Shown: positions 1 to 64,000 of the stretch, in pieces
Layout: the number at the start of each line of letters is the position of its first letter
Numbering within the stretch: position 1 is the stretch's first letter
Translations under genes and position numbers: made by a program
DNA from: Botrimarina mediterranea
GTDB lineage: Bacteria; Planctomycetota; Planctomycetia; Pirellulales; Lacipirellulaceae
DNA length: 64,000 bases
Reading direction: 5' to 3'
Assembly (NCBI RefSeq): GCF_007753265.1
Contig: NZ_CP036349.1
Span: 830,363 to 894,362, forward strand
Notes under the pieces: model-generated
The model's input: only the letters and a program-made list of their open reading frames with translations
The model's database searches: none
What the model was told of the DNA's origin: nothing

Positions 1-6
1 TTGCTG

Positions 7-1509
7 CTATAAAGAACTCGTCGCAACATGGTCGGCCCTCCGAGACTGATCGTGTGCTTGTGCCAATGAAGGGTCGCCGATGAGTTCGAGCAGGGCGTCG
101 ACCTCCAGCGGTTTGCTGAGGTAATAGCCCTGGATCTGGGTGCAGCCGGCGTCGCGCACCGCATTGAGTTCTTCGATGGTCTCGACGCCCTCGGCCGTGG
201 TCGAGACGTCGAGGCTGACCCCGAGCGCCGCGATCATCTTCACGAGCGCTTGCCCCTCGGGATTCGCCTGCGCGCCACTGACGAACGAGCGGTCGATCTT
301 GATCTTGTCGAACGGGAAACGCCGCAGGTAGTTGATCGACGAATAGCCGGTGCCGAAGTCGTCCAGCGCGATCGTGACGCCCTGCGAGCGGACCTCTTGG
401 AGCATCGCCAGGGCGAGGTCGCCGTTGGAGAGCAGCACACTCTCGGTGATCTCGAGCTCGAGGCGTGAGGGCGACAGTCCGCTCTCTTGCAGCGCGGACT
501 GCACGACGCCGACGAAGTCGCGCGACTTGAGCTGCAGTGGCGAGACGTTCACCGCGACACGGAGTGGTTCCGACCACGAGGCGGCGTCGAGACACGCGCG
601 ATGCAGCGCCCATTGGCCGATCGCCCCGATCAGGCCGGCTTCTTCGGCGACCGGGATGAAGTCGGCCGGAGAGACACGCCCCAACTTGGGATGACGCCAG
701 CGGATCAACGCTTCAACGGCAATGATCCGCCCCGTCTCGATCTGGAGAACGGGCTGGTAGAGCAATTGAAACTCGTCACGCACCAGCGCCCGGCGTAGGT
801 CCTTTTCGAGCTCGCGGCGTGAGTCGATGACGGCAAGCATCGTCGGCTCGAAGTATCGCACCACATTCCCGCCGTCTCGCCGGGCGTGCTGCGCCGCGAG
901 CTGTGAGTAGCGGGTCAGTTGAGTTGCTTCCGAGGCGTCGTATGGCGAAAGCGCGACGCCGACGCTGACGCCCAGGTGGATCACCTGCGAATCGATCAAG
1001 TAGGGCTCGGTTAACGAGCTGATGATGCGGCGGGCAAGACCGCGCGAACCGCTGGGCTGCGGCCCGCTGTATTGGAAAACGCCAAACTCGTCGCCGCTGA
1101 GCCGCCCGACTAGCTCGCCGCGGTCGGCCAGCGCCGTGAGCCGTTTCGCCACTTGGGCCAAGACCCGGTCACCGACTTCGAGACCGAATGCCTCATTGAC
1201 GGCGCGGAACGCGTTGAGTCCGAGCGTGAGCAGTCCGCACTCGGTCTCGGTCATCGAATTCGCGTGGACGAGCTCGTTGAACTCGTTGCGGTTGACGAGC
1301 CCCGTTAAAGAATCGACGCCGTGCGTCGCGCCGGAGCTAGGGATGACGCCCGACGGGGACGGAGTTATCGCAGCGAAATCTGCAGGCATCGACAAAGGCG
1401 GTCGCAAGCGGAGAGTTGTGCAGGGGGCGAATGACGACACGCTTTCGCCGCACAAGCTTAGTTCCGCCCGCGGCGGAAGCCTCTGAGAATCGGCAACCCG
1501 CAAGGCCAT
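7..1509 (-). CDS. GGDEF/EAL protein, probable c-di-GMP phosphodiesterase with degenerate GGDEF
   Basis: A 500-residue cytoplasmic-looking protein with a GGDEF domain (about 65-215) followed by an EAL domain (about 240-490). The EAL half keeps the expected motifs: VEALIRW near 265, NVSP, ELEITES, DDFGTGYSS, KIDRSF, AEGVET and QGYYLSKP, so c-di-GMP hydrolysis is likely. The GGDEF half has SGDEF (138-142), and the metal-ligand stretch that normally reads like DLDRFK is GLNAFR, so both usual Asp residues are missing and cyclase activity is unlikely; it may bind GTP or act structurally. No membrane segment or sensor domain is visible. The first 40 residues are poorly conserved in character; an ATG at residue 41 (base 1389) is an alternative start. 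Confidence 0.88.
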   Translation of the reverse strand: MALRVADSQRLPPRAELSLCGESVSSFAPCTTLRLRPPLSMPADFAAITPSPSGVIPSSGATHGVDSLTGLVNRNEFNELVHANSMTETECGLLTLGLNAFRAVNEAFGLEVGDRVLAQVAKRLTALADRGELVGRLSGDEFGVFQYSGPQPSGSRGLARRIISSLTEPYLIDSQVIHLGVSVGVALSPYDASEATQLTRYSQLAAQHARRDGGNVVRYFEPTMLAVIDSRRELEKDLRRALVRDEFQLLYQPVLQIETGRIIAVEALIRWRHPKLGRVSPADFIPVAEEAGLIGAIGQWALHRACLDAASWSEPLRVAVNVSPLQLKSRDFVGVVQSALQESGLSPSRLELEITESVLLSNGDLALAMLQEVRSQGVTIALDDFGTGYSSINYLRRFPFDKIKIDRSFVSGAQANPEGQALVKMIAALGVSLDVSTTAEGVETIEELNAVRDAGCTQIQGYYLSKPLEVDALLELIGDPSLAQAHDQSRRADHVATSSL

Positions 1510-1612
1510 TCAACGGGGGCGACTCTGATGGGAGCGACCCCGCCGCTACCGCCGATCGTTCCCGCCACGCGGTGTGCCCGCTCTCGTTAGGCGGACCGTG
1601 TTGCCGGGGTCA

Positions 1613-1637
1613 CCCGCGGCTAGCGCCGTCGGCTCAC
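1613..1637. repeat. 25-base GC-rich repeat, copy 1
   Basis: The sequence reads cccgcggctagcgccg then tcggctcac. It matches 1949-1973 at 24 of 25 positions. It has a palindromic core (GCTAGC). Read on the minus strand it encodes V-S-R-R-R-stop, the same residues that end the PEP-CTERM protein at copy 2. Similar strings occur, from memory, in intergenic DNA of other Pirellulales; this was not checked. Confidence 0.7.
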
Positions 1638-1718
1638 TTTTTTAGCCTCATGCTACCCCGTCGGCTGCCAGCTCCGGCGGGACTGGAAAACAAGGGGTTT
1701 TCTGGGATGTCCTCTGTG

Positions 1719-1735
1719 GGCCCCAAAAAGGGGCC
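1719..1735. terminator. Short GC hairpin, possible terminator
   Basis: GGCCCC, five A residues, then GGGGCC form a 6-bp perfect stem, with TTT just after on the plus strand. It lies between two minus-strand genes, so a role in ending transcription from the gene at 1956 is possible, but the U-tract is weak in that direction. Confidence 0.3.
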
Positions 1736-1948
1736 TTTAGCGGGTTTTCTCGGCGAGGTGGGCAAGCAGTCGAGGGGAGGCGCAAGGCGAGCCAGAAGGG
1801 CCCGTTTTGGCGATCTGAACGCATGTCCATGGCGACCGCCTCGGTCGGTCGCCGTCAGAGCGCGATTCGGGGACTTCGGCGCGCGGGCGACAGCACGGTT
1901 GGCCGGACCGCCAAACTCCCCTCAACCCCTGGCCCCTCGCTTACGCCG

Positions 1949-1973
1949 CCCGCGGCTAGCGCCGACGGCTCAC
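1949..1973. repeat. 25-base GC-rich repeat, copy 2, overlapping a PEP-CTERM stop codon
   Basis: Second copy of the repeat at 1613-1637 (one mismatch). It supplies the last codons (V-S-R-R-R) and the TAG stop of the FG-GAP/PEP-CTERM gene on the minus strand and extends into the spacer. The repeat and the Arg-rich tail of the protein are therefore the same DNA. Confidence 0.7.
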
Positions 1974-3830
1974 GGCGAACGCGGCTGCGATAAGCGCGGT
2001 GAGCGTCAGCGTTGTGGGTTCCGGGACCGTGACGGCGCTTGGCGGCGACGCGCCGTAGTTGTCGCGCCAGAGTTGGTGCTGCGCGGCGCCGATGACGCCG
2101 CCGGCGGTGTCGTTGGGCAGTGAGCCTGCCGGGCCGCCCTGGTGGTCTCGCCAGACAGTGTAGTCGGCCGCATCGACGAAGCCGTCGTTGTTGAAGTCGC
2201 CCGGCGTCGCGGTCGCGGATTCGATGACTCGCAGCGTCTGATTGACCGGCACGTCGTAGAGTCGCTGAACGATCCCGCTGGGCCACTCGATGGTCACCAA
2301 GTCGACCGGATCGGCGGACGTCCCCAGGCCGAAGTGGGCCGTCCGTTCGTTCTGGCTCACGAAGCTGCTGCCGCCATCGATCTCCCAAACCATACGCCGG
2401 CCCGGGTCGGTAAGATCGGGAGTGACGGTGATCCAAGCGCCGATGCCGTCGCGGTTGGAGACGACGCCTTGGGTCTCGATGCGGAGGTAGTGGTCGGCGT
2501 CGTCGCCGCCTTCGTTGCGGTAGAGGATCGGCGCGGCGCCGTGGTTGACGACGAGCAGGTCGAGGCGTCCGTCGGCGTCGTAGTCGAGGTGCACGAGGCC
2601 GCGGCCCTGCAGCGTGTCGGTGACGCCCGACGCGACCGAGACGTCCTGGTACACGCCGCCGGTGTTCTCCCAGAGATAGGTGCGGTCGTTTGACCAGCCG
2701 GCGCCGTTGTACCCGTTGGTGGCGGCGAGGTCGGCGTCGCCGTCGTTGTCGTAGTCGAAGAAGGTCGTGCCCCACGACCAGCGCGAATCGCGGACGCCGG
2801 CGGCCTGGGTGACGTCGGTGAACTGGCGATCGCCGTCGTTGCGGTAGAGGCGATTGAAACCGCCGAAGGGGCCGGGGTGCTGCGGGTCGTTGGTGATGTT
2901 GGTGATGAACCAGTCGAGGTCGCCGTCGCTGTCGTAGTCGCCGAAGGTGCTGCCCATGCCATTGAGGTCGGTGCCGACACCCGCGGCGAGGGTGCCGTCG
3001 GTGAAGGTCCCGTCGCCGTTGTTCCAGAAGAGCTGGCTGGTGTGGAAGTCGGCGGCGAAGGTGAGGTCGGCGTGGCCGTCGCGATCGAGGTCGACGAATC
3101 GCGGGACGAAGCGGTAGGTGTGGTCGCCGCGGTAGACGTTGACGCCCGCCGCGGCGGTGACGTCCTCGAAGCCACCGGGTTGAGCGGCGCCGAGGTTTCG
3201 GAGGAGCCGCGACTGGGAGTCCGCGACCGTGTTGCCCCAGTCACCGGTGGCGAGGTCGAGATAGCCATCGCCGTCGTAATCGCCGAAGCTCGCGCCCTGA
3301 CCGCTGCGGGTGACGGCGCTGGCGAGAGCGGCGGGGTGATTGACGCCGGCGTCGGTGAAGTAGCCCGAGCCGTCGTTGAGATAGAGGTAGTTGCGGGTGT
3401 AACCGACCGTCGTCATGTAGAGGTCGAGGTCGCCGTCGTTATCGACATCGCCCGAGACAACCCCGTTGGTGTAGGTAGGGAAGCGGAAGCCGGCCGTCGA
3501 GCTGCGGGCCTCGAACGTCCCGTCGCCCCGGTTGCGGTAGAGGATGTCGTTGTCGTTCAGGCGAGTGAAGACGAGATCGACTCGGCCGTCCCCGTCGAAG
3601 TCGCCGGCGGCGACGCCGCCCGAGTAAAACGCCGCGCCGGGAAGGCCCTGAATCAATTCCGGGATGGTCTGGGTGTGGTTGATGCCAGCCGCGGCGGTGA
3701 CGTCGGTGAAAGTGACGGCGCTGGCTGTCGCCGACGCAACGAGCCCGACGACGCACGCCGAGATTCGAACGGCGCGGGACGCCGCGCTTCCCCTTCGCAG
3801 CCGGCAGCGATGGCAGAAGATGGCGTTCAC
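1956..3830 (-). CDS. FG-GAP/VCBS repeat protein with ASPIC/UnbV domain, dockerin and PEP-CTERM tail
   Basis: A secreted 624-residue protein. After an N-terminal export segment (about 20-40) come many FG-GAP/VCBS repeats of the form GDYDGDG or DYDNDGD, each a Ca-binding loop of a beta-propeller. An ASPIC/UnbV domain follows (IEWPSG-I near 515), then a type I dockerin-like segment (GDFNNDG...AADYTVWRD) and a PEP-CTERM tail (VPEPTT, hydrophobic stretch, SRRR). The second dockerin half (GAAQHQLWRDNYG) lacks the usual Asp ligands, so only one Ca loop looks intact. The start is a GTG inside a GTGA overlap with the upstream haloperoxidase gene, implying translational coupling. Domain set resembles CRTAC1/UnbV proteins; substrate unknown. 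Confidence 0.85.
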   Translation of the reverse strand: MNAIFCHRCRLRRGSAASRAVRISACVVGLVASATASAVTFTDVTAAAGINHTQTIPELIQGLPGAAFYSGGVAAGDFDGDGRVDLVFTRLNDNDILYRNRGDGTFEARSSTAGFRFPTYTNGVVSGDVDNDGDLDLYMTTVGYTRNYLYLNDGSGYFTDAGVNHPAALASAVTRSGQGASFGDYDGDGYLDLATGDWGNTVADSQSRLLRNLGAAQPGGFEDVTAAAGVNVYRGDHTYRFVPRFVDLDRDGHADLTFAADFHTSQLFWNNGDGTFTDGTLAAGVGTDLNGMGSTFGDYDSDGDLDWFITNITNDPQHPGPFGGFNRLYRNDGDRQFTDVTQAAGVRDSRWSWGTTFFDYDNDGDADLAATNGYNGAGWSNDRTYLWENTGGVYQDVSVASGVTDTLQGRGLVHLDYDADGRLDLLVVNHGAAPILYRNEGGDDADHYLRIETQGVVSNRDGIGAWITVTPDLTDPGRRMVWEIDGGSSFVSQNERTAHFGLGTSADPVDLVTIEWPSGIVQRLYDVPVNQTLRVIESATATPGDFNNDGFVDAADYTVWRDHQGGPAGSLPNDTAGGVIGAAQHQLWRDNYGASPPSAVTVPEPTTLTLTALIAAAFAVSRRR

Positions 3831-5770
3831 CTCCGGGTCGTTCCGCAGCAGGTAAGGGTGGCCAGCACCAGGAGCACCGCGCTCGTTGGCTCGGGCGTCG
3901 GAGAGACCCCGAAGTAGTCCAAGGAACGCCGCCAGACCGCTTCGCCGACCAGCTGGCCGATACGCCGTCCAGAGAAATCGTCTTGCGGCGGGTGGATGCC
4001 GCCCCAGACGCGCGATTCGGCCGCGAGATCGGCCGCGTCATAGTACGAGGCGAACTGGATCGAGAGCGGCCCGGTGGGACCATACTCGAACCCCAGGCCG
4101 TCACCCATCGAGATTGGGTACTCGAACAATCCGCCGGGGACATAGGGCGAGCCGGTCAAGGAAGTCATGATCTCGGCGCCCACGCGGCTGAAGGTGGAGT
4201 GGCCCGAGACATAGCCCGGGAAGGGCGGCGTCACGAAGCTGGTGAGCTGATAAGGGAGCCATTCGGCGGCGAGGACCCAATCGACGCCACTGATCTGCGC
4301 GGGGTCTTCGAAGGGCGCGACGCCTTCGATCGGGCCGCGCCAGGCGCGGATCGCGATCTCGCCTTCGTGACCTGCGAGGCCCTCGTGTCGCTGACCGGCC
4401 GCGGTTGTCTCTGGCGTGACGACCTCGACTAGGCCCGGTTCCAACGGTAGGCCGTCCTGGTGATAGGAGGGCCCGGCGGGATCGGACGATTGCCCGAGTT
4501 GTCCCATGTGGCGGATGAAGGAGATGGGGCGAGACGAATCGTAGTGGCCCTTGTGATTCCACGCCGCGATTGCGGCGTCGTGCAGCCCGCCATTAAGGGC
4601 GAACATGCTTTTGACGTCCCACTCGAGGTCGCTGAGGACCGGGCCGGAGCCGGCGATTCGCTTGGCGATCCCGAGCGACTCCATCGCGTCGGTGACGTCG
4701 TTGCGGATCTCATTCCAGTGGCCCGGAGGCGCCGTTGAATGGGGCCCGTCGGCCCAGAATTCCGCCATCAGTCGCGTGTAGTCGCCGCGGGGGACGAGCT
4801 GAGGCTCGTAGGGCTGTCCCGTCACCGGATTGGCGGCGTACCCGGTTTGCTCGTAGCTCTCGGTGAACGGCGCGTCAAAGGCGTTGCCTCGCGACGCGGG
4901 GGAGATGTCGATCATCACGCCGTCGCGTGGGTCGAGGTGCGATGAGTAGCGGATCATGGTCAGGGCGCCGACTTTGAACGCCCCGTCGCCGAGGCCCCCT
5001 AGCTGTGGAGGCGCGCCTTGGTCGAAGTAAACGCCACTCGGGCCGCGGTCGGTGGGCGACAGCGCGAACGGTGTGACGTCCCCCCAGTAAGGCGTCAGGC
5101 TGGTCTGCGTTGATGGCAGGATCGTGTTTCCGAACTGGTCGATGCGGTCGCCCCGGAAGTTGAGCGGCTGCCAACGATTGGGGTCGTTCATCGTCACACC
5201 GGCGTCTTCGACGGTCAGCGGCGGGTTGACCGGTAGATACAAGCCGGCGGGATTCCCGTACCGGTTTGCTTCGTTGGCGCCGTCGCCAAGCCCCTGCTCG
5301 ATCACTGATAGCGCGATTCGATTGCCAACGGCCGCCGGCGTGTCGCCGATGAGGGAGAAGTTGTCGGGGTCGTAGCCGAGGGCCGTCATCTGGTCACGCA
5401 GGTGCACCACCGTGGCGGATCGGCCGGGGCCAACGCCTCCGGGCCCGGTGACAAACCGGTGCAGCAAGACGTTGTACGCCGCGTAGCTGATGGCCTCGTT
5501 GCGGGCCGCTTCGACATCCGACGCCGACGCATTCTCTTGAGCGAGGTACGGCAACGCCTTCGGGTCGTACGCCGACCAGGCGTCGTACATGGCGGCCGAG
5601 ACGTGGAACAGGTTTCGAGCGTGAACCGTCGGCCGGGCTGTATCGATGCTGATCGCGTGCAACAGCTGCTCGTTCCATGTGCGGGCGACGCTGGGGGCGG
5701 CAAGGACGGCGCGCCCCTGCACGGCTGCATACACTAGAACGCCAAACAGAGCGCAGCGGAGGAGGCGCAT
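3827..5770 (-). CDS. Secreted vanadium-dependent haloperoxidase / PAP2-type phosphatase with PEP-CTERM tail
   Basis: A 647-residue secreted enzyme of the vanadium haloperoxidase/acid phosphatase superfamily. The complete vanadate/phosphate-binding signature is present in order: K407-x6-R414-P415, SGH at 522-524, and R587-x5-H593-x3-D597, so the active site should be competent. Such enzymes oxidise halides with hydrogen peroxide or hydrolyse phosphate esters; the sequence alone does not decide which. A signal peptide covers about residues 1-25. The C-terminus has TPEPTS, a hydrophobic stretch and a terminal RR, a short PEP-CTERM signal. Its TGA overlaps the GTG of the FG-GAP gene by four bases, so the two are almost certainly co-translated. 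ATG start at 5770 has no clear Shine-Dalgarno site. Confidence 0.88.
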   Translation of the reverse strand: MRLLRCALFGVLVYAAVQGRAVLAAPSVARTWNEQLLHAISIDTARPTVHARNLFHVSAAMYDAWSAYDPKALPYLAQENASASDVEAARNEAISYAAYNVLLHRFVTGPGGVGPGRSATVVHLRDQMTALGYDPDNFSLIGDTPAAVGNRIALSVIEQGLGDGANEANRYGNPAGLYLPVNPPLTVEDAGVTMNDPNRWQPLNFRGDRIDQFGNTILPSTQTSLTPYWGDVTPFALSPTDRGPSGVYFDQGAPPQLGGLGDGAFKVGALTMIRYSSHLDPRDGVMIDISPASRGNAFDAPFTESYEQTGYAANPVTGQPYEPQLVPRGDYTRLMAEFWADGPHSTAPPGHWNEIRNDVTDAMESLGIAKRIAGSGPVLSDLEWDVKSMFALNGGLHDAAIAAWNHKGHYDSSRPISFIRHMGQLGQSSDPAGPSYHQDGLPLEPGLVEVVTPETTAAGQRHEGLAGHEGEIAIRAWRGPIEGVAPFEDPAQISGVDWVLAAEWLPYQLTSFVTPPFPGYVSGHSTFSRVGAEIMTSLTGSPYVPGGLFEYPISMGDGLGFEYGPTGPLSIQFASYYDAADLAAESRVWGGIHPPQDDFSGRRIGQLVGEAVWRRSLDYFGVSPTPEPTSAVLLVLATLTCCGTTRR

Positions 5771-6242
5771 CGTCAGAGGCGGTGAAAGCCGCGCTACTCA
5801 AGTTGCTGGGAACGCACGGAAAAGACCAGCGGCGCCGACGAGGCGACTCCCACGAAGCACCGCACCGACTACGAAGCAACGAACCCCGGACTGACGACGT
5901 TCCCCCGAGCGGGGACGCCCAAATAGCCAAACGAGCAGACAAGATAAGAAGTTGCCCACTACTCTAGATCGAACGCCGCGACCCTTCAAGCAAAAGGGGC
6001 CCCGCCCTTGGGCGTCCGAGCCGACCGGCCGACTCTGGTGCGGAATGTCAGCGCGCCAGCCCGATAGAAATGGGCTTTCCCCTCGTTCATGGCTTAGATC
6101 ACGGCGGCGCCGGACATCTTACTGATGGCCCTTCGTGCCGTCGGGGCTCTCGTGGACAATCGCCCCTCAGGCGGGTCCTCGTCCTTGTACGACGAGGCAA
6201 TGACCGCTCCCGCTAAGCCACTCTTCACGATATCCCAGCTCA
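5771..6242. other. Divergent intergenic region, no gene seen
   Basis: About 470 bases between the divergent haloperoxidase and rhamnosidase genes. Open frames here overlap gene starts and do not resemble proteins. It should hold promoters for both directions, but no confident -35/-10 pair or operator could be picked out. Confidence 0.5.
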
Positions 6243-9200
6243 ATGGATCGACTCTTCTTCCTGGCCCGGTTCGGAACCGTGCTCCTTGCCGGCCTTCTGA
6301 CCGCGAAAAATGGTGGCGCGGAGACAGCGCTTGTCGAAGCCCTCCCCGGAGCGCCCATCCGGCCCGAGCTGGCGCCCTCGCTGACGCCGGTCGTCGCGCT
6401 CGAAGCGGGGTGGGGGAATCCCCCGACGATGGCCCGCACCCGCTGCTGGTGGTGGTGGCTCAACGGCAACGTCACCCGGGCAAGCATCACCCGCGACCTG
6501 GAGGAGATGAAACGCCAGGGGCTCGGCGGGGCGAACATCATCGACGCCGGCGGAGCCGAACAGCGCGGCAACCACCAAGTCCCGCACGGGCCCGACTTCG
6601 GCTCGCCGGAGTGGCGCGAGCTGTTCGTCCACGCGCTGCGCGAAGCGGACCGGCTCGGTCTCGAGCTAGGGTTCAACATCCAGAGCGGCTGGAACCTGGG
6701 CGGCCCACGGGTGCCGGCCGAGGACGCGGCTAAAAAGCTGACGTGGTCGGAGGTCACCGTCCGAGGCGGCGCCAAGCAATCGATCTCGCTCGCGCAGCCG
6801 GCTGCCGTCGGCGGCTACTACCGCGACGTGGCGGTGCTCGCCTTGCCCATCGCGACCGAACGCGCGGACCAGCTGGCGATCGCCGTGAAAGTCGACTCTG
6901 CCCAGCCGGGGCACGCCGCGTCGATGATCCTCGATGGGAACCCCGAGACCTTCTGGGTGTCCGGCAGCTACGAACGCGGCGAAGGGCCGCATGTATCGCA
7001 GCCGCACCGGGTCGAGTTCGACTTCGCGGCGCCGACAGAGGTCTCACGGGTGGTGATCCATCCCCGCGACGGCTACGGGCCGAAGCGCGGCTGGCTGCAA
7101 GCGAGCGATAGGCCGCGGCATTGGCGGCTGGTGAGCCAGTGGCGTGCCGAGTCAGGCGACAAGCCGGTCGTCATCGATTTCGAACCGACGGCCGCCCGGC
7201 GGTTGCGGTTGATCATAGCCGAGGCGTTCGACCCACGCAGCCCCGCGGCGCCGCGCAACGTGCAGGTGGCGGAGGTCGAGTTCTTCAACGGCGACAAGGC
7301 GCTCCACCGTGCGAACTCGGGCCTCGCGCGCATCGAGAACTTCCGCCAGAAGGCGTACCACGATTACCCCGGCGCTTTCACGGCGACCAAGGCGGACCAC
7401 CTGCTGCGCGTCGGTGAAGGGGACCCGGCCGAGCGGACCGTCGCGCTCGACGAAGCGATCAACCTCACGGACCGACTCGACTCAGTCGGCGAGCTCGACT
7501 GGGAGGCGCCGCCGGGGCTCTGGGCCGTGGTGCGGATGGGCTACACGCTCGCTGGGTCGCGGGTCTCGACGCACAGCGAGGGCTGGGACGGCTGGGCCAT
7601 CGACTACCTCGACCGCGACGCCTTCGTCGCTTACTGGGACGACGTGATCGAGCCCCTGCTCGAAGCGGCCGGTCCGAGCGTCGGCAATTCACTGCGCTAC
7701 CTGCACACCGACAGTTGGGAACTGGGCCCGGTGAACTGGACGCCGCGGCTGGAGGCCGAGTTCACGAAGCGACGCGGCTACGACCCGCGGCCCTACTTGC
7801 CAGCGCTGGCGGGCTATGTCGTCGGCGACCGCGAGACTTCGAATCGCTTCCTCAACGACTTCCGGCGGACGCTGGCCGACCTGATTGCCGCCGGCAAGTA
7901 CGCGACGTTCCGAGAGTTCGCCCACGCCAAGGGGCTCGGCGTCCACCCCGAGTCGGGCGGCCCGCACGCCGCGCCGATCGACGCGTTGCAGTGCCTGGGG
8001 CGTAACGACATCGCGATGGGCGAGTTCTGGGCGCGCTCGCGCACACACCGGGTGAACGATTACGAACGGCTGTTCGTGATGCAGTCGGCGTCGGCGGCGC
8101 ACACCTATGGCCGGCGCGTGGTGCTCGCCGAGGCGTTCACCTCGATCGGCCCGCAGTGGGAAGAGTCGCCCGCGGTGCTCAAGCCGGTCTTCGACCGTGT
8201 CGCTTGCGAGGGATTGAACCTCGTGATGCTGCACACGTTCGCCGCGTCGCCAGAAGAGGCGGGGCTGCCCGGTCAAGCTTACTTCGCCGGCACGCACGTC
8301 AACCCGAACGTCACTTGGTGGGACAAGGCGGACGCCTTCTTCGGTTACCTCAACCGCTGCCAGTTCCTCTTGCAGCAGGGCCTGCCGGTCGCCGATGTGC
8401 TGCACTTCTATGGCGAGAACGTCCCGGGCTTTGTGCGGCTGAAGAACGACTTCCCCGCCGGCGACGTCACCGGCTTCGGCTACGACGTGATCAACGCCGA
8501 GGCGCTCGTGGGCCGCGTGTCGGTCGCTGATGGCAGGCTTGTGCTGCCCGAGGGAACGTCGTACCGCGTCCTATCGCTCCCGCCGGGAGGGACCTACGGG
8601 CTTGCGGCGCTGCGGAAGATCGCCGAACTCGCCGACGCCGGCGCAACCATCGCCGGCCCACGGCCCGAAGCGGCGATCGGGCTGCTGAGCGAAGTGGACC
8701 AGCGTGAGTTCGATCGCCTCGTCGCGAAGCTGTGGGACGACACGGGAGCGGTCAGCGACACGACGCCGCGCGAGGTGCTCGCGGAAACGCCCGCCGACTT
8801 CGACTTCACGCTCGCCGACGGCGCGGCGAAGGCCGATGAGCGTGGCGACCCGGTGCTCGATTACTTCCATCGCCGCACGGACGGCGCCGAGGTCTACTTC
8901 CTCGCCAATCGGACGGCCGAGTCCGTGACGGCGGAGTGTGAGTTCCGCGTCGCCGACGCCGCGCCCGCGATTTGGGACCCGGTGACCGGTGACAGGGCGG
9001 CGGCAAAGTCGTACGCGATCGGCGAGCAAACAACCCGCGTGCCGCTGACGCTGGCGCCGGAGCAAGCGTTGTTCGTTGTCTTCCAGGGCGACCGCGCTGA
9101 GACGCTATCGCGCAACGACGGCCCGAACCTGCCGGTTGCCGAGTTGGCGGAGGAGCTAACCATGCCGTGGTCGATTCAATTCGACGCCAAGCGAGGCGGC

Positions 9201-9647
9201 CCCGCCGAGCCAGTAGCGATGGAAACGCTCAGCGACTGGTCGCAGTCGGACGACACCGCCGTCCGCCATTACAGCGGCACGGCGACCTACACGGCCGAGT
9301 GGACGCCTTCGACCAAGACTTTGAAGGAGTCGGAGAGCGGGCGGGTGTGGATCGACCTAGGCGACGTGAAGAACGTCGCGTCGGTGCGACTCAATGGCGA
9401 GGAGCAGGGCGTCGCCTGGACGCCGCCCTACCGTGTCGAGTTACATGGCCCGCTGCAAGCTGATAACCATCTGGAGATCGAGGTCGTGAACCTCTGGCCC
9501 AACCGGCTGATCGGCGACGCGGCCCTGCCCGAGTCGGAGCGGATCACCCGGACCAATATCACGAAGTTCCAGGCCGACACGCCGCTGCTGCCGTCGGGGC
9601 TCTTGGGACCGGTTCAAGTGCTGACCGAGGCGCCCGTTGCCCGATAG
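6243..9647 (+). CDS. GH106-family alpha-L-rhamnosidase, exported
   Basis: A 1134-residue protein with an N-terminal signal sequence (about 1-27). The early part carries WWWWLNGNVTRASITRDLEEM, shortly followed by GGANIIDAGG, typical of the GH106/Glyco_hydro_106 rhamnosidase family, which removes terminal alpha-L-rhamnose from plant or algal polysaccharides. A discoidin-like beta-sandwich is inserted at about 215-350 (DGNPETFWVSG, RVEFDFAAPTEV). The C-terminal part (about 980-1110) resembles the GH2-type sugar-binding sandwich (WIDLGDVKNVASVRLNG). It has neither dockerin nor PEP-CTERM tail, unlike most neighbours. It is followed after 150 bases by the sigma/FecR pair and, further on, a BNR_4 protein, suggesting a carbohydrate locus. 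ATG at 6243 lacks a strong ribosome site. Confidence 0.86.
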   Translation: MDRLFFLARFGTVLLAGLLTAKNGGAETALVEALPGAPIRPELAPSLTPVVALEAGWGNPPTMARTRCWWWWLNGNVTRASITRDLEEMKRQGLGGANIIDAGGAEQRGNHQVPHGPDFGSPEWRELFVHALREADRLGLELGFNIQSGWNLGGPRVPAEDAAKKLTWSEVTVRGGAKQSISLAQPAAVGGYYRDVAVLALPIATERADQLAIAVKVDSAQPGHAASMILDGNPETFWVSGSYERGEGPHVSQPHRVEFDFAAPTEVSRVVIHPRDGYGPKRGWLQASDRPRHWRLVSQWRAESGDKPVVIDFEPTAARRLRLIIAEAFDPRSPAAPRNVQVAEVEFFNGDKALHRANSGLARIENFRQKAYHDYPGAFTATKADHLLRVGEGDPAERTVALDEAINLTDRLDSVGELDWEAPPGLWAVVRMGYTLAGSRVSTHSEGWDGWAIDYLDRDAFVAYWDDVIEPLLEAAGPSVGNSLRYLHTDSWELGPVNWTPRLEAEFTKRRGYDPRPYLPALAGYVVGDRETSNRFLNDFRRTLADLIAAGKYATFREFAHAKGLGVHPESGGPHAAPIDALQCLGRNDIAMGEFWARSRTHRVNDYERLFVMQSASAAHTYGRRVVLAEAFTSIGPQWEESPAVLKPVFDRVACEGLNLVMLHTFAASPEEAGLPGQAYFAGTHVNPNVTWWDKADAFFGYLNRCQFLLQQGLPVADVLHFYGENVPGFVRLKNDFPAGDVTGFGYDVINAEALVGRVSVADGRLVLPEGTSYRVLSLPPGGTYGLAALRKIAELADAGATIAGPRPEAAIGLLSEVDQREFDRLVAKLWDDTGAVSDTTPREVLAETPADFDFTLADGAAKADERGDPVLDYFHRRTDGAEVYFLANRTAESVTAECEFRVADAAPAIWDPVTGDRAAAKSYAIGEQTTRVPLTLAPEQALFVVFQGDRAETLSRNDGPNLPVAELAEELTMPWSIQFDAKRGGPAEPVAMETLSDWSQSDDTAVRHYSGTATYTAEWTPSTKTLKESESGRVWIDLGDVKNVASVRLNGEEQGVAWTPPYRVELHGPLQADNHLEIEVVNLWPNRLIGDAALPESERITRTNITKFQADTPLLPSGLLGPVQVLTEAPVAR

Positions 9648-9797
9648 CGCCCTGTCGTAATTTATTTGGGATTCTCATCAAGTTCGTGGCTAAGGAAGCG
9701 GCCCGCAGCGGACATTCCCTCAACGTCGGCCCGTTTCCTCATCCATCCCCTGCCCGCTGGGCGTCCCACAACCGCGGCAATCGTAGGCGGAGGCAGC

Positions 9798-10358
9798 ATG
9801 GTGAACCCGGTGGGATTGGGGAGCGACGAAGACCGGCGCAACCGGTTCGCGCTGCTGCTCAGCGAGAATCAAGGGCGGCTGTTCGGCTTCCTGTACTCGC
9901 ACGTGCTGAACATGGCGGACGCCGAGGACCTGTACCAGCAGGTGGCGATGCTGCTGTGGACCAAGTTTGACCAGTTCGACCATCTCGATCCGGGCAGCGA
10001 CTTCGGCGCGTGGGGGATGCGGGTCGCCGACTTTACGATCAAGAACTTCCTCCGCGGCAAACGCCGCAGCAAGGTCTGCTTTAGCGACGAAGTGATGCAG
10101 CGAATCGTTGAATGCCACCTGTCCTCGCCCGCCACGGTTGTCGCCCGTCGCGCCGAGGCCCTGCGTGGTTGCCTGACAAAGCTGCGTCAGCCCGACCGGA
10201 CTCTGCTCGAGAAGTGCTACGGCTCTGACACGCCGATCAAGGACGTCGCAGAGGCCGAAGGACGCTCGGCCGGCGCCTTGTACACGACGCTCAACCGGAT
10301 CCGGCGGGTGTTGCTGGCTTGTATCGAACGGACTCTAAAAGCCGAGGCCACGCTGTGA
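9798..10358 (+). CDS. ECF-type RNA polymerase sigma factor (Rhodopirellula/Verrucomicrobium family)
   Basis: A 186-residue sigma factor with region 2 (ENQGRLFGFLYSHVLNMADAEDLYQQV) broken here by FGAWGMRVADFTIKNF, and region 4 (about 125-180; LLEKCYGSDTPIKDVAE, GALYTTLNRIRRVL) for -35 recognition. The family is expanded in planctomycetes and normally paired with a FecR or other anti-sigma gene. The ATG at 9798 is chosen because GGAGG lies four bases upstream; the frame is open 44 codons further, but that part is not sigma-like. The stop overlaps the next gene's GTG (GTGA, 10355-10358). Likely controls the secreted genes downstream and perhaps the rhamnosidase. Confidence 0.88.
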   Translation: MVNPVGLGSDEDRRNRFALLLSENQGRLFGFLYSHVLNMADAEDLYQQVAMLLWTKFDQFDHLDPGSDFGAWGMRVADFTIKNFLRGKRRSKVCFSDEVMQRIVECHLSSPATVVARRAEALRGCLTKLRQPDRTLLEKCYGSDTPIKDVAEAEGRSAGALYTTLNRIRRVLLACIERTLKAEATL

Positions 10359-11851
10359 AGTACGACCGTGTTACCAACGACGCGGCCGACCTCGATCGCC
10401 TGCACACGCTCATGGACGCCGCCATGAGCGAAGCGATCACCGACGCCGAACGTATAGAGCTCGAGTCGCTGCTGCTCACGAGTGACGCGGCGCTGGCCGC
10501 CTTCGTAAAGCGGTGCCAGCTCGAGACAGCGCTGCACTTCGAGGTGCGTTCGGCCGCGGCCGCTCGGCGGGTCGACGCCGCGATCGCTCAGATGACCACG
10601 CCCCACACGTCCGAGGGGGCCGCCGATCGGCGTCGGCGATTTCGCGGAGGAGCCTCCCTCGCCGTCGCCGCCACACTGCTGATCGCGGCGGGTTGGTGGC
10701 TGGCCAACGGACGCCTCGCCATCGAAGCGGACCGCCAGCCGAAGCCCGTCGCCCGACTGGAGTCGATCGACGGCGCCGTCTGGCTCGGTGACGAGTACCC
10801 GGTCGGCCATCGCTTTGTCGAAGGGGACTCGATCTACCTGTCGCAGGGCGCTGCGCGGATCAGCCTCGCCAGCGGGGTTGAGGTCGCGCTCCGGGCGCCG
10901 TGTTTCGTGTCGCTCGACAACGACATGCACGTCCGGCTCGCCGAGGGGGTCGTCACCGCCCAGGTCGCCGAGTGGGCCCACGGCTTCACCATCGCGACGG
11001 ATTCACTACGAGTGGTTGACCTAGGGACGAAGTTCGCCGTTTCGGCCGACAACCGGGGCTCGACCGAGGCCCACGTCCTCGACGGCCAAGTCCGCGTCCA
11101 CTCGCCCTCGGCGCCGGTTTCGTCCCGCCAAAGCGTGCTGCTGTCGAAGGGCGAGGCGTTGCGGTTCCAAGGAGCGAGCAAGGTCGCCACGCGGCTAGCG
11201 GCGGACCTCGAGCGGTTTGACGCCGACCTCAACGATGTCGCCCCTTACAAGCCAATCCCGTTGTTCAACACGGGCCGCGGGCTCGAAGAGGGCGACGAAG
11301 ACCCGCACTGGCGGGTCGTCGCGGGGCCCAACTGCCCGCAGTTCTCGGGCCCTCAGTTCGCCGTCGTTTGCAACGCCGACGACCGCTACCTGTCGAACGA
11401 CCGTGAGCACTCGCAGTGGGTGTCGTTGGTGAACCCGGTGCGGCCTGGGCTGCCTCCCAATGCGACCTTTACGTACCAGACCGAGTTCGACCTGACGGGT
11501 TACGACCTGCGGTCGGTGGTGATCGTCGCCCAGGTAATCGCGGACAACGGCGTCCGCTCCGTACGAATCAATGGCGAAGAAGTCCCGGTCGAGTCGTGGA
11601 TGCTCAACGACGAGGACCAAGTCTTCAACCGCTTCCACGTCATCGAGATCGCTCAAGGCTTTCGCGATGGCGTTAACTTGATCGAGTTCGACATCTGGAA
11701 CGGCGTGGACCGCACCGCGCCCAGTGCGCCGAACCCGCTGGCGCTGCGCGTCGAGTGGCAGGCGTTCGGTCGGCTCGGCGTTGGATCGATGGTCGGCGCT
11801 GCTGTTGCGATGCCGCCTACCGACGACGCCGCTGCCGCAAGCAAGGGATAG
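10355..11851 (+). CDS. FecR-domain membrane protein, probable anti-sigma regulator
   Basis: About 498 residues starting at a GTG that overlaps the sigma-factor stop by four bases. The N-terminal cytoplasmic part (about 1-90) has the character of an anti-sigma domain; one membrane helix follows (SLAVAATLLIAAGWWLA, about 98-115). A FecR domain (about 125-260) includes LASGVEVALRAPC, VVDLGTKFAV and HVLDGQVRV. The C-terminal part (about 300-490) looks like a galactose-binding-type beta-sandwich (RSVRINGEEVPV, NLIEFDIWNG) that could sense or bind carbohydrate outside the membrane. Known FecR proteins transmit an outside signal to their partner sigma factor. Coupling to the sigma gene makes this role likely here. 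Confidence 0.85.
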   Translation: MKYDRVTNDAADLDRLHTLMDAAMSEAITDAERIELESLLLTSDAALAAFVKRCQLETALHFEVRSAAAARRVDAAIAQMTTPHTSEGAADRRRRFRGGASLAVAATLLIAAGWWLANGRLAIEADRQPKPVARLESIDGAVWLGDEYPVGHRFVEGDSIYLSQGAARISLASGVEVALRAPCFVSLDNDMHVRLAEGVVTAQVAEWAHGFTIATDSLRVVDLGTKFAVSADNRGSTEAHVLDGQVRVHSPSAPVSSRQSVLLSKGEALRFQGASKVATRLAADLERFDADLNDVAPYKPIPLFNTGRGLEEGDEDPHWRVVAGPNCPQFSGPQFAVVCNADDRYLSNDREHSQWVSLVNPVRPGLPPNATFTYQTEFDLTGYDLRSVVIVAQVIADNGVRSVRINGEEVPVESWMLNDEDQVFNRFHVIEIAQGFRDGVNLIEFDIWNGVDRTAPSAPNPLALRVEWQAFGRLGVGSMVGAAVAMPPTDDAAAASKG

Positions 11852-12092
11852 CCGAGTACCAACAACGACCGCGCCACGTTCGGCGCGCCTTTTCAATTGC
11901 CCGACGCCCACGCATCGGGGCCTATTCACAACGACAGCTTTTCCAACGTACCGGCCCAGGCGGCCATCCCCCACTCGCCGCGCAGTCGCTCACACCTGCG
12001 CGACACTGCGAAGAATCACGACCCCACCCCCCATCGAGACCGGCGCCCCGCCCGAGCGGTCGGCGTCGAGACGAACTTAGGAGCCACCCCTC

Positions 12093-13052
12093 ATGACATC
12101 CTTCTTTTCAATGAAGACGTTGCTGGTTCAAGCCGCTCTAGTCACTTGTGCTTGCACGTTCTTGAACGGACGCGTCGAAGCCGGACCGCTGGGTTTGATC
12201 GACAACTTCAGCGGCGACCTCTCGGCCTACACCGCGACACGCATCCTCAAGGCGACGCCTGCGGCCAATGACAATGTCGGCCAGTGGGAGATCGCGGGCG
12301 GCGCCCTGCAGTTCAACACCACGACCTACGCAGGCATTGAACAGTACGCGCTGACCCGCACGGATTTCACGCTGCAACTGGGCGAGGAGCTACGCGTCGA
12401 TTACCTCGGGAGCAACCTCGACTCGCAAGATATCGGCCTCTATGTCGGCGCCGGTACGCCGACCTCTGACGTCCGCGCCGACTACGTCAACATCTACGCG
12501 CGGAACAACGGCCAGGTTTTCTCGCGCGGGTTTGATGGGACTACCGAGCTCAGCCTGTCCGGTGGCGCGACGCCGACCGGTTTGGAGAGCCTGTACATCA
12601 CACGGCTGACGAGCGACACGTTCGAGCTCGGCTACTACTCCGACGGCGGCAACCGCAACCTGATGGCCACGCGGACGATCAGCGACGGCAACTCGGCGGG
12701 CATCGGTAGTTCGGTCGGCTTTTACGCCGACATCCGCGGAGCTGGCATCCGCGGCAGCGTGGACAATCTACGGATTGTTCCCGCCCCCGTCGCCGGCGAC
12801 GTCAACGGCGACGGCGTTGTCGATGGAGTGGACTTTGGCTTTATCCGCGACAACCTCTTCATTACGCCCGCGACGCGCACCGAGGGCGACCTGACCGGTG
12901 ACAACATCGTTGACTTCGCCGACTACCGCGAGTGGAAGGACAACGCCGGCGCGCTGGCGAGCCTGTACTCGCTGTCAGCAGTGCCCGAGCCGACGGCGTT
13001 GGCGCTGGCGTTCCTGGCGGCGGGAGTAGCGGCTTCGCGGCGGCGTGTCTGA
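12093..13052 (+). CDS. PEP-CTERM protein with type I dockerin (paralog of the 15029 gene)
   Basis: A 319-residue exported protein. Signal peptide about 1-29, a beta-rich domain (about 30-225; opens LGLIDNFSGDLSAYTATRIL) resembling lectin/LamG-type folds, a dockerin segment (GDVNGDGVVDGVDF and GDLTGDNIVDFADYREW), and a PEP-CTERM tail (VPEPTALAL..., ending SRRRV). The beta domain is closely similar to the protein at 15029-15757, which lacks the dockerin. At the boundary this protein has VPAPVAG where the paralog has VPEPAAG, as if an old PEP motif decayed after the dockerin plus new tail were added. AGGAG nine bases before the ATG supports the start. Binding target unknown. Confidence 0.83.
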   Translation: MTSFFSMKTLLVQAALVTCACTFLNGRVEAGPLGLIDNFSGDLSAYTATRILKATPAANDNVGQWEIAGGALQFNTTTYAGIEQYALTRTDFTLQLGEELRVDYLGSNLDSQDIGLYVGAGTPTSDVRADYVNIYARNNGQVFSRGFDGTTELSLSGGATPTGLESLYITRLTSDTFELGYYSDGGNRNLMATRTISDGNSAGIGSSVGFYADIRGAGIRGSVDNLRIVPAPVAGDVNGDGVVDGVDFGFIRDNLFITPATRTEGDLTGDNIVDFADYREWKDNAGALASLYSLSAVPEPTALALAFLAAGVAASRRRV

Positions 13053-13132
13053 AGCGAGACACGTAGCGCAGCGGCTGCTCAATCACTCTCTCCCCAACCG
13101 GCAAGACACCAACGAACAAAGGCGCACACGCC

Positions 13133-14971
13133 ATGAAGAACACCCTCCTAGCGGCGGCCATCGCGACGCTGTTGGCCTGCGGCCAATCGGCGATCGCGCA
13201 GCCCGGCTCCGCCTTCCTCGCCATCTGGAACGCCGGTAGCGGCGGTTCTGGAACCGGCAATTGGAACGACTCCGCCAACTGGGCGCCGATGTCGGTCCCC
13301 AGTATCGACTTCGATGACTTCGCTGTCATCAACGGCGGCGGCACGGCGACGATCTCGTCATCGGTCCCCGACGCCGGCGGCGCGTACCTCGGGCAGAACG
13401 CCGGCCAGTCGGGGACGATCAGCATTGTCCCGGGCGGTGCGATCAACTTTGTCGCAGCGCCGGCCTTCGACGCGGACGGCGGCGTCCGTATCGGTTCTGG
13501 CGGCACGGGCACGCTCGTGATGACGGGAGGCGCCATGTCGGCGGCTTCGCTGACATCCGGCGGAGAAGCCGGAAGCCTTATCGATCTCTCCGGGTCGCCG
13601 TCGGTCAACGTTGGCTCGGCGTCACTGGCGCGCACCACCCAAATCACCGGGTCGGGCGTGAACTTCTCCACCACAGGGACGTTCACCCTCACCGGCACGC
13701 ATAGCTTGGTGCAGAACCTTTCAAGCGGCTCGGCCTCAACAATCAATGTCGGTTCCACGGCCGCGATTGGTGGTGCGTTGAACGTCAACTTCTCTGGGTA
13801 CACGCCAACAATCACCGACTCATGGGACCTCATCTCGGCGTCCAACATCACCGGGGTGTTCGGCTCGATCACCTCGTCCGGGGTTGCCCTCGGAGCGGGA
13901 CAGGCCTTCAACGTGCGGACTGTCGATGACGGCGCCGACAAGGTCCTTCAACTCTTCCTCGAACAACAGCTGGTGCTGGATGTGAACCGCGACACGGGCG
14001 TCGTGTCGATCACCAATCCGGGCACGTCGGCGGTGCTGCTCGACGGTTACTCCGTCCGCTCACCGAGCGGTCTCCTCAACCAAGGAGCGTGGAACCCGCT
14101 GGCGACGCAATTCGGATCGGGTTGGACGCAGGCGAATCCGTCGGCTACCGCGCTCAATGAGATCATCAACGGCGCTGGCACGACCAACATCGGCGGCGGC
14201 CAGTCGGTATCGCTCGGCGCCGTCTATCAGCCGGCGCCGACCGAGTTTGGGACCGATTTGGACGACCTGGTGTTCCAGTACACGGGCCCCGGCAACGGCA
14301 ACATCACCGCTTCCATCGACTACAGCGGCGCGGGCGTCATCAACGACTTGGTGCTGTACGTCAACCCGACGACCGGCCAGGCGACGATGCGCAACGCCTC
14401 GCCGTTCAATGTCGAGATCGACGGCTACACGATCACCTCCGAGTCCGGCGCGCTCAACACGGGCTACACGAGCCTCGACGACGCGGGCGTCGAGTCGGGC
14501 CAATGGCAAGAGGCCAACCCGAGCTCGACGCGCGTCTCGGAGCTGATGGACGGCGGCGTCACCGAGATGAGCATCCATCGTTCGTTCGACCTGGGCTCTT
14601 TGGTCACTGGCGGCGCCGAGGACCTCGCCTTCCAGTACCTGCTGGCGGGTGAGAGCACGCCGCGCACCGGGACAGTGGTCTACGAGACGGCGCCGGCGCA
14701 GGTGGCTCTGCCGGGCGACTACAACAATGACGGCGCCGTCAACGCGGCCGACTACACGGTCTGGCGCGACGCGCTGGGTACGGCGACGACACTCCCCGGC
14801 GACACGTCGCCCGGCGGCGTGTCGGCCGTTGACTACACGGTGTGGGCGAGCAACTACGGCCGCACGCTCGGCGGCTCTTCGGCGCTGGCGGTCCCCGAGC
14901 CGTCGTCCGTCTTGATCCTGCTTGGGCTGCTCGGCCTGCCGCTTGTGCGGCGCGCCAGGGCGGCCTGCTGA
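13133..14971 (+). CDS. PEP-CTERM autotransporter-like repeat protein with two unnamed modules and dockerin
   Basis: A 612-residue secreted protein. After the signal peptide (1-22) comes a beta-helix-like region (about 28-275; WNAGSGGSGTGNWNDSANW, repeated G-rich strands with TGGAMS, GSGGTGTLVMTGG) typical of autotransporter-associated beta-strand proteins. Two copies of a module of about 115 residues follow (about 280-400 and 404-518), each with a V-N/D-x-x-TG start, an internal GY-T/S-I/V-x-S-x-SG segment, a W-x-QA/EANPS segment and an L-G end. A dockerin segment (526-578) and a PEP-CTERM tail (VPEPSSVLILLGLL, RRARAAC) finish it. It ends in Cys, unusual for such tails. The module recurs in the genes at 17359 and 19857. 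Confidence 0.82.
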   Translation: MKNTLLAAAIATLLACGQSAIAQPGSAFLAIWNAGSGGSGTGNWNDSANWAPMSVPSIDFDDFAVINGGGTATISSSVPDAGGAYLGQNAGQSGTISIVPGGAINFVAAPAFDADGGVRIGSGGTGTLVMTGGAMSAASLTSGGEAGSLIDLSGSPSVNVGSASLARTTQITGSGVNFSTTGTFTLTGTHSLVQNLSSGSASTINVGSTAAIGGALNVNFSGYTPTITDSWDLISASNITGVFGSITSSGVALGAGQAFNVRTVDDGADKVLQLFLEQQLVLDVNRDTGVVSITNPGTSAVLLDGYSVRSPSGLLNQGAWNPLATQFGSGWTQANPSATALNEIINGAGTTNIGGGQSVSLGAVYQPAPTEFGTDLDDLVFQYTGPGNGNITASIDYSGAGVINDLVLYVNPTTGQATMRNASPFNVEIDGYTITSESGALNTGYTSLDDAGVESGQWQEANPSSTRVSELMDGGVTEMSIHRSFDLGSLVTGGAEDLAFQYLLAGESTPRTGTVVYETAPAQVALPGDYNNDGAVNAADYTVWRDALGTATTLPGDTSPGGVSAVDYTVWASNYGRTLGGSSALAVPEPSSVLILLGLLGLPLVRRARAAC

Positions 14972-15028
14972 TGAAGTGCTGACTTCTATGACGCGACTCC
15001 CTCTTCTCTTTCAACCATGGTGTGACTG

Positions 15029-15757
15029 ATGAAACGACACTGCTTCGCCGCCTCGATCGCTCTAGCCCTCTCGGCAGGAATTGCAAACGCCGGGCCGATC
15101 GGCCTGGTCGATGACTTCAGCGGCTCGCTGGGGTCTTACACCGCGACCCGGATCCTCAAGGCCACCCCCGCCGCTCCGGACAATACAGCCCAGTGGGAGG
15201 TTAGTGGTGGTTCGCTGCAACTGAACACCTCCGTTTACGGCGGGATTGAGCAGTACGCGTTGACGCGCACCGACGTGACGCTTGGAGTCGGCGAAGAGCT
15301 GCAAGCCGACTACCTCGGCGGCAACCTGGACTCGCAAGACATCGGCCTCTATGTCGGCGCCGGGCACCCCGCCGCCGATGTCCGCGCCGACTACGTCAAT
15401 GTCTACATTCGTAACAACGGACAGCTGTTCTCGCGTGGGTTTGACGGGCTGACTGAGATGTCCCTCGGCGGCGGCGCGACGCCAACGAACCTCGAGTCGC
15501 TGTTCATCAAGCGTTTGGCGACCGACGTGTTCGAGCTTGGCTACTACAACGACGGCGGCCTCCGCAACATCGTCAGCACGCGGACGATCAGCGGCGGCAA
15601 CGCGGCGGGCATCGGCGATGCGATCGGCTTCTATGCCGACGTCCGCGCCGCCGGCGTCCGCGGCAACATGGACAACCTACGGATCGTCCCCGAGCCGGCG
15701 GCCGGTCTGCTCGCTCTCGGGATGGCGGGCGTCGCCGCGATGCGTCGCCGCCGCTGA
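15029..15757 (+). CDS. PEP-CTERM protein without dockerin (paralog of the 12093 gene)
   Basis: A 242-residue exported protein: signal peptide (1-22), one beta-rich lectin-like domain (about 23-215) and a PEP-CTERM tail (VPEPAAGLLALG, ending MRRRR). It aligns almost end to end with the first 225 residues of the 12093-13052 product (shared strings include TATRILKATPAA and LDSQDIGLYVGAG), but the tail follows the domain directly with no dockerin. The two paralogs flank the 13133 gene, so the trio may have formed by local duplication. A strong hairpin terminator follows the stop at once. Confidence 0.82.
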   Translation: MKRHCFAASIALALSAGIANAGPIGLVDDFSGSLGSYTATRILKATPAAPDNTAQWEVSGGSLQLNTSVYGGIEQYALTRTDVTLGVGEELQADYLGGNLDSQDIGLYVGAGHPAADVRADYVNVYIRNNGQLFSRGFDGLTEMSLGGGATPTNLESLFIKRLATDVFELGYYNDGGLRNIVSTRTISGGNAAGIGDAIGFYADVRAAGVRGNMDNLRIVPEPAAGLLALGMAGVAAMRRRR

Positions 15758-15764
15758 TAAAGCA

Positions 15765-15816
15765 GCCGAAGAGCGCCCCGCCGGCGCGCCACATCGGCCG
15801 GCGGGGCTTCTTCGGC
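15765..15816 (+). terminator. Long hairpin terminator after the 15029 gene
   Basis: The arms GCCGAAGA...GCCCCGCCGGC and GCCGGCGGGGC...TTCTTCGGC pair over about 19 bases with one or two interruptions and a loop of about 10 bases. It begins eight bases after the stop codon of the PEP-CTERM gene. There is no long T-tract, so it may act as a structural or processing end. Confidence 0.65.
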
Positions 15817-15833
15817 GTCACCACTCATCGACC

Positions 15834-15851
15834 TCCCGATCGTAATCGGGA
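15834..15851. promoter_or_regulatory. Palindrome upstream of DUF1559 gene
   Basis: TCCCGAT-CGTA-ATCGGGA is a perfect 7-bp inverted repeat with a four-base centre, 41 bases before the DUF1559 ATG. It could be an operator or part of a leader structure; no regulator is assigned. Confidence 0.3.
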
Positions 15852-15892
15852 AGGCGTTCATCGAACTGGCTTGAGAAGACGGACCACGCCCT

Positions 15893-16882
15893 ATGTCCCG
15901 CAGGCACAACGCCTTCACGCTCGTGGAGCTCTTGGTGGTGATCGCCATCATCGGCATCCTTGTCGCCCTGCTCTTGCCGGCGGTCCAAGCCGCCCGCGAG
16001 GCCGCCCGACGCGCGCAGTGCGTCAACCAAGTGCGGCAGATCGGCATCGCCTTCCTCAACTACGAGGACACGGCCAAGTCGTTCCCCGCCGGCCGACAGG
16101 GTTGTGACGGCAACCTCGCCGTGCCCGAATGCAACGGTCAGGGGACCGGCGCCGGTGGCGGTAACATGGGGCAGAGCGGCGCTAGCGCCTTCCTCCACAT
16201 CCTCCCGCAGATGGAGGAGCAAGCGCTGTTCGATCAGTGGCGGATCGATGAAGTCGCTGTCTGGTACATCGACGCCACCAACCAATGGTTCCGCGACCCC
16301 GAGGTGGTTCAGGCGTTAGGGACGCGTGTCGCCAACTTCCACTGCCCCAGCGACGCGCAAGAGCCCTACGCCCAGTTCAAGCACCACGTCCCCTCGGGCG
16401 CCCGCGATACCCCCGTCGAGTACGGCAGCTACGGCCTCTCGATGGGCACGAACGGGCCGACGACCGCTTTCCCCGGCAACGACGTGAAGTTCTTCAACAC
16501 CGGAGTGTTCGTGTATGGCGTCCGCTTCAAGATCCAGCAGATCACCGACGGCCTCAGCAAGACGATCTTCGTCGGCGAGACCCGCAACGGGCACGACCCG
16601 AACAGCTCGAGCATCTACTCCAACGGCAACCGTTGCAACCTGATGCGATCGACCTACCTGCCGATGAACTACCCCGTGGACGTCAACGCCATCGTGGAGA
16701 ACGTCGCCGAGGCCGGCGGACCGGGTGGCTGGACCAACTGCACGTTCTCGAGCCCCCACCCCGGCGGCGGCAATTTCCTCTTCGGCGATGGGCACGTTTC
16801 GTTCTTGGTTGAGGGAGTGTCGGACGCTGTCTACCAAGCGCTCTCAACGCGCGAGGGTGAAGAGGCCCTCTCCTTCGAGTGA
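15893..16882 (+). CDS. DUF1559 domain protein with type IV prepilin-like N-terminus (copy 1)
   Basis: A 329-residue member of the planctomycete-expanded DUF1559 family. The N-terminus has a prepilin-peptidase site and helix ([20 protein letters not shown], Glu at mature position 5), followed by [14 protein letters not shown] and the conserved NYE segment. The C-terminus has the family hallmark [17 protein letters not shown]. The protein is likely membrane anchored or assembled into a pseudopilus; no biochemical role is established for the family. It sits between PEP-CTERM genes and a small lipoprotein, as such genes often do. Two more copies are at 27283 and 28357. Confidence 0.9.
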
Positions 16883-16897
16883 TCAATCTGGAAGCAA

Positions 16898-17362
16898 ATG
16901 AGAATAGGCAAGCGACAGAAAAGGCGCATCGAATCCATGCAGAAGACGATTGTTGCCGCGTTGGCCGTGCTGGCCTCCGCCTGCTTCACGGGTTGCGGGG
17001 ATGGTCGACCGACCAGGGTCCCGGTCGCCGGCCGCGTCGTCATCGACGGCGAGCCGGTCCGCTTCGGGATGATCAAGCTCAGCAACCCCGACACCCGCGC
17101 CGCGAGCGGTCGGCTGGACGGCGAAGGCCGATTCCAGTTGACGTGCTTCGAGAAGCACGACGGCGTCATCCCGGGCACGCACCGCGTTGAGGTCGCCGCG
17201 ACCGAGGGGATCGACGACCGCACCGTGCGTTGGCACGCGCCGAAGAAATACGCCGATCAAAGCACCTCGGGCATCGAAGTCACCATTGACGAGCCCACCG
17301 ACGACCTAGTCATCGAACTCACTTGGAGCGGCGGCAAGGGGCCGTTCGTAGAACGGCAATGA
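16898..17362 (+). CDS. Small lipoprotein, carboxypeptidase-regulatory-like fold
   Basis: A 154-residue predicted lipoprotein: a basic N-terminus, a hydrophobic stretch and a lipobox ending FTGC. The mature part opens VPVAGRVVIDGEPVRFGMIKL, a pattern of transthyretin/carboxypeptidase-regulatory-like proteins found in planctomycetes beside DUF1559 genes. GGAAG lies just before the ATG at 16898; a second ATG at 16937 would give a shorter signal peptide. Its TGA overlaps the ATG of the BNR_4 gene (ATGA, 17359-17362), so the DUF1559 gene, lipoprotein and BNR_4 gene probably form an operon. Confidence 0.75.
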   Translation: MRIGKRQKRRIESMQKTIVAALAVLASACFTGCGDGRPTRVPVAGRVVIDGEPVRFGMIKLSNPDTRAASGRLDGEGRFQLTCFEKHDGVIPGTHRVEVAATEGIDDRTVRWHAPKKYADQSTSGIEVTIDEPTDDLVIELTWSGGKGPFVERQ

Positions 17363-19719
17363 GAACTCGCTTTTCTGGCGCCGGCAGGCTCGCACTCTGC
17401 GCCTGCCTCGCGCTCGGCGTCTCCGTGATGGCGACCGACGCCGCGGCGGTGGACGTGACGCTCGCCCCGATCGACGGGGCGTTCGCCGCCAACAGCATGA
17501 ACCACGTCGCCTTCCGCCAGAACGCGCTGAAGACGATCGGCGACCAGCAGTTCGCCGCCTACTACGACGACAACGGCCTGGTGACCGTCGCCCGGCGGAC
17601 GCTGGGCGACGCGCAGTGGGACGTCTTCAACACGGTCTACACCGACAACAACTCGGGCCTCACCGACGACCACAACGTCATCACGTTCGGCGTCGATGGC
17701 GACGGGTACATGCACCTCTCTTGGGGCATGCACAACGACAACCTGCGGTACATCCACTCCACCGCGCCGGTCACCGGCGCCGCGTCGATCGCCTTCGGCG
17801 CCGAGGTCCCGATGGTGAGCCCGTCACAAGAGGGCCTCGTCACGTACCCGCAGTTCTACGACCTGCCCGGCGGCGACCTGTTGTTCATGTACCGCACCGG
17901 CGGCTCGGGCAACGGCGACCAGCAGGTCAACCGCTACGATAACGCGACGGGCTCGTGGGTCCCACTCCATCGGCCGTTGTTCGATGGCGAGGTCTTCGGC
18001 GACGGCCTGTCGAGCAAGAACATGTACGCCAACACCGTGGCGTTCGACTCGCAAGGCGCGATGCACCTGTCGTGGACGCTGCGCGACACGCCCGACTTCC
18101 AAACCAACCAGAACATCTACTACGCCAAGAGCACCGACGACGGCGCCACGTGGCGCAGGACCGACGGTTCGCTCTATTCATTGCCGATGAGCGAAGGGCC
18201 GTCCGAGATCGCCGTCGCGATCCCGCAGCAGAGCTCGCTCATCAACCAGACGTCGATGACGACCGACGCCAACGACCTGCCGGTCATCGCGTCGTGGTGG
18301 GCGCCCGACGCCTCACAAGGGAACCACGCGCGGCAGTACATGCTCTCTTACTACGACGGCGCCGACTGGCAAACGTCGCAGATTACGGATCGCGGTTTCG
18401 AGACCAAGCAGGGCGGCGGGACCGTCCGCGAACTCGCCCGGCCGATTGTGGTCGTGGACGACGACAATCGCGTCTTGGTGGCGATGCGTTACGACGATCG
18501 CGGCGACGTCGTCACGATCGCCCACAGCGAGGACCGCCAGAACTGGAACTTCGTCGACCTCACGACCGAGGCCCTCGGCGACTGGGAGCCGAACTACGAC
18601 GCCGCCCTCTGGGACCGCGAACAGAAGCTGCACCTGCTCCACCAGCCGGTGGGGCTGGGCCAGCAGAACTCGACTCTGTCCGTCTTGGAGTGGGACGCCG
18701 GCGCCTATCTCGACGCCTACTACGCGCCCAAGCTGTCGCTCCGCATCGATCGCGCGACGGGCGCCGCGACGCTGACCAACGCCACCGACGGCGCCATCGC
18801 GATCGACACACTGACGCTGACGTCCCCGTCCGGCCAACTCGATCCCGCGGGGTGGGTCGGGTTGTCGGACCAAGGCGTCACGGGCTGGTCGCAATCCGCC
18901 GCCGGCGCGACGCAACTCGGCGAGCAGAGCGGCGCCGGCCTGTCGGTCCCGACGGGCGCGTCGCTGTCGCTCGGCGCCCTGTTCGCGCCGGGCGTGGCGT
19001 TCGGCGTTGACGCGCCGGCCGACCTGGTGGCCTCGTATGCGAACGCCGGCGGCGACGCCGTCGCCATCAACGTCGAGTACGTCGGCGAGTCGGCGAACAA
19101 CCTGACGCTTGTTGTCGATCCCGTGACGGGCGGCGCGACGCTGACGAACACGTCTGCGTTCCCGGTCGAGATCGAAGGCTACAGCATTCGCTCGGCGTCG
19201 GGCTCCTTGAAGCCCGGGTCCAGCGATTGGGTTAGCCTCGCCGACGCGGGCGTTGGCGATTGGCAGGAAGCCAACCCCGGCCCGACCGCCCTCAACGAAC
19301 TGGTAGAGTCCGGGACCCAGCTGCTAGAGAGCGGCGCGTCGTTCGACCTGGGCATGCCCTTCGACGCCGCTGGCGATCAGGACCTGGCGTTCAACTTCCT
19401 CGTCGCCGGCGACGCCGTCGCGACGCCGGGGCTGGCCCGCTACGCGTCGCTCGAGGCGACCCTGCCGGGCGACTTCAACGCCGACGGCGTCGTCGATGCG
19501 GCCGACTACAGCGTTTGGCGGGACTCGCTCGGGCAGTTCACCGAGCTCCCCAACGATCGCACGCCAGGGCTCGTTAGCGTTTCGGACTATGCCGACTGGG
19601 TCGCCAACTACGGCGCCACGCAGGCCAACGCGGCAACGGCTGTCCCCGAACCGACGGCCACCTTGTCAGCGGTCTTTGCGACGGCGGTTGCAGGGATGCT
19701 TCGCCGTCGTCCTCGGTGA
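17359..19719 (+). CDS. BNR_4 beta-propeller protein with two unnamed modules, dockerin and PEP-CTERM tail
   Basis: A 786-residue secreted protein. The signal peptide (about 1-30) is followed by a BNR_4-type beta-propeller (about 32-440; DDHNVITFGVDGDGYMHLSW, YPQFYDLPGGDLLFMYR, Asp-box-like turns). BNR_4 proteins include polysaccharide lyases of the ulvan-lyase type and uncharacterised glycan-acting proteins; lyase activity here is a guess. Two copies of the module of about 115 residues (bases 18730-19090 and 19099-19449) precede a dockerin segment (GDFNADGVVDAADYSVWRD) and a PEP-CTERM tail (VPEPTAT, RRRPR). The second dockerin half is shortened. The ATG is chosen because it overlaps the lipoprotein stop by four bases. 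Possible partner of the GH106 rhamnosidase. Confidence 0.8.
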   Translation: MRTRFSGAGRLALCACLALGVSVMATDAAAVDVTLAPIDGAFAANSMNHVAFRQNALKTIGDQQFAAYYDDNGLVTVARRTLGDAQWDVFNTVYTDNNSGLTDDHNVITFGVDGDGYMHLSWGMHNDNLRYIHSTAPVTGAASIAFGAEVPMVSPSQEGLVTYPQFYDLPGGDLLFMYRTGGSGNGDQQVNRYDNATGSWVPLHRPLFDGEVFGDGLSSKNMYANTVAFDSQGAMHLSWTLRDTPDFQTNQNIYYAKSTDDGATWRRTDGSLYSLPMSEGPSEIAVAIPQQSSLINQTSMTTDANDLPVIASWWAPDASQGNHARQYMLSYYDGADWQTSQITDRGFETKQGGGTVRELARPIVVVDDDNRVLVAMRYDDRGDVVTIAHSEDRQNWNFVDLTTEALGDWEPNYDAALWDREQKLHLLHQPVGLGQQNSTLSVLEWDAGAYLDAYYAPKLSLRIDRATGAATLTNATDGAIAIDTLTLTSPSGQLDPAGWVGLSDQGVTGWSQSAAGATQLGEQSGAGLSVPTGASLSLGALFAPGVAFGVDAPADLVASYANAGGDAVAINVEYVGESANNLTLVVDPVTGGATLTNTSAFPVEIEGYSIRSASGSLKPGSSDWVSLADAGVGDWQEANPGPTALNELVESGTQLLESGASFDLGMPFDAAGDQDLAFNFLVAGDAVATPGLARYASLEATLPGDFNADGVVDAADYSVWRDSLGQFTELPNDRTPGLVSVSDYADWVANYGATQANAATAVPEPTATLSAVFATAVAGMLRRRPR

Positions 19720-19796
19720 ATCTCAATCGCAAGTTCCACGCAGCGGCGCCCGCCTTCTTGCTCGCCGCGCCTGGAACGGACCGATATTCAAAACGG

Positions 19797-19828
19797 AAGC
19801 CCCGGCGAAGCACGCTTCACCGGGGCTT
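19797..19828. terminator. Bidirectional hairpin between convergent genes
   Basis: AAGCCCCGGCGAAGC pairs with GCTTCACCGGGGCTT over 15 bases with one mismatch and a very short loop. It lies between the convergent BNR_4 gene and the 19857-22697 gene, 78 and 29 bases from their stops, and could serve both. Confidence 0.65.
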
Positions 19829-19856
19829 GCCGCTCTCTTCTAAGATGTTGTCGCTA

Positions 19857-22697
19857 TCACCGGCGACGGGCGACGCCGCTGCCCAACAAGGCGCCGGCAG
19901 TTAGGAGAACCGCGATCGAAGATGGTTCCGGGATCGCCGTTACGCCGATGGAGGTGGCGCCATAGTTGGCCATCCACACGAAGTAGTCCGCGGAGTTGAC
20001 CGAGCCGTCGTTGTTACCGTCGGAGTCGCCATTGCCGTCTCGCCACACGGTGTAGTCGGCGGCGTTGACCGAGCCGTCATTGTTGTAGTCGCCGTACACG
20101 GGGCCGGTGACGTAGGTCGGCTCGACGATGACCAACTGGCCGGTCGCCGTGTCGCGGTACTGGAACGTAAGGTCCTGTGCGCCGCCCGCGAAGACGGGGC
20201 CGAGGGCTGCCAGCTCGCCCGCGACCATCTCCGACTCGCCTAGCAAGAACGACTCGGCCAGGACTCCCGCCCCCGAGCCGCCCGACTCGACCCAGTTCTC
20301 ACCGGCGCCGCCGCCGACGGCGTCGGCCTCTTGGTCGGCGAGGCTCACCCACCTGGCCGCGTTCAACTGACCGGCGTCGCTGGCGATGCGGTACGAGTCG
20401 AAGTTGATCGGCGCGTCGGTCGGGTTGTGGATCGTCACGCCACCGGTGAGTGTGTTCACTTCTAGTGACAAGGTAGTCGGCGCGACAACCCCCAGCGGGT
20501 CCTCGTCGGTCAGGTAGACACGGTTGATGTCGAAGAACTCACCATCGCCCGCGAAGCTGTCACTGATCGCGAAGCGGATCGAGTTGGCGTCTCGGCCCGG
20601 CGCGATCGTCCCCGTGCCGAGCGGCGTGAACGGCGCCGCGCCGTCTTTGTAGTAGACCGAGTAGGTCTCGACCGTGTCGGTAACATCGACTTCTAGAGCC
20701 ACGGTGAAGGGCGTCGAGCGGTCGTTCGTTAGGGCGTAGGCGCCGGCGATGTTGGTGCTCCCAGAGCCGGCTGTATTGCCGATGAGTTGCACGCCCCCTT
20801 CGGTTGTGCGCTCGATTTGAAACTGCCCCGTGAGCGTGCTCCCCGAGGGCGGGTCGTTGTCGTTGTTGAGAAAGGCGAAACGCACCTGCTCCCGGTTCGT
20901 AGGATCGAAGTTGGCGGGATTGATGGTGTCGGTGTTGAAGGACCAACCGGCCATCTCAACGACGAGCCAAGCCTTGCCCGTCGTGATGTTGTCGATCTCA
21001 AGATAGTTGGACTCAAGCGAGGTCGTCGCGTTGCGGATCCGCAGCGAGCCGATGCCGTTGGTCGCCGTATCGGTCAGATCGGGGTCAACGACCCAGGCAT
21101 TCCCCGGGTTACCGGCGTTAGTGGTGAGGTCGAGCGTCGTCCCGATCGATTCATTGAACGCGAAGTCCTCGATAATCACGGCCGACGCGGTGGCGGGGAG
21201 CAATGCAAAGGTGAGGGCTGCGAGCAGGCTCGCCAGCGTCTGGGGGCGCATCGAAGTGGTTCCGGCGGTGGTGAAGGCGGGTTGGCGGGTGCGGCGGCGG
21301 CCCGTCACGAGGGCGAGCGCCGAGGCGGCGACGAGGCCGAGCGTCGTCGGCTCGGGGATCGAGGCGATCATCTGGGCGAACGAGCCGCCGCCGTTGACCT
21401 CCTCGTAGAGCGACTTGAACTGGATGAAGTCGAGGATGCTGTTCTGGCCGTCGCCGTCGAGGTCGCCGCTGAGGACCGATTCGGCGGCGGTCAGGCCGGC
21501 GAGGTTCGTCTCGGCGTTGGCGGCGAGCAACAGGTAGTCGGCGGCGTCGATGACGCCATCGGTGTTGAAGTCACCAGCCACGAAACGTCCGGCGCCGCCG
21601 ACGAATTCCACGTCCACCGACCGCGTGCCGCCGCCGCTGAGCGTCAGCTCCATCGACAGGTCCTCGAAGGGGCTCTCGAGCCACGCGCCCGACGCGGTGC
21701 TGAGAACAACGGACCCGTTGTTGGCAAGCGACTGCGACGCGAAGGTCTCTGATAACACCGACGTCGTGCTCGACCCGATTGAACCCCCGATCGGGTCCCA
21801 GCCCGTCGGGTCGAGGCTGCCGCCGGCGGACTCAATCGTGTAACCCGACCATCCGGTCACCGAGGCGCCCGACGTGTTGCGGAGCGTCATCGCGCCCGTG
21901 GTGCGATCGACTTCGAGAGTCAGCAGGTCGTTGAACGGTGAAGTGTCGCTGACCGCGAGGCGATCGATGGCGAACACTTCGTCGGTGAAGAATGGGTAAT
22001 CGAAGCTCCCCTCGCCGAAGCTGTTGTTGGCGACCATCCGGATCGAGTTCGCATCGCGGCCGGGGTCAGCGAGGCCGCGACCCAGGACGCGAGTCGCGTT
22101 CGACCCGTCCTTGTAGTAGACGGCGTAAGTGTCGGAGTCCTTGTCGAGCTTGAGCGAAAGCGTGAACGGGCCCGGCTGCACCGTGGAGATGATGTCGTTC
22201 CTCGGCACGTCAGTGGCGCCCGATCCGAGGGCAAGCCCCGAGACCACGATGTCGCCCGTCACCGCGTCGCGCTCGATGCGGGCCTCGGCGGTGATCGTCG
22301 ATCCGAAGTCGTCGTCATCGTCATTGAGAAAGCTGATGCGGAACTGCTCGGGGTTGCTCGGGTCGAAGCCGACGAAGTTCCAATTCGCCATCTGAGCGGT
22401 GTACCAGACCGAACCCGACGTGACGTTGTCGATCTGAAGGAAGTTCGTATCAACGGCGCTCGACGGCTTGACGATGTTGTAGACACCGCCGCGGACGTCG
22501 GAGGGCGCCATCTCCGGGTCTTCGATCCACAGGTTGCCGGGGTTTACCGAGTTCGCGGCGCCGCCGAGCGTTGTCCCGCTCGCGTCGTTGAACTCGAACG
22601 CCTCGAGGTCGACGGCGCGTGCCGCCGCAGCGCCGCAAAGGATTAGTGACGCTGCGGAGGCGACTCGCAGGAAACGAAACCGGTTGTCGTGAGGCAT
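19857..22697 (-). CDS. In-frame fusion of two PEP-CTERM/dockerin preproteins
   Basis: One 946-residue frame holds two complete preproteins. Half A (1 to about 470): signal peptide, lectin-like beta domain, one unnamed module (258-366), a long-spaced dockerin (GDFNTDGVIDAADY ... GDLDGDGQNS) and a full PEP-CTERM tail (IPEPTTLGLVAASALAL, GRRR). Eleven residues later is Met483 (base 21251) and a second textbook signal peptide, then half B: paralogous beta domain, second module, ordinary dockerin and PEP-CTERM tail (IPEPSSIAVLL, ARRR). The halves are clear paralogs (both have YYKDG and PGRDANSIR). GGAA before Met483 could serve an independent start, so this may be two genes that lost a stop codon, or a sequence error. 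The gene at 26012 is a third paralog. Confidence 0.8.
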   Translation of the reverse strand: MPHDNRFRFLRVASAASLILCGAAAARAVDLEAFEFNDASGTTLGGAANSVNPGNLWIEDPEMAPSDVRGGVYNIVKPSSAVDTNFLQIDNVTSGSVWYTAQMANWNFVGFDPSNPEQFRISFLNDDDDDFGSTITAEARIERDAVTGDIVVSGLALGSGATDVPRNDIISTVQPGPFTLSLKLDKDSDTYAVYYKDGSNATRVLGRGLADPGRDANSIRMVANNSFGEGSFDYPFFTDEVFAIDRLAVSDTSPFNDLLTLEVDRTTGAMTLRNTSGASVTGWSGYTIESAGGSLDPTGWDPIGGSIGSSTTSVLSETFASQSLANNGSVVLSTASGAWLESPFEDLSMELTLSGGGTRSVDVEFVGGAGRFVAGDFNTDGVIDAADYLLLAANAETNLAGLTAAESVLSGDLDGDGQNSILDFIQFKSLYEEVNGGGSFAQMIASIPEPTTLGLVAASALALVTGRRRTRQPAFTTAGTTSMRPQTLASLLAALTFALLPATASAVIIEDFAFNESIGTTLDLTTNAGNPGNAWVVDPDLTDTATNGIGSLRIRNATTSLESNYLEIDNITTGKAWLVVEMAGWSFNTDTINPANFDPTNREQVRFAFLNNDNDPPSGSTLTGQFQIERTTEGGVQLIGNTAGSGSTNIAGAYALTNDRSTPFTVALEVDVTDTVETYSVYYKDGAAPFTPLGTGTIAPGRDANSIRFAISDSFAGDGEFFDINRVYLTDEDPLGVVAPTTLSLEVNTLTGGVTIHNPTDAPINFDSYRIASDAGQLNAARWVSLADQEADAVGGGAGENWVESGGSGAGVLAESFLLGESEMVAGELAALGPVFAGGAQDLTFQYRDTATGQLVIVEPTYVTGPVYGDYNNDGSVNAADYTVWRDGNGDSDGNNDGSVNSADYFVWMANYGATSIGVTAIPEPSSIAVLLTAGALLGSGVARRR

Positions 22698-22702
22698 GGC
22701 GT

Positions 22703-24292
22703 TTATCTCCGGAGATCAGGGTGTCTCGGTGAGCGCGGCGGCCCAATCGTTTCGGGTCGCGCCGCGGGTCGGGCAACGGTCAACAGTACGAAAATCGCCG
22801 ACAGACTGCAAAAAACACTCGGTTCGGGGACGCCCTGGACGATCGCAGCAAACGCCGCGGCGCCGTGCAGCGAGACGTAGACGCCCTTGAACTGGAGGAA
22901 ATCCTCGATCGAGTTGCGGCCGTCGCCATCGAGGTCGCCGGCGGCGTAGGCCTCGAGAGGCGAGAGGCCCGAGAGGTCGGTCTCGGCGTTGGCGGCGAGG
23001 ATCAGGTAGTCCGCCGCGTCGATCACGCCGTCGAAGTTGAAGTCGCCGTGGTCCACCAGCGTGTCCCACCACGCCAGGCCGAAGTTCTCACCGAGCGTCA
23101 GGTAACGGTCGGTGTTTTCGCCCGGCATGAACTGTGTTTCGAATGTGAACGAGACCTCGGCGCCGAGCTCGTCGCGGCCGAACTTGGCGCCGGTGAAGTC
23201 CACGAGCGACGCCCCCAGCGTGATCAGCTCGGGCTCGCGGTCGAGCACCGCCTGCCAGAACGGCGAACTCGACATGGAGCCTTGGAGGTACCCGAAGTGA
23301 TACGGCGCTTCGTTCTTGTTGACGGTCGAGTGGAAATCGACGAAGTAGTCGATGTCGCCCCCCGTATCGAACCGCATCGACTGACCGACGGTGCGGATGT
23401 CGGTCTGGCCGTTATAGTTCGAGGCTGAGTCCCAGACGCGATTGGGGTCGACGCCCTGTTCTTGGACCGTCGTGCGGTTCATTCCCGCGGAGCGGCCGTC
23501 GGGGTTCGACATCGGGTAGACGTAGAAGTCCGCGCGCTGGCGGAGCTGTGCGGCGCGGAGGTCATCGCTCACGAGGAAGTCGACGAGGCCCTCGAGCGTC
23601 CAGTTGGCGACCGTCTCGTTGGCGTGCGTGCCGCCGAGGAGCACGATCTTCTGCTTCGCGGCGGTGGAGGTGGCGTCCGTGATCTCGAAGCCATACAGGC
23701 TTCTGCCGGCGATGGTCCGCCCGATGTCGTCCACGCCGCCGGGCGACTGCCCAATTACCATGCTGCCGAAGCCGCTGCCGAGCGGCGCGACGTACGGGGA
23801 CGCGCTCCACGCCGACACCTTGTCATCCACACGGCTGGCGGGGTAGGGGAGGCCGTAGGCGACGTAGACCTCCTCCTGAGTGAACGCGGTATTGTTCGAG
23901 AAGCTGTAGCGATCGAGCGACGCCTGCCGCTGGTTATTGTCGAAGAAATGCCAGGTCTGTTGGTCGTAGCTGTAGACCATGGCGTGGTTGTTGAGGTTGC
24001 TGCTCCCCGTCGTGAAGTCGTCGCCGATGCGGAACTGCACCGTCTGGCCCGCGACGCCCGACGCGCGGAAGTAGACCCACTTCCAATTGCCAGCGTTGAA
24101 GTTGTCGCGGCCCACGAGCGTGACGATGTTGCCGCTCACGGAACTGGCGACGCCGTTGTCATCGCAGGCGGTCGAGGCGAACAAGCACAACGAGCCGCTG
24201 TCGAAGTCGGCGTCGAGCGTGATCTGGGCAGGAGCCAGCGACGCGCTGACGAGCGTGGCGGCGAAGGCGATAGCGATCCGTAGGCGCAGCAT
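22703..24292 (-). CDS. Secreted M14-type zinc carboxypeptidase with dockerin and PEP-CTERM tail
   Basis: A 529-residue enzyme counted from the ATG at 24292. Signal peptide about 1-23, a jelly-roll-like domain (about 24-165), then an M14 peptidase domain with the zinc ligands H223 and E226 in GGTHANET and H321 in DFHST; a Glu in SFTFETQF may be the catalytic base. YPMSNPDGR and MNRT fit the family. The dockerin is of the same long-spaced subtype as half A of the neighbouring fusion protein. The tail VPEPSVFCSLSAIFVLLTVA continues with an unusually long Pro/Arg-rich end. The frame extends upstream to a TTG that overlaps the gamma-glutamyltransferase stop (TTGA, 24313-24316), an alternative start. 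Only five bases separate it from the next gene. Confidence 0.83.
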   Translation of the reverse strand: MLRLRIAIAFAATLVSASLAPAQITLDADFDSGSLCLFASTACDDNGVASSVSGNIVTLVGRDNFNAGNWKWVYFRASGVAGQTVQFRIGDDFTTGSSNLNNHAMVYSYDQQTWHFFDNNQRQASLDRYSFSNNTAFTQEEVYVAYGLPYPASRVDDKVSAWSASPYVAPLGSGFGSMVIGQSPGGVDDIGRTIAGRSLYGFEITDATSTAAKQKIVLLGGTHANETVANWTLEGLVDFLVSDDLRAAQLRQRADFYVYPMSNPDGRSAGMNRTTVQEQGVDPNRVWDSASNYNGQTDIRTVGQSMRFDTGGDIDYFVDFHSTVNKNEAPYHFGYLQGSMSSSPFWQAVLDREPELITLGASLVDFTGAKFGRDELGAEVSFTFETQFMPGENTDRYLTLGENFGLAWWDTLVDHGDFNFDGVIDAADYLILAANAETDLSGLSPLEAYAAGDLDGDGRNSIEDFLQFKGVYVSLHGAAAFAAIVQGVPEPSVFCSLSAIFVLLTVARPAARPETIGPPRSPRHPDLRR

Positions 24293-24312
24293 CGTGTCGT
24301 TCAAGGGGGGTC

Positions 24313-26004
24313 TCAATCGCCAGCGGCGTCGTTGGTGCGGCGTTGGTCGGCGACCGCTTCGAGCCCGTCGCCGGTCCAGCGGATAGCGCTGCCGCCGCCA
24401 AAGTAATGCCCATCCGCCGTATGGCGAGCGGTGCGGTAACCGAGGGCTTCGAGCTCGGCGTCGAGCCCCGCGGGCGAGCCCCCTTCGAGGTCGACGACGT
24501 TTGGCGGTTGGCTGGACGAAGCCGCACGGACGACATGGAACCGCGGCCGGTCGAACGTCTCTCGCAGCGGCGCGCCAAGCAACAGGTGATCGACCAGCAA
24601 TTGGATCGTCGTCGTCGGGATCCGCTGACCGCCGGGGATACCCAGCGTGAGCACCGGCTTGCCGTCTTGCGTGACAATCACCGGGGCGATCGTGCTCCGC
24701 TCGTGCTTGCCCGGCGCAACATGGTTGACGGCGTCGGGGTTGCGTGTCGAGAAGTTGCTCATGCTGTTGTTGAAAAGCACCCCCACTCCCGGCGCGACGA
24801 CGCCCGCGCCCATATGGTAGCTGAGCGATTGCGTCAGGCAGACGATGTTCCCTTCCCGGTCGGCGACGATCAGATGCGTCGTGCTCGCGTCCGCCGTGTC
24901 GTCCGCAGTCACGCCGGCGGATCGTAGCGCGGGCGTCTCGGGCGAGGCGGGGTCGAGCCGCTCGGCGGCGTCACGGACAGCTGTCGCGCCCGCGTCGGAC
25001 ACCAGCCACGCCGCATCTTCAGCGGCGTCCGGCACGTCGGCGACGGTGCGGGTGATCTCCGGGTAGAGAGCGAGCAGCGATCGGCTCACCAGGTCGATGT
25101 AGGTCGCGTCGCGTTCGGTGCAGGCGTGCAGCGCGGCGACGCCTTCGAGTGACTTCAGCGTGGCGAGCACTGTCGTCCCGCCGGTCAGCGGCGGCGGCGC
25201 GGCGGCGAGGTGGTAACCCTCCCAATCAGCCTCCAGCGGCGCGACATGCCTGATGCGGTAGTCGCGCAGGTCGGACAACGACATCGGCGATCCGCCCGCC
25301 TTGCACGTCGCGACGATCTGCTCAGCAATAGGGCCTTCATAGAAAGCCCGCGGTCCGCCCTTCGCGATCGTCCGCAGCGTCTCCGCCAGAAGCGGGTACT
25401 TCATCCGGCTGCCGACTGCGGGCGTCTCACCATCCGCCAAGAACATCGCCGCCGCGGCGTCGTCGCGGCGCAGCAGGTTACGCTTGGGTCGCATCAAGGA
25501 GTACATCGGCGCCGACACAACGACCCCCTCGTCGGCGAGATCGGCGGCGGGGAGCACCAGCTCTTCCCACGGCTTCGATCCCCACTGACGGTGCGCGTCG
25601 CCCAGGCAGGCAACGAGTCCCGGCACGGCGACGGCCTGGTAGCCGTAGTAACGGTCGCGCCTCCGCAGCTTGGCGAACGCCTCGGCGTCGAGCCCCGCGG
25701 GCGCTTGGCACATGGCCTCGAGGGCGTAGACCTTGCCCGTCGCCGCTTCGCGGTAGAGGAGCATTCCCTTGCCGCCGATCCCCGAGCCGTACGGCTCGGC
25801 GACGCCCAGGGCGAGCGACGTGGCGACCGCCGCGTCAACGACGTTGCCCCCCGCGCGCAACACCTCGAGGCCGACCCCCGTCGAGTCGGGATGCCCGCTG
25901 GTGACGGCGTAGTCACGGCAGACGACCGTGAGGTCGGCGCGGGCGGCGGGGGAGGACATCCCCGCCGCCGCACCGACGATCAACGCAACTAAAGCAGTCC
26001 GCAT
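24313..26004 (-). CDS. Gamma-glutamyltransferase-family enzyme, exported
   Basis: A 563-residue Ntn-hydrolase of the gamma-glutamyltranspeptidase family, with a signal peptide (MRTALVALIVGAAAG, about 1-23). Typical segments are present: SGHPDSTGVGLEVLRAGGN, DAAVATSLALGV, EPYGSGIGG, and the autoprocessing site in DASTTHLIVAD, whose first Thr of TTH would be the new N-terminal nucleophile. Near the C-terminus are LGIPGGQRIPTT and GHYFGGGSA. It should cleave gamma-glutamyl bonds such as those of glutathione in the periplasm. The ATG at 26004 is chosen because it gives a clean signal peptide and lies seven bases after the upstream PEP-CTERM gene; an ATG 42 bases earlier would overlap that gene. 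Placed next to an M14 peptidase, suggesting peptide scavenging. Confidence 0.88.
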   Translation of the reverse strand: MRTALVALIVGAAAGMSSPAARADLTVVCRDYAVTSGHPDSTGVGLEVLRAGGNVVDAAVATSLALGVAEPYGSGIGGKGMLLYREAATGKVYALEAMCQAPAGLDAEAFAKLRRRDRYYGYQAVAVPGLVACLGDAHRQWGSKPWEELVLPAADLADEGVVVSAPMYSLMRPKRNLLRRDDAAAAMFLADGETPAVGSRMKYPLLAETLRTIAKGGPRAFYEGPIAEQIVATCKAGGSPMSLSDLRDYRIRHVAPLEADWEGYHLAAAPPPLTGGTTVLATLKSLEGVAALHACTERDATYIDLVSRSLLALYPEITRTVADVPDAAEDAAWLVSDAGATAVRDAAERLDPASPETPALRSAGVTADDTADASTTHLIVADREGNIVCLTQSLSYHMGAGVVAPGVGVLFNNSMSNFSTRNPDAVNHVAPGKHERSTIAPVIVTQDGKPVLTLGIPGGQRIPTTTIQLLVDHLLLGAPLRETFDRPRFHVVRAASSSQPPNVVDLEGGSPAGLDAELEALGYRTARHTADGHYFGGGSAIRWTGDGLEAVADQRRTNDAAGD

Positions 26005-26011
26005 CACGTCT

Positions 26012-26827
26012 TCACCGCCCCGCCGTGCGACGTGTGGTCGAAGCAAACGCCGCGAAGCCGATCGCGACGAGGGCTGCCGCCATCGGCTCGGGAACGACGG
26101 CGTAGGCGATCCGCTCCACTAGCAACGAATCGTTCGAGAAGTCTTCGTTGAGCACAAAGCGGAGGGATTCGACGCCCCTCGTGGGGTCGAGGGCGCCGGC
26201 GCCCGCCGAGACGAACGTCGCCCCGTCGTCGGTCGAGTAGAAAAGCTCGAACATCGATGAGTCGAGGTCTGCTTTGACAATCGTCAGCAAATCGCCGCTA
26301 GAGCCCAGGACCAAGTCCGGGGTGTCGGTAGCGCCGGTCCCGACAGCGTTGCCATAGAGTTCGACTTCGGTTGCGGAGGTGCGAGTGAAGAACGTCTCGA
26401 CGGTAACGAAAGTGCTGCGTGGGTCGAACTGAATAAGTGACAGTCGAAACTCTTCGTCCTGGGCGGCGTCATAGACGGACTCGTCAAAAGCCCACGAGAC
26501 ATCGAACAGGCCGTAGACGACGCCCGAAGTCACGCCGGGTGTGTCGACATAGACGGTTCCGAACTCGGTGTTATTCTTGCCGGCGGCGTCGAACTGGCCG
26601 GAGCCGTTTGTGGCCGCTCCGCCGAAGTCGGCGTCGGTGTCCCACAGGGCGAGAGGGTCGACCGAGTTGGCCGTCGATTCAATCGGGGTTCCGACGGCGT
26701 CGTCGAACTGGAAGTCGGCGACGAGCGTCGCGTTGTTGAACTCGGTGAGCGGCGACGCCAGCGCCGAATCAGCCGCCCCAAGGGCTGCCAAGCATGCCAA
26801 GAGACGGGGGAACAAAACTGCCTTCAT
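26012..26827 (-). CDS. PEP-CTERM protein, third paralog of the fused pair, no dockerin
   Basis: A 271-residue exported protein starting at ATG 26827, where GGAG sits six bases upstream; the frame is open 57 codons further but those residues are not signal-like. Signal peptide about 1-23, one beta-rich domain (about 25-235; LVADFQFDDAVGTPIEST, DPTRGVESLRFVLN) matching both halves of the 19857-22697 protein, and a PEP-CTERM tail (VPEPMAAALVAIGFAAF, RRTAGR). It has neither the unnamed module nor a dockerin. First gene of a compact minus-strand series with the gamma-glutamyltransferase and carboxypeptidase. Confidence 0.8.
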   Translation of the reverse strand: MKAVLFPRLLACLAALGAADSALASPLTEFNNATLVADFQFDDAVGTPIESTANSVDPLALWDTDADFGGAATNGSGQFDAAGKNNTEFGTVYVDTPGVTSGVVYGLFDVSWAFDESVYDAAQDEEFRLSLIQFDPRSTFVTVETFFTRTSATEVELYGNAVGTGATDTPDLVLGSSGDLLTIVKADLDSSMFELFYSTDDGATFVSAGAGALDPTRGVESLRFVLNEDFSNDSLLVERIAYAVVPEPMAAALVAIGFAAFASTTRRTAGR

Positions 26828-27282
26828 GAGCGACTCCAAGGTGAGACTCGATGCGAGCGGGTTGGGAACAACAACAGCAGTCAGAAAATGGAGCCTCCCC
26901 GGCCGGCGCTCGTGCGAGCCCGTTTTGCCTGTGGGAAGATGCTCCGCCTGCTTCTCTTCCAACCATTCAGATGGCGAAGCTGGCGTCGGTAACGCCAACT
27001 CGCTTCAGGGCTGACTATAACCCCGCCGAGGCTCAGGAGAAACGCTTTTACCAATTTCATCCCCGAGCAATCGCGCATTGGGTTCGCGCGATCACGCTCT
27101 GGGTGGACGCTGGCAGACCTCGCCTTACGGCAGATTTCTGCCGATTTGACTTTCCGGGTCGCGCGGCGTTGGTTTAGAATCATTGGCAGAGAGAAGCAGG
27201 CGAATCCCATTCCCCGCCGCATCGGCCGTTGGCCGTGCCCGCAGAGGGTCTGGTTGATCACGAGCCGTAGGAGCTTAAGTCG
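26828..27282. other. Divergent intergenic region with a hairpin
   Basis: About 455 bases between the divergent PEP-CTERM gene and DUF1559 copy 2. At 26976-27006 the pieces GAAGC-TGGCGT and ACGCCA-ACTC-GCTTC form a two-part stem. A TTGACT at 27146 and TAGAAT at 27175 look promoter-like but are 23 bases apart. No protein-coding gene is convincing. Confidence 0.5.
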
Positions 27283-28332
27283 GTGACTTCCCTCGCCCCA
27301 ACCACGCCGCGTCTGGCGCGTCGTTCTGCGTTCACGCTGGTCGAGTTGCTAGTGGTGATCGCCATCATTGGCATCCTTGTGGCTCTCCTGCTCCCAGCGG
27401 TGCAAGCCGCGCGCGAAGCGGCCCGCCGCACCGAGTGCACCAACAACATCCGCCAGACCGGCTTGGCGTTGATGAACTACGAGTCGTCGCAGAAGAAATT
27501 CCCATTCGGAGCGACGCAACGCACGACAGCCGGCGCTGGCACGGACCCAACGATGTTCAGCTGGGTCTCTTCGCTAATGCCTTACGTCGAAGAGGCAGCG
27601 CTGTACTCCGCCGTGGACTGGTCAATACCGCTCGGCCAACGAAATGACAACGGCGATACCTCTCATCACATCCCGTTCGAAACTTACGTATGTCCATCGA
27701 GCGATCCGGTGGGAATCGTCAACAACTGGTATGGCGCTCGCGGCAATTACGCGGCGAATGCAGGCATCGGCTTTGTATGGATGAACGACGTTTCGCCTTG
27801 GCAAGATTGCACCAACACGCAGTTCGGTTGTTCAGTCCGTCCTTTCTCGTCGACTGACGGACCCGATGTAAACTGGCCTCGCCGAAACCCCGAGAAGCCG
27901 AATTCGTCGCTGATGCGATTCGGGACGTTTCAAGTGAATCGTGGTCGCAAGATGGCCGAGTTCATCGACGGCACGTCGAAGACGGCCGCCGTCTGTGAGG
28001 TTCGCACCTACGAAGGTACGGACACACGTGGGACCTTGCACTTTGGCGCCGCGTCGATGTACATGCACGACTACGTTCCAAACTTCAAACAGCTGCCGGA
28101 TTGGACCCGGTACTGCGCCGAAGGGCTGGCGAACACGGAGTGCCGTTCTACCGAAGTGACGGGCGGCCAGTGGCGCGGCCAGTGGCGGCAGCTTGCCCGC
28201 AGCACGCATCCGGGCGGCGTGAACCTCCTCGCCGTGGATGGGAGCGTGCGGTTCGTCCCCGACGACGTCGATGAGAACGTCTGGAAGTCCTACGCCACGC
28301 CCAACGGCGAAGAGAACTTCGGTAGCCTCTAA
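27283..28332 (+). CDS. DUF1559 domain protein with prepilin-like N-terminus (copy 2)
   Basis: A 349-residue DUF1559 protein beginning at GTG with GGAG nine bases upstream. The prepilin signal [20 protein letters not shown] starts near residue 16, followed by [14 protein letters not shown] and MNYESS. The central region has the variable, Cys-containing surface-like segment (CPSSDPVG, WQDCTNTQFGC). The C-terminus carries HPGGVNLLAVDGSVRFVPDDVD, the family hallmark. The gene stands alone on the plus strand and converges on DUF1559 copy 3 with only 24 bases between stops. Confidence 0.9.
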   Translation: MTSLAPTTPRLARRSAFTLVELLVVIAIIGILVALLLPAVQAAREAARRTECTNNIRQTGLALMNYESSQKKFPFGATQRTTAGAGTDPTMFSWVSSLMPYVEEAALYSAVDWSIPLGQRNDNGDTSHHIPFETYVCPSSDPVGIVNNWYGARGNYAANAGIGFVWMNDVSPWQDCTNTQFGCSVRPFSSTDGPDVNWPRRNPEKPNSSLMRFGTFQVNRGRKMAEFIDGTSKTAAVCEVRTYEGTDTRGTLHFGAASMYMHDYVPNFKQLPDWTRYCAEGLANTECRSTEVTGGQWRGQWRQLARSTHPGGVNLLAVDGSVRFVPDDVDENVWKSYATPNGEENFGSL

Positions 28333-28356
28333 CGCCACCCGCGGTGGCCTACGCAA

Positions 28357-29463
28357 TCACGGCAGCGACGCGGGCTCTTCGCCCTTCATCGTCGAGAGGT
28401 TGTGGTACGTCGCGAGGTCGATGTCCTTCGTCAGTCCATGGACGGACCCGTCGGCCATCGTGAACAGCACGACGCCGCCCGAGTGGACCGAGCCGAACTG
28501 ACGCCAGTGCGTTTGGTAGCGGGCTTCGGGGTTGGGCTCTCCGTCGGCGTCGCTAGGGTCAAGGCCGAAGTAAGTCGGGATGCACGCCCAGCCCGCCCAG
28601 GCGAAGCCTTGGATAAAGCCGTCGTATTGTCCGGACGACCAGTCAAACGTGTCGCCGGCGTTCGTGCCGAAGGTGCCAGGCGCTTCCCCGAACATCAAGG
28701 TCTTGGAAGTGCCGTCAATCACCTTGGCGAGCGGGGTTTCGCTGCGACGCCCGAAGACGCCGAGCAGCTCAGTCCTGATGCTGCGCGTTCCTAGAGCGGG
28801 GTACGGAAGCCCGGCGGCGTCGGTAATAACATCTTGTGGCCCCGCTGTTCCGACGACGCCCGTGACACCGGCGTAACTCGTCAGTCCCTGAGCAACGATA
28901 GCCGGATTGTTGCCTCCAGACTTTCGAACCAAGTCGCTTACAGTGGCGATGAAGTACATCTTGTCTAGGTAAGCCGATTGCGGCGGCTCGTTCGACAGCG
29001 AGGGGCAACGGAATGAGTCAATGTTTGTGCCCGAAAGCCGACGACGACGAAAATTGTCGTAGTCGTCGTTGAAATACCACGTGTCATTGGAATCGACGGA
29101 GATGGAGTACTGCTCAGTGAATTGGTCGAAGAGCGACTGCTCTTCGACGTAAGGAAGCATAAACACCAAGACGCCGATCCCTTGCTGCAACTCCACAACG
29201 CCGTTCACGAGGGGGTCGTCTTCCCAAGGCTTGCCGAAGAGGGGCGACCCCAGGTACCCCGGAGGCAGCATCTTTCGCGCCGACTCGTAGTTGAGGGCCG
29301 CCAAGCCGAGCTGCTTGAGGTTGTTCGTGCAGGCGTTCCGCCGAGCCGCCTCCCGCGCCGCCTGAACGGCCGGCAAGAGCAGCGCCACGAGGATGCCGAT
29401 GATCGCGATCACAACCAGCAGCTCGACAAGCGTAAACGCCGATCGCTTCGGATGAAGAGACAT
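28357..29463 (-). CDS. DUF1559 domain protein with prepilin-like N-terminus (copy 3)
   Basis: A 368-residue DUF1559 protein. ATG 29463 is preferred: GGAG lies nine bases upstream and the prepilin signal ([20 protein letters not shown]) follows at once; the frame is open 24 codons further upstream. It contains [19 protein letters not shown], a CPSLSNEPP segment, [12 protein letters not shown] and the C-terminal [18 protein letters not shown]. It follows the phosphodiesterase-TPR gene by 49 bases on the same strand, so it could be the last gene of that operon. Confidence 0.9.
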
Positions 29464-29512
29464 GCAGGGATCTCCGTTTCGTTTGCTTTTCTCGATAACT
29501 GTTGATTGCGAA

Positions 29513-31525
29513 CTACGCCAACACCCGACCGGCACGCAACTCCGCCTCGCGGGCCTTCGCGTTTTCGCCGAGCGTGCGGTAGACGCCCGCTAATTCGTGG
29601 TGGGCCGCCGACATGCCCGGCGCTTGCTTGACGCAAAGCTCCAGCGCCTCGGCCGCTTCGTCAGGGCGTCCTAGCGCGGCCAACGCCCGGCCCACGAGGT
29701 AGTGCGCCCGCGGCAGGAAGTGGACGAGCTCGGCGGCGGTCATGGCGTCCTCGAGCGCGGACTGAGCGTCGCCCAACTCGAGCTTGGCGCGCGCCCTGCC
29801 GGTGAAGGCGAGCGGGCTGTCGCCGTCGATCTCGAGCGCCTTCTCGAACGCGGCGACCGCCTCGTCGTAATGCTTGGTCTCCAGCAGGACTTGGCCCAAC
29901 TTGTTGTGCAGCCCCGGCAGCCGGGGATCGGAAGCGGCCACCTCACGGAGGTGGGTCATCGCCGCTTGGGCGTTCCCTTCGGCAAACTCCAGCGAGCCAA
30001 GCATCATCCGCGTCCGCGGTGAGTCGGGCGTGTCAGCCGCCAATCGTTCGAGGACGTCTCTTGCGCGGGACTTATCGCCGACACCCAACAGGCATGTCGC
30101 CAGCATCGTCAGGCACGGCGCCGTCTCTCGCACCGACGGGTCGAGCGCATCGATCCGCTCGATCGCCTCGCCCATCCGCATGCTGTCCACCAGCGACTGG
30201 ATCAGGTTGAACTCGTTGCAGGCGATCGTGTCGCGGATCGTCTTCTCGATGTCCTCCGACGGCGCTTCGACATAGCCAAGCGCCACCAGCTGTTCCATCG
30301 CCGCCCGCGATTCGGCCGCGTCGATCCGAATCTCGGGCGGGTGCATGCCACATTCACCCTCGACTTCTTCCCAAGTCTCGATGCGCGGCAGCGGCTTGCC
30401 CTCTGCGATCGTCGTGTCGAGCACCTCGGCGAGGACACGGCCCGGCATATCGAAGCCTGCGGGGACGCCCATCAATTGCAGCAGCGTCGGCGTCACGTCG
30501 AGAATACCGGCGCCGTAGAGTCGCGAGCCCTGCCGCACGCCCGGCCCCTGCGCCGCGAAGACGCCGAACGGACGGTGCCAATCGACCGGCCCAGCTTTTC
30601 CGGGGCGCGGGTCGGGACGTAGATGGTTGTTGTAGTAGCCATGATCGCTGATCAGCACGACCGCCGTGTCGTTGCCCACCATGTCGAGCAACGTTTGCAG
30701 CATCATGTCGTGGAAGCGATAAATCCCCGTCATGCAGTGCTGGTAGGCCGCGAAGTCGGCGTCGGTGACTTCGTCCATCTTTGGCGGATGGAACTCCATA
30801 AACTCGTGGCCGAAACGATCGATCCCCTCGTAGTAGACCGCGGCGAAGTCCCAGTCGTCCTTCGCCAAGAGGTGCGTCGCCGTCGCGTGGATCGTCGCGG
30901 TCTGCGCCATCAAGTGTTGAAACTTGCCCAGCCGATGGTCCTCGCACTCTAGCAATTCACCCGCGGTGGGGATGAACGGCAGGATGGCGCCGGCGTCGAT
31001 CTCGCCGGGGAGGACGCGGAACTCGGCTAGTTCGTCCGTCAGCTCGTGTGGATGCACACACGAGGCCGACGGCGGTGTCGGCTTGCCGTTCTCGACGCGG
31101 AACTGCTCGAACTGGTTGCTCACCATCACGCCGGCGATTGGTTCGGCCGGGTGTGAGGCGTACCAACCAACAACCGTCGATCGCAGCCCGTAGTGCGTGA
31201 GGATGTTCCAGATCGCCTTGCACTTGCGGCTGGTGCTGTGGACGGGCCGCACGCCTTGGCCGTCCGGGTCAGGTTCGGTGAAACCGTGGACTCCGTGGTC
31301 GATCGGCCGCTTGCCGGTAGCGATGGTGTTCCACAGCATCGGCGAGAGGATCGGCCTGGTGGTCGCCAGGTTGCCCCACACGCCGCGCTCCATCATGCCG
31401 GCGATGGTTGGCATCAGTCCCCGCGTAACGAGGGGTTGGATCATCTGCCAATCGGCGGCGTCCCATCCGACGAGCAGCACCCGTCGCGGCGATCGTTCGG
31501 TCGTGGTCCTTTCGGGCGCTATCAC
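29513..31525 (-). CDS. Alkaline-phosphatase-superfamily phosphodiesterase with TPR repeats
   Basis: A 670-residue protein. Residues about 12-430 form a type I phosphodiesterase/nucleotide pyrophosphatase domain of the alkaline phosphatase superfamily: [11 protein letters not shown] (metal Asp), [14 protein letters not shown] (candidate Thr nucleophile), [18 protein letters not shown] and [10 protein letters not shown] (metal Asp/His). Residues about 450-665 are TPR-type helices ([22 protein letters not shown]). No signal peptide is seen, so it may be cytoplasmic; substrate unknown. The GTG start overlaps the stop of the upstream PEP-CTERM gene by four bases (GTGA, 31522-31525). Related planctomycete proteins are generally annotated only as alkaline phosphatase family. 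Confidence 0.82.
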
Positions 31526-32409
31526 GGCGCGTTGGACTCACTCGGGGTCACGCCGGCGGACCGATGACGACGCAGCACGCCTAACCCGGCGGCGCCACAG
31601 GCCAACAGGCCGAGCGTTGCCGGTTCGGGAATCGTTGAGGCGGCGGGGGCGGCGTCGAACTCATACGCCGAGAAGCCATAGTCCTCTGCCCACGCGGCGT
31701 AGTCGCCGGCGCCGATGACGCCGTCGGCGTCGGCGTCGGCGCGAAGGTCGGTGTTGCTCCCTTCCGTGTCACGCCATACGGTGTAGTCGGCCGCATCCAC
31801 GACGCCGTCGCCGTTGAAGTCGCCCGCGACCTGACCGGCGGCGATCGGCGCGCCGGCCGTAGCGTTATAGGCCCAGTCACGGACGACGAAGACGCCCGCT
31901 GCGTTATCAACGGTGACGCGCACCCAGCCGTAATGGATTTGGTTGAGGATCGGGAAGCCTACGCCCAGAAAAGCGGAGGGCGCCTCGTTGAACTGGGCGT
32001 TTGGATTCAGTTCGCCATAGGCCATCGAGCCGAAGAAGACATCCCCTGCGCCGGTCGTCGTCGCGTCAATAACCGCTCCAGCCGTCAGGGCCGTGGCGTA
32101 AGCGTAGTTGCCGGAGCCGGCGCGAAAGCCGACAACTCGACCCGGCGCGTAACGGACCGTCATTCCCTGGTAGGGGCCGTTGTCAAACACATAGTTCTTA
32201 AGGATCAGATCACTATCGGAGTAATAGGGATCGTCGCCGTTGAGCTCCAGCGTCAGGGCGCCACCGGCGTCAATGGCGATATTCTGAACCGTTGACCAGA
32301 CGATCTGCGCGTCCGCTTCGGCGCCCACCAGTGACATTGTCGCGCCGGCGGCGAGCGAATAGGCGACACGACGCTGCTTCGCCGCTTCTGCGTTGTTAAC
32401 AGGGCTCAT
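31522..32409 (-). CDS. PEP-CTERM protein with dockerin (paralog of the 32520 gene)
   Basis: A 295-residue exported protein from ATG 32409, with AGGAAGA seven bases upstream. Signal-like helix at about 13-34, a beta-rich domain (about 35-195; DLILKNYVFDNGPYQGM, YGWVRVTVDNAAG), a dockerin (GDFNGDGVVDAADYTVWRD and ADADGVIGAGDYAAW) and a PEP-CTERM tail (IPEPATLGLLACGAAGLGVL, RRHRS, then a 10-residue extension that overlaps the next gene). The beta domain is closely related to the 32520-33146 product, which lacks the dockerin; the cassette sits between GQV and the PEP motif. The stop overlaps the phosphodiesterase-TPR start. Unusually, a long hydrophilic N-terminus precedes the signal helix. Confidence 0.82.
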   Translation of the reverse strand: MSPVNNAEAAKQRRVAYSLAAGATMSLVGAEADAQIVWSTVQNIAIDAGGALTLELNGDDPYYSDSDLILKNYVFDNGPYQGMTVRYAPGRVVGFRAGSGNYAYATALTAGAVIDATTTGAGDVFFGSMAYGELNPNAQFNEAPSAFLGVGFPILNQIHYGWVRVTVDNAAGVFVVRDWAYNATAGAPIAAGQVAGDFNGDGVVDAADYTVWRDTEGSNTDLRADADADGVIGAGDYAAWAEDYGFSAYEFDAAPAASTIPEPATLGLLACGAAGLGVLRRHRSAGVTPSESNAP

Positions 32410-32452
32410 TGCCAATCTTCCTCGATGCTCTTCTTGTCCATGTCTAGGCGAC

Positions 32453-32485
32453 CGGCGAGCGGGGTCGCAAGAGCCCCGCTCGCCG
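32453..32485. terminator. Perfect 12-bp hairpin between paralogous PEP-CTERM genes
   Basis: CGGCGAGCGGGG and CCCCGCTCGCCG pair perfectly around a nine-base loop. It is 35 bases downstream of the 32520-33146 gene on the minus strand and 44 bases upstream of the next start. A T-tract is missing, so it may attenuate rather than end transcription. Confidence 0.6.
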
Positions 32486-32519
32486 ATGCAAAAACTTCGA
32501 TCGTCCTATCAGTCGAGTC

Positions 32520-33146
32520 TCATGCGACCTGACGGCGGCGCATCGCAGCGACGCCCGCGGCGCCGGCGGCCAGCAGGCCCAGCGAGGTCGGCTCGGGGAC
32601 TTGGCCCGCGAGCAGCCCGGCGCCGGGTGTCGAGTTGTAGGCCCAGTCGTTGATGACAAACGAGCCGGCGGCGTTGTCCACGGTCACCCGGACCCAACCG
32701 AAGTGGCTGACGCCGCCAATGGGAAACTCCAGACCGATGAACGCGCCACTGGCGGTGTTGAATTCGGCGTTAGGGTTGTTGCCGCCGTATGCCATGGATG
32801 CTTGAAACGGCCCGCCGCTCGTCGTCGAGGCATCGATCAAGTCGCCGGCAGACAGAGCGCTGGCGTAGCTGAGCCCGGCGCTAAAACCGACGACCTTGCC
32901 CGGGGCAAAGTTGACGTAGGCGCCTTGGTAGTTGCCGCCGCCGAAGACGTAATTCTTCAGCAGGATGTCGTTGTAAGCGTCGCCATCGAGATTGAGCTGC
33001 TGGCTGCTAAACTGCGCAATAGCGAGGTCTTGCACACCGGAGTAACTAATGGCGGCTTCGGCCGAACCGGTCACGCCAACGACGGCGCCGGCGGCGATGG
33101 AATACGCCGCCCGACGAGCGGTGGCGTTGGAATCATCTTGCTTCAT
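32520..33146 (-). CDS. PEP-CTERM protein without dockerin (paralog of the 31522 gene)
   Basis: A 208-residue exported protein. A hydrophilic N-terminus and signal-like helix (about 12-32), a beta-rich domain (about 33-180; ILLKNYVFGGGNYQG, FGWVRVTVDNAAG) and a PEP-CTERM tail directly after it (GQVPEPTSLGLLAAGAAG, RRRQVA). It is the short paralog of the 31522-32409 product. GGAG seven bases before the ATG supports the start. The tails of the two are themselves closely similar, which argues for a clean insertion or deletion of the dockerin. Function unknown. Confidence 0.82.
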   Translation of the reverse strand: MKQDDSNATARRAAYSIAAGAVVGVTGSAEAAISYSGVQDLAIAQFSSQQLNLDGDAYNDILLKNYVFGGGNYQGAYVNFAPGKVVGFSAGLSYASALSAGDLIDASTTSGGPFQASMAYGGNNPNAEFNTASGAFIGLEFPIGGVSHFGWVRVTVDNAAGSFVINDWAYNSTPGAGLLAGQVPEPTSLGLLAAGAAGVAAMRRRQVA

Positions 33147-33406
33147 GAGCGTCTCCAGTAGGTGTGATGCATAAGGAGCGGAGCGGAAAGCGAAAAACTG
33201 ACAGCGCTTTCAGGGGTGCTTTGAAGCAACCAAGAAATCGAATCTGGTAAGTCGGAAGACCGTCGGCCCATGACGAACGGGCGCCAGTGCGAACCGGTAG
33301 CGGTAGGGAGAGGTAAAGGCAGGCCCTAGCACGCCGCCTAGGAGCCTGATCAGAGTCGGGCCCACGCACTAGGTGGTTTAAATATAACCAGCCGTCACCG
33401 TGCCGC

Positions 33407-34873
33407 TCAACGGTTTGGGCGCCGGAATTTGGCAAGAAGGAGGCCCAGCGTCGCTCCCACGAGGGCGCCCGGCTCGGCAACCGCGCCGGACGCCGAGGTC
33501 CCTGCCCCGTGGAAAATCGACCCGTAGGCCGACGCCCAAACGTCGTAGTCCGCGTCATCGATCTCGCCGTTGCCGTCGCCATCGGCCGCCAACTCTGTAG
33601 TGCTTCCTAGCGTGTCCCGCCAGCGGGTGTAATCGGCCGCATCGACGAGGCCGTCGCCGGTGTAGTCGCCCGGAAGGGCTAGTGACGTGACCGCTAGGTC
33701 GAGCCGGTAGAACTGTGTCGCGTTCGTTATCCCAGTGACGTGGAGGGTAAAGCTACCCGCCTCCGTCGTGGTGAAGTCCAACGTCTCAGCGGCGCCGAGG
33801 CCGCCGCCGTTGGAGATGCCTAATGACGAACTCACCAGCGACGGGCCTAATTGCTGCACTTCAATCCCAAGATCGCCAATGCGGTCCGACTGGATCGTCG
33901 TCGAACCCAGTCCAAAGGCCTGATGCGCGTAGCTGAACCCCAGCGGAGTCATCGTGATGTTCACTTGCGACGCCCCTTCCACACTGAACGAGAAAACGTC
34001 CACGTCGGCCGAGCGATTAATGCTAATGAAGTCCGACATGTCCGCCGTGACCAGCGTGGCGCCGCCGTCGGTCCCGACGGATACGACCGAGCCGCCGTCG
34101 ATCACGCCAAGGGGCGTCGCGGTGGCGATCGTGTCGTTGCCGCCATTCTTCTCCAGAGCGTCGCCATACAGAAAATGGACCCCTCGGATGTCGTCGTGCT
34201 GGGGACCGTCAAATCCCGTCTGTGTGAAGGGCTCCAGGAGCGCCACGGAATTGCTACTGGTAAGATGCCCGAGGCCAAGCGAATGCCCAAGCTCGTGCAT
34301 CAGCGTATGCCGCAACGAGAAGGCGTTGCCATTGGCGTTGCTGAAGTAGGCGGCATCGTCGGTGTCGAGGAAGATATCGCCCAAATCGGGAGCGATCGTG
34401 TAACCAGCCGTGCCGATATTCACGCCAATTGTCCCATCGTAGCGGGCGCCCGCCAGCCGCACGTCGGCGCGCACCCCCGCGACCCCGGCCGCGACATTGT
34501 GGTTTGCGCCGTCGTCGTAGGGTTCGTAAGTGAACGTGATGCCCGAGACCTCCGCCCAGCGATCAAACGAGCTTTCGACGTACCCAAACCATGGCCTTTG
34601 CGTCAGGTCCGACCCGCCCGGGCCCGCCCCGTACCACGAGTCGAGCTTCGCGATCAGATTGCTGCTGCGATTGACGCCCGGCGTGACGTTCTGGACCAGC
34701 GTCCCGTCGTCGGCGATCCCCCAGGTCAACGCGACCGGCGTCCCGATCGGACCGGCCACGCCACCCGCCGACGTGAACGTCCAGCGGTCGTTGTTGTTGT
34801 ATCCTTTAGCGGGCGCGGCCAGCATGGCGGCGGCTATCAACGCTACTAGCGGCAAGTAATCTTGATTACACAT
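33407..34873 (-). CDS. Matrixin-like zinc metalloprotease with dockerin and PEP-like tail
   Basis: A 488-residue secreted protein. Signal peptide about 1-23; the metzincin zinc site HELGHSLGLGH spans residues 193-203 (HExxHxxGxxH) with the family's downstream region reading SSNSVALLEPF, where the Met-turn is not obvious. An Ig-like/pre-peptidase C-terminal type region follows (about 240-410; DVFSFSVEG, GSFTLHVTG). A dockerin (GDYTGDGLVDAADYTRWRD, GNGEIDDADYDVWASAYG) precedes a weak PEP-CTERM tail (VAEPGALVGATLGLLLA, FRRPNR) in which the motif is AEPG rather than PEP. It should be a calcium/zinc-dependent extracellular protease; substrate unknown. No close partner gene. Confidence 0.83.
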   Translation of the reverse strand: MCNQDYLPLVALIAAAMLAAPAKGYNNNDRWTFTSAGGVAGPIGTPVALTWGIADDGTLVQNVTPGVNRSSNLIAKLDSWYGAGPGGSDLTQRPWFGYVESSFDRWAEVSGITFTYEPYDDGANHNVAAGVAGVRADVRLAGARYDGTIGVNIGTAGYTIAPDLGDIFLDTDDAAYFSNANGNAFSLRHTLMHELGHSLGLGHLTSSNSVALLEPFTQTGFDGPQHDDIRGVHFLYGDALEKNGGNDTIATATPLGVIDGGSVVSVGTDGGATLVTADMSDFISINRSADVDVFSFSVEGASQVNITMTPLGFSYAHQAFGLGSTTIQSDRIGDLGIEVQQLGPSLVSSSLGISNGGGLGAAETLDFTTTEAGSFTLHVTGITNATQFYRLDLAVTSLALPGDYTGDGLVDAADYTRWRDTLGSTTELAADGDGNGEIDDADYDVWASAYGSIFHGAGTSASGAVAEPGALVGATLGLLLAKFRRPNR

Positions 34874-34953
34874 CGTGGCCAGATCAGAGGGCGCCGAAAA
34901 TCTCTACGCTACTGTCACGGCGCAGTACCAGCAACCAAATGCGAGCGGTGGGT

Positions 34954-35535
34954 TCAATCTTTCGCGCGATTGCGATACAGATTTGGATCAACCGTCCCCG
35001 CCATCGCGGCGAGATCCAGCCCCGTAATTCCGCCTTCGGCAAGGAAGCCCGCGATCCGCTCCGCGGCGGTTTGGGGCTCGGCGACCATGTCGGTGTACGC
35101 CACGCGGAGTACGGAATAATCCTGTCGGCGCGCCGTGAGCCGCTCGAACGCGTCGAGGTGCGTGACAAAAGCCCGGCGAACGATGTCCTGTGGCGGCGCC
35201 GGTTTGCCGAGTCGGGCAATCATCTTCGCCTGCGACGTCAGAATCTCATCAAGGTCGCGGTCAACAAAGACGATTCGGTACGTCTCGCCGCTTGGGAGTT
35301 CGCCCAGCAAGTGCGAGATCACCTTCACGACCTTGCCTCGGCCATCACGGATGCAGGACGAGTCTGCCTTGAGCCGTTTCACCGCATCGAGTTCGAAATA
35401 GCCCCGCGGATTGTCGATGTCGGCGGCACGCTCGCCATCGGTCAGCGGCTCGACACCACCTGCCGCGATCATCTGCATGGCCAACGAAGTCCCCGACCGC
35501 GGCAAGCCAGAGACGACAACGATAGGGGCCATCAT
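34954..35535 (-). CDS. Sulfotransferase-like protein
   Basis: A 193-residue protein starting APIVVVSGLPRSGTSLAMQM; GLPRSGTS matches the 5'-phosphosulfate loop of PAPS-dependent sulfotransferases. A later segment VFVDRDLDEILTSQAKM with downstream Tyr/Asp pattern is consistent with the 3'-phosphate-binding region, and PAPS-binding folds of this small size are common in planctomycetes. No signal peptide is present. It could transfer sulfate to a carbohydrate or lipid, but a kinase-like P-loop role cannot be excluded. Isolated between the metalloprotease and the anti-sigma gene; two ATG codons in tandem make the exact start ambiguous by one residue. Confidence 0.72.
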   Translation of the reverse strand: MMAPIVVVSGLPRSGTSLAMQMIAAGGVEPLTDGERAADIDNPRGYFELDAVKRLKADSSCIRDGRGKVVKVISHLLGELPSGETYRIVFVDRDLDEILTSQAKMIARLGKPAPPQDIVRRAFVTHLDAFERLTARRQDYSVLRVAYTDMVAEPQTAAERIAGFLAEGGITGLDLAAMAGTVDPNLYRNRAKD

Positions 35536-35592
35536 GCTGCAAACATTCGAGGATAGCGGAGCACTTCTAAGACCCGCTATTGTGCCCCCGCT

Positions 35593-36348
35593 TCAGCGGA
35601 TTTCCAACACGCCCTGCTCAACCACCTCTTCGCTCGGCGCCGCCTCTAGCTCATCGGACTCGATGGTCAGCAAGACTTTGGCGGCTTCTGCCTCTAAGCC
35701 GTTGACATCCAAGATCGCGAAGATCCTACCAGCCGAAGCATGCCTTAACTCTCCGCGAGCGATCACAGCGCCCTCTTCATCAATGAGCCAAACCCAGTTC
35801 GGCTCAGAGCGGCTGGCGAGTGGGTTGTGAGTCGCCCAAACATGCAACTGCTGCGACACCGAGTCATATAGCAAGTGGGTGACGACCGACTTTCTAAAGC
35901 TCGTGATCGGCAACGACACGAGCCGAGCGCCGCGAACGCCAAATTCTCGTTCGCTCTTCGCGACACGTTCCTGCCATGCCTCGGCGATGGATTGTTTCAC
36001 CGCGTCGGCGGCTTCTGGCGACCGCAGCCACGTGACGCCCGCCGCAACAACGGCAAGCGAAGCCGCTACCGACCACGCGGCGATTGTCCAGGCGGACCGC
36101 TTCGGCGTTGATGTAAGCGTGGCCGATGTTGCGATGGCGTCGAGCAATTGCGTCTTAAGATGCGCGGGTGGCGCCGGCAATGGTTCGGCGTCTAGCAACA
36201 GCGCCGCCGCGTCTTGCAGTTCGACGAGTTCGATGAGGCAAGCCTCGCAGCCGCTTGTCAGGTGCCGTTCAACTAGCGCGCGTTCCTCCTCAGTCGCCGC
36301 GCCGGCGGCGTAATCGGGCAGGAGCGGTCGGATGCTGTCACAGGACAT
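35593..36348 (-). CDS. Anti-sigma factor, RskA-like, with zinc-binding N-terminus
   Basis: A 251-residue protein. The N-terminus has the anti-sigma zinc pattern Cys3, then H-x-x-x-G-C-x-x-C in ERHLTSGCEAC. A single membrane helix follows (AAWSVAASLAVVAAGVTWL, about 91-110), then a periplasmic domain with the SigK-anti-sigma character (LHVWATHNPLASRSEPNWVWLIDEEG, GRIFAILDVNGLEAEA). Its ATG overlaps the end of the sigma gene by 11 bases, so the two are co-translated. By analogy with RskA it holds the sigma factor at the membrane and releases it on cleavage. Probable targets are the divergent DUF4394 and CHRD-like genes. Confidence 0.85.
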   Translation of the reverse strand: MSCDSIRPLLPDYAAGAATEEERALVERHLTSGCEACLIELVELQDAAALLLDAEPLPAPPAHLKTQLLDAIATSATLTSTPKRSAWTIAAWSVAASLAVVAAGVTWLRSPEAADAVKQSIAEAWQERVAKSEREFGVRGARLVSLPITSFRKSVVTHLLYDSVSQQLHVWATHNPLASRSEPNWVWLIDEEGAVIARGELRHASAGRIFAILDVNGLEAEAAKVLLTIESDELEAAPSEEVVEQGVLEIR

Positions 36349-36976
36349 CGTGGTCCCTCCCTACCGAACGGAGTGCGGAACGGAGGGTTTGCAAGGCCGT
36401 ACGGATGCGGGTCTTGATCGTGCCGAGCGGTTCGCCGAGCTGCTCGGCAATCTCAGCGTGGGTGAGGCCTTGGAAGTACGCCATCTCAAGCGGCGTACGT
36501 TGCTTGGCTTCGAGTCGTCCGACGGCGGTGCGGACTTGGTCCGAATTCTCGTGTTCGACGAGACGGGTGTCGGGGCGGTCGGAATGTTGACGCTTCACCA
36601 TCTCTGGCAGCGACTCGATAGCCGCCGCCTCCGTTCGTTCGGCCCGCGTGGCGCCGGCCCGCAGCCGGTCGATCGATCGGCTCCGCGCCAGCAACAAGAC
36701 ATACGTGCGTAAGGCGCCGCGGGATGGGTCAAAACCGTGCGGGTCTTTCCAAAGTGACAGAAAGACGTCTGACACGACGGCTTCGGCGTCGGCGTCCCTC
36801 CCCAGCACCCGCATTGCCATCCCGTAGACGCGTGGAGCGTAGCGGTCGTAGAGCGTGGCGAAGGCGTCGCGATCACCCGCAGCTACCGCAGCGATGAGCG
36901 GCCCGTCATCTTCGGCGTCGGCGTAGCGGTCCCACTGACGGGAACTTGGTGACCGATTGGCGGCGCTCGACGACAT
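36338..36976 (-). CDS. ECF RNA polymerase sigma factor (SigK-like)
   Basis: A 212-residue sigma factor: region 2 (about 38-105; DAFATLYDRYAPRVYGMAMRV, DAEAVVSDVFLSLW) and region 4 (about 145-200; TPLEMAYFQGLTHAEIAEQL, IKTRIRTALQTLR). The extended linker between them fits SigK-type ECF factors. The downstream anti-sigma gene overlaps by 11 bases and an upstream lipoprotein gene ends 22 bases before the ATG, making a three-gene operon. A perfect palindrome at 37644-37659 lies upstream of the operon and the divergent DUF4394 gene. Confidence 0.9.
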   Translation of the reverse strand: MSSSAANRSPSSRQWDRYADAEDDGPLIAAVAAGDRDAFATLYDRYAPRVYGMAMRVLGRDADAEAVVSDVFLSLWKDPHGFDPSRGALRTYVLLLARSRSIDRLRAGATRAERTEAAAIESLPEMVKRQHSDRPDTRLVEHENSDQVRTAVGRLEAKQRTPLEMAYFQGLTHAEIAEQLGEPLGTIKTRIRTALQTLRSALRSVGRDHDVL

Positions 36977-36998
36977 AAATCTTTCGGCGGGCTGTCGG

Positions 36999-37520
36999 TC
37001 AGATCGTCGGACTAACCGTCTGATCGGCGCCGGCTTCGCTCGGCGTGAATCGATAGACCGCGTCGGTCATCCAGCGATGCTGGGATTCATCTTCTTGGCG
37101 GCTCAAGTAGAAGCGGTAAGCCACCAGCGTCCCGGAACGATCGATCAGCGTTACTAGGACGGTGGCGGCGTCGCCCTTCTTAACGGCGCGGCCAACGGCG
37201 TAGCCTTGGTTGTCAGTGAGCGCCACGTAAGGGCTGGAATCGACGAGCTTCTCGAATCGCTCGAGCGGCCCCGTGATCACTCGGTTGCCCGGCGAGGCGA
37301 AGCTAAACACCCGTCCGCTGGCGGTGGCGTCGTTGCGCCATTCGGCGAGGGCGGCCATCTGCTCACTCACGACGCCAGCTGGGGCTAACTCGAAATCAGC
37401 CGGAGTGGATGCCACCGAGCCCGTCCCCAGTCCGCTCGAGGTTCTCAATTCACTGCACCCCGCGCAGGCGAGCAGCGCGACGCAGCCCGCGACGAATAAC
37501 AGCGAGCGGAGGGGGGCCAT
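36999..37520 (-). CDS. Lipoprotein of unknown function, sigma-operon member
   Basis: A 173-residue predicted lipoprotein from ATG 37520: MAPLRSLLFVAGCVALLACAG-C with a lipobox ending CAGC. The frame is open 49 codons further upstream but that part is not signal-like. The mature domain contains FSFASPGNRVITGPLERFEKL then VALTDNQGYAVGRAVKKGD and a Tyr-rich strand YRFYLSRQEDES. I do not recognise the family. It precedes the sigma gene by 22 bases and may be a sensor or a target for this operon. Confidence 0.65.
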   Translation of the reverse strand: MAPLRSLLFVAGCVALLACAGCSELRTSSGLGTGSVASTPADFELAPAGVVSEQMAALAEWRNDATASGRVFSFASPGNRVITGPLERFEKLVDSSPYVALTDNQGYAVGRAVKKGDAATVLVTLIDRSGTLVAYRFYLSRQEDESQHRWMTDAVYRFTPSEAGADQTVSPTI

Positions 37521-37643
37521 CGGCACGGGCCTCGAATGAGTTCGCGACGAAACCCTTCGCCGCAGCCCTTCACCGTAGTTCTCCGCTGGGCAGCGGTCAA
37601 TCGATGGACTTCGAGCCCAATCAGCCAGTTCTTGAGGTGTTTT

Positions 37644-37659
37644 ATTGAACTCGTTCAAT
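37644..37659. promoter_or_regulatory. Palindromic candidate operator or promoter element
   Basis: ATTGAAC-TC-GTTCAAT is a perfect 7-bp inverted repeat. It lies 73 bases before the DUF4394 ATG and 123 bases before the lipoprotein ATG of the sigma operon, between divergent transcription units. The GAAC core also resembles ECF -35 elements, so it may be a promoter in either direction instead of an operator. Confidence 0.4.
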
Positions 37660-37732
37660 CCGGGCACAGGTGGCGCCCGTAACTCCTCAGCGTTGTGAAG
37701 GTTTTGTCCCCTTTCTTGCTGAGGTCCTCCCT

Positions 37733-38599
37733 ATGTCTCCACGCCTAATGCTAGTCGCTTGCGGGCTGATGCTCGCGCCCGCCGCCGCCCACGCCGAATC
37801 GATCTACGGCGTCACCGAGGAGCAATTCCTCGTCAGTTGGGATTCAGCGATGCCAGGAAACCTGATGTCGGGAATGCCGATCACCGGCTTGCAATCTAAC
37901 GAGACGATTCTTGGCATCGATTTCCGTCCCGCGACGGGCGAGCTCTTTGCCGTCGGCAGTTCAAGCCGACTCTACACGCTGAGCACCTCGACCGGCGCCG
38001 CGACGATGGTGGGCTCCGGGCCGTTCTCGCCGCCGATCAACGGGTCGAGCTTCGGCTTCGACTTCAACCCGACGATCGATCGCATCCGCTTTGTATCCGA
38101 CGTCAACAAGAATTACGTCCTCAATCCGAATGACGGTATGGCGACCGAAGTCACCGACGTCTTCTTCCCGATGGGGGACGCCAACGCCGGAACCGACCCC
38201 AACGTCGTCCACTCGGCCTACACGAACAGTTTCAATAACGCGACGACAACGCAGCTCTACGGCGTTGATGCGGGTCTCGACCTCTTGGTGACACAAGCAA
38301 ACTCGGCCGGAACTCTTGGGACCGTCGGCGTCCTGGGCACCGATGTCACCAGCACCGGAGGCTTCGACATTTCTGGCGCCACCGGCGTCGGCTACATGGC
38401 GATCGAAGACTCGACCACCTCGCGAACCACTTTCTGGACCGTCGATCTGATGACCGGACTCGGTACGCCCGTAGGTGAAGTGGGCGGTGGGGCCATCATC
38501 ACCGCAATCGCCGTCGCGCCGATTCCCGAGCCAACCAGCGCAACCCTCCTCGTAGCGAGCGTCCTCGGAACAGGTTTCCTTCGTCGCGCCCGCAAGTAG
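37733..38599 (+). CDS. DUF4394 domain protein with PEP-CTERM tail
   Basis: A 288-residue exported protein from ATG 37733, with GAGG eight bases upstream. Signal peptide about 1-20. The body is a DUF4394-type beta-propeller (IYGVTEEQFLVSWDS, LGIDFRPATGELFAVGSSS, GFDFNPTIDRIRFVSD, then QLYGVDAGLDLLV). The tail is IPEPTSATLLVASVLG with RRARK. DUF4394 proteins have no known activity. It is divergent from the ECF sigma/anti-sigma operon and followed by another PEP-CTERM gene, so it is a likely member of that regulon. Confidence 0.86.
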   Translation: MSPRLMLVACGLMLAPAAAHAESIYGVTEEQFLVSWDSAMPGNLMSGMPITGLQSNETILGIDFRPATGELFAVGSSSRLYTLSTSTGAATMVGSGPFSPPINGSSFGFDFNPTIDRIRFVSDVNKNYVLNPNDGMATEVTDVFFPMGDANAGTDPNVVHSAYTNSFNNATTTQLYGVDAGLDLLVTQANSAGTLGTVGVLGTDVTSTGGFDISGATGVGYMAIEDSTTSRTTFWTVDLMTGLGTPVGEVGGGAIITAIAVAPIPEPTSATLLVASVLGTGFLRRARK

Positions 38600-38656
38600 G
38601 AAACTTACTACCCGCTAATGTCACTACTCGCCTTTTCCGAATTAGGAGTCAGCACC

Positions 38657-39340
38657 GTGTCCATCTTACGAATCTCAACGCTTCTAGCAGCGGCAGCGAT
38701 GTCATTGCCGGCCTCCGCAGATCATCTGCAGCAGTTCGCCGCCAATATCGGCTCTCTCAACAACTCCGGCGGCAGCGCATTTGCGCTAATGACGCTGGAC
38801 ACCACGGCGATGACGCTTGACATCTCGATCACCGGCACGGGATTCGAGCCCAATCAAGACCACTTGATGCACATCCACGGCCTCCTCACCGGGGACGGCA
38901 CGAGCGGTAACCCGGCGGGCGATTCGGTGAGCCCGACGATCGCCGACGATGGCGACGGCGATGGTTTCGTCGAAGTGCTCGAGGGCCTGCCACGCTACGG
39001 TGACATACTGCTCCCCTTACCGACGCAGAATACGCCCACGGGTTCGTTCGTCTTCAATCAAACGTATGACCTTACCGACGACAGTTTGTTTGGCAGCCCG
39101 GTGAGCGGCATGGACTACGTCGGCGCCGACCTGATCCCGCTCGACTTCCGTGAGATCGTGATCCACGGCCTGTCCGTCGATGGAACAGCAGGAGCCGGGA
39201 CGGACGGTGAGGTCGATGGGACGGCTGGTTACAAGCTTGTCTTGCCGGCCGCGTCGGGTGAGATCTTTGGTGTTCCCGAACCGACCACAGCTGTTTTGGC
39301 AGGTATGTTGAGTCTGGCGATGTTTGCTCGCCGTCGATAG
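38657..39340 (+). CDS. CHRD-like domain protein with PEP-CTERM tail
   Basis: A 227-residue exported protein. The GTG at 38657 is preferred because AGGAG is eight bases upstream and the following residues form a clean signal peptide (SILRISTLLAAAAMSLPASA); an ATG 39 bases earlier is in frame. The mature domain has the CHRD character (ALMTLDTTAMTLDISITGTGF, HLMHIHG, FREIVIHG). The tail is VPEPTTAVLAGMLSLAMF with RRR. It lies 57 bases after the DUF4394 gene and ends at a terminator, forming a two-gene unit opposite the sigma operon. Confidence 0.8.
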   Translation: MSILRISTLLAAAAMSLPASADHLQQFAANIGSLNNSGGSAFALMTLDTTAMTLDISITGTGFEPNQDHLMHIHGLLTGDGTSGNPAGDSVSPTIADDGDGDGFVEVLEGLPRYGDILLPLPTQNTPTGSFVFNQTYDLTDDSLFGSPVSGMDYVGADLIPLDFREIVIHGLSVDGTAGAGTDGEVDGTAGYKLVLPAASGEIFGVPEPTTAVLAGMLSLAMFARRR

Positions 39341-39371
39341 GTCATCGGTCTGGGCAAGGATAGAGGCGACG

Positions 39372-39400
39372 GGCCCGGTCAGCACAGCGCTGGCCGGGCC
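39372..39400 (+). terminator. Rho-independent terminator after the CHRD-like gene
   Basis: GGCCCGGTCAGC and GCTGGCCGGGCC form a 12-bp stem with one wobble pair around a five-base loop, followed by TCTTTCGTT. It begins 31 bases after the stop and is a good intrinsic terminator for the plus strand. Confidence 0.75.
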
Positions 39401-39437
39401 TCTTTCGTTGACCCCCCAGCAAACTCTCCCAAAGCGC

Positions 39438-40229
39438 CTACTCTTTAGCCGACTCATCTACGACTGGCTTTGCGGTCGTATGGCTCACCAGACGTAGCTC
39501 CATCGGCGTGGTCGTTTGATTCCAAACACGGCGCTGATCGACGAAGAGCCATTTCTTCTCGCCACGCGCAAGGCAACGCACCTCGACCGAGCCGCCGTCC
39601 CAATCGGCCGGCGCCGCGAACGTAACACGGAACATTCGCTCCCCTTCGAGAGTCGACTGCGACGATCGCCGGAGCTTGTAGTACACGCCCGAACGGCCGC
39701 CGGTGGTTCCGCTGACGATAATGGCCTGCTTGGGCGGCAACTCGCTGCGGGTGACGGTCGCCGACTCGGCCTTGGAGGTCCCGGCTGTAAGGGTCGGAGT
39801 CAGGCAAACGTCCGGCGCGAGCTTTGCTCCGATCGTCGCAGCGATCGACTTATCGGTCGCAATCGTCTCTTTAACTTCGATGGGTTGCGCTAAGTCACTA
39901 GCGAGCTCGGTGCGCGGCGCGTAGTCGTGAACCTTGAGGCCCGCCGCGGCGCCGTCAATCTCTAGAATCATGTCGTCCACCTTCCCTGCTTCGCCATGGA
40001 ATAGTAGCAGCGACACCGGGGTGACGACCTCCACCAGCCGCATATCGGGGTTGGCGGCGAGGAATTCGGGCGTCGTCACGTCACGACAAGCAAGCGTCGC
40101 CGGCACGTCGAACGCCACCTCGGGCGTGCTCGTGTCGAAGCTGCCGACCTGCGGCAGTTCGATCGCTGAAGCGGGATTCGCCGACATCCAGATCGCCGGC
40201 AAAAGGAACAAAGCAAGCAGGCTTCTCAT
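39438..40229 (-). CDS. Secreted protein of unknown function
   Basis: A 263-residue protein with a signal peptide (RSLLALFLLPAIWMSANPASA, 1-22). The body has no domain I recognise; visible features are VTPVSLLLFHGEAGKVDDMILEIDG, an Ala/Thr-rich middle, and a C-terminal beta-rich half with GGRSGVYYKLRRSSQSTLEGE, VRCLARGEKKWLFVD and a closing PMELRLVSH. The pattern suggests a carbohydrate- or membrane-facing beta domain, but this is not evidence of function. GGAG nine bases upstream supports the ATG. It converges with the CHRD-like gene across the terminator. Confidence 0.7.
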   Translation of the reverse strand: MRSLLALFLLPAIWMSANPASAIELPQVGSFDTSTPEVAFDVPATLACRDVTTPEFLAANPDMRLVEVVTPVSLLLFHGEAGKVDDMILEIDGAAAGLKVHDYAPRTELASDLAQPIEVKETIATDKSIAATIGAKLAPDVCLTPTLTAGTSKAESATVTRSELPPKQAIIVSGTTGGRSGVYYKLRRSSQSTLEGERMFRVTFAAPADWDGGSVEVRCLARGEKKWLFVDQRRVWNQTTTPMELRLVSHTTAKPVVDESAKE

Positions 40230-40290
40230 CGTGTCGCTCCATCCGTAACGAGAAGGGCCCTTTCAAGCAGGTAGGGCGTCCGTGCTCGTG

Positions 40291-41004
40291 TTACGCAGAA
40301 ACCGAGCCGCCGGTTTCAAGAGCGACCGGCGTTTTTCCGACAAGGTCCGGATCGACCACCAGTTCATCAAAGCTAGCGGCGACGGCGCCACGGAACCCCG
40401 CCAGCAGTGGCGTGAATGCGGCCGGCAGCTTGTCGAGTCGCACCCGCTGCATCACTTGGTTGAGACGCATCACCAAGGCGTCGTCATCGCGATAATCGGC
40501 GAGGAACCGGACCTCGACGTACCGCTCGACGAAGAGCGCAAGATCGCCGACGTCGCGTTGCGCCATCCGCTCAATCGACGCCGCCACCCACGCCCCATCG
40601 ACATGCGTCATTAGCTCGTAATACCAATCGAGCAGCCCTGGCTCGCGCCGCGCAAGTTCATCATCGAGCAGCATTTCGACAAGGATGTGCCCGAGAAACC
40701 AGGGCCGCATACTGGTCGATTCACCAAGCGCCTCGCGAACCGTCTTCGCAAACCCTAGCGATAACGCTCCGAAGGCGGGCGATTCGTGGAACCAGGCGTC
40801 GTCGGCGTGGTGACGGCAAACGCCCCTCGCCAGGGCCGCCAACTGCGCGTTCTCCGAATCGAGGTGCGGCGCCGCGTCGCGCGACCGGCACTTCGTTCGG
40901 CGAGACGCGACGCCAAGCCAGTCCGGTACGGCAACACCCGCTAGCTCGTAGGGATCAGCTGATCCGTTGCGAAGGAAGGACCAAGCGTGGGCTAGGTAAT
41001 TCAT
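40291..41004 (-). CDS. Acyl-carrier-protein phosphodiesterase-like protein
   Basis: A 237-residue cytoplasmic protein beginning MNYLAHAWSFLRNG, like the start of the AcpH family (MNFLAH-type), followed by ELAGVAVPDWLG and a His/Asp-rich segment VCRHHADDAWFHESPAF similar to the family's metal-binding helices. LGHILVEMLLDDELA supplies another Asp pair. AcpH enzymes remove the phosphopantetheine arm from acyl carrier protein; the similarity is partial, so only a family-level assignment is made. It is about 60 bases upstream of the 39438 gene on the same strand. Confidence 0.55.
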   Translation of the reverse strand: MNYLAHAWSFLRNGSADPYELAGVAVPDWLGVASRRTKCRSRDAAPHLDSENAQLAALARGVCRHHADDAWFHESPAFGALSLGFAKTVREALGESTSMRPWFLGHILVEMLLDDELARREPGLLDWYYELMTHVDGAWVAASIERMAQRDVGDLALFVERYVEVRFLADYRDDDALVMRLNQVMQRVRLDKLPAAFTPLLAGFRGAVAASFDELVVDPDLVGKTPVALETGGSVSA

Positions 41005-41199
41005 CGTTGCTATCAGGTGGCAGAATTGTCGGGCGGATTGGGCAATCTGCGATACGGCTGGCGAGAGTTTTTTCTAGCAGTCTCGGCCGCCTCCGGGACT
41101 ACGCACAAGTCTCGCGGTTTACCCAGTCGAAACAACCCGTAGGGTCCATCGGTGGACCAACTGCTTCGTTAGAGGCTCCTTTGATCTGAGGCTTGTGCG

Positions 41200-41472
41200 A
41201 TGCGTTCTTTGCTAGCTTGTTACGGTGTCCGCTTGCTGGGCGGTTTCGCATTGTTCGCGTCCGCCGAGATTGGCATCGCCGCCGCGCCCTGCGCTACGTC
41301 GCCCTACGCCGCCTACTACCAAGCGCCGTACGCGGGGCCCATGAACCATGCCCACACCGCTGCGCAGTTTCAATGGGGCTGGTTTGGCGCCGAGCAGGTC
41401 TATCCGCAAGTCGGCTGGCACCGTGACTACAACGGCGACCTGATGCGCTGGTCGACCAAGCGGCGGTATTGA
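41200..41472 (+). CDS. Small secreted protein of a planctomycete type
   Basis: A 90-residue protein with a signal peptide (about 1-28, cleavage near AEIGIAAA) and a Tyr/Trp/His-rich mature part: PYAAYYQAPYAG, HTAAQFQWGWFGAEQVYPQ, WHRDYNGDLMRWSTKRR. GAGG eight bases before the ATG supports the start. I recall similar small aromatic-rich secreted proteins in planctomycetes, without known function; this memory was not checked. Confidence 0.65.
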   Translation: MRSLLACYGVRLLGGFALFASAEIGIAAAPCATSPYAAYYQAPYAGPMNHAHTAAQFQWGWFGAEQVYPQVGWHRDYNGDLMRWSTKRRY

Positions 41473-41559
41473 AAAGGGACGACGGGTAAGAGACGAGGGT
41501 CGAGGGATTTCTTGCTGCCAGCCGTATCGGCTTTGCGGCGCTAACGTCACCCCCTCGTG

Positions 41560-44500
41560 TCAGCGCTGGAATCCGATATTAAACGTGAATACACGTTTGT
41601 CGTCGAAGTCCGGCCCCGCTACCGGCCAAGCAAAGTCCAACGCGATTGGCGCCGGACCCATCGCAGGCACCAAGATCCGTAGCCCCACGCCCGGCGCTAC
41701 ACGGTAGTCGTCGAGCGAAGCGGAAGGAGTAACCGTGCCGTGATCCACAAACGCCACGCCGTGGATCATGTCGTCCGCCGAAAGCGGGAACATGTATTCG
41801 GCCGTGTTGAGGAACATCCAGTCGCCGCCCACCTCGAAGCCATTGATAACCGGTGACGCGCCGCGGAAATCGTAGCCGCGCATTGTTGAGAAGCCACCCG
41901 CATAGAACCGGTCGTACACAGGCGTGTCCGATCCCGTGATGCCCAGCCGAGACTGGAAAGTCAGCACGTGGCGGCCGGTGTGGTCGGGGCGCTCTTTAAG
42001 CAGGTAGTAGGTACGGGCGTCGAGTTCGGCGCGCGGGTAGCTGAACGATCCGATCACCTGTTCGACGCTCGCCGAGAGGTAGTAGCCTTCCGTCGCGAGG
42101 AACGGATTGTCTCGCTTGTCGTTCACCAACCGCAAGCCGAAGCCATGCAGCGAGTTGTCGCCGAGCACCTCGGCGTAGTCGGGGAGCGTTGGATCGGACG
42201 GGTTGAAGATCTTCACGTTCTCGCCGCGGTACGTGACCATCCCCGACAGGTCGCGATCGACCCACTGATAACCCCAGCCAATGCGTCCGCCGAGGCGTTC
42301 TTCGTCCCAGTCGTCGTAGCGGCGTTCGTAGTACGAGCCGCTCAGGTTGAGGCTGATCGGTGTGTCGAGGAAGTAGGGCTCTTGCCAGCTGGCGAGATAT
42401 CGCTGCACCTGGGTGCCCGGCGCCGCTTCGAGTCGGAAGTGCTGACCTCCGCCGCGGAAGGCGTTGCCGTCGTAGACATCTTGCATGCTCCTTGGCACGG
42501 CGCGCCAGTCGAAGTTCTGCTCGTCGAGTGAAATCTGACCGACGACACCCGCGTCGGAGTTCACCGCAACGCCGACCATGAACCGGCCTGTTTGCGTCTC
42601 TTCAAGGTTGATCACCAGGTCGGCGAACGGATCGTTCGGCGGCGGCACCGGTGTCGTTAGATTGGTCCCCAGCGGAAAGAGCTGCGTGTTGACGGGCGAT
42701 CCCGCTTGATAAGCGTCGGCGCCGACCGAGTTGTAGGTGGGCGGCGCGGGTTGTCCGTAGGTGGGCGGCGCAATCGTCTCGGCAGGATAGCCTGTTGAAG
42801 ACGGAGTCGTTGTCGCGGGGTAGCCCGGCGCTGGCGGCTGGGCGGGATACCCCTGAGGGGGCGGCAGCGTGTTGGTTGTTGCAGGATACGCCGTCGGCGG
42901 CGCTGGGTATCCCTCGGCATACTGCGTTGGCGCTATGGGCGCCGCGCTGGGGTCCGTCGCGCCGACGGTTGTGCCGCCGTAGTTCGGGTAAGGGTTGTAG
43001 TGCGCGTCGGGCGCCGTCGAGGCGCCGAAGACATTGCCCGCTGGTTGGCCCTGATCGGCATAGGGCGTGCCGCTGCGCGATAAGGCCTCTTCGGGTGTAT
43101 TGGCTACCGATTGCTGCATCTGGTAGACCGAAGTCGCTCCCGTCGTGGCCGGGTAGCCCGCAGCGGGTCCTTGGCCGCGGTAGACCTCGGCCTCGATCGC
43201 AATCGATTGCCTCGGCGCCGGCTCTTTGGCGACAGCGTAACTTTCGCTCGTCGGCGCCGGCTTGACGATTTGATAAACCGATGGCGTTGGCGGCATGTAG
43301 GAGGTCCAAGGCGTGGCGCTAGGGCTCGCCGGGTTTTGACCGCGGAACACCCCTTGGCGATCGGCCTCCTCCGCCTTTTCTTCGGCAGCGAGCCGTTCTC
43401 TGGTCTCGGGAGAAACCTCCGGCGTGATGGTTGGCACCGACCCCATCTGCGGGTTGCGGTTGAACACGCCCGCCGCTCCCAGGCGCCGCTCGGCGTCACG
43501 TAGCTTGCGAGTGTCGAGTATGTCACCCGGTCGCAAGCCCACACGATTGATTGCTACGGGCAGTCGGGTGTGGGAGTCCTCGCCCCGGATGTTCACCAGG
43601 ATGCGGCCCACGCGCCACTGCTCGCCTTCTTCGACGTTATAGACCAGGTCGATCTTGCCCGGCTCTTCCAGAAAAAGCATCTCGGCCCGGATGTCGGCGT
43701 AGATGTATCCGCGGCTTCCATAGAGGTCGCGTAGCCATTGCACGTCTTGTTGCTGAACGCCACGCTCAAAGGGGCTGCCGTCAGTGAGTTTCAGCCCCGA
43801 GCGGATCGATGACGTGTCAAACAACTCGACGCCGTTAATCGTCACGTTGCGGATCGAGTACCGCGGACCCTCGCTGATCGCAAAATGAACGGTCGCCCAC
43901 TCACCGCCCTCGCCCAACTCGACGGTCCGTCCGACCTTCGCACGGAAGAAGCCGAACGAACGGTAATAGTCGGTGAGCTTGTCAACGTCTGATTCAAGCG
44001 CATCGCGTTTCAGTTTGCTCCCCATCGGCCAAGCGATGCCGGGCTTTGAAGCGATCTTCGTCTTGAGTTGCCCGTCGGAGGCGAATTCGTTTCCCTCGAA
44101 GACGACGGTCCAGATCCGTTCCTGCGGGCCCTCGTTGATACTGTAGGTGACGCCCTGGTCTTTCGAGTCGGCGCCCTCGACGACTTCGACGTGGACACGA
44201 TTGAAGCCGTTCTCACGGTAGAGCGAGGCGATCTTCTGCTTCCCCTCTTCGACAGCGTAGGGATCGACCGCGCCGCCAACCGTCAGTCCTGTCGCCTCGG
44301 CGAGCTTCTTCTCTTTGATCGATTCATTGCCGAGGTACTCGACGTAGCGGAGTGTCCGCCGCTCGACCACCTCGAGGATGATCACGCGACCCGTTTCGGT
44401 CGACTTGTGCAATGGGCGGACGGTGACGAAGTACGGAAGTGAGGCCAGCTTTTTGATGTCGCCTGCGAGAGCGCGGGGGTCGAAGGGCCGACCCACACGG

Positions 44501-44808
44501 GTTTGCATCTGATTGAGGATCCGCGACGCCGGGACCGTTTGGTTGCCGCGGACCTGGATGTCGGCGACCAATTCGTCGGTGGCGAACTCGCTGAGACCGC
44601 TTGTCGCTCTGCGACCATTGTCGCCCGGCATCGGTTGCCGCGCTGCCGGCGATGCATCGTTGAACGGATCGCCGATGCCTTGTGCGGCGGCCGGCGCAAC
44701 CGCGACCAGTAGCGCGACGATCGCGAAAACCCGAGACCTAACCAAGCGACTCGCGCAGGGGCGAGCGACGAATGGCCGGTTCACGGGGCTTCGTTGGGCT
44801 TGCGGCAT
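41560..44808 (-). CDS. bamA: Outer-membrane protein assembly factor BamA, with a large insert in POTRA 5
   Basis: A 1082-residue BamA/Omp85 protein. Signal peptide about 1-42; POTRA domains at about 80-150, 152-228, 230-316, 318-396 and 398-738; the C-terminal half (about 740-1082) is the 16-strand barrel (YLASWQEPYF, ATEGYYLSASVEQV, AGGFSTMRGYDFRG, final NIGFQR). Normal BamA is about 800 residues. The excess is a Pro/Tyr/Ala/Thr/Gln-rich segment at about 455-728 that interrupts POTRA 5: the helix LRDAERRLGAAGVFNRN is before it, and the closing strand DLVINLEETQTGRF after it. It inserts beta-barrel proteins into the outer membrane; the insert may face the periplasm. It precedes the end of dnaB by a spacer carrying an 8-bp word repeat. 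Confidence 0.93.
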   Translation of the reverse strand: MPQAQRSPVNRPFVARPCASRLVRSRVFAIVALLVAVAPAAAQGIGDPFNDASPAARQPMPGDNGRRATSGLSEFATDELVADIQVRGNQTVPASRILNQMQTRVGRPFDPRALAGDIKKLASLPYFVTVRPLHKSTETGRVIILEVVERRTLRYVEYLGNESIKEKKLAEATGLTVGGAVDPYAVEEGKQKIASLYRENGFNRVHVEVVEGADSKDQGVTYSINEGPQERIWTVVFEGNEFASDGQLKTKIASKPGIAWPMGSKLKRDALESDVDKLTDYYRSFGFFRAKVGRTVELGEGGEWATVHFAISEGPRYSIRNVTINGVELFDTSSIRSGLKLTDGSPFERGVQQQDVQWLRDLYGSRGYIYADIRAEMLFLEEPGKIDLVYNVEEGEQWRVGRILVNIRGEDSHTRLPVAINRVGLRPGDILDTRKLRDAERRLGAAGVFNRNPQMGSVPTITPEVSPETRERLAAEEKAEEADRQGVFRGQNPASPSATPWTSYMPPTPSVYQIVKPAPTSESYAVAKEPAPRQSIAIEAEVYRGQGPAAGYPATTGATSVYQMQQSVANTPEEALSRSGTPYADQGQPAGNVFGASTAPDAHYNPYPNYGGTTVGATDPSAAPIAPTQYAEGYPAPPTAYPATTNTLPPPQGYPAQPPAPGYPATTTPSSTGYPAETIAPPTYGQPAPPTYNSVGADAYQAGSPVNTQLFPLGTNLTTPVPPPNDPFADLVINLEETQTGRFMVGVAVNSDAGVVGQISLDEQNFDWRAVPRSMQDVYDGNAFRGGGQHFRLEAAPGTQVQRYLASWQEPYFLDTPISLNLSGSYYERRYDDWDEERLGGRIGWGYQWVDRDLSGMVTYRGENVKIFNPSDPTLPDYAEVLGDNSLHGFGLRLVNDKRDNPFLATEGYYLSASVEQVIGSFSYPRAELDARTYYLLKERPDHTGRHVLTFQSRLGITGSDTPVYDRFYAGGFSTMRGYDFRGASPVINGFEVGGDWMFLNTAEYMFPLSADDMIHGVAFVDHGTVTPSASLDDYRVAPGVGLRILVPAMGPAPIALDFAWPVAGPDFDDKRVFTFNIGFQR

Positions 44809-45133
44809 CGAGGGCGTGTCGGGGTCGATTGAGCGCTGATATTCCTACCGAGGCGAAGGCGCAAGCCGTCGCAGGCCCTCCAGCGGGAAGGAGGCCGCGT
44901 AGAACTAGAAAAAGCGCAACCTCACCACAAGACCGATGGCGGCTCCTGAGCCAATCGGGGCAAAGTTTTGCCCCCGGGCACGCCGATACGGCGGCGCCGC
45001 TAGCCCGCACTGCTAGCAAGAAGAGAAGCGAACCACAAAGGAACGACGGAACAAAGGGAAACGGACCTTCAAAAAACACTCCGTTTCCCTTTGTTCCTTT
45101 GAGGTTCAAATCTGGAGAACCCGGCGACGCTAG
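44809..45133. other. Spacer between bamA and dnaB
   Basis: About 325 bases with no convincing gene. It holds the word-type inverted repeat at 45030-45107. Because bamA and dnaB are both on the minus strand, this spacer is downstream of dnaB and should contain the bamA promoter; no promoter could be identified with confidence. Confidence 0.55.
45030..45107. repeat. Inverted repeat built from 8-bp tandem words
   Basis: The left arm contains four consecutive octamers at 45035-45066: ACAAAGGA, ACGACGGA, ACAAAGGG, AAACGGAC. The right arm is its reverse complement over 18 perfect bases (45048-45065 with 45080-45097) and, after an 8-base bulge of one word, continues to 45107. The loop is 14 bases. 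Downstream of dnaB on the minus strand. Confidence 0.8.
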
Positions 45134-46624
45134 CTAACCGAACGAGTTGTCCCCGCCGCCGTAGCCGCCGGCGAACTCGTCGTACTGCTGCGGCGCCCGG
45201 TTGGTGAACCGGGTGAAGTCGTGCAGCCACGTGAGCTTCACGTCACCTACCGGGCCGGCGCGTTGCTTGCGGATGATCAGCTCCGCCTCGCCGCGGAGGC
45301 GTTCGCGGTCCTCTTCGTTCGTCGCGTAGTACTCTTCACGGTGGATGAACATCACCACGTCCGCGTCTTGCTCGATCGCGCCCGACTCACGCAGGTTCGA
45401 TAGCTGCGGCTTGTTGTCCCGGGAGGCCTCGGTCTGGCGGTTGAGCTGCGCTAGGCACAGCACCGGCACATCGAGCTCACGCGCCAGGCCCTTGAGCCGC
45501 CGGGCGATCTTCGCCACCTGTTCCTGCCGTGGGTCGCGCGAGTTGTCGGGGTCGATCAGCTGCAAGTAGTCGATGACAATCAGCCCGAGCCCTTCTTTCC
45601 GCTTCAGCCGCCGCGCCGCCGCTGAGATTTCCGTCATCGTCCGGCTCGGCGAGTCGTCGATGTAGAGCGGCGCCGTGCTGATCTCCGCCGCGGTGCGGAT
45701 CAGCTTCTGACTCTCCTCGACCTTGATCTGGCCGGTGCGTACGCGGTGCCCGCTCACATGCGCGCGAGAGCAGAGCAGTCGGTCGCCCAGCTCGAGCGCC
45801 GCCATTTCGAGGCTGACAAACAGCGTCGGGTGCTGGCAGTTGATCGCGACGTGCTCGACGATGTTCATCGCGAGCGCCGTTTTGCCCATGGAAGGACGCG
45901 CCGCGAGGATCACTAGCTGCGAGCCGTGCAGGCCGCCGGTCATCTCGTCGAAGTCATCGAACCCCGTCTCGATGCCGCCGAAGGCGTGCTCGTTCTTCAT
46001 CCGCGCGTCGATCCGTGCGATCGACTCGGTCAGCACATCGCGGATCGTCGTGACCTGCCCGTGCCCCTTTGTTTCGAGGATGCCGAAGACGCGTTCCTCC
46101 GCGCGGCTCAGCAGCTGCCGCGGCTCCATCGTCGGGTCGTAGGCGTCGCGGAGGATGTCCGTCGAAGCCTCGATGAGGCCGCGGAGCGTCGCCTTCTCAC
46201 GGACAATCTGCGCGTAGTACTCGGCGTGAGCCGCCGTTGCCACGGCGCCGCTCAGTTCGGCTAGGTACGCGTTGCCGCCGATCGCCTCGAACTCGCCCTT
46301 GTCGCGCAGCCGCTGGATCAGCAGCATCACGTCGATCGCCGCGCCCTCGTCGTGCATCGCCGCCATATGGCGGTAGATGCGGCGGTTGGCGTCGTCGAGA
46401 AAATCATCCGCGCCCAGGATCAGGGCGACGTCGTCGGCGACCTCCGGCAATAACAGCAAACTGCACAGCACGGCCCGCTCGGCCTCGAGGCTCTGCGGCA
46501 GCTGCCGTTCGAGGAGGCTCTCGGCCTTAATCGGCGGCGGGGCGTGTCCGTCACGCCCATCTCGCCGGAAGCGTTTCCCCTCGCCGCTGGTCTCGTTACG
46601 GTCGCGCGAATCGCCGATCGACAT
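45134..46624 (-). CDS. dnaB: Replicative DNA helicase DnaB
   Basis: A 496-residue hexameric replicative helicase. N-terminal domain (about 40-145; LPQSLEAERAVLCSLLL, DANRRIYRHMAAMHDEG), linker, and RecA-like C-terminal domain (about 200-480) with Walker A AARPSMGKTALAMNI, LSLEM-like FVSLEMAALELGDRLL, Walker B LGLIVIDYLQLID and the arginine-finger region RHREEYYATNEED-like IHREEYY. A charged N-terminal extension of about 35 residues precedes the family domain. It is the last gene of the rpsF-ssb-rplI-dnaB cluster, the usual bacterial arrangement. Confidence 0.96.
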   Translation of the reverse strand: MSIGDSRDRNETSGEGKRFRRDGRDGHAPPPIKAESLLERQLPQSLEAERAVLCSLLLLPEVADDVALILGADDFLDDANRRIYRHMAAMHDEGAAIDVMLLIQRLRDKGEFEAIGGNAYLAELSGAVATAAHAEYYAQIVREKATLRGLIEASTDILRDAYDPTMEPRQLLSRAEERVFGILETKGHGQVTTIRDVLTESIARIDARMKNEHAFGGIETGFDDFDEMTGGLHGSQLVILAARPSMGKTALAMNIVEHVAINCQHPTLFVSLEMAALELGDRLLCSRAHVSGHRVRTGQIKVEESQKLIRTAAEISTAPLYIDDSPSRTMTEISAAARRLKRKEGLGLIVIDYLQLIDPDNSRDPRQEQVAKIARRLKGLARELDVPVLCLAQLNRQTEASRDNKPQLSNLRESGAIEQDADVVMFIHREEYYATNEEDRERLRGEAELIIRKQRAGPVGDVKLTWLHDFTRFTNRAPQQYDEFAGGYGGGDNSFG

Positions 46625-46734
46625 AAGAGTCCGCTCCTTCGAACCAAGGCGAGCCGGGAGCGTCAGCGCCCGGAGTGCAGTAGAGATCGTCTAACGATCG
46701 GATCGATGCCGCCGAGGGCCATCGCTTGCGATCC

Positions 46735-46811
46735 AATGACCAAGCCCCAATGTCCAATGATGGCGGAGCGGCAGCTCCCTATTGGTCATTGGGGCTTCGT
46801 CGTTGGTCATT
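46735..46811. repeat. Inverted repeat built from 7-bp tandem words, family 1 copy 1
   Basis: Left arm heptamers ATGACCA, AGCCCCA, ATGTCCA, ATGATGG; right arm ATTGGTC, ATTGGGG, CTTCGTC, GTTGGTC, ATTCC. The arms pair over AAGCCCCAATG(T/A)CCAAT with one mismatch, and the right arm has one extra heptamer. The same words make the perfect 29-bp inverted repeat at 54506-54587. Located between dnaB and rplI. Confidence 0.8.
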
Positions 46812-46849
46812 CCGCATGACGCTATCCTAAATCAGTCTCCATCAAAGAG

Positions 46850-46882
46850 CGAGGCAGCCGTCCCATCGGAACGGCTGCCTCG
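46850..46882 (-). terminator. Terminator after rplI
   Basis: CGAGGCAGCCGT and ACGGCTGCCTCG form a perfect 12-bp stem with a nine-base loop; read on the minus strand it is followed by CTCTTTGA. It lies 34 bases past the rplI stop. Confidence 0.75.
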
Positions 46883-46916
46883 TGTATCTAACTGCTAGCA
46901 GCAGCTGAGGTTAGCT

Positions 46917-47447
46917 TCAATCGCCAACGGCGGGGACGACCCAGACCTTGAGCTCGCCCTCGACCTCGCTGGAGAAGCGGATCTTGACGGTGTAGAGGCC
47001 CAGCTCCTTGAGCACGCCCTCGAGCTTGATCTGCTCGGCGGCCATCGTGATGCCCTGCTTCTTCAGGGCGGCGATGATCTCCACCGCGCCGACGCTTCCG
47101 TAGAGGTGACCCTCTTCGGTGGCCTTGGCCTCGATCGTGACGCTCTGCTTGGTGATCTCGGCGGCCTGCTTACGTAGTTCGGCCTGCCGTTCACGCTCGA
47201 TCTCGGCGAGCTTCGCCTTGTGCTTATCGACCATCCGCTTGTGGTGGTCGTTGGCGATCGTGGCGAGCCCCTCAGGGATGAGGTAGTTCAGGGCGTAGCC
47301 CGACTTGACCTCGACGACTTCGCCTTGCTTGCCGAGGTGCTCGACCGATTGGATCAAGAGCAGCTGCACGCCGCCGCTAGGGCCGAGCGGCAGGCGCTTG
47401 GCGCGGGTCGGGGTGCGCTTGAGTTTCTTCTGCTTGGTAGTGGCCAT
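46917..47447 (-). CDS. rplI: 50S ribosomal protein bL9, with N- and C-terminal extensions
   Basis: A 176-residue bL9. The conserved N-terminal domain starts near residue 27 (VQLLLIQSVEHLGKQGEVVEVKSGYALNYLIP), followed by the long helix (DHHKRMVDKHKAKLAEIERE) and the C-terminal domain (GHLYGSVGAVEIIAALKKQG). Compared with the usual protein of about 150 residues, it has about 25 extra basic residues (TTKQKKLKRTPTRAKRLP) at the N-terminus. The ATG is well placed. Gene order rpsF-ssb-rplI-dnaB supports the assignment. Confidence 0.95.
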   Translation of the reverse strand: MATTKQKKLKRTPTRAKRLPLGPSGGVQLLLIQSVEHLGKQGEVVEVKSGYALNYLIPEGLATIANDHHKRMVDKHKAKLAEIERERQAELRKQAAEITKQSVTIEAKATEEGHLYGSVGAVEIIAALKKQGITMAAEQIKLEGVLKELGLYTVKIRFSSEVEGELKVWVVPAVGD

Positions 47448-47456
47448 GGCTGCTTA

Positions 47457-47534
47457 AGTGGGCAGTGGGCAGTAGGCAGTGGGCAGGAAGCCGTGAGCAA
47501 AAAACCGCCCACTGCCGACTGCCGACTACCCACT
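47457..47534. repeat. Inverted repeat built from 7-bp tandem words, family 2
   Basis: Six uninterrupted heptamers at 47457-47498: AGTGGGC, AGTGGGC, AGTAGGC, AGTGGGC, AGGAAGC, CGTGAGC. The right arm has four at 47507-47534: GCCCACT, GCCGACT, GCCGACT, ACCCACT. The arms pair over about 28 bases with a few mismatches. It fills the spacer between ssb and rplI and touches the ssb stop codon. Confidence 0.82.
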
Positions 47535-48025
47535 CAAAATGGAATATCGTCTTCGGGCGGGGCTGCGGGCGCCGACGAGTAGTTGTCGTACCCGCCGCCG
47601 CCGTAGCCGCCGTCATCGCCGCTGTCATAACTATCTTGCTGGCGAGCGGGGGCCCTCGAGCCGGTACTGCGCGAGCCGCCTCCACCGCCGCCACCCTCGC
47701 CGCGTCCGCCGAGCATCTGCATCTTCTCGGCCACGACCCGTAGCTTCGACCGCTTCTGGCCGTCCTTCTCCCAGGTGTCGAGCTTCAGCCGACCCTCGAT
47801 CAGGATACTGGAGCCTTTATTGAGATACTGATTCGCGACCTCGGCGGTGCGGCCCCACAGGGTCACATCGACGAAAGTTGTTTCATCGACCCACTGGTCA
47901 CCCCGCTTGACGCGATCGTTGACCGCCAGGCCGATCTCGGCCACAGCGGTCCCGCTGGGGATGTACCGTAGTTCGATGTCGCGCGTCAGGTTGCCGACAA
48001 GGACGACTCGGTTGTAGCTGGCCAT
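47534..48025 (-). CDS. ssb: Single-stranded DNA-binding protein
   Basis: A 163-residue SSB from ATG 48025 (the frame is open 12 codons further but conserved sequence begins [20 protein letters not shown]). The OB-fold covers about 1-105 ([33 protein letters not shown]), then a Gly/Ser/Asp/Tyr-rich disordered linker and the protein-binding tip EDDIPF at the very C-terminus. It binds single-stranded DNA during replication and repair and sits between rpsF and rplI as usual. Confidence 0.95.
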
Positions 48026-48083
48026 GGAGGTTCGCCACGGGGCTAAAGACGCGGTGAGCAAAAAACGTTCAGCGGACTCGGGT

Positions 48084-48488
48084 TCAATCCCCGTCGCCCG
48101 AACCGGCGAACTCGGCGACCGGGGCGGCTTCGCCCTCGCCCGCGGGTCCGTGGACCGGCGCCGAGGCGGCGTGCTCGAGGATCGGCTCGACCAGACGCGG
48201 ATGAATCTTCAGCACCATGTGCCGCAAGACGCCGCTCTTGAGCTCGCAGGCGCGGTTGAGACCGGTGATCTTGTCTCCCTCGGTGCGGAAGTAGATCAGC
48301 CAATAGGCGCCCTTGCGCTGACCCTTGATCGGGTAAGCGAGGCGGCGCTCCTCCCAGAGGCGGCTGACGACGACCTCGCCCCCTTCGGAGGTGATCATCT
48401 CTTCTACCGCCTTGGGCAACGCGTCGTGATCCCGAGCGAACTTGTTCGCGTCGAAGATGAACAGGCCTTCGTAAACGTTCTGTGCCAA
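48084..48488 (-). CDS. rpsF: 30S ribosomal protein bS6
   Basis: A 134-residue bS6: [13 protein letters not shown] at the N-terminus, [18 protein letters not shown] and [17 protein letters not shown] in the core, then a C-terminal Ala/Glu/Gly-rich extension. The first in-frame codon that keeps the conserved N-terminus is TTG (48486-48488); the next ATG would remove it. No Shine-Dalgarno site is visible. Followed by ssb on the same strand with a 58-base spacer. Confidence 0.95.
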
Positions 48489-48571
48489 GGGAGTCGCCCT
48501 CGTTGGCGGCGCCGCGGCGCCGCGTGATGGTTGAAGTATCGCTGAGCTTTATCTCGTGTCGGCGGCTTGTC

Positions 48572-49141
48572 TCACGACCCGACGCCGTTGAACTTGTTCA
48601 TCGCTTCGAGGACGCCCGCTTTCGCCCAGCAGGCGACCGCGGCGGCCGCGTCGGCGATCGCCACATCGACCAATTCACGCTCCTTCGGAGCAAACCGGCC
48701 GAGCACGAAGTCCGACGCGCTGCGTCCGCTGGGGACCGGGCCGACCCCAATCCGCAGGCGGTGGTAGTCTTCGGTCCCCAGCTGCCGGGCCACGTCCTTC
48801 AGCCCGTTTTGTCCGCCCGAAGAGCCTTTCGCCCGGACCCGCAACCGCCCTGTCTCCAGGGCGAAGTCGTCGCAGACCACCAGCAGCTCTTCTAACGGCG
48901 TCTTGTAGAACCCAACGGCTTGGCGGACCGCCTTGCCGCTGAGGTTCATAAAGGTTTGCGGCCAAACAAGCAGCGTTCGCTGCCCTTCGACCATCGCCTC
49001 GGCGACGTAGCTGTCGAACTTCGACTTGGGCGTCTCGGCAGACCACTGATCCGCCAGGAGCCGCAAAGCATCGAAGCCGACGTTGTGCCGCGTCGCCTCG
49101 TACTGTTTGCCCGGGTTGCCGAGGCCTACGACGATCTTCAT
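48572..49141 (-). CDS. pth: Peptidyl-tRNA hydrolase
   Basis: A 189-residue Pth from ATG 49141: KIVVGLGNPGKQYEATRHNVGF contributes the Asn and catalytic His of the family; TFMNLSGKAVRQAVGFY, LLVVCDDFALETGRLRVR and GGQNGLKDV are the other signature segments. It recycles tRNA from prematurely released peptidyl-tRNA. The frame is open 22 codons upstream, but that part overlaps the spacer to rplY and is not conserved in character. Its position between rplY (ctc) and rpsF is typical. Confidence 0.95.
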   Translation of the reverse strand: MKIVVGLGNPGKQYEATRHNVGFDALRLLADQWSAETPKSKFDSYVAEAMVEGQRTLLVWPQTFMNLSGKAVRQAVGFYKTPLEELLVVCDDFALETGRLRVRAKGSSGGQNGLKDVARQLGTEDYHRLRIGVGPVPSGRSASDFVLGRFAPKERELVDVAIADAAAAVACWAKAGVLEAMNKFNGVGS

Positions 49142-49207
49142 CGGCCCGTCCCCCAAAGCATCTCCCCCTCCAGTGGCCAAGGGCCAACGGCGAGGGGCGT
49201 TTCGCAT

Positions 49208-49837
49208 TTATTCGTCGGCGCCTTCCTGCTCGCCGCCCTTCTGGATCACTTCCGGAGCGGCAGCGGCCGCCGCCGCCTCGTCTTCCTTCGACGCGCCCGC
49301 CGGCGGCACGCAGTGGACCAGCACCGTGTCGGCTTCGGTCAGCAGCTTGGCGCCCTCGGGGAGGTCGGTGATGTCGCTTGCCGAGAGGCTGCCACCCATG
49401 TGCAGTTTGGTGACGTCCAAGTGCAGCACCTCCGGGATGCTCGCCGGGGCGGCCTCGATCTCGACGTGGTCGAAGACGACCGTGACAACGCCACCCTCAT
49501 TCAGGCCAGCGGCCTCGCCCTTGGTCTCGATCGGCACGGTCACGTGGACGCGCTCACCGGCATCGACCCGCAGCAGGTCAACGTGCAGCAGGTCACGGTG
49601 AAACGTATCCCATTGCAGAGCCTGGATGATCGCCTGACCCGAGGCGTCGCCGCTCAGGTTGACGACCTTCGCCTTGTGGGCGAGCGACTTGCGAAGCTCG
49701 GTGAATTGCAGCGACAGGCTGACCGGGGCTTCCTTGTGGCCGTACAGGACGGCGGGGATGAGCCCCTCGGCCCGCAGACGCATGCTGGCGCGCGAGCCAA
49801 TCTTCTCCCGCTTGGCGGCGGTGAGCGTATCCGACAT
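49208..49837 (-). CDS. rplY: 50S ribosomal protein bL25, CTC/TL5 type
   Basis: A 209-residue bL25 of the long CTC type from ATG 49837, with GAGGAG seven bases upstream. The N-terminal 5S rRNA-binding domain (about 1-95) has REKIGSRASMRLRAEGLIPAVLYG; the C-terminal domain (about 96-185) has GVVTVVFDHVEIEA and HLDVTKLHMGGSL. It ends in an acidic Ala/Glu-rich tail. pth follows 66 bases later. The gene normally follows prs directly; here a PEP-CTERM gene and a long inverted repeat lie between. Confidence 0.93.
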   Translation of the reverse strand: MSDTLTAAKREKIGSRASMRLRAEGLIPAVLYGHKEAPVSLSLQFTELRKSLAHKAKVVNLSGDASGQAIIQALQWDTFHRDLLHVDLLRVDAGERVHVTVPIETKGEAAGLNEGGVVTVVFDHVEIEAAPASIPEVLHLDVTKLHMGGSLSASDITDLPEGAKLLTEADTVLVHCVPPAGASKEDEAAAAAAAPEVIQKGGEQEGADE

Positions 49838-50452
49838 CAAAAACTCCTCGGAACGGCGGACCCACAATCCCTTTCAACAAAGGAACCAATGCGGCTCAGC
49901 CCGGACGGGGTAAGGTGCTGCTCTCACCGCGGCAGGCCCTTCTGGGAGCCGCCGGACCGGCGAGAATCGCGGAGTATCGCAGATTTCCACTGAAGATCAA
50001 GGCCTGCAAACCGGCGGTTTCCCCCGCTTGCTGGCAGGAGGGGCGATCTTTGGCGAGCCGGGGACGTCAGTCCTCGGTGGGGAGTGGGTACGCGCCGTCC
50101 ACCGAGGACTGACGTCCCCGGCTCGCCCCCCCCCCAGCGGCGGCACCCATTTTTTGTACGTCGCGGGGTTGCCGCCTCTCACCGCCCGCCTAAAGAACAA
50201 CAAGCCCGTCCTTGAAGATTAGCCAATCGCCTTCAACCGACTGCTAATGACCCGTCGAGCCGGTAACGTGCGATTCCGCTCCTGAGAGTCGCTCGGCCAT
50301 TTCTTTTGGCCGTCTCCGGTGTTTGCGACTTCCGTCTCCGCATCCCGACCTCTGGGAGCGGCCTCGCTGCTCTACCCCTGCGGTGAAAATCCGCTCCTGC
50401 GCGACCGTTAAATCACTGACCTCGCCCCGTTTCACCTTTGAGGAGATTCCCC
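49838..50452. other. Spacer between rplY and a divergent PEP-CTERM gene
   Basis: About 615 bases with no convincing gene. It contains the 29-bp perfect inverted repeat at 50052-50127 with a run of C residues directly after it (50125-50135). It must include the promoters for rplY and the PEP-CTERM gene, but none is clear. Confidence 0.55.
50052..50127. repeat. Perfect 29-bp inverted repeat
   Basis: 50052-50080 (GGCGAGCCGGGGACGTCAGT then CCTCGGTGG) and 50099-50127 are exact reverse complements, with an 18-base loop. Arms are GC rich and not made of short tandem words. It lies upstream of rplY, so it is not a simple terminator for that gene. Confidence 0.9.
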
Positions 50453-51100
50453 ATGAAGCGTCTTACGACCGCTCTGGTGGCCGCCCTGGCTGTTCCAACG
50501 CTCGCCTTCGCTCAAGCCGACGTGCAGAGCGGCTTCACCAGCGTCGCCCTCGACACGGCGACGCTCAGCGCTGCCGCCGGCCTCGACCTTTCCAGCGTCT
50601 CGCCTGGAATCGGCGCCGGAACGCTGCCGGGCTCGGTGGCTTTCCCAATCAACGCCCGCGACGCCGCGACGCTGCCGACGACCTTCACGTACACGCCCAA
50701 CGACTTCCCGACGGGTCCCTTCAGCGGATCGATCGAGCACACCGGCTCGGTGTTCTTCAACGCCGACGCCGTTGAGGTTGGTAACTTCACGATCGGCTTC
50801 GACGCCGCCCGTGCGGTCGGCGCCGCTAGCGGCTTCTACGTCGAGAGCACAACAGGCGTCGCCGCGATCCTGTTCGACACATCCGTCGTCGCCCTCGACT
50901 CGGCGAGCGAATCGCAACTGGACCTAACGGTCGACCTGCTCGTCTCGCCAGAGTTCGCGTCGTTCCTGGGAGACACGGCCCTGACCGGCGCCGACGTCGG
51001 CGACGCCCGCATCCTGGCCGCCATCCCCGAACCGACAAGCCTCTCGCTGCTAGGCGTCCTCGGCGGCGTCGCGTGCCTTGCCCGCCGCATTCGCAGCTAA
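50453..51100 (+). CDS. PEP-CTERM protein of unknown function inserted in the ribosomal cluster
   Basis: A 215-residue exported protein from ATG 50453, with GGAG eight bases upstream. Signal peptide about 1-22 (ALVAALAVPTLAFAQA), a beta-rich Ala/Thr/Ser-rich domain (FTYTPNDFPTGPFSGSIEHTG, VEVGNFTIGFDAARAV) and a PEP-CTERM tail (IPEPTSLSLLGVLGGVACLA, RRIRS). I do not recognise the domain. It is on the strand opposite to the flanking rplY and prs genes and interrupts an otherwise conserved order. Confidence 0.8.
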   Translation: MKRLTTALVAALAVPTLAFAQADVQSGFTSVALDTATLSAAAGLDLSSVSPGIGAGTLPGSVAFPINARDAATLPTTFTYTPNDFPTGPFSGSIEHTGSVFFNADAVEVGNFTIGFDAARAVGAASGFYVESTTGVAAILFDTSVVALDSASESQLDLTVDLLVSPEFASFLGDTALTGADVGDARILAAIPEPTSLSLLGVLGGVACLARRIRS

Positions 51101-51203
51101 CCGTAGAGACTATTCACCGTCGCAGGCGGCGTTCCACTCAGTTCCCGTGGAGCGCCGCCGCGTTGGGTGAACGCGTCGCGCGCAGGCACAACGAAGTTGA
51201 GAT

Positions 51204-51289
51204 AACCACGACGGACACAAAGAGCACGACGGCCGACATTGGGACGGACCATGCCACTCTAATACGGTGCCTTCGTGTCCTTCGTGGTT
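51204..51289. repeat. Inverted repeat built from 9-bp tandem words
   Basis: Three consecutive nonamers at 51207-51233: CACGACGGA, CACAAAGAG, CACGACGGC. The right arm at 51267-51289 (GTGCCTTCGTGTCCTTCGTG then GTT) has two nonamers and pairs with the left arm imperfectly. It lies between the PEP-CTERM gene and the end of prs. Confidence 0.75.
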
Positions 51290-51314
51290 AAAATTAACTA
51301 GGCGCGCCTTAGCG

Positions 51315-52277
51315 TTAGCGGAACAACTTACTCACCGACTCATTGCGGTGAATCCGCTTGATCGCCTCGCCCAGTGTCGGGCCGACGTCCAACACGTGCG
51401 TTTGCGGCAGTCGCTGGGCTTCGGTCAGCGGGATCGAGTTGGTGCAGACCAGACTCGCCAGGTTCGCCTCCCGTAGCCGCTCCATCGCCGGGCCGCAGAG
51501 GACGGCGTGCGTCGCGCCGACGTGGATCGCCTTGACGCCATGATCGTGCAGCACTTTGGCGGCGCCGCTGATCGAGCCGGCCGTGCTGATCATATCGTCG
51601 AACATCAGGGCCGTGCGGCCCTCGATCGGCCCGCCGAGGATGTTGGCCTGGACGGTCGTCGTCGGCCCGGTGCGGCGCTTGTCGATGATCGCCACCGGAG
51701 CCCCGCCCGAGCGGTCGGCGCCGAGGCGTTTGGCGTGCCCCAGGGCGCGCTTGATGCTCCCCTCGTCGGGGCTCACCACGACGATGTCCTCGTCGGCCGG
51801 CAGGGTGTTGCGGAAGTAGTCCGTCAGCACGGGCGCCGCGTAAAGGTGGTCCACCGGCACATCGAAGAAGCCCTGGATCTGCGCGGCGTGCAGGTCCATC
51901 GTCAGCACCCGGTTGGCGCCCGCGCGGACGATGCAGTTGGCGACGAGCTTCGCCGTGATCGGCACCCGGCCTTCGTCCTTGCGGTCCTGTCGGGCGTAGC
52001 CGAAGTAGGGGATGACCGCCGTGATCCGTTCGGCGCTGGCCCGCAGACAGCTGTCGATCATCACCAGCAGTTCGACGAGGTTGTCGTTGACCGGCGGGCA
52101 GGTCGGCTGGATCAAGAAGACGTCGCGGCCGCGGACGTCCTCGTCGATCTTGCAGCTGATCTCGCCGTCCGGGAAACGCCCCAGCGAAATCCGCCCCAGC
52201 GGCACGCCGAGGTAGTCGGCGATGGATTGGCTGAGCCGAGGATTGGCGCCGCCGCTGAAGAGCTTGAGGTCGTGCAT
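51315..52277 (-). CDS. prs: Ribose-phosphate pyrophosphokinase
   Basis: A 320-residue PRPP synthetase: KLFSGGANPRLSQSIADYL at the start, GEISCKIDEDVRGRDVFLIQ, YFGYARQDRKDEGR (ATP/flexible loop region), DLHAAQIQGFFDVPVDH (metal/ribose-5-phosphate), VVSPDEGSIKRA and LMFDDMISTAGSISGAA (PRPP loop). It makes PRPP for nucleotide, His and Trp synthesis. It follows the GlmU-like gene at 81 bases on the same strand; the spacer contains a heptamer repeat. Confidence 0.96.
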   Translation of the reverse strand: MHDLKLFSGGANPRLSQSIADYLGVPLGRISLGRFPDGEISCKIDEDVRGRDVFLIQPTCPPVNDNLVELLVMIDSCLRASAERITAVIPYFGYARQDRKDEGRVPITAKLVANCIVRAGANRVLTMDLHAAQIQGFFDVPVDHLYAAPVLTDYFRNTLPADEDIVVVSPDEGSIKRALGHAKRLGADRSGGAPVAIIDKRRTGPTTTVQANILGGPIEGRTALMFDDMISTAGSISGAAKVLHDHGVKAIHVGATHAVLCGPAMERLREANLASLVCTNSIPLTEAQRLPQTHVLDVGPTLGEAIKRIHRNESVSKLFR

Positions 52278-52284
52278 CGAGGGG

Positions 52285-52364
52285 GAGTTGTGAGTCTTGA
52301 GTCGCGAGTTGTGAGTGTTGGGGCTCAGGCCGATTCCTCAAGCCTGTCACCTCAAGCCTCAATC
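52285..52364. repeat. Two blocks of 7-bp tandem words
   Basis: Five exact-period heptamers at 52285-52319: GAGTTGT, GAGTCTT, GAGTCGC, GAGTTGT, GAGTGTT; then four at 52337-52364: CTCAAGC, CTGTCAC, CTCAAGC, CTCAATC. The two blocks are related as rough reverse complements (CTTGAG against CTCAAG). The second block overlaps the stop codon of the uridylyltransferase gene. Confidence 0.75.
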
Positions 52365-53174
52365 CTTGTTCATCTTCTTCATTTCCGCTTCCACCACCGC
52401 CAAGTCCGCCAGCGTGTTCACGCTCAGCGCCTCGCACGGCTGCAGCGCCGCCAAAGCCCGCACGTCCTTGCCAGCGCCGAGCAGAATGCCCGGGCAGTCG
52501 GTGACGTAGTACTCGCCCTGGGCGTTGTTGGTCGTGAGTCGGTCGAGCGACGCGCTCAGGTCCGGGGCGTTGAACACGTACGTGCTCATGTTCACCTCGG
52601 TGACCTTCAATTGCTCGGGCGTGCAATCCTTGTGTTCGACGATCCCCACGAACTTGCCATCGCTGTCGCGGACGATGCGGCCTAATCCGGTCGGGTCGTC
52701 GCGGTGGGCGGTGCCGAGCAGGCAGGCCGGCTGCGTCGTGGCGAATTCGTCCAGCAGAGACCGCACGCTCGAAACCTGGAGCATCGGCGAGTCACCCGTC
52801 ACGATAATCACCGGACCCGTGCGGCCCATCAGGTAATCGCGGCACATCATCACGGCGTGCCCCGTGCCGAGCTGCTCGGTCTGGAGGGCGAAATCAACCC
52901 CCGGTTCGCCGGCGAGCTCCTGCTGCACCAGCTCGGCCTTGTAGCCAACGACCACAACGATCTTCTGCACGCCCGCTTCGCGGAGGGCGTCCACGACATA
53001 GCGGACCATCGGCCGCCCGGCGACGGGCACCAGCACCTTGGGCAGCTCGGACTCCATCCGCGTCCCCTTGCCGGCCGCCAGAACGATGGCCATCGGGGCG
53101 TCGGGCGGAGGTCCCTCGGTTAGCGGAGCCGGGTCAGGCAACGGTGCAGAGGCGGGCGACGGGGCGAGGGACAT
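52359..53174 (-). CDS. GlmU-like nucleotidyltransferase lacking the acetyltransferase domain
   Basis: A 271-residue protein from ATG 53174. After a Pro-rich N-terminal stretch of about 28 residues comes a nucleotidyltransferase domain with AIVLAAGKGTRMESELPKVL, GTGHAVMMC, VTGDSPML and GEYYVTDCPGIL, similar to the uridylyltransferase half of GlmU. The left-handed beta-helix acetyltransferase half, normally about 200 residues, is absent, so this protein could make only UDP-sugar from sugar-1-phosphate. Acetylation would need another enzyme. Gene order with prs-rplY-pth matches the glmU position of other bacteria. Confidence 0.83.
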   Translation of the reverse strand: MSLAPSPASAPLPDPAPLTEGPPPDAPMAIVLAAGKGTRMESELPKVLVPVAGRPMVRYVVDALREAGVQKIVVVVGYKAELVQQELAGEPGVDFALQTEQLGTGHAVMMCRDYLMGRTGPVIIVTGDSPMLQVSSVRSLLDEFATTQPACLLGTAHRDDPTGLGRIVRDSDGKFVGIVEHKDCTPEQLKVTEVNMSTYVFNAPDLSASLDRLTTNNAQGEYYVTDCPGILLGAGKDVRALAALQPCEALSVNTLADLAVVEAEMKKMNKD

Positions 53175-53541
53175 GCGAGCGATTCGGGGCTGTCTGGCGA
53201 TCGGACCGCCGCCGCAGAGCAGCGACGACCGCTCAATCATCGCCGAAGCGTCCGTCAGGTTCCAGGACCGCCGGCCGCGCAGCCGGCTCTCGACATTGGG
53301 ATGAGGATGGCAGGGTCTGAGGATCTGAGGGCCCGCGCAAGCGTTCCTCGGTCCTCCCTCAGCCCCTCAGATCCTTAGCCCCTAACCCCTCCCCTGCCGC
53401 CAACCTGGACCCGACGCCAGAACCCGCGTAAATTGCGGGATTCGGCGAACCGCGACCCTTGGTCCCTCGTACCCGCACCTCCAACAGCCCGTGCCCTAAT
53501 GGATTGGGGTTCGCTCCCCCTTTGCCCCGCTGCCCGAAGCC
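53175..53541. other. Divergent spacer between the GlmU-like gene and argB
   Basis: About 370 bases without a convincing gene, holding an octamer-type inverted repeat (53312-53383). It should carry promoters for both the GlmU-like gene and argB. The frame of the GlmU-like gene remains open for 22 codons beyond its start but the residues are not conserved in character. Confidence 0.5.
53312..53383. repeat. Inverted repeat of 8-bp words
   Basis: AGGGTCTGAGGATCTGAGGG on the left pairs with CCCTCAGATCCTTAGCCCCT on the right with two mismatches. The right block shows a period of eight: CCCTCAG, CCCCTCAG, ATCCTTAG, then CCCCTAA. Located upstream of argB and the GlmU-like gene. Confidence 0.7.
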
Positions 53542-54468
53542 GTGCCCGATACCGTCCCTAAGAAAGCGATCCAGAAAGCCGACGTCCTCATCGAGGCGAT
53601 GGGGTGGATCCGCCGGTTCCGTGACAGCGTCACCGTCATCAAGCTCGGCGGCAGCCTGCTCGACGACGCCGAGGCCTTGCGCCACCTGCTGATTGACATC
53701 GTCTTCATGGAGACCGTCGGCATGCGGCCCGTCGTCGTCCACGGCGGCGGCAAGGCCGTGAACCAGGCGATGGCCGCCGCCGGTCTCGAGCCCCGCTGGG
53801 TTCAGGGACGCCGCTACACCGACGACGCCACTCTCGGCATCGTCGAGAAGGTCCTCGGCGGCGAGCTCAACGAGTACATCGCCGGCAAGATCGAAGAGTA
53901 CGGTGGCCGTGCCATGCCGCTGAACACGACCGGCGAGACCAACAACAACGTCCTCTACGGCGAGCGGATCACGCTGGACGGGGAGAACGGAGAGCAGCTC
54001 GACCTTGGTCACGTCGGCCACGTCACCCGCGTCGATCGCGACGCGATCGAGAACCTCTGCTTCGCCGGCCAGGTTCCAGTGATCCCCTGCCTTTGTGAGT
54101 CCGAGGAGGTCGTGGACGGCAAGCGACAGCTCTTCAACGTCAACGCCGACACCGCCGCAATGGCCGTCGCCGAAGCCCTCGGCGCTGAGAAGCTCGTCTT
54201 CCTCAGCGACGTCAACGGGGTGCTGCTCGACAAGGACGACCCGGGTAGCCGCATCGGCACGCTGTCGCCGTCGAAGTCCAAGGAACTGATCGCCAGCGGC
54301 GTCATCGCCGGCGGCATGATCCCCAAGGTCGAAGCCTGCCTCCAGACGCTCCAGAACGGCGTCGGCAAGGTCCACATCGTCGACGGCAAGCTCCGCCACT
54401 CCCTACTGCTAGAGATCTACACCAACCACGGCGTCGGCACCCAGATTGTGAATGAACCCGCAGCGTAG
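53542..54468 (+). CDS. argB: Acetylglutamate kinase
   Basis: A 308-residue ArgB starting at GTG. Motifs: [13 protein letters not shown] (phosphate-binding Gly loop), [33 protein letters not shown] and [32 protein letters not shown]. It phosphorylates N-acetylglutamate, the second step of ornithine/arginine synthesis. argD and argF follow on the same strand, each after a repeat-bearing spacer. Confidence 0.95.
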
Positions 54469-54505
54469 GGCCGGTGTCTCTCGGCTTTCCGCTACCTTCG
54501 CCAAG

Positions 54506-54587
54506 TGACCAATGACCAAGCCCCAATGACCAATTGATTCAGACATAGCCCCACTCTCATTGGTCATTGGGGCTTGGTCATTGGTCA
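54506..54587. repeat. Perfect 29-bp inverted repeat built from 7-bp words, family 1 copy 2
   Basis: The left arm (54506-54534) is TGACCAA, TGACCAA, GCCCCAA, TGACCAA, T; the right arm (54559-54587) is its exact reverse complement, with a 24-base loop. It uses the same words as the repeat at 46735-46811. It fills most of the argB-argD spacer, whose extended reading frame would otherwise lengthen argD. Confidence 0.9.
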
Positions 54588-54599
54588 TTAAATACCTTT

Positions 54600-54621
54600 G
54601 CGTCCTCCGCGCACTCCGCGG
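54600..54621. repeat. 9-bp tandem words before argD
   Basis: GCGTCCTCC, GCGCACTCC and the start of a third copy (GCGG) follow each other with a period of nine, eight bases before the argD ATG. It sits just after the heptamer inverted repeat. Confidence 0.6.
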
Positions 54622-54629
54622 TAAATCCC

Positions 54630-55850
54630 ATGTCGGCAACCGCAGAATCCACCATGTCGCCCGCCACGGCGGACCTCTACAAGAACTACGTCGTCCCCAA
54701 CTACGGCCGCTACCCGGTCTGTTTGGTGCGCGGCGAGGGGTCGTGGGTCTGGGACGACCAGGGACGCAAGTACCTCGACTTCTTTCCGGGGTGGGGCTGC
54801 AACCTGCTGGGCCACTGCCCGCCGGCCGTCGTCGAAGCCGTGCAGGAGCAGGTCGCCACGCTGATCCATGTCCCTAACAGCTGGCACACCGAGGCCCAGG
54901 GTCTCTGGGCCAAGATGCTCAGCGAGCGTTCGTTCGGCGGTAAGGCGTTCTTCTGTAACTCGGGCGCCGAGGCCAACGAGGCCGCCATCAAGCTCGTGCG
55001 GCTTCACACACCCGAGGATCGCTACAAGATCATCACGTTCACCGGCGGCTTCCACGGCCGCACGATGGGCGCCGTCAGCGCCACGGCCCAGCCCAAGTAT
55101 CACCAGGGCCTGGGGCCGATGGTGGCCGGCTTCGAGTACGCCCCCTTCGGCGACCTCGAGGCGGTCCGCGAACTCGTCGATGACGAGACCGCCGGCATCA
55201 TGATCGAGCCCATCCAGGGCGAGGGCGGCGTCCGTATGCCCCCCGCGGGATTCCTCCGAGGCCTCCGTGACATCTGCGACGAGAACGGCCTGCTGCTGGT
55301 CTTCGACGAGGTCCAAGCCGGCTGCGGCCGCACGGGCGATTGGTTCGCGTACCAGACTCCGTCTCTGAGTGAGGGCGGCGTCACGCCCGACGTGATGACG
55401 CTCGCCAAGAGCCTTTGCGGTGGCGTCGCCGGCGGCGCGATGTTGACGACCCCCGAGATCGCCCCCAGCCTCCGCCCCGGCATGCACGCCGCCACCTTCG
55501 GCGGCAACCCACTCGCCGCCCGCGCCGGCATCGCCACGCTCGAGACGATCGAACGCGAAGGCCTGCTCGAGCGCTGCAAGCAGATCGGCGAGCGCTTCAA
55601 GGCGAAGCTATCGCCGCTTGTCGATGAGCTGCCGCACGTGAAGGAAGTCCGCGGCGTCGGCGTGATGATCGGCATCGAGCTGCTCGTCGAGGGCGCGCCG
55701 GTCGTCGCCGAGTGCATGAAGCGCGGCCTCTTGATCAACTGCACGCAGGGAACGGTCGTCCGTCTGCTCCCCGCGATGAACCTCAGCGACGCCGAGTGCG
55801 ACGAGGGCTGCGAAATCCTCATCGACGCGCTCCGCGGCGTAGCGAGCTGA
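54630..55850 (+). CDS. argD: Acetylornithine aminotransferase (PLP class III)
   Basis: A 406-residue aminotransferase. Motifs: [87 protein letters not shown], and the PLP lysine in TLAKSLCGG. It makes N-acetylornithine from the semialdehyde. The ATG at 54630 is chosen because the 21 codons upstream in frame are the repeat DNA, not conserved protein; ATG 54654 is another option. It lies between argB and argF. Confidence 0.94.
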
Positions 55851-55900
55851 TCGTAGCGCCGCGCGTCGATACTAAGCGACTACTCCCCCTGCGAAGCGTT

Positions 55901-55935
55901 CATTCCGCATCCCGCAATACCCTTTCCGCATTCCT
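55901..55935. repeat. Five 7-bp tandem words abutting the argF start
   Basis: CATTCCG, CATCCCG, CAATACC, CTTTCCG, CATTCCT run without interruption and end exactly at the argF ATG (55936). This leaves no Shine-Dalgarno site within the tract. Confidence 0.7.
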
Positions 55936-56871
55936 ATGCGTCACTTCATCACGCTCGACGACGTCACCACCGCGCAGATCGAAACGATCTTCGCGCTGAC
56001 CACCGACCTCAAGCAAAAGTTGAAGCAAGGGGTGCGCGAGCCGCTGTTGCCGGGGCGAGTCCTGGCGCTCTTGTTCGAGAAGCCGTCGCTGCGGACCCGC
56101 GTCAGCTTCGAGTCCTGCATGGCCCACCTCGGCGGCTCGAGTCTGATGCTCGGCGCCGACACAGGTTTCGGCAGCCCGCGCGAGTCGCTTGCCGACTTCG
56201 CCCGCGTCCTCACGCAGATGGTCGATGTGGTCGTCATCCGCAGCAAACGCCACGACACCGTCACCGAGTTCGCAAAGAACGCCGACTGCTCGGTCATCAA
56301 CGGACTCACCGACATCTCGCACCCCTGCCAGGCGCTGGCGGACCTCTACACGGTCCGCGAACATTTTGCCAAACAGGGTGGGGGCAACTTGAAGGGCCGC
56401 AAGATTGCTTGGATCGGTGACGCCAACAACGTCGCCCGCAGCCTGGCGCACGGCTGCGCGAGGCTGGGCGTCGAGTTCGTCATCGCGGGGCCGAAGGGCT
56501 ACCAGATGGCGCCCGATCTACTCGACAAGTTCCGCACGCAGAGCCCCGACGCGAAGCTCACCGTCCTCGAAGACCCCGTCGAAGCGGTCGATGGCGCGTC
56601 GGCGATCTACACCGACATCTGGGCCAGCATGGGCCAAGAGCACGAGGCCGACGTCCGCAAGAAGGCCTTCGCGGGCTACCAGGTGAACGAGGCCCTCTTT
56701 GCCCAGGCGCCCGACGACGCCATTTTCCTCCACTGCCTCCCCGCCCACCGCGGCGAAGAGGTCACCGACGGCGTCATCGACCACGAGCGCAGCCTCGTCG
56801 TCGAACAAGCCGCCAACCGCCTCCACGTGCAGAAGGGCATCCTCGTTTGGTTGCTAGGCTCCCACGCGTAA
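55936..56871 (+). CDS. argF: Ornithine carbamoyltransferase
   Basis: A 311-residue OTCase: FEKPSLRTRVSFE (carbamoyl phosphate loop), GGSSLMLG, SVINGLTDISHPCQALAD, IGDANNVARSLAHG, and IFLHCLPAHRGEEVTDGVID. It makes citrulline from ornithine and carbamoyl phosphate. The usual STRTR is SLRTR here, a common variant. It is the third arg gene in the run; rph follows after a 28-bp perfect inverted repeat. A heptamer tract ends directly at the ATG. Confidence 0.95.
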   Translation: MRHFITLDDVTTAQIETIFALTTDLKQKLKQGVREPLLPGRVLALLFEKPSLRTRVSFESCMAHLGGSSLMLGADTGFGSPRESLADFARVLTQMVDVVVIRSKRHDTVTEFAKNADCSVINGLTDISHPCQALADLYTVREHFAKQGGGNLKGRKIAWIGDANNVARSLAHGCARLGVEFVIAGPKGYQMAPDLLDKFRTQSPDAKLTVLEDPVEAVDGASAIYTDIWASMGQEHEADVRKKAFAGYQVNEALFAQAPDDAIFLHCLPAHRGEEVTDGVIDHERSLVVEQAANRLHVQKGILVWLLGSHA

Positions 56872-56897
56872 TGATTAGCGTCGGCGTCCTCGCAATC

Positions 56898-56987
56898 TTG
56901 TAGGAGGCGTCTCCAGACGCCGATTGCGGTCTCCTGGCCGACATCGGCATGGTGCGCGTAATCGGCGTCTGGAGACGCCTCCTACAA
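56898..56987. repeat. Perfect 28-bp inverted repeat
   Basis: 56898-56925 and 56960-56987 are exact reverse complements, with a 34-base loop. Each arm contains GGCGTCTCCAGACGCC, itself a 7-bp hairpin, so the element can fold in two ways. It separates argF and rph and starts 27 bases past the argF stop; the rph reading frame is open through its right half. Confidence 0.9.
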
Positions 56988-57011
56988 CTCTCTCACCAAC
57001 AACTCAACGAC

Positions 57012-57737
57012 ATGCCCCGCCACGACGGCCGCGCCGCCAATCAGCTCCGCCCCCTCAAGTTTAAGCGCGGCTACGCCTCCGCCGCCGCCGGGAGCGTCCT
57101 CGTCGAGTGGGGCGGCACCATCGTCCTGTGCACTGCGAGCGTCGGCACGGACGTGCCGCCCTGGCTGGCTGGCAAGGGCCGCGGCTGGGTCACCGCCGAG
57201 TACAACATGCTCCCCGGCTCCACGAGCCCGCGCAAGGCCCGCAAGCCCGACGGCCGCTCGACCGAGATCCAGCGGATCATCGGTCGCTCGCTGCGCGCGG
57301 GCGTCGATCTTACCGCCCTCGGCGAGCGCACCATCACCGTCGATTGCGACGTGCTCCGTGCCGACGGCGGCACCCGCACCGCGAGCATCACCGGCGGCTG
57401 GGTCGCGCTGCGTGACGCGATCGCCTCGCTCACCGACGAGACCGGCGCCCCCGCGTTCGCCCCCACAGCGATCGTCGGCGACGGCTGCCCACTCCGTGAC
57501 ACGATCGCCGCCGTCAGCGTCGGCCTCGTGAACGGCGAGCCCGCGCTCGACCTCGACTACCCCGAGGACTCGACCGCCGCGGTCGACATGAACGTCGTCG
57601 CCACCGGCGCCGGCGAGTTGATCGAGGTCCAAGGCGGCGGCGAAGGAACCACGTTCCGCCGTGATCAGCTCAGTGCAATGCTCGACCTAGCGATGGAAGG
57701 CCTCACCAAGATCACCGCCACGCAACTTGCCGCCTAA
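57012..57737 (+). CDS. rph: Ribonuclease PH
   Basis: A 241-residue RNase PH from ATG 57012: [90 protein letters not shown] and the C-terminal [16 protein letters not shown]. It trims tRNA 3' ends by phosphorolysis. The frame is open 21 codons further upstream, but that DNA is the inverted repeat, so the later ATG is used. Convergent with the large VWA gene across a terminator. Confidence 0.95.
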
Positions 57738-57775
57738 CAGGTCGGCTATAGCAGCGGGCGGCGACACACAAAAAA

Positions 57776-57805
57776 CTGCGGGAGGCGCTTGAGCGCCTCC
57801 CGCAG
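57776..57805 (-). terminator. Intrinsic terminator of the VWA gene
   Basis: CTGCGGGAGGCGC and GCGCCTCCCGCAG form a perfect 13-bp stem with a four-base loop; on the minus strand it is followed by TTTTTTG. It lies 31 bases past the VWA stop and can also limit rph transcription. Confidence 0.85.
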
Positions 57806-57836
57806 TGCGAAAGTTTGATTGAAGCGGCCGGGCAAC

Positions 57837-60800
57837 TTAGAAGCCGCCGCCGCCACCGGCGCCACCACCGCCGCCGAGGCCGCCGCCCCCGCCGCCGAGA
57901 CCACCACCACCCAGGCCACCGCCGCCGAGGCCGCCGCCACCCGCGCCGCCGAGGCCGCCGCCGGCGAGGCCGCCGAAGCCGCCTTCAGCGCCCGCTTGCT
58001 GGGCCGCTGCCGAGGTGAACTGGTCGTTCGGGTTCTGGCCGCCGCCCGCGAACGTGAATGTCGCGACATCGCCGATCACCGAGAAGGTTGGCGTCGGCGT
58101 GACGCGGACATAGCGGCGATCAGCCGACACGACAGCCGATACCTGCAGCTGGGTGCCTTCGGGGAGGACCGTGATCTGCGGCTGGAAGCCAACGGCGCCC
58201 GAGCCTGCCAGAGCGCGGCGACGACGCAGCACTTGGTCGGGACGCAGCGAAACGCTGGTCTCGTCCGCCAGCGAACTGAGCTGCTGAGCCACCACCGACC
58301 GGGCTACCTCATCCTGACGCTTCAGGGCTTGGGCCAGCTGCTCGTCGGCGATCGGTTCAACGCGCCGGCCAGCCGGAGCGTTGAACCTGACGAGGGCCTT
58401 GCCCTCTTCGTCGAACTTCACTTGATGCTTCTGGGTCTCGGCGGCCTCGGTTCCTTCGCCAATGACGACTTCTACCGTCACGGCGTCAGCGACCACGTCG
58501 CCCCAGACCTTGCTCACGAGCACTTCGTACTCACCGGCGAAGCCGCGCGAGCATTCGTACGATTCGGTGCGGACGCCGTCACTGGTCGCGTCGGCGAGCG
58601 ACTCGACTCGGGCGCCGCCGCCGCTGGTGCGCTGGGCGCCGGCCCAACAGACGCCGCCGCCCGGCTCCTTCACCGCCAGATCGACATCGGCGTCGCCGGT
58701 CCAGGAGACACGAACCACGCAGTCACGACGTTGAGCGTCGGCCAGCTCGGCTTGGAAACGCTGCGCGGTGCGGGTGTTCTTCTCCGACTCCAGCCGCGCC
58801 ATCAGCGCCTTCGAGACGCGGTTTGCTTCTTCGGCGATGACCTGCATCTCGGCGGGCCAGGTTCGCTCGAGCACCGCGGTGGTCGCCCAACGCAGCGAGT
58901 CCACGTCATCGGATCGCTTTGCCGCGGCGAGCGCGGGGCCGAGAACCTCCTGCAGCAGGGGGTCGCGGTCCAGCGCGAGTCGATAGACCTGCACCGCACG
59001 ACGGTCGAGCTTCATGCCCACCAGGTAGTCGGCGATCGCTACCAGTTGGTTGGCGCTGCCGGCGAGGTCCACGGCCGACAGGACGGCCCGCTCGATGTCG
59101 GCGCCCGACTTGCCGTCGAGTTGCATCGCGATGCCGAGCGACTCGTACATCCAGGGCTGCGGCTTGCCGGCGCGGATCGTGGCCTCGATCAGCTTGGCGA
59201 CGTCGCCGTAACGCTTCTGAGCCATCAGGCGTCGCGTCGCGTCGCGGAGCGAGGCGTCGTCTGCGTTCTCGACCGTAACTTCCCACGCGGCGTCATCGGA
59301 GCCGGCAGCGGGGAGCTCGATCGCTTCGACGGGGGCCGTCGCCGGAGCAGCTTCCCTGGTTGCCTCGGCGGGTTGCGACGCCGGAGCGGCTTCTTCTTCG
59401 ATCGACAGGGTCTTGGCCTTTTGAGCGACTCGTGCGGTGACCATCTCGTCGGGGACGCTGAACATGCCGCCGCCCATGCCGCCGCCGCCCATACCGCCGC
59501 CACCCATGCCGCCGCCCATGCCGCCACCCATGCCGCCACCCATGCCACCGCCCATCATGCCGCCGCCCATGCCACCCTGTTGCGGCGCTGGGATCGGGAT
59601 CACGAGGTCCGCGACGGGGTAAACCTTCACGCTGAGCTTGGTGAGCGCTTCTTCTTCGCTGGTGATCAGCAGCACCTCGTCGTCGATGACGTAGGTGAGT
59701 TCCAGCGGCTCGAGCATCCGACGCAGAGCCGAACGCAACGACACGTTGCGCAGCGACACCGACACCGGCTCATCCGGACCAATGCCCAACTCGTCCAACG
59801 CCACGGTATCGAGCAGCATCTCGATCTCGTACTCCTCCCGCAGGTAGGTGATGATCTCCTCCAGCGGCGTTCCGTCTGGGAACTCCAGGCCCGCGCTCGG
59901 CAGCGGGCTGCCCAGCGCGTCGGTGATCGCCTTCTCTGAGGGGCTCTGCCCCGCGACATCGACGGCCTTGTATTGCTCCCGGAGTCGGGTCAGCTCACGC
60001 CACTTTTCCGGGTCGGGGTAGACCATCGGCACGTTGTCCGGGAAGGGCATGAACGAGTCTTCGACGCTCTGCATCGTCGCTAGGAACAACGCCGCGCGAC
60101 GCTGCCGGTACTCCATGTTGAGTTCGTGGTTGTGCTTCGCTTCACCCCAGACACGGGCCACCCGCGGCACAACCCCTTCGGGGTCCAGTTCCTCGGCGAT
60201 CAGCGCCACCTCGTTCGCTTCCGCGAAACGCCGCTCGTCGATCAGCGAGTTGAAACGCTCGATGAGCTGCCTCATCCGCTCCCGGTTCAACTCCATGCGA
60301 TCCAGCAGCAACCGGCGCTCTTGGGCGGCGGCGAGATTTTCGTTGCGTTCGCGGTCGAGCTCGTCCTTGATGACGGCCTGCCGCGCGCCCTCACGGAGGG
60401 CCGATTGCAGTTTGTCGATCAGCCCGGCGCGGGTCGACGCAACTAGCTCCGGCGCCCGCTCGACGCTTTGCATCATCACCTTGAGGTCCTGGATTGCCTC
60501 CTCGGGGTTGCTCGCCATCTTGGTGCGGGCGTCGGCGATCGCGTTTTGCACTTCTTTCTCAAGGAGCTGGGCGAAAACCCGGCGGTTCTTTTCGATTGAG
60601 TTCAGGAACCGACCATCGACCACCGCCTCGGCCGGTGGGTAGGCGCCCGTATCTTCGTAGACTTCGCCCTCTCGTTGCGGGTAGGCGTCGTCCCGAATGA
60701 TCGCGCCGTCGGCCAGTGGCGCCGAGCCGGCGACCGGGCCCTCCGTCGGCGGCGTCCCTGGAGTCAGTACTTCCGCCGCGGCCGGGTCATCGATCACATC

Positions 60801-62033
60801 GAGCTGCGCAGTGCGTACGAGGACCGACTGGTCAGCGGCGAGCTGGACGGTCTTCGCCCGGACGTTGCCCGGGTCGCGTTGCAAAACGGCGTTGCTGATC
60901 CGAACAGCGCCTTCGGCGTCGCCCATCGCGACAGCCTGTTCGGCGATCGTCGTCAGACGCTCGGTTTCGGCGTTGATGGCCCGGGCGGTCTCGGTGAGGC
61001 CGGCCGTCCCGAGGGCGGTCAGCGACAAGCCCCCATCCATCGCGGCGTCGCTCACCAGCTTCGTCAGGTAGCTGTTCTCGTCGTCCGACGGGGGAACCTC
61101 GGCCGACCAAGCGATCGCCTCATCGCCAGCAAGGGCGTCGACGTCGAGCGACTTCGAGTCGCCCGTCATCTGGCCGACCACGACGGTGTCGCGGTCGCTG
61201 CGGAGCGGCGGCATTTCGGCGGGGTACGCGGCCAGCACGGCCTCGTTCGCCGACACCGAGTCGGTCCACAGCACCTCGGCGTGGGCCCAGTCGGCCAGCA
61301 CACGGCCGACACGCTCGCCACGGCGGCGGGCGTCGGCGTCGTTGTCGGCGATCGCCTCGTCATCGACGTACAGGTTGCCGCCGGTCAGGTTCGCGATCGA
61401 CGCGAGCATCCAGGCGTTCTTCTGCGGGCCGACGGCGAAGCTCGAAACGGCGACCTTGTCGGCACGCAACTGGCGGATCGTCTCGACCCACGCGGCGCCC
61501 GAGAGCTTGGCGGCGCCCATCGAGACGCCGTCGCCGATGTAGACGATCGCCCGGCGGCGGTCCGTGTCTTCTGTGTTGAAGCGATCGGCGGCCGCTTCGA
61601 TCGCGCCACGCAAGTCCGAGGCTCCCAGCGGCGTCACCTGGCGGAGCGATTCGACCGCTCCGTTTAATTCAGCGCTCCCCGGCGTCACGGGCGCCTTGGT
61701 GAGGGCGCGGGCGTCGAGGTCGGCGGCGACCAGCTCGACCCGGTCTTCCGGATGGAGCGTCGCGAGGCACGCCTCGACGGCGGCCAGCGTCGTCGAGCGG
61801 AACGGCCCGACTTGGCTCGCCGACGTATCGACCACCAGGACCACGTCCATCGGGGTTGGCCGCTTGGCGGCCTCGACCGGCCCGAAGCTCGCGGCGAAGT
61901 ACCGCTCGCCGGTTGGGGCGTCGTAGACCCGCAGGTCCACGCTCTCGGCCGCCATGCAGACGGCCGATGCCCCTACCAACAGGCAGGAGAGGGAGTGAAC
62001 GAACGCCAAACGACCTGTACGCGTCGAAATCAT
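57837..62033 (-). CDS. Giant secreted VWA / STN-secretin-like protein with Gly- and Gly/Met-rich segments
   Basis: A 1398-residue protein from ATG 62033, with a signal peptide (about 1-29). In order: a VWA domain (about 60-225; VVLVVDTSAS gives the DxSxS metal site), TPR-like repeats, a charged helical region (about 490-640), an STN/DUF4974-like domain (about 715-795; VSLRNVSLRSALRRMLEPL), a Gly/Met-rich run (about 820-857), more TPR helices, a YfaP/DUF2135-like beta domain (VSWTGDADVDLAVKEPGGG), a strand-rich part like a secretin C-terminus (ITVLPEGTQLQVSAVVSADR), and a Gly-rich end closing in Phe. This domain set suggests a large envelope or secretion-associated scaffold; role unknown. It is divergent from an SLC13 transporter. 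Confidence 0.82.
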   Translation of the reverse strand: MISTRTGRLAFVHSLSCLLVGASAVCMAAESVDLRVYDAPTGERYFAASFGPVEAAKRPTPMDVVLVVDTSASQVGPFRSTTLAAVEACLATLHPEDRVELVAADLDARALTKAPVTPGSAELNGAVESLRQVTPLGASDLRGAIEAAADRFNTEDTDRRRAIVYIGDGVSMGAAKLSGAAWVETIRQLRADKVAVSSFAVGPQKNAWMLASIANLTGGNLYVDDEAIADNDADARRRGERVGRVLADWAHAEVLWTDSVSANEAVLAAYPAEMPPLRSDRDTVVVGQMTGDSKSLDVDALAGDEAIAWSAEVPPSDDENSYLTKLVSDAAMDGGLSLTALGTAGLTETARAINAETERLTTIAEQAVAMGDAEGAVRISNAVLQRDPGNVRAKTVQLAADQSVLVRTAQLDVIDDPAAAEVLTPGTPPTEGPVAGSAPLADGAIIRDDAYPQREGEVYEDTGAYPPAEAVVDGRFLNSIEKNRRVFAQLLEKEVQNAIADARTKMASNPEEAIQDLKVMMQSVERAPELVASTRAGLIDKLQSALREGARQAVIKDELDRERNENLAAAQERRLLLDRMELNRERMRQLIERFNSLIDERRFAEANEVALIAEELDPEGVVPRVARVWGEAKHNHELNMEYRQRRAALFLATMQSVEDSFMPFPDNVPMVYPDPEKWRELTRLREQYKAVDVAGQSPSEKAITDALGSPLPSAGLEFPDGTPLEEIITYLREEYEIEMLLDTVALDELGIGPDEPVSVSLRNVSLRSALRRMLEPLELTYVIDDEVLLITSEEEALTKLSVKVYPVADLVIPIPAPQQGGMGGGMMGGGMGGGMGGGMGGGMGGGGMGGGGMGGGMFSVPDEMVTARVAQKAKTLSIEEEAAPASQPAEATREAAPATAPVEAIELPAAGSDDAAWEVTVENADDASLRDATRRLMAQKRYGDVAKLIEATIRAGKPQPWMYESLGIAMQLDGKSGADIERAVLSAVDLAGSANQLVAIADYLVGMKLDRRAVQVYRLALDRDPLLQEVLGPALAAAKRSDDVDSLRWATTAVLERTWPAEMQVIAEEANRVSKALMARLESEKNTRTAQRFQAELADAQRRDCVVRVSWTGDADVDLAVKEPGGGVCWAGAQRTSGGGARVESLADATSDGVRTESYECSRGFAGEYEVLVSKVWGDVVADAVTVEVVIGEGTEAAETQKHQVKFDEEGKALVRFNAPAGRRVEPIADEQLAQALKRQDEVARSVVAQQLSSLADETSVSLRPDQVLRRRRALAGSGAVGFQPQITVLPEGTQLQVSAVVSADRRYVRVTPTPTFSVIGDVATFTFAGGGQNPNDQFTSAAAQQAGAEGGFGGLAGGGLGGAGGGGLGGGGLGGGGLGGGGGGLGGGGGAGGGGGF

Positions 62034-62408
62034 CTTTAGGGCCTGCTCCGCTTGGGAAAAGCCGGATCGCTGTCTCTGTCCAATTCTGAACCGCACGGAC
62101 GCGGCTGTCTGTAGTTTGGCTCGCAGCGAACCCGGAAACGCCGCTACCAATCTAAGATTGGCGGCGCAAACCGTTGCGGGCCGCGTATTTAGCCAAGAGT
62201 CTCCATCTTATCCGCCCTGGGTGGCCAATTCCACCAGATTTGCTGCCCTTTGCCCGAGTGATCGGGGCCGGTTGTGACGGCTGGGAGACCGACCACACCG
62301 CCCGCGCATTCCGGGCCGCTACGAACTACGATAGCGGCCCCCCGTCGATCGCCAGCCCCAATCGCTCCCCAGCCGCCCCCCGCTCGCCAGCTAGTTCGTC
62401 CGCCACTC
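62034..62408. other. Divergent spacer with a palindrome
   Basis: About 375 bases between the VWA gene and the SLC13-like gene. CCAATCT-A-AGATTGG at 62147-62161 is a perfect 7-bp inverted repeat, flanked by GCCG and CGGC, which could be an operator. The VWA frame stays open 39 codons upstream of its ATG; no separate gene is convincing. Confidence 0.5.
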
Positions 62409-64000
62409 ATGTTTCTATCGCTACTCGCCGCCGCGGCGCCCGCCTCCCTGACTTTTGAGGGCGGCCTGTCGATTGCCGTGGTAGCGACCGTCTTCGCGAC
62501 GCTGATGCTCCGCCGCTCGTCGCCGGTGGAATTGCTGTTCCTCAGTGGTCTGGCGGTTGTCACGCTCGCCGGGGCGATCCCCGCCAAAGACGCCCTAGCC
62601 GGCTTTGCTAGCGGGCCCGTGTTGCTGATCGGCGCCCTCTTCGCCGCCGCGGCGGGGCTGCAAACGACCGGCGCCGTCGATTGGATCGGCGGACTCCTTC
62701 TGGGGCAGGCGAAGACCGAACGCCAAGCCCTCCGCCGCCTCGCGCTGGCGACTCCAATCTCCGCGTTTCTTATCAATACCCCGCTGGTGGCGATGCTCGC
62801 CCCCGTGGTGATCGACTGGTGCCGCAAGAACAGCGTCTCGCCATCGCGGTTGATGATGCCGTTGAGCCACTTGGTGATCCTCGGCGGCGTCTGCACCGTG
62901 ATCGGCACCAGCACGACCCTCGTCTGCAACGCCCAGATCGCGGAGGTCCGGGACGACGTCCAGCAACAGTACGAAGCCGGCGAGGTGACTGAGCAGTTTC
63001 TCGCCGATGTCGGGGACATCCGCTTTTTCGAAATCACCTGGGTGGGAGTGCCGATCGCCCTCGCCGGCGTTGCCTATATTCTCTTCTTGGCCCCCCGACG
63101 CCTGCCCAACCGCACCGATCTCCTCGAGGATTTCGGCGACCGCCGCCGCGAGTACCTCGTCGAAATGCTCGTCCAACCGGGCTGCGGGTTGGTGGGAAAA
63201 ACCGTTGAACAAGCCGGCCTGCGGCAACTTCCGGGCTTGTTCCTCATTGAGATCAGCCGTGGCGAAGAGGTCATTACGCCGATCGCGCCTGGCGATCTCA
63301 TCTACGCCCACGACCGCATGGTCTTCACCGGCGTCGTGGGGACGATCGCTGACCTCGAGCGGATCCCCGGCCTTGTTCCTGCCGCGGACATCACCTACGA
63401 ATCGCGCCCCGCCGAGCGGACGCGTCGCCACTTAGCCGAGGCGGTTCTCTCCCGCACCTCACCGATCAACGGCCGCACGGTCCGTGAGGCCAACTTCCGC
63501 CAGCTCTACAACGCGGCGATTGTTGCAGTGCACCGCGGCGGTGAACGCCTCGGCACGAAAATTGGCGACATCCGTCTCCAGCCGGGTGACACGCTGCTGC
63601 TACAGACGCGTTCGGGTTTTGTCGAAGCACACCGCAACAGCCGGGACTTCTATCTGGTGAGCCAAGTTGGCGGCTCGTCGGCCCGTCGCCACGACCGCGC
63701 GCCGGCGGCGATCTTGCTGTTTGTGCTGCTCTTGGCGTGGCTGGTGGCGACCTCGGTCGGCGCCGCGGGCTCCACGACCGCGGCTTGGCTGTCGCCCAAT
63801 ATCCGCCCGATTGCCGGGATTGCGGTCGTGATGGCGATGATCGGCGCCCGCTGCCTGACCCTCGGGCAAGCCCGCGCGGCGATCGATCTCCAGGTGCTGA
63901 TCACCGTCGCGGCGGCGATTGGCCTGGGCGGCGCCTTGAGCCACTCCGGCGCCGCGCAGTGGGTCGCCAACCTTGTCGTGAATACGGTTCAACTGACTCC
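62409..64000 (+). CDS. SLC13-family permease with TrkA-C domains, 3' end cut by the window
   Basis: The frame runs from ATG 62409 without a stop to the window end (about 530 residues seen). It begins with membrane helices (SIAVVATVFATLMLRR, ELLFLSGLAVVTLAGAIP, GPVLLIGALFAAAAGLQTTG), has the SLC13/ArsB-type loop SHLVILGGVCTVIGTSTTLV, then two RCK-C/TrkA-C domains in the cytoplasmic insert (about 250-325 and 340-415; VGKTVEQAGLRQLPGLFLIE, GDIRLQPGDTLLLQTR), and further helices to the end. Such proteins move sulfate, dicarboxylates or other anions; the substrate cannot be told. Start choice has no strong ribosome site. Confidence 0.85.
   Translation, partial: MFLSLLAAAAPASLTFEGGLSIAVVATVFATLMLRRSSPVELLFLSGLAVVTLAGAIPAKDALAGFASGPVLLIGALFAAAAGLQTTGAVDWIGGLLLGQAKTERQALRRLALATPISAFLINTPLVAMLAPVVIDWCRKNSVSPSRLMMPLSHLVILGGVCTVIGTSTTLVCNAQIAEVRDDVQQQYEAGEVTEQFLADVGDIRFFEITWVGVPIALAGVAYILFLAPRRLPNRTDLLEDFGDRRREYLVEMLVQPGCGLVGKTVEQAGLRQLPGLFLIEISRGEEVITPIAPGDLIYAHDRMVFTGVVGTIADLERIPGLVPAADITYESRPAERTRRHLAEAVLSRTSPINGRTVREANFRQLYNAAIVAVHRGGERLGTKIGDIRLQPGDTLLLQTRSGFVEAHRNSRDFYLVSQVGGSSARRHDRAPAAILLFVLLLAWLVATSVGAAGSTTAAWLSPNIRPIAGIAVVMAMIGARCLTLGQARAAIDLQVLITVAAAIGLGGALSHSGAAQWVANLVVNTVQLT

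Follow-up and report, generated by a model that had tools for sequence, protein, structure and literature searches.

Tandem-word hairpins in the spacers of Botrimarina mediterranea: probable gene-less copies belonging to two classes of miniature hairpin elements

Introduction

Between bamA and argF, in a stretch of 64,000 nucleotides of Botrimarina mediterranea (contig NZ_CP036349.1, positions 830,363 to 894,362; hereafter the window), the gene spacers hold short words repeated in tandem, many of them arranged as inverted repeats. Are these tracts one class of sequence and, if so, what made them? As far as the accessible parts of the papers go, TAACTGA heptamers are tandem and largely intergenic (PMC4679880), and inverted pairs have been reported both for the GGGAATC heptamers of Xanthomonas (PMC4692102) and for octamers and heptamers of Geobacter (PMC2700814). 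A preliminary description of the window held that inverted word pairs are not known to be described as one class; such pairs had already been reported genome by genome.

Results

Tracts between bamA and argF

The preliminary description listed nine spacer tracts of exact period, at least five of them paired as inverted repeats. All nine could be read close to where they had been placed, but the word "exact" is too strong, several being degenerate (Table 1). Specifically, Tandem Repeats Finder at score 30 gave rows at 47457, 47507, 52285, 53312, 53356, 54501, 54557 and 55901, with 62–92% matches, and none at the degenerate tracts at 45035, 46735, 51207 and 54600. An ungapped scan found six inverted pairs, and none at the 52285 tract. 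The AGTGGGC hairpin has no match among the arms of the gene-bearing loci of this genome (G000). At the 54600 site, a by-eye comparison showed both a left and a right arm in the sister species. The accessory region at 2–44 kb had been said to be free of tracts and, in agreement, the 4,418 bp of spacer within positions 1–44,500 of the window contain one inverted repeat, compared to 120 in the 68,785 bp of spacer in the remainder of the same 424-kb segment.

Table 1. Tandem-word features in the bamA–argF part of the window (positions counted from its first nucleotide).
Feature	Position	Inverted pair (ungapped scan)	Basis
Hairpin without gene, 8-bp words, GAACC...GGTTC ends, GxxExxY class	45030..45107	45048-45097	matches arms of locus L221
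TGACCAA hairpin without gene, 7-bp words, four-helix-bundle class	46730..46815	46733-46806	matches arms of locus L220
AGTGGGC hairpin without gene, 7-bp words	47456..47536	47458-47533	Tandem Repeats Finder and ungapped scan
Hairpin without gene, 9-bp words AACCACGACGGAC..., AACC...GGTT ends, GxxExxY class	51202..51292	51203-51290	ungapped scan
Tandem tract GAGTNNT, 7 bp, weak pairing	52284..52362		Tandem Repeats Finder
Hairpin without gene, 8-bp words ATCTGAGG / CCTCAGAT	53311..53391	53312-53383	Tandem Repeats Finder and ungapped scan
TGACCAA hairpin without gene, argB-argD spacer, perfect 29-bp arms	54503..54590	54506-54587	ungapped scan
Apparent orphan right arm, 9-bp CGCGGAG words	54596..54626		by eye
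CATTCCG tract, 7 bp, weak, unpaired	55900..55934		Tandem Repeats Finder

Abundance of tandem-word hairpins and spread of their words

The number of tracts was compared with shuffled controls in 273 spacers (79,705 bp) taken from 464 kb of this genome around the window. Tracts of period 7, 8, 9 and 10 numbered 34, 30, 25 and 11, against shuffled means of 1.6, 1.6, 1.2 and 2.2, which for periods 7, 8 and 9 is about 20 times the shuffles. Period 14 gave 24 tracts against 1.8, and periods 4–6 and 11–13 gave 1–3 tracts each against 1.1–2.4. In coding DNA of the same length period 9 is also common (17.1, codon-derived), with 2.2 tracts of period 7 and 1.3 of period 8. In addition, the spacers of the 464 kb hold 125 inverted repeats, compared to 0, 2 and 0 in three shuffles, and TGACCAATGACCAA, with at most 2 mismatches, occurs 164 times in the genome, compared to 10 times for its reversed pattern. 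Shuffled spacers thus remain far below the observed number. In conclusion, the short repeat hairpins are a real, genome-wide class, and the common design proposed earlier for tracts of differing words stands, with inverted pairing as one of its features.

Copies without a gene are many; their arms are conserved, their loops variable and their sites unrelated. The TGACCAA copies have a common order of units, and in most of the copies shown a GCCCCAA-like unit fills one slot. Orthologous spacers of sister species carry differing words, and the gene-less hairpins differ between sisters.

We take the word of the cyanobacterial STRR2 repeat to be TTGGTCA. The suspected tie to cyanobacterial heptamers proved real: the exact 21-mer (TTGGTCA)x3, for which we calculate about 0.1 match by chance, is present in at least 116 public-genome stretches, and the 80 matches listed include Cyanobacteria, Bacteroidota, Planctomycetota, Verrucomicrobiota, Gemmatimonadota and Desulfobacterota/'Deltaproteobacteria'. 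In these stretches, mostly cyanobacterial, an exact two-copy rule classed 122 TTGGTCA array clusters as unpaired and 3 as paired. Long tandem-word arrays are present in some genomes.

Two gene-bearing classes with different word lengths

Longer copies contain a single ORF of about 120–130 codons within inverted tandem-word arms. In class H, the words are mostly of 7 bases and the ORF encodes a TIGR02436/PF05635 four-helix bundle, the Avd-related '23S IVS protein'; in class G, words of 8–11 bases, often with an AACC...GGTT cap, surround the gene of a GxxExxY protein (TIGR04256/PF13366). Taking an arm score of at least 15 as enclosure, and counting only loci with full flanks, 50/56 PF05635 and 39/53 PF13366 genes were enclosed, compared to 0/23 argB control loci. 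When tandem-word arms were required as well, the numbers were 48/56 and 37/53, against 4/563 background genes, of which 3 code for GxxExxY; this background consists of called genes only, and the gene finder missed the GxxExxY gene of locus L224, calling nothing between 947,763 and 948,235. In this genome, loci L217 and L219 (10.5), L225 (14.5) and L226 (11.0) score under the threshold. The preliminary description had missed both the gene link and the split between words of 7 and of 8–11 bases.

The period of the better arm was 7 in 46/50 H loci and in 1/39 G loci (Fisher p 2e-19), and 8–11 in 36/39 G loci. In conclusion, word length, 7 versus 8–11, marks two classes, H and G; by this period rule the cognate protein of a repeat is predictable from sequence alone. 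Period 8 is seen in two H copies on plasmids. One class H copy lies on plasmid C of Trichormus variabilis ATCC 29413. All nine of the named plasmid records opened carry inverted tandem-word arms, and some arms are of reversed polarity, those of plasmid locus L395 among them.

In other phyla, enclosure was found for 20/23 H and 15/24 G loci, against 2/111 and 10/112 in a partner-swapped null; low-scoring H loci gave 12/17 against 3/97. For G the null is not low (12/118 and 10/112) because words are common to several loci, and the argB null (34/88) carries no information because coding flanks that are homologous and of mixed orientation pair among themselves.

Covariation of arm words, proteins and gene presence

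Arm 6-mers are correlated with protein identity (Mantel r 0.50 for G, n=38, and 0.36 for H, n=42; p 0.0002 each), and the 12 genes of one genome have separate words for each. Among 57 genomes, at least 4 TGACNAAx2 sites occurred in 17/38 of those with PF05635 and in 1/19 of those without, and an AACC-word excess of at least 20 in 14/35 with PF13366 and 0/22 without; matching words are not abundant in relatives lacking a gene family. The TGACNAA words do not trace to one protein clade; they belong to two subtypes instead (6/66 loci, p 0.22).

The two enclosed proteins

In 43 GxxExxY sequences, E32, D71, E81 and Q95 are invariant and K83 is conserved in at least 90%. The family is PDDEXK_3 in Pfam, its structural model has a pLDDT of 97, and its best PDB matches are PD-(D/E)XK nucleases (probability 0.85-0.99, E 4e-3 to 3e-2). 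With this acidic/lysine core in the right fold, GxxExxY is predicted to be PD-(D/E)XK nuclease-like. The four-helix bundle matches S23 and Avd in fold, with a TM of 0.78 to 4dwl, its sequence score to Avd being weak and a catalytic site not obvious. A four-helix-bundle protein of Xanthomonas, XCC0516, has the structure 2GSC.

Two orthologous GxxExxY copies are under purifying selection (pN/pS 0.116/0.759 and 0.226/0.830). The two comparable gene-bearing copies retain their site between sister species, and gene-bearing copies occur at one site across genera; such fixation could reflect a benefit to the host. Enclosed ORFs lie in sense in 65/68 codirectional spacers, compared to 78/91 for ordinary small genes (Fisher p 0.06), and a special orientation bias is not clear from these figures.

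Discussion

All together, these data make it likely that the tracts belong, as copies without a gene, to two classes of miniature hairpin elements that would work like REPIN-RAYT systems with unrelated proteins. We further lean towards a one-gene hairpin architecture common to the two proteins, in which the protein sets the word length, 7 for the Avd-like and 8–11 for GxxExxY. In such elements, the protein would recognise the words repeated in its own arms once these have folded into a hairpin, as single-stranded DNA or as RNA, word length being the footprint of the protein class, and would help copy hairpins into other spacers. GxxExxY would probably cut at the hairpin or at the target, followed by repair synthesis, and the four-helix bundle may keep the folded strand in place for a polymerase acting in trans, the part that Avd plays for a reverse transcriptase. 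Neither a transposition event nor a precise empty site was observed; G000 and G001 are too diverged for exact empty sites to be compared.

The hairpins might instead be binding sites of a host regulator, spread by recombination and selection, with the enclosed protein as regulator or partner and the genes beneficial and in operons. Purifying selection agrees with this, as does the fact that gene-bearing copies have long kept to one site, and so do the paired octamers and heptamers of Geobacter, annotated in the text available as sites where a global regulator is predicted to bind (PMC2700814). However, orthologous spacers of sister species differ in their words, the 12 genes of one genome each have their own, and numerous gene-less copies, conserved in the arms and variable in the loop, sit in unrelated places, which leaves the regulator reading unlikely, if worth keeping in view. 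Alternatively, the enclosed genes could be passengers, arms and ORF being moved in trans by a reverse transcriptase, a RAYT or another enzyme. The lack of an obvious catalytic site in a bundle that resembles a reverse-transcriptase accessory protein is what a passenger would show, and RAYT/REP elements are nested in tandem-word loops. Nevertheless, little besides the two unrelated proteins is found inside such arms (4/563 background genes, 3 of them GxxExxY), protein sequence co-varies with arm words, and the five Y1_Tnp genes are flanked by arms of another kind or by none that scored (2/5 reach a score of 15, both with REP arms). We hold passengers to be rather unlikely and, on these grounds, also discount a RAYT as mover of the tandem-word families.

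The origin and role suggested in the preliminary description fare worse. A role in ending or processing transcripts would suit long stems, would-be RNase III targets, and the distribution of inverted repeats as a whole, which are commoner between convergent genes (present in 26/41 convergent, 65/184 codirectional and 10/48 divergent spacers). The tandem-word hairpins themselves are not commoner between convergent genes (5/34, convergent spacers being 41/273), and a terminator scan limited to loops of 3-8 bases lists 0/6 paired tracts; such a role is very improbable. Slippage with template-switching at quasi-palindromes does yield tandem units and mutually matching arms, and the long arrays of some genomes fit it. 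That each tract arose anew in this way, recurring by chance or composition, is nevertheless barely credible given the unit order with its GCCCCAA-like slot common to many loci, one 21-mer in six phyla and the gene link; slippage alone explains neither the shared TGACCAA order nor the gene-carrying copies.

If the mobile-element reading is true, the heptamer and octamer repeats scattered between the genes of several phyla would be parts of one superclass of miniature mobile DNA, the nuclease class would be a previously undescribed kind of mobile element, and the literature on STRR, TAACTGA, GGGAATC and octamer repeats would have one possible common explanation. The 'four helix bundle protein' and 'GxxExxY protein', whose roles are obscure, would gain a testable one; GxxExxY with words of known spacing would be a small enzyme-site pair, a candidate for direct in vitro work. 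In planctomycetes, cyanobacteria and others, a heavy load of repeats between genes could reflect element activity.

Heptamer repeats and the rRNA IVS are already known. In the text available from a search of largely non-subscription journals, we found no literature joining either gene to tandem-word hairpins, or such repeats to both genes as one class. Like STRRs, the tracts are tandem heptamers of a recurring word and largely intergenic; in the accessible text of the STRR, heptamer and octamer reports (PMC4679880, PMC4692102, PMC2700814) the words are not tied to four-helix-bundle or GxxExxY genes. Class H alone resembles the 23S rRNA IVS, described in the portion available as about 430 nt with terminal inverted repeats and a PF05635/S23 ORF in the loop (PMC4990558). 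Unlike the IVS, the elements described here lie between protein genes, have tandem-word arms and gene-less relatives, and include a second, nuclease-like class; across 12 gene-bearing loci in this genome there is no Rfam match above gathering score, and the flanks read as protein genes. The class H protein shares the four-helix fold of the Avd of diversity-generating retroelements, as far as the accessible account goes (PMC10053308). MITEs and classical transposons differ by their target-site duplication, absent in 15 TGACCAA copies (longest end repeat 1.33 vs 1.07, sd 0.29). There is a likeness to REPIN-RAYT, and REP/RAYT-like families (L210-L212) also occur in this genome: according to the parts of the reports at hand, both have gene-less inverted doublets, extragenic and in many copies, with conserved arms and a variable spacer, and both have a gene flanked by similar arms (PMC3116915, PMC8049555). 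The arms of REPINs are small palindromes in the same text; the arms here read as tandem words of 7 or 8–11 bases, and the enclosed proteins, PF05635 or PF13366, are unrelated to Y1/HUH transposases.

Repeat load of the spacers

Together with the window (bases 830,363-894,362) we compared 400 kb more of the B. mediterranea genome (G000; 5.87 Mb, single contig) and a 323-kb contig of its congener G001. In 273 G000 spacers, tracts of period 7, 8, 9 and 10 numbered 34, 30, 25 and 11, where shuffling gave means of 1.6, 1.6, 1.2 and 2.2; periods 4-6 and 11-13 gave only 1-3 tracts each (shuffled, 1.1-2.4). The G001 spacers held 13, 4 and 7 tracts of period 7, 8 and 9 (shuffled, 1.0, 2.1 and 1.5). The period-7, -8 and -9 tracts of the preliminary description are part of an excess over shuffled spacers. 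Its claim that many are inverted pairs also stands: six of the nine tracts it noted were recovered among the 125 inverted repeats of the G000 spacers (0, 2 and 0 in three shuffles; G001, 57 versus 0, 0 and 0). Likewise, no such tract had been noticed in the 2-44 kb region, and window 1-44500, with 4,418 bp of spacer, holds one inverted repeat where about 8 are expected from the adjoining density; given the scant spacer and the single repeat, it may be a newly acquired stretch.

By simple rules, the 125 repeats comprised 44 REP-like repeats, 43 tandem-word hairpins (34 by the lag rule alone) and 38 others. The REP-like repeats form two families, of 16 and 28, one adjoining a Y1_Tnp (RAYT) gene at locus L210, the second adjoining one at L211. 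The gene at L212 has REPs of a third type beside it. The tandem-word hairpins are distinct from these families; REP-like pairs are sometimes nested in their loops, and L210 is itself a nested element (see table). In the family adjoining the L211 gene, the GAGCC...GGAG/GGTG ends are constant and the stem words vary, in what look like compensating changes; parts of its window copy weakly match Rfam Acido-Lenti-1.

The TGACCAA copies displayed had a common layout of GAATGACCAATGACCAAGCCCCAATGACCAATGA, a variable loop and the complement of GAATGACCAATGACCAAGCCCCAATGACCAATGA. The left arm was TGACCAA in these pairs, a GCCCCAA-like unit took the same slot in most copies, and the loops were not alike. 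Scored against Rfam, the two window hairpins reach 46.6 bits (E 4e-7) with MIR2600, short of the gathering score of 98; this microRNA family might be founded on a hairpin of this type. TTGGTCA arrays (loci L093-L208) were mostly unpaired and some were long, suggesting that growth or spread of arms on their own may occur as well, most of all in cyanobacteria.

Positions of named repeats and examples of plasmid-borne copies
Feature	Location	Arm score	Period
TGACCAA hairpin	window 54504-54589		
TGACCAA hairpin	window 46728-46815		
Gene-bearing TGACCAA copy	G000:312,648-313,098		
REP-like pair in tandem-word loop	G000, 1,001,624		
REP-like pair in tandem-word loop	G000, 1,130,935		
L210, RAYT gene and its REP pair within outer tandem-word arms	G000:C1:938314-941631		9
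REP-like copy, L211 family	G000:C1:880414-880489 (window 50052-50127)		
REP-like copy, L211 family	G000:C1:908786-908861		
REP-like copy, L211 family	G000:C1:926982-927056		
Four-helix copy	Trichormus variabilis ATCC 29413 plasmid C		7
Plasmid copy	Pseudanabaena galeata, between cas6 and cas4		7
Plasmid copy	Picosynechococcus PCC 7003, between cas10 and cmr3-family gene	14.5	8
GxxExxY copy	Sphingomonas parapaucimobilis, between fabD and fabG		8
Four-helix copy	Gemmatirosa plasmid		8

Genes enclosed by the arms

One TGACCAA copy carries about 390 protein-coding bases between its arms, the first codons being readable from the arm itself. The gene belongs to PF05635, the '23S rRNA-intervening sequence protein' or four-helix-bundle family. 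G000 has six PF05635 genes (seven matches, one gene being split in two), five of them enclosed, that is, between inverted arms scoring at least 15; for the sixth (L217/L219) the score is 10.5, and both of its flanks carry period-7 words. The AACC-capped longer words were suspected to belong with GxxExxY genes (PF13366, TIGR04256). Of these G000 also has six, four enclosed and two scoring 14.5 (L225) and 11.0 (L226); some lie between apparent operon genes, such as rpoB/rpoC and gatA/gatB, as read by eye. No two of the twelve genes have the same arm word.

The association was assayed in 57 genomes of the order and in 34 found through a TTGGTCA scan, whose choice by word biases gene frequencies and, to a lesser degree, the arm test. 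Each search contributed no more than its 30 best-scoring loci, and those shorter than 3,000 bases, truncated at contig ends, were excluded (12/65 GxxExxY, 9/65 PF05635). Among these best-scoring full-length loci, 39/53 GxxExxY and 50/56 PF05635 genes were enclosed, compared with 0/23 argB control loci. Partner-swapped nulls gave 3/134 and 2/111 for PF05635, and 12/118 and 10/112 for PF13366, where words are common to several loci. Tandem-word arms flanked 4 of the 563 predicted genes of three segments, three being GxxExxY genes and one a REP pair; a further GxxExxY gene (L224), missed by the gene finder, falls outside this count. Low-scoring PF05635 loci were enclosed in 12 of 17 full-length cases (20 fetched; null, 3/97), including a Bacteroidales locus (L361) with TGACCAAx3 arms.

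The two families differ in period. Of the 50 enclosed PF05635 loci, 46 had a better arm of period 7 (one each of 6, 8 and 9; one weak); among the 39 enclosed GxxExxY loci the better arm had period 8, 9, 10 and 11 in 15, 9, 10 and 2 cases (one of period 7; two weak). The left arm was purine-rich in 41/50 and 36/39, respectively.

Plasmids carry both classes: among 72,556 plasmid records the four-helix query had 23 matches (8 typed conjugative) and the GxxExxY query 8. All nine places opened, of 18 listed, had inverted tandem-word arms (scores 14.5-32); at a Gemmatirosa GxxExxY copy (L395) the arms are of reversed polarity and adjoin a gene-less hairpin.

Words, proteins and turnover

Arm words co-vary with the enclosed protein. 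Arm 6-mer overlap correlated with protein identity for GxxExxY (Mantel r 0.50, n=38, p 0.0002) and PF05635 (r 0.36, n=42, p 0.0002), shared descent of some loci adding to this; a counter-example is TGACNAA words, found with two protein subtypes.

Words also follow gene presence across the 57 genomes, which are related and thus not independent points. At least four TGACNAAx2 sites occurred in 17/38 genomes with PF05635 versus 1/19 without, and an AACC-capped excess of at least 20 over the reversed control in 14/35 with PF13366 versus 0/22 without. Because the two genes co-occur, each word pattern correlates with both (rho 0.71 and 0.58; 0.51 and 0.39), but partial rank correlations are higher for the matching gene (0.43 versus 0.21; 0.39 versus 0.18).

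Gene-less copies turn over. Of 35 gaps compared between G000 and G001, 14 contained an inverted repeat in at least one of the two genomes; a tandem-word arm common to both was seen by eye in the argB-argD spacer alone. Gene-bearing copies can persist at one site: apgM is flanked on both sides by GxxExxY elements in G000, G001 and G003, and a downstream one also occurs in G013, G005 and G006. In G007 the downstream element is inverted and the upstream side shows a partial match, whereas G009 has a fragment and G002 neither element; no GxxExxY element was found at the remaining apgM loci compared. The apgM-lysC spacer is a recurrent landing or retention site; in several genera (L365-L387) it is occupied, depending on the genus, by GxxExxY elements, by TGACGAA hairpins or by other repeats.

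Between G000 and G001, pN/pS was 0.116/0.759 and 0.226/0.830 for two GxxExxY copies. The enclosed ORFs ran in the direction of both neighbours in 65/68 codirectional spacers; as ordinary small genes did so in 78/91, a special orientation bias is not proven.

Enclosed proteins and possible mechanism

Eight residues (G27, G29, E32, Y35, D71, E81, Q95, N112) do not vary among 43 GxxExxY sequences, and K83 is almost invariant. The structure model (pLDDT 97) is closest to the PD-(D/E)XK nucleases SSO0001, LHK-Exo and lambda exonuclease, at probabilities of 0.85-0.99 and with E values that, at 4e-3 to 3e-2, all exceed 0.001; the sequence had no match among PDB chains at E 1. The four-helix-bundle model (pLDDT 96.8) resembles 2gsc (TM up to 0.89), 2rld (0.74-0.79), Avd 4dwl (0.77-0.78) and DGR reverse-transcriptase complexes (0.74-0.76).

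In conclusion, the tandem-word tracts are very probably gene-less copies within element families that also have gene-bearing members, and we lean towards their hairpins being mobilised by the enclosed proteins. Each protein would bind its own words in the folded strand and drive hairpin copying in trans; GxxExxY may provide the cutting step, and the four-helix bundle may hold the strand for a polymerase. Were mobilisation by GxxExxY to be demonstrated, this class would be a new kind of element.

Searches of an open-access library turned up no account that brings together heptamer/octamer pairs, rRNA IVS and Avd, and none of the nuclease class or the period rule. Pairs of heptamers and of octamers have already been published, as have rRNA IVS and the connection to Avd (PMC4692102, PMC2700814, PMC4679880, PMC4990558, PMC10053308). 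Both the rRNA IVS and the REPIN-RAYT system have part of their design in common with the tandem-word elements.
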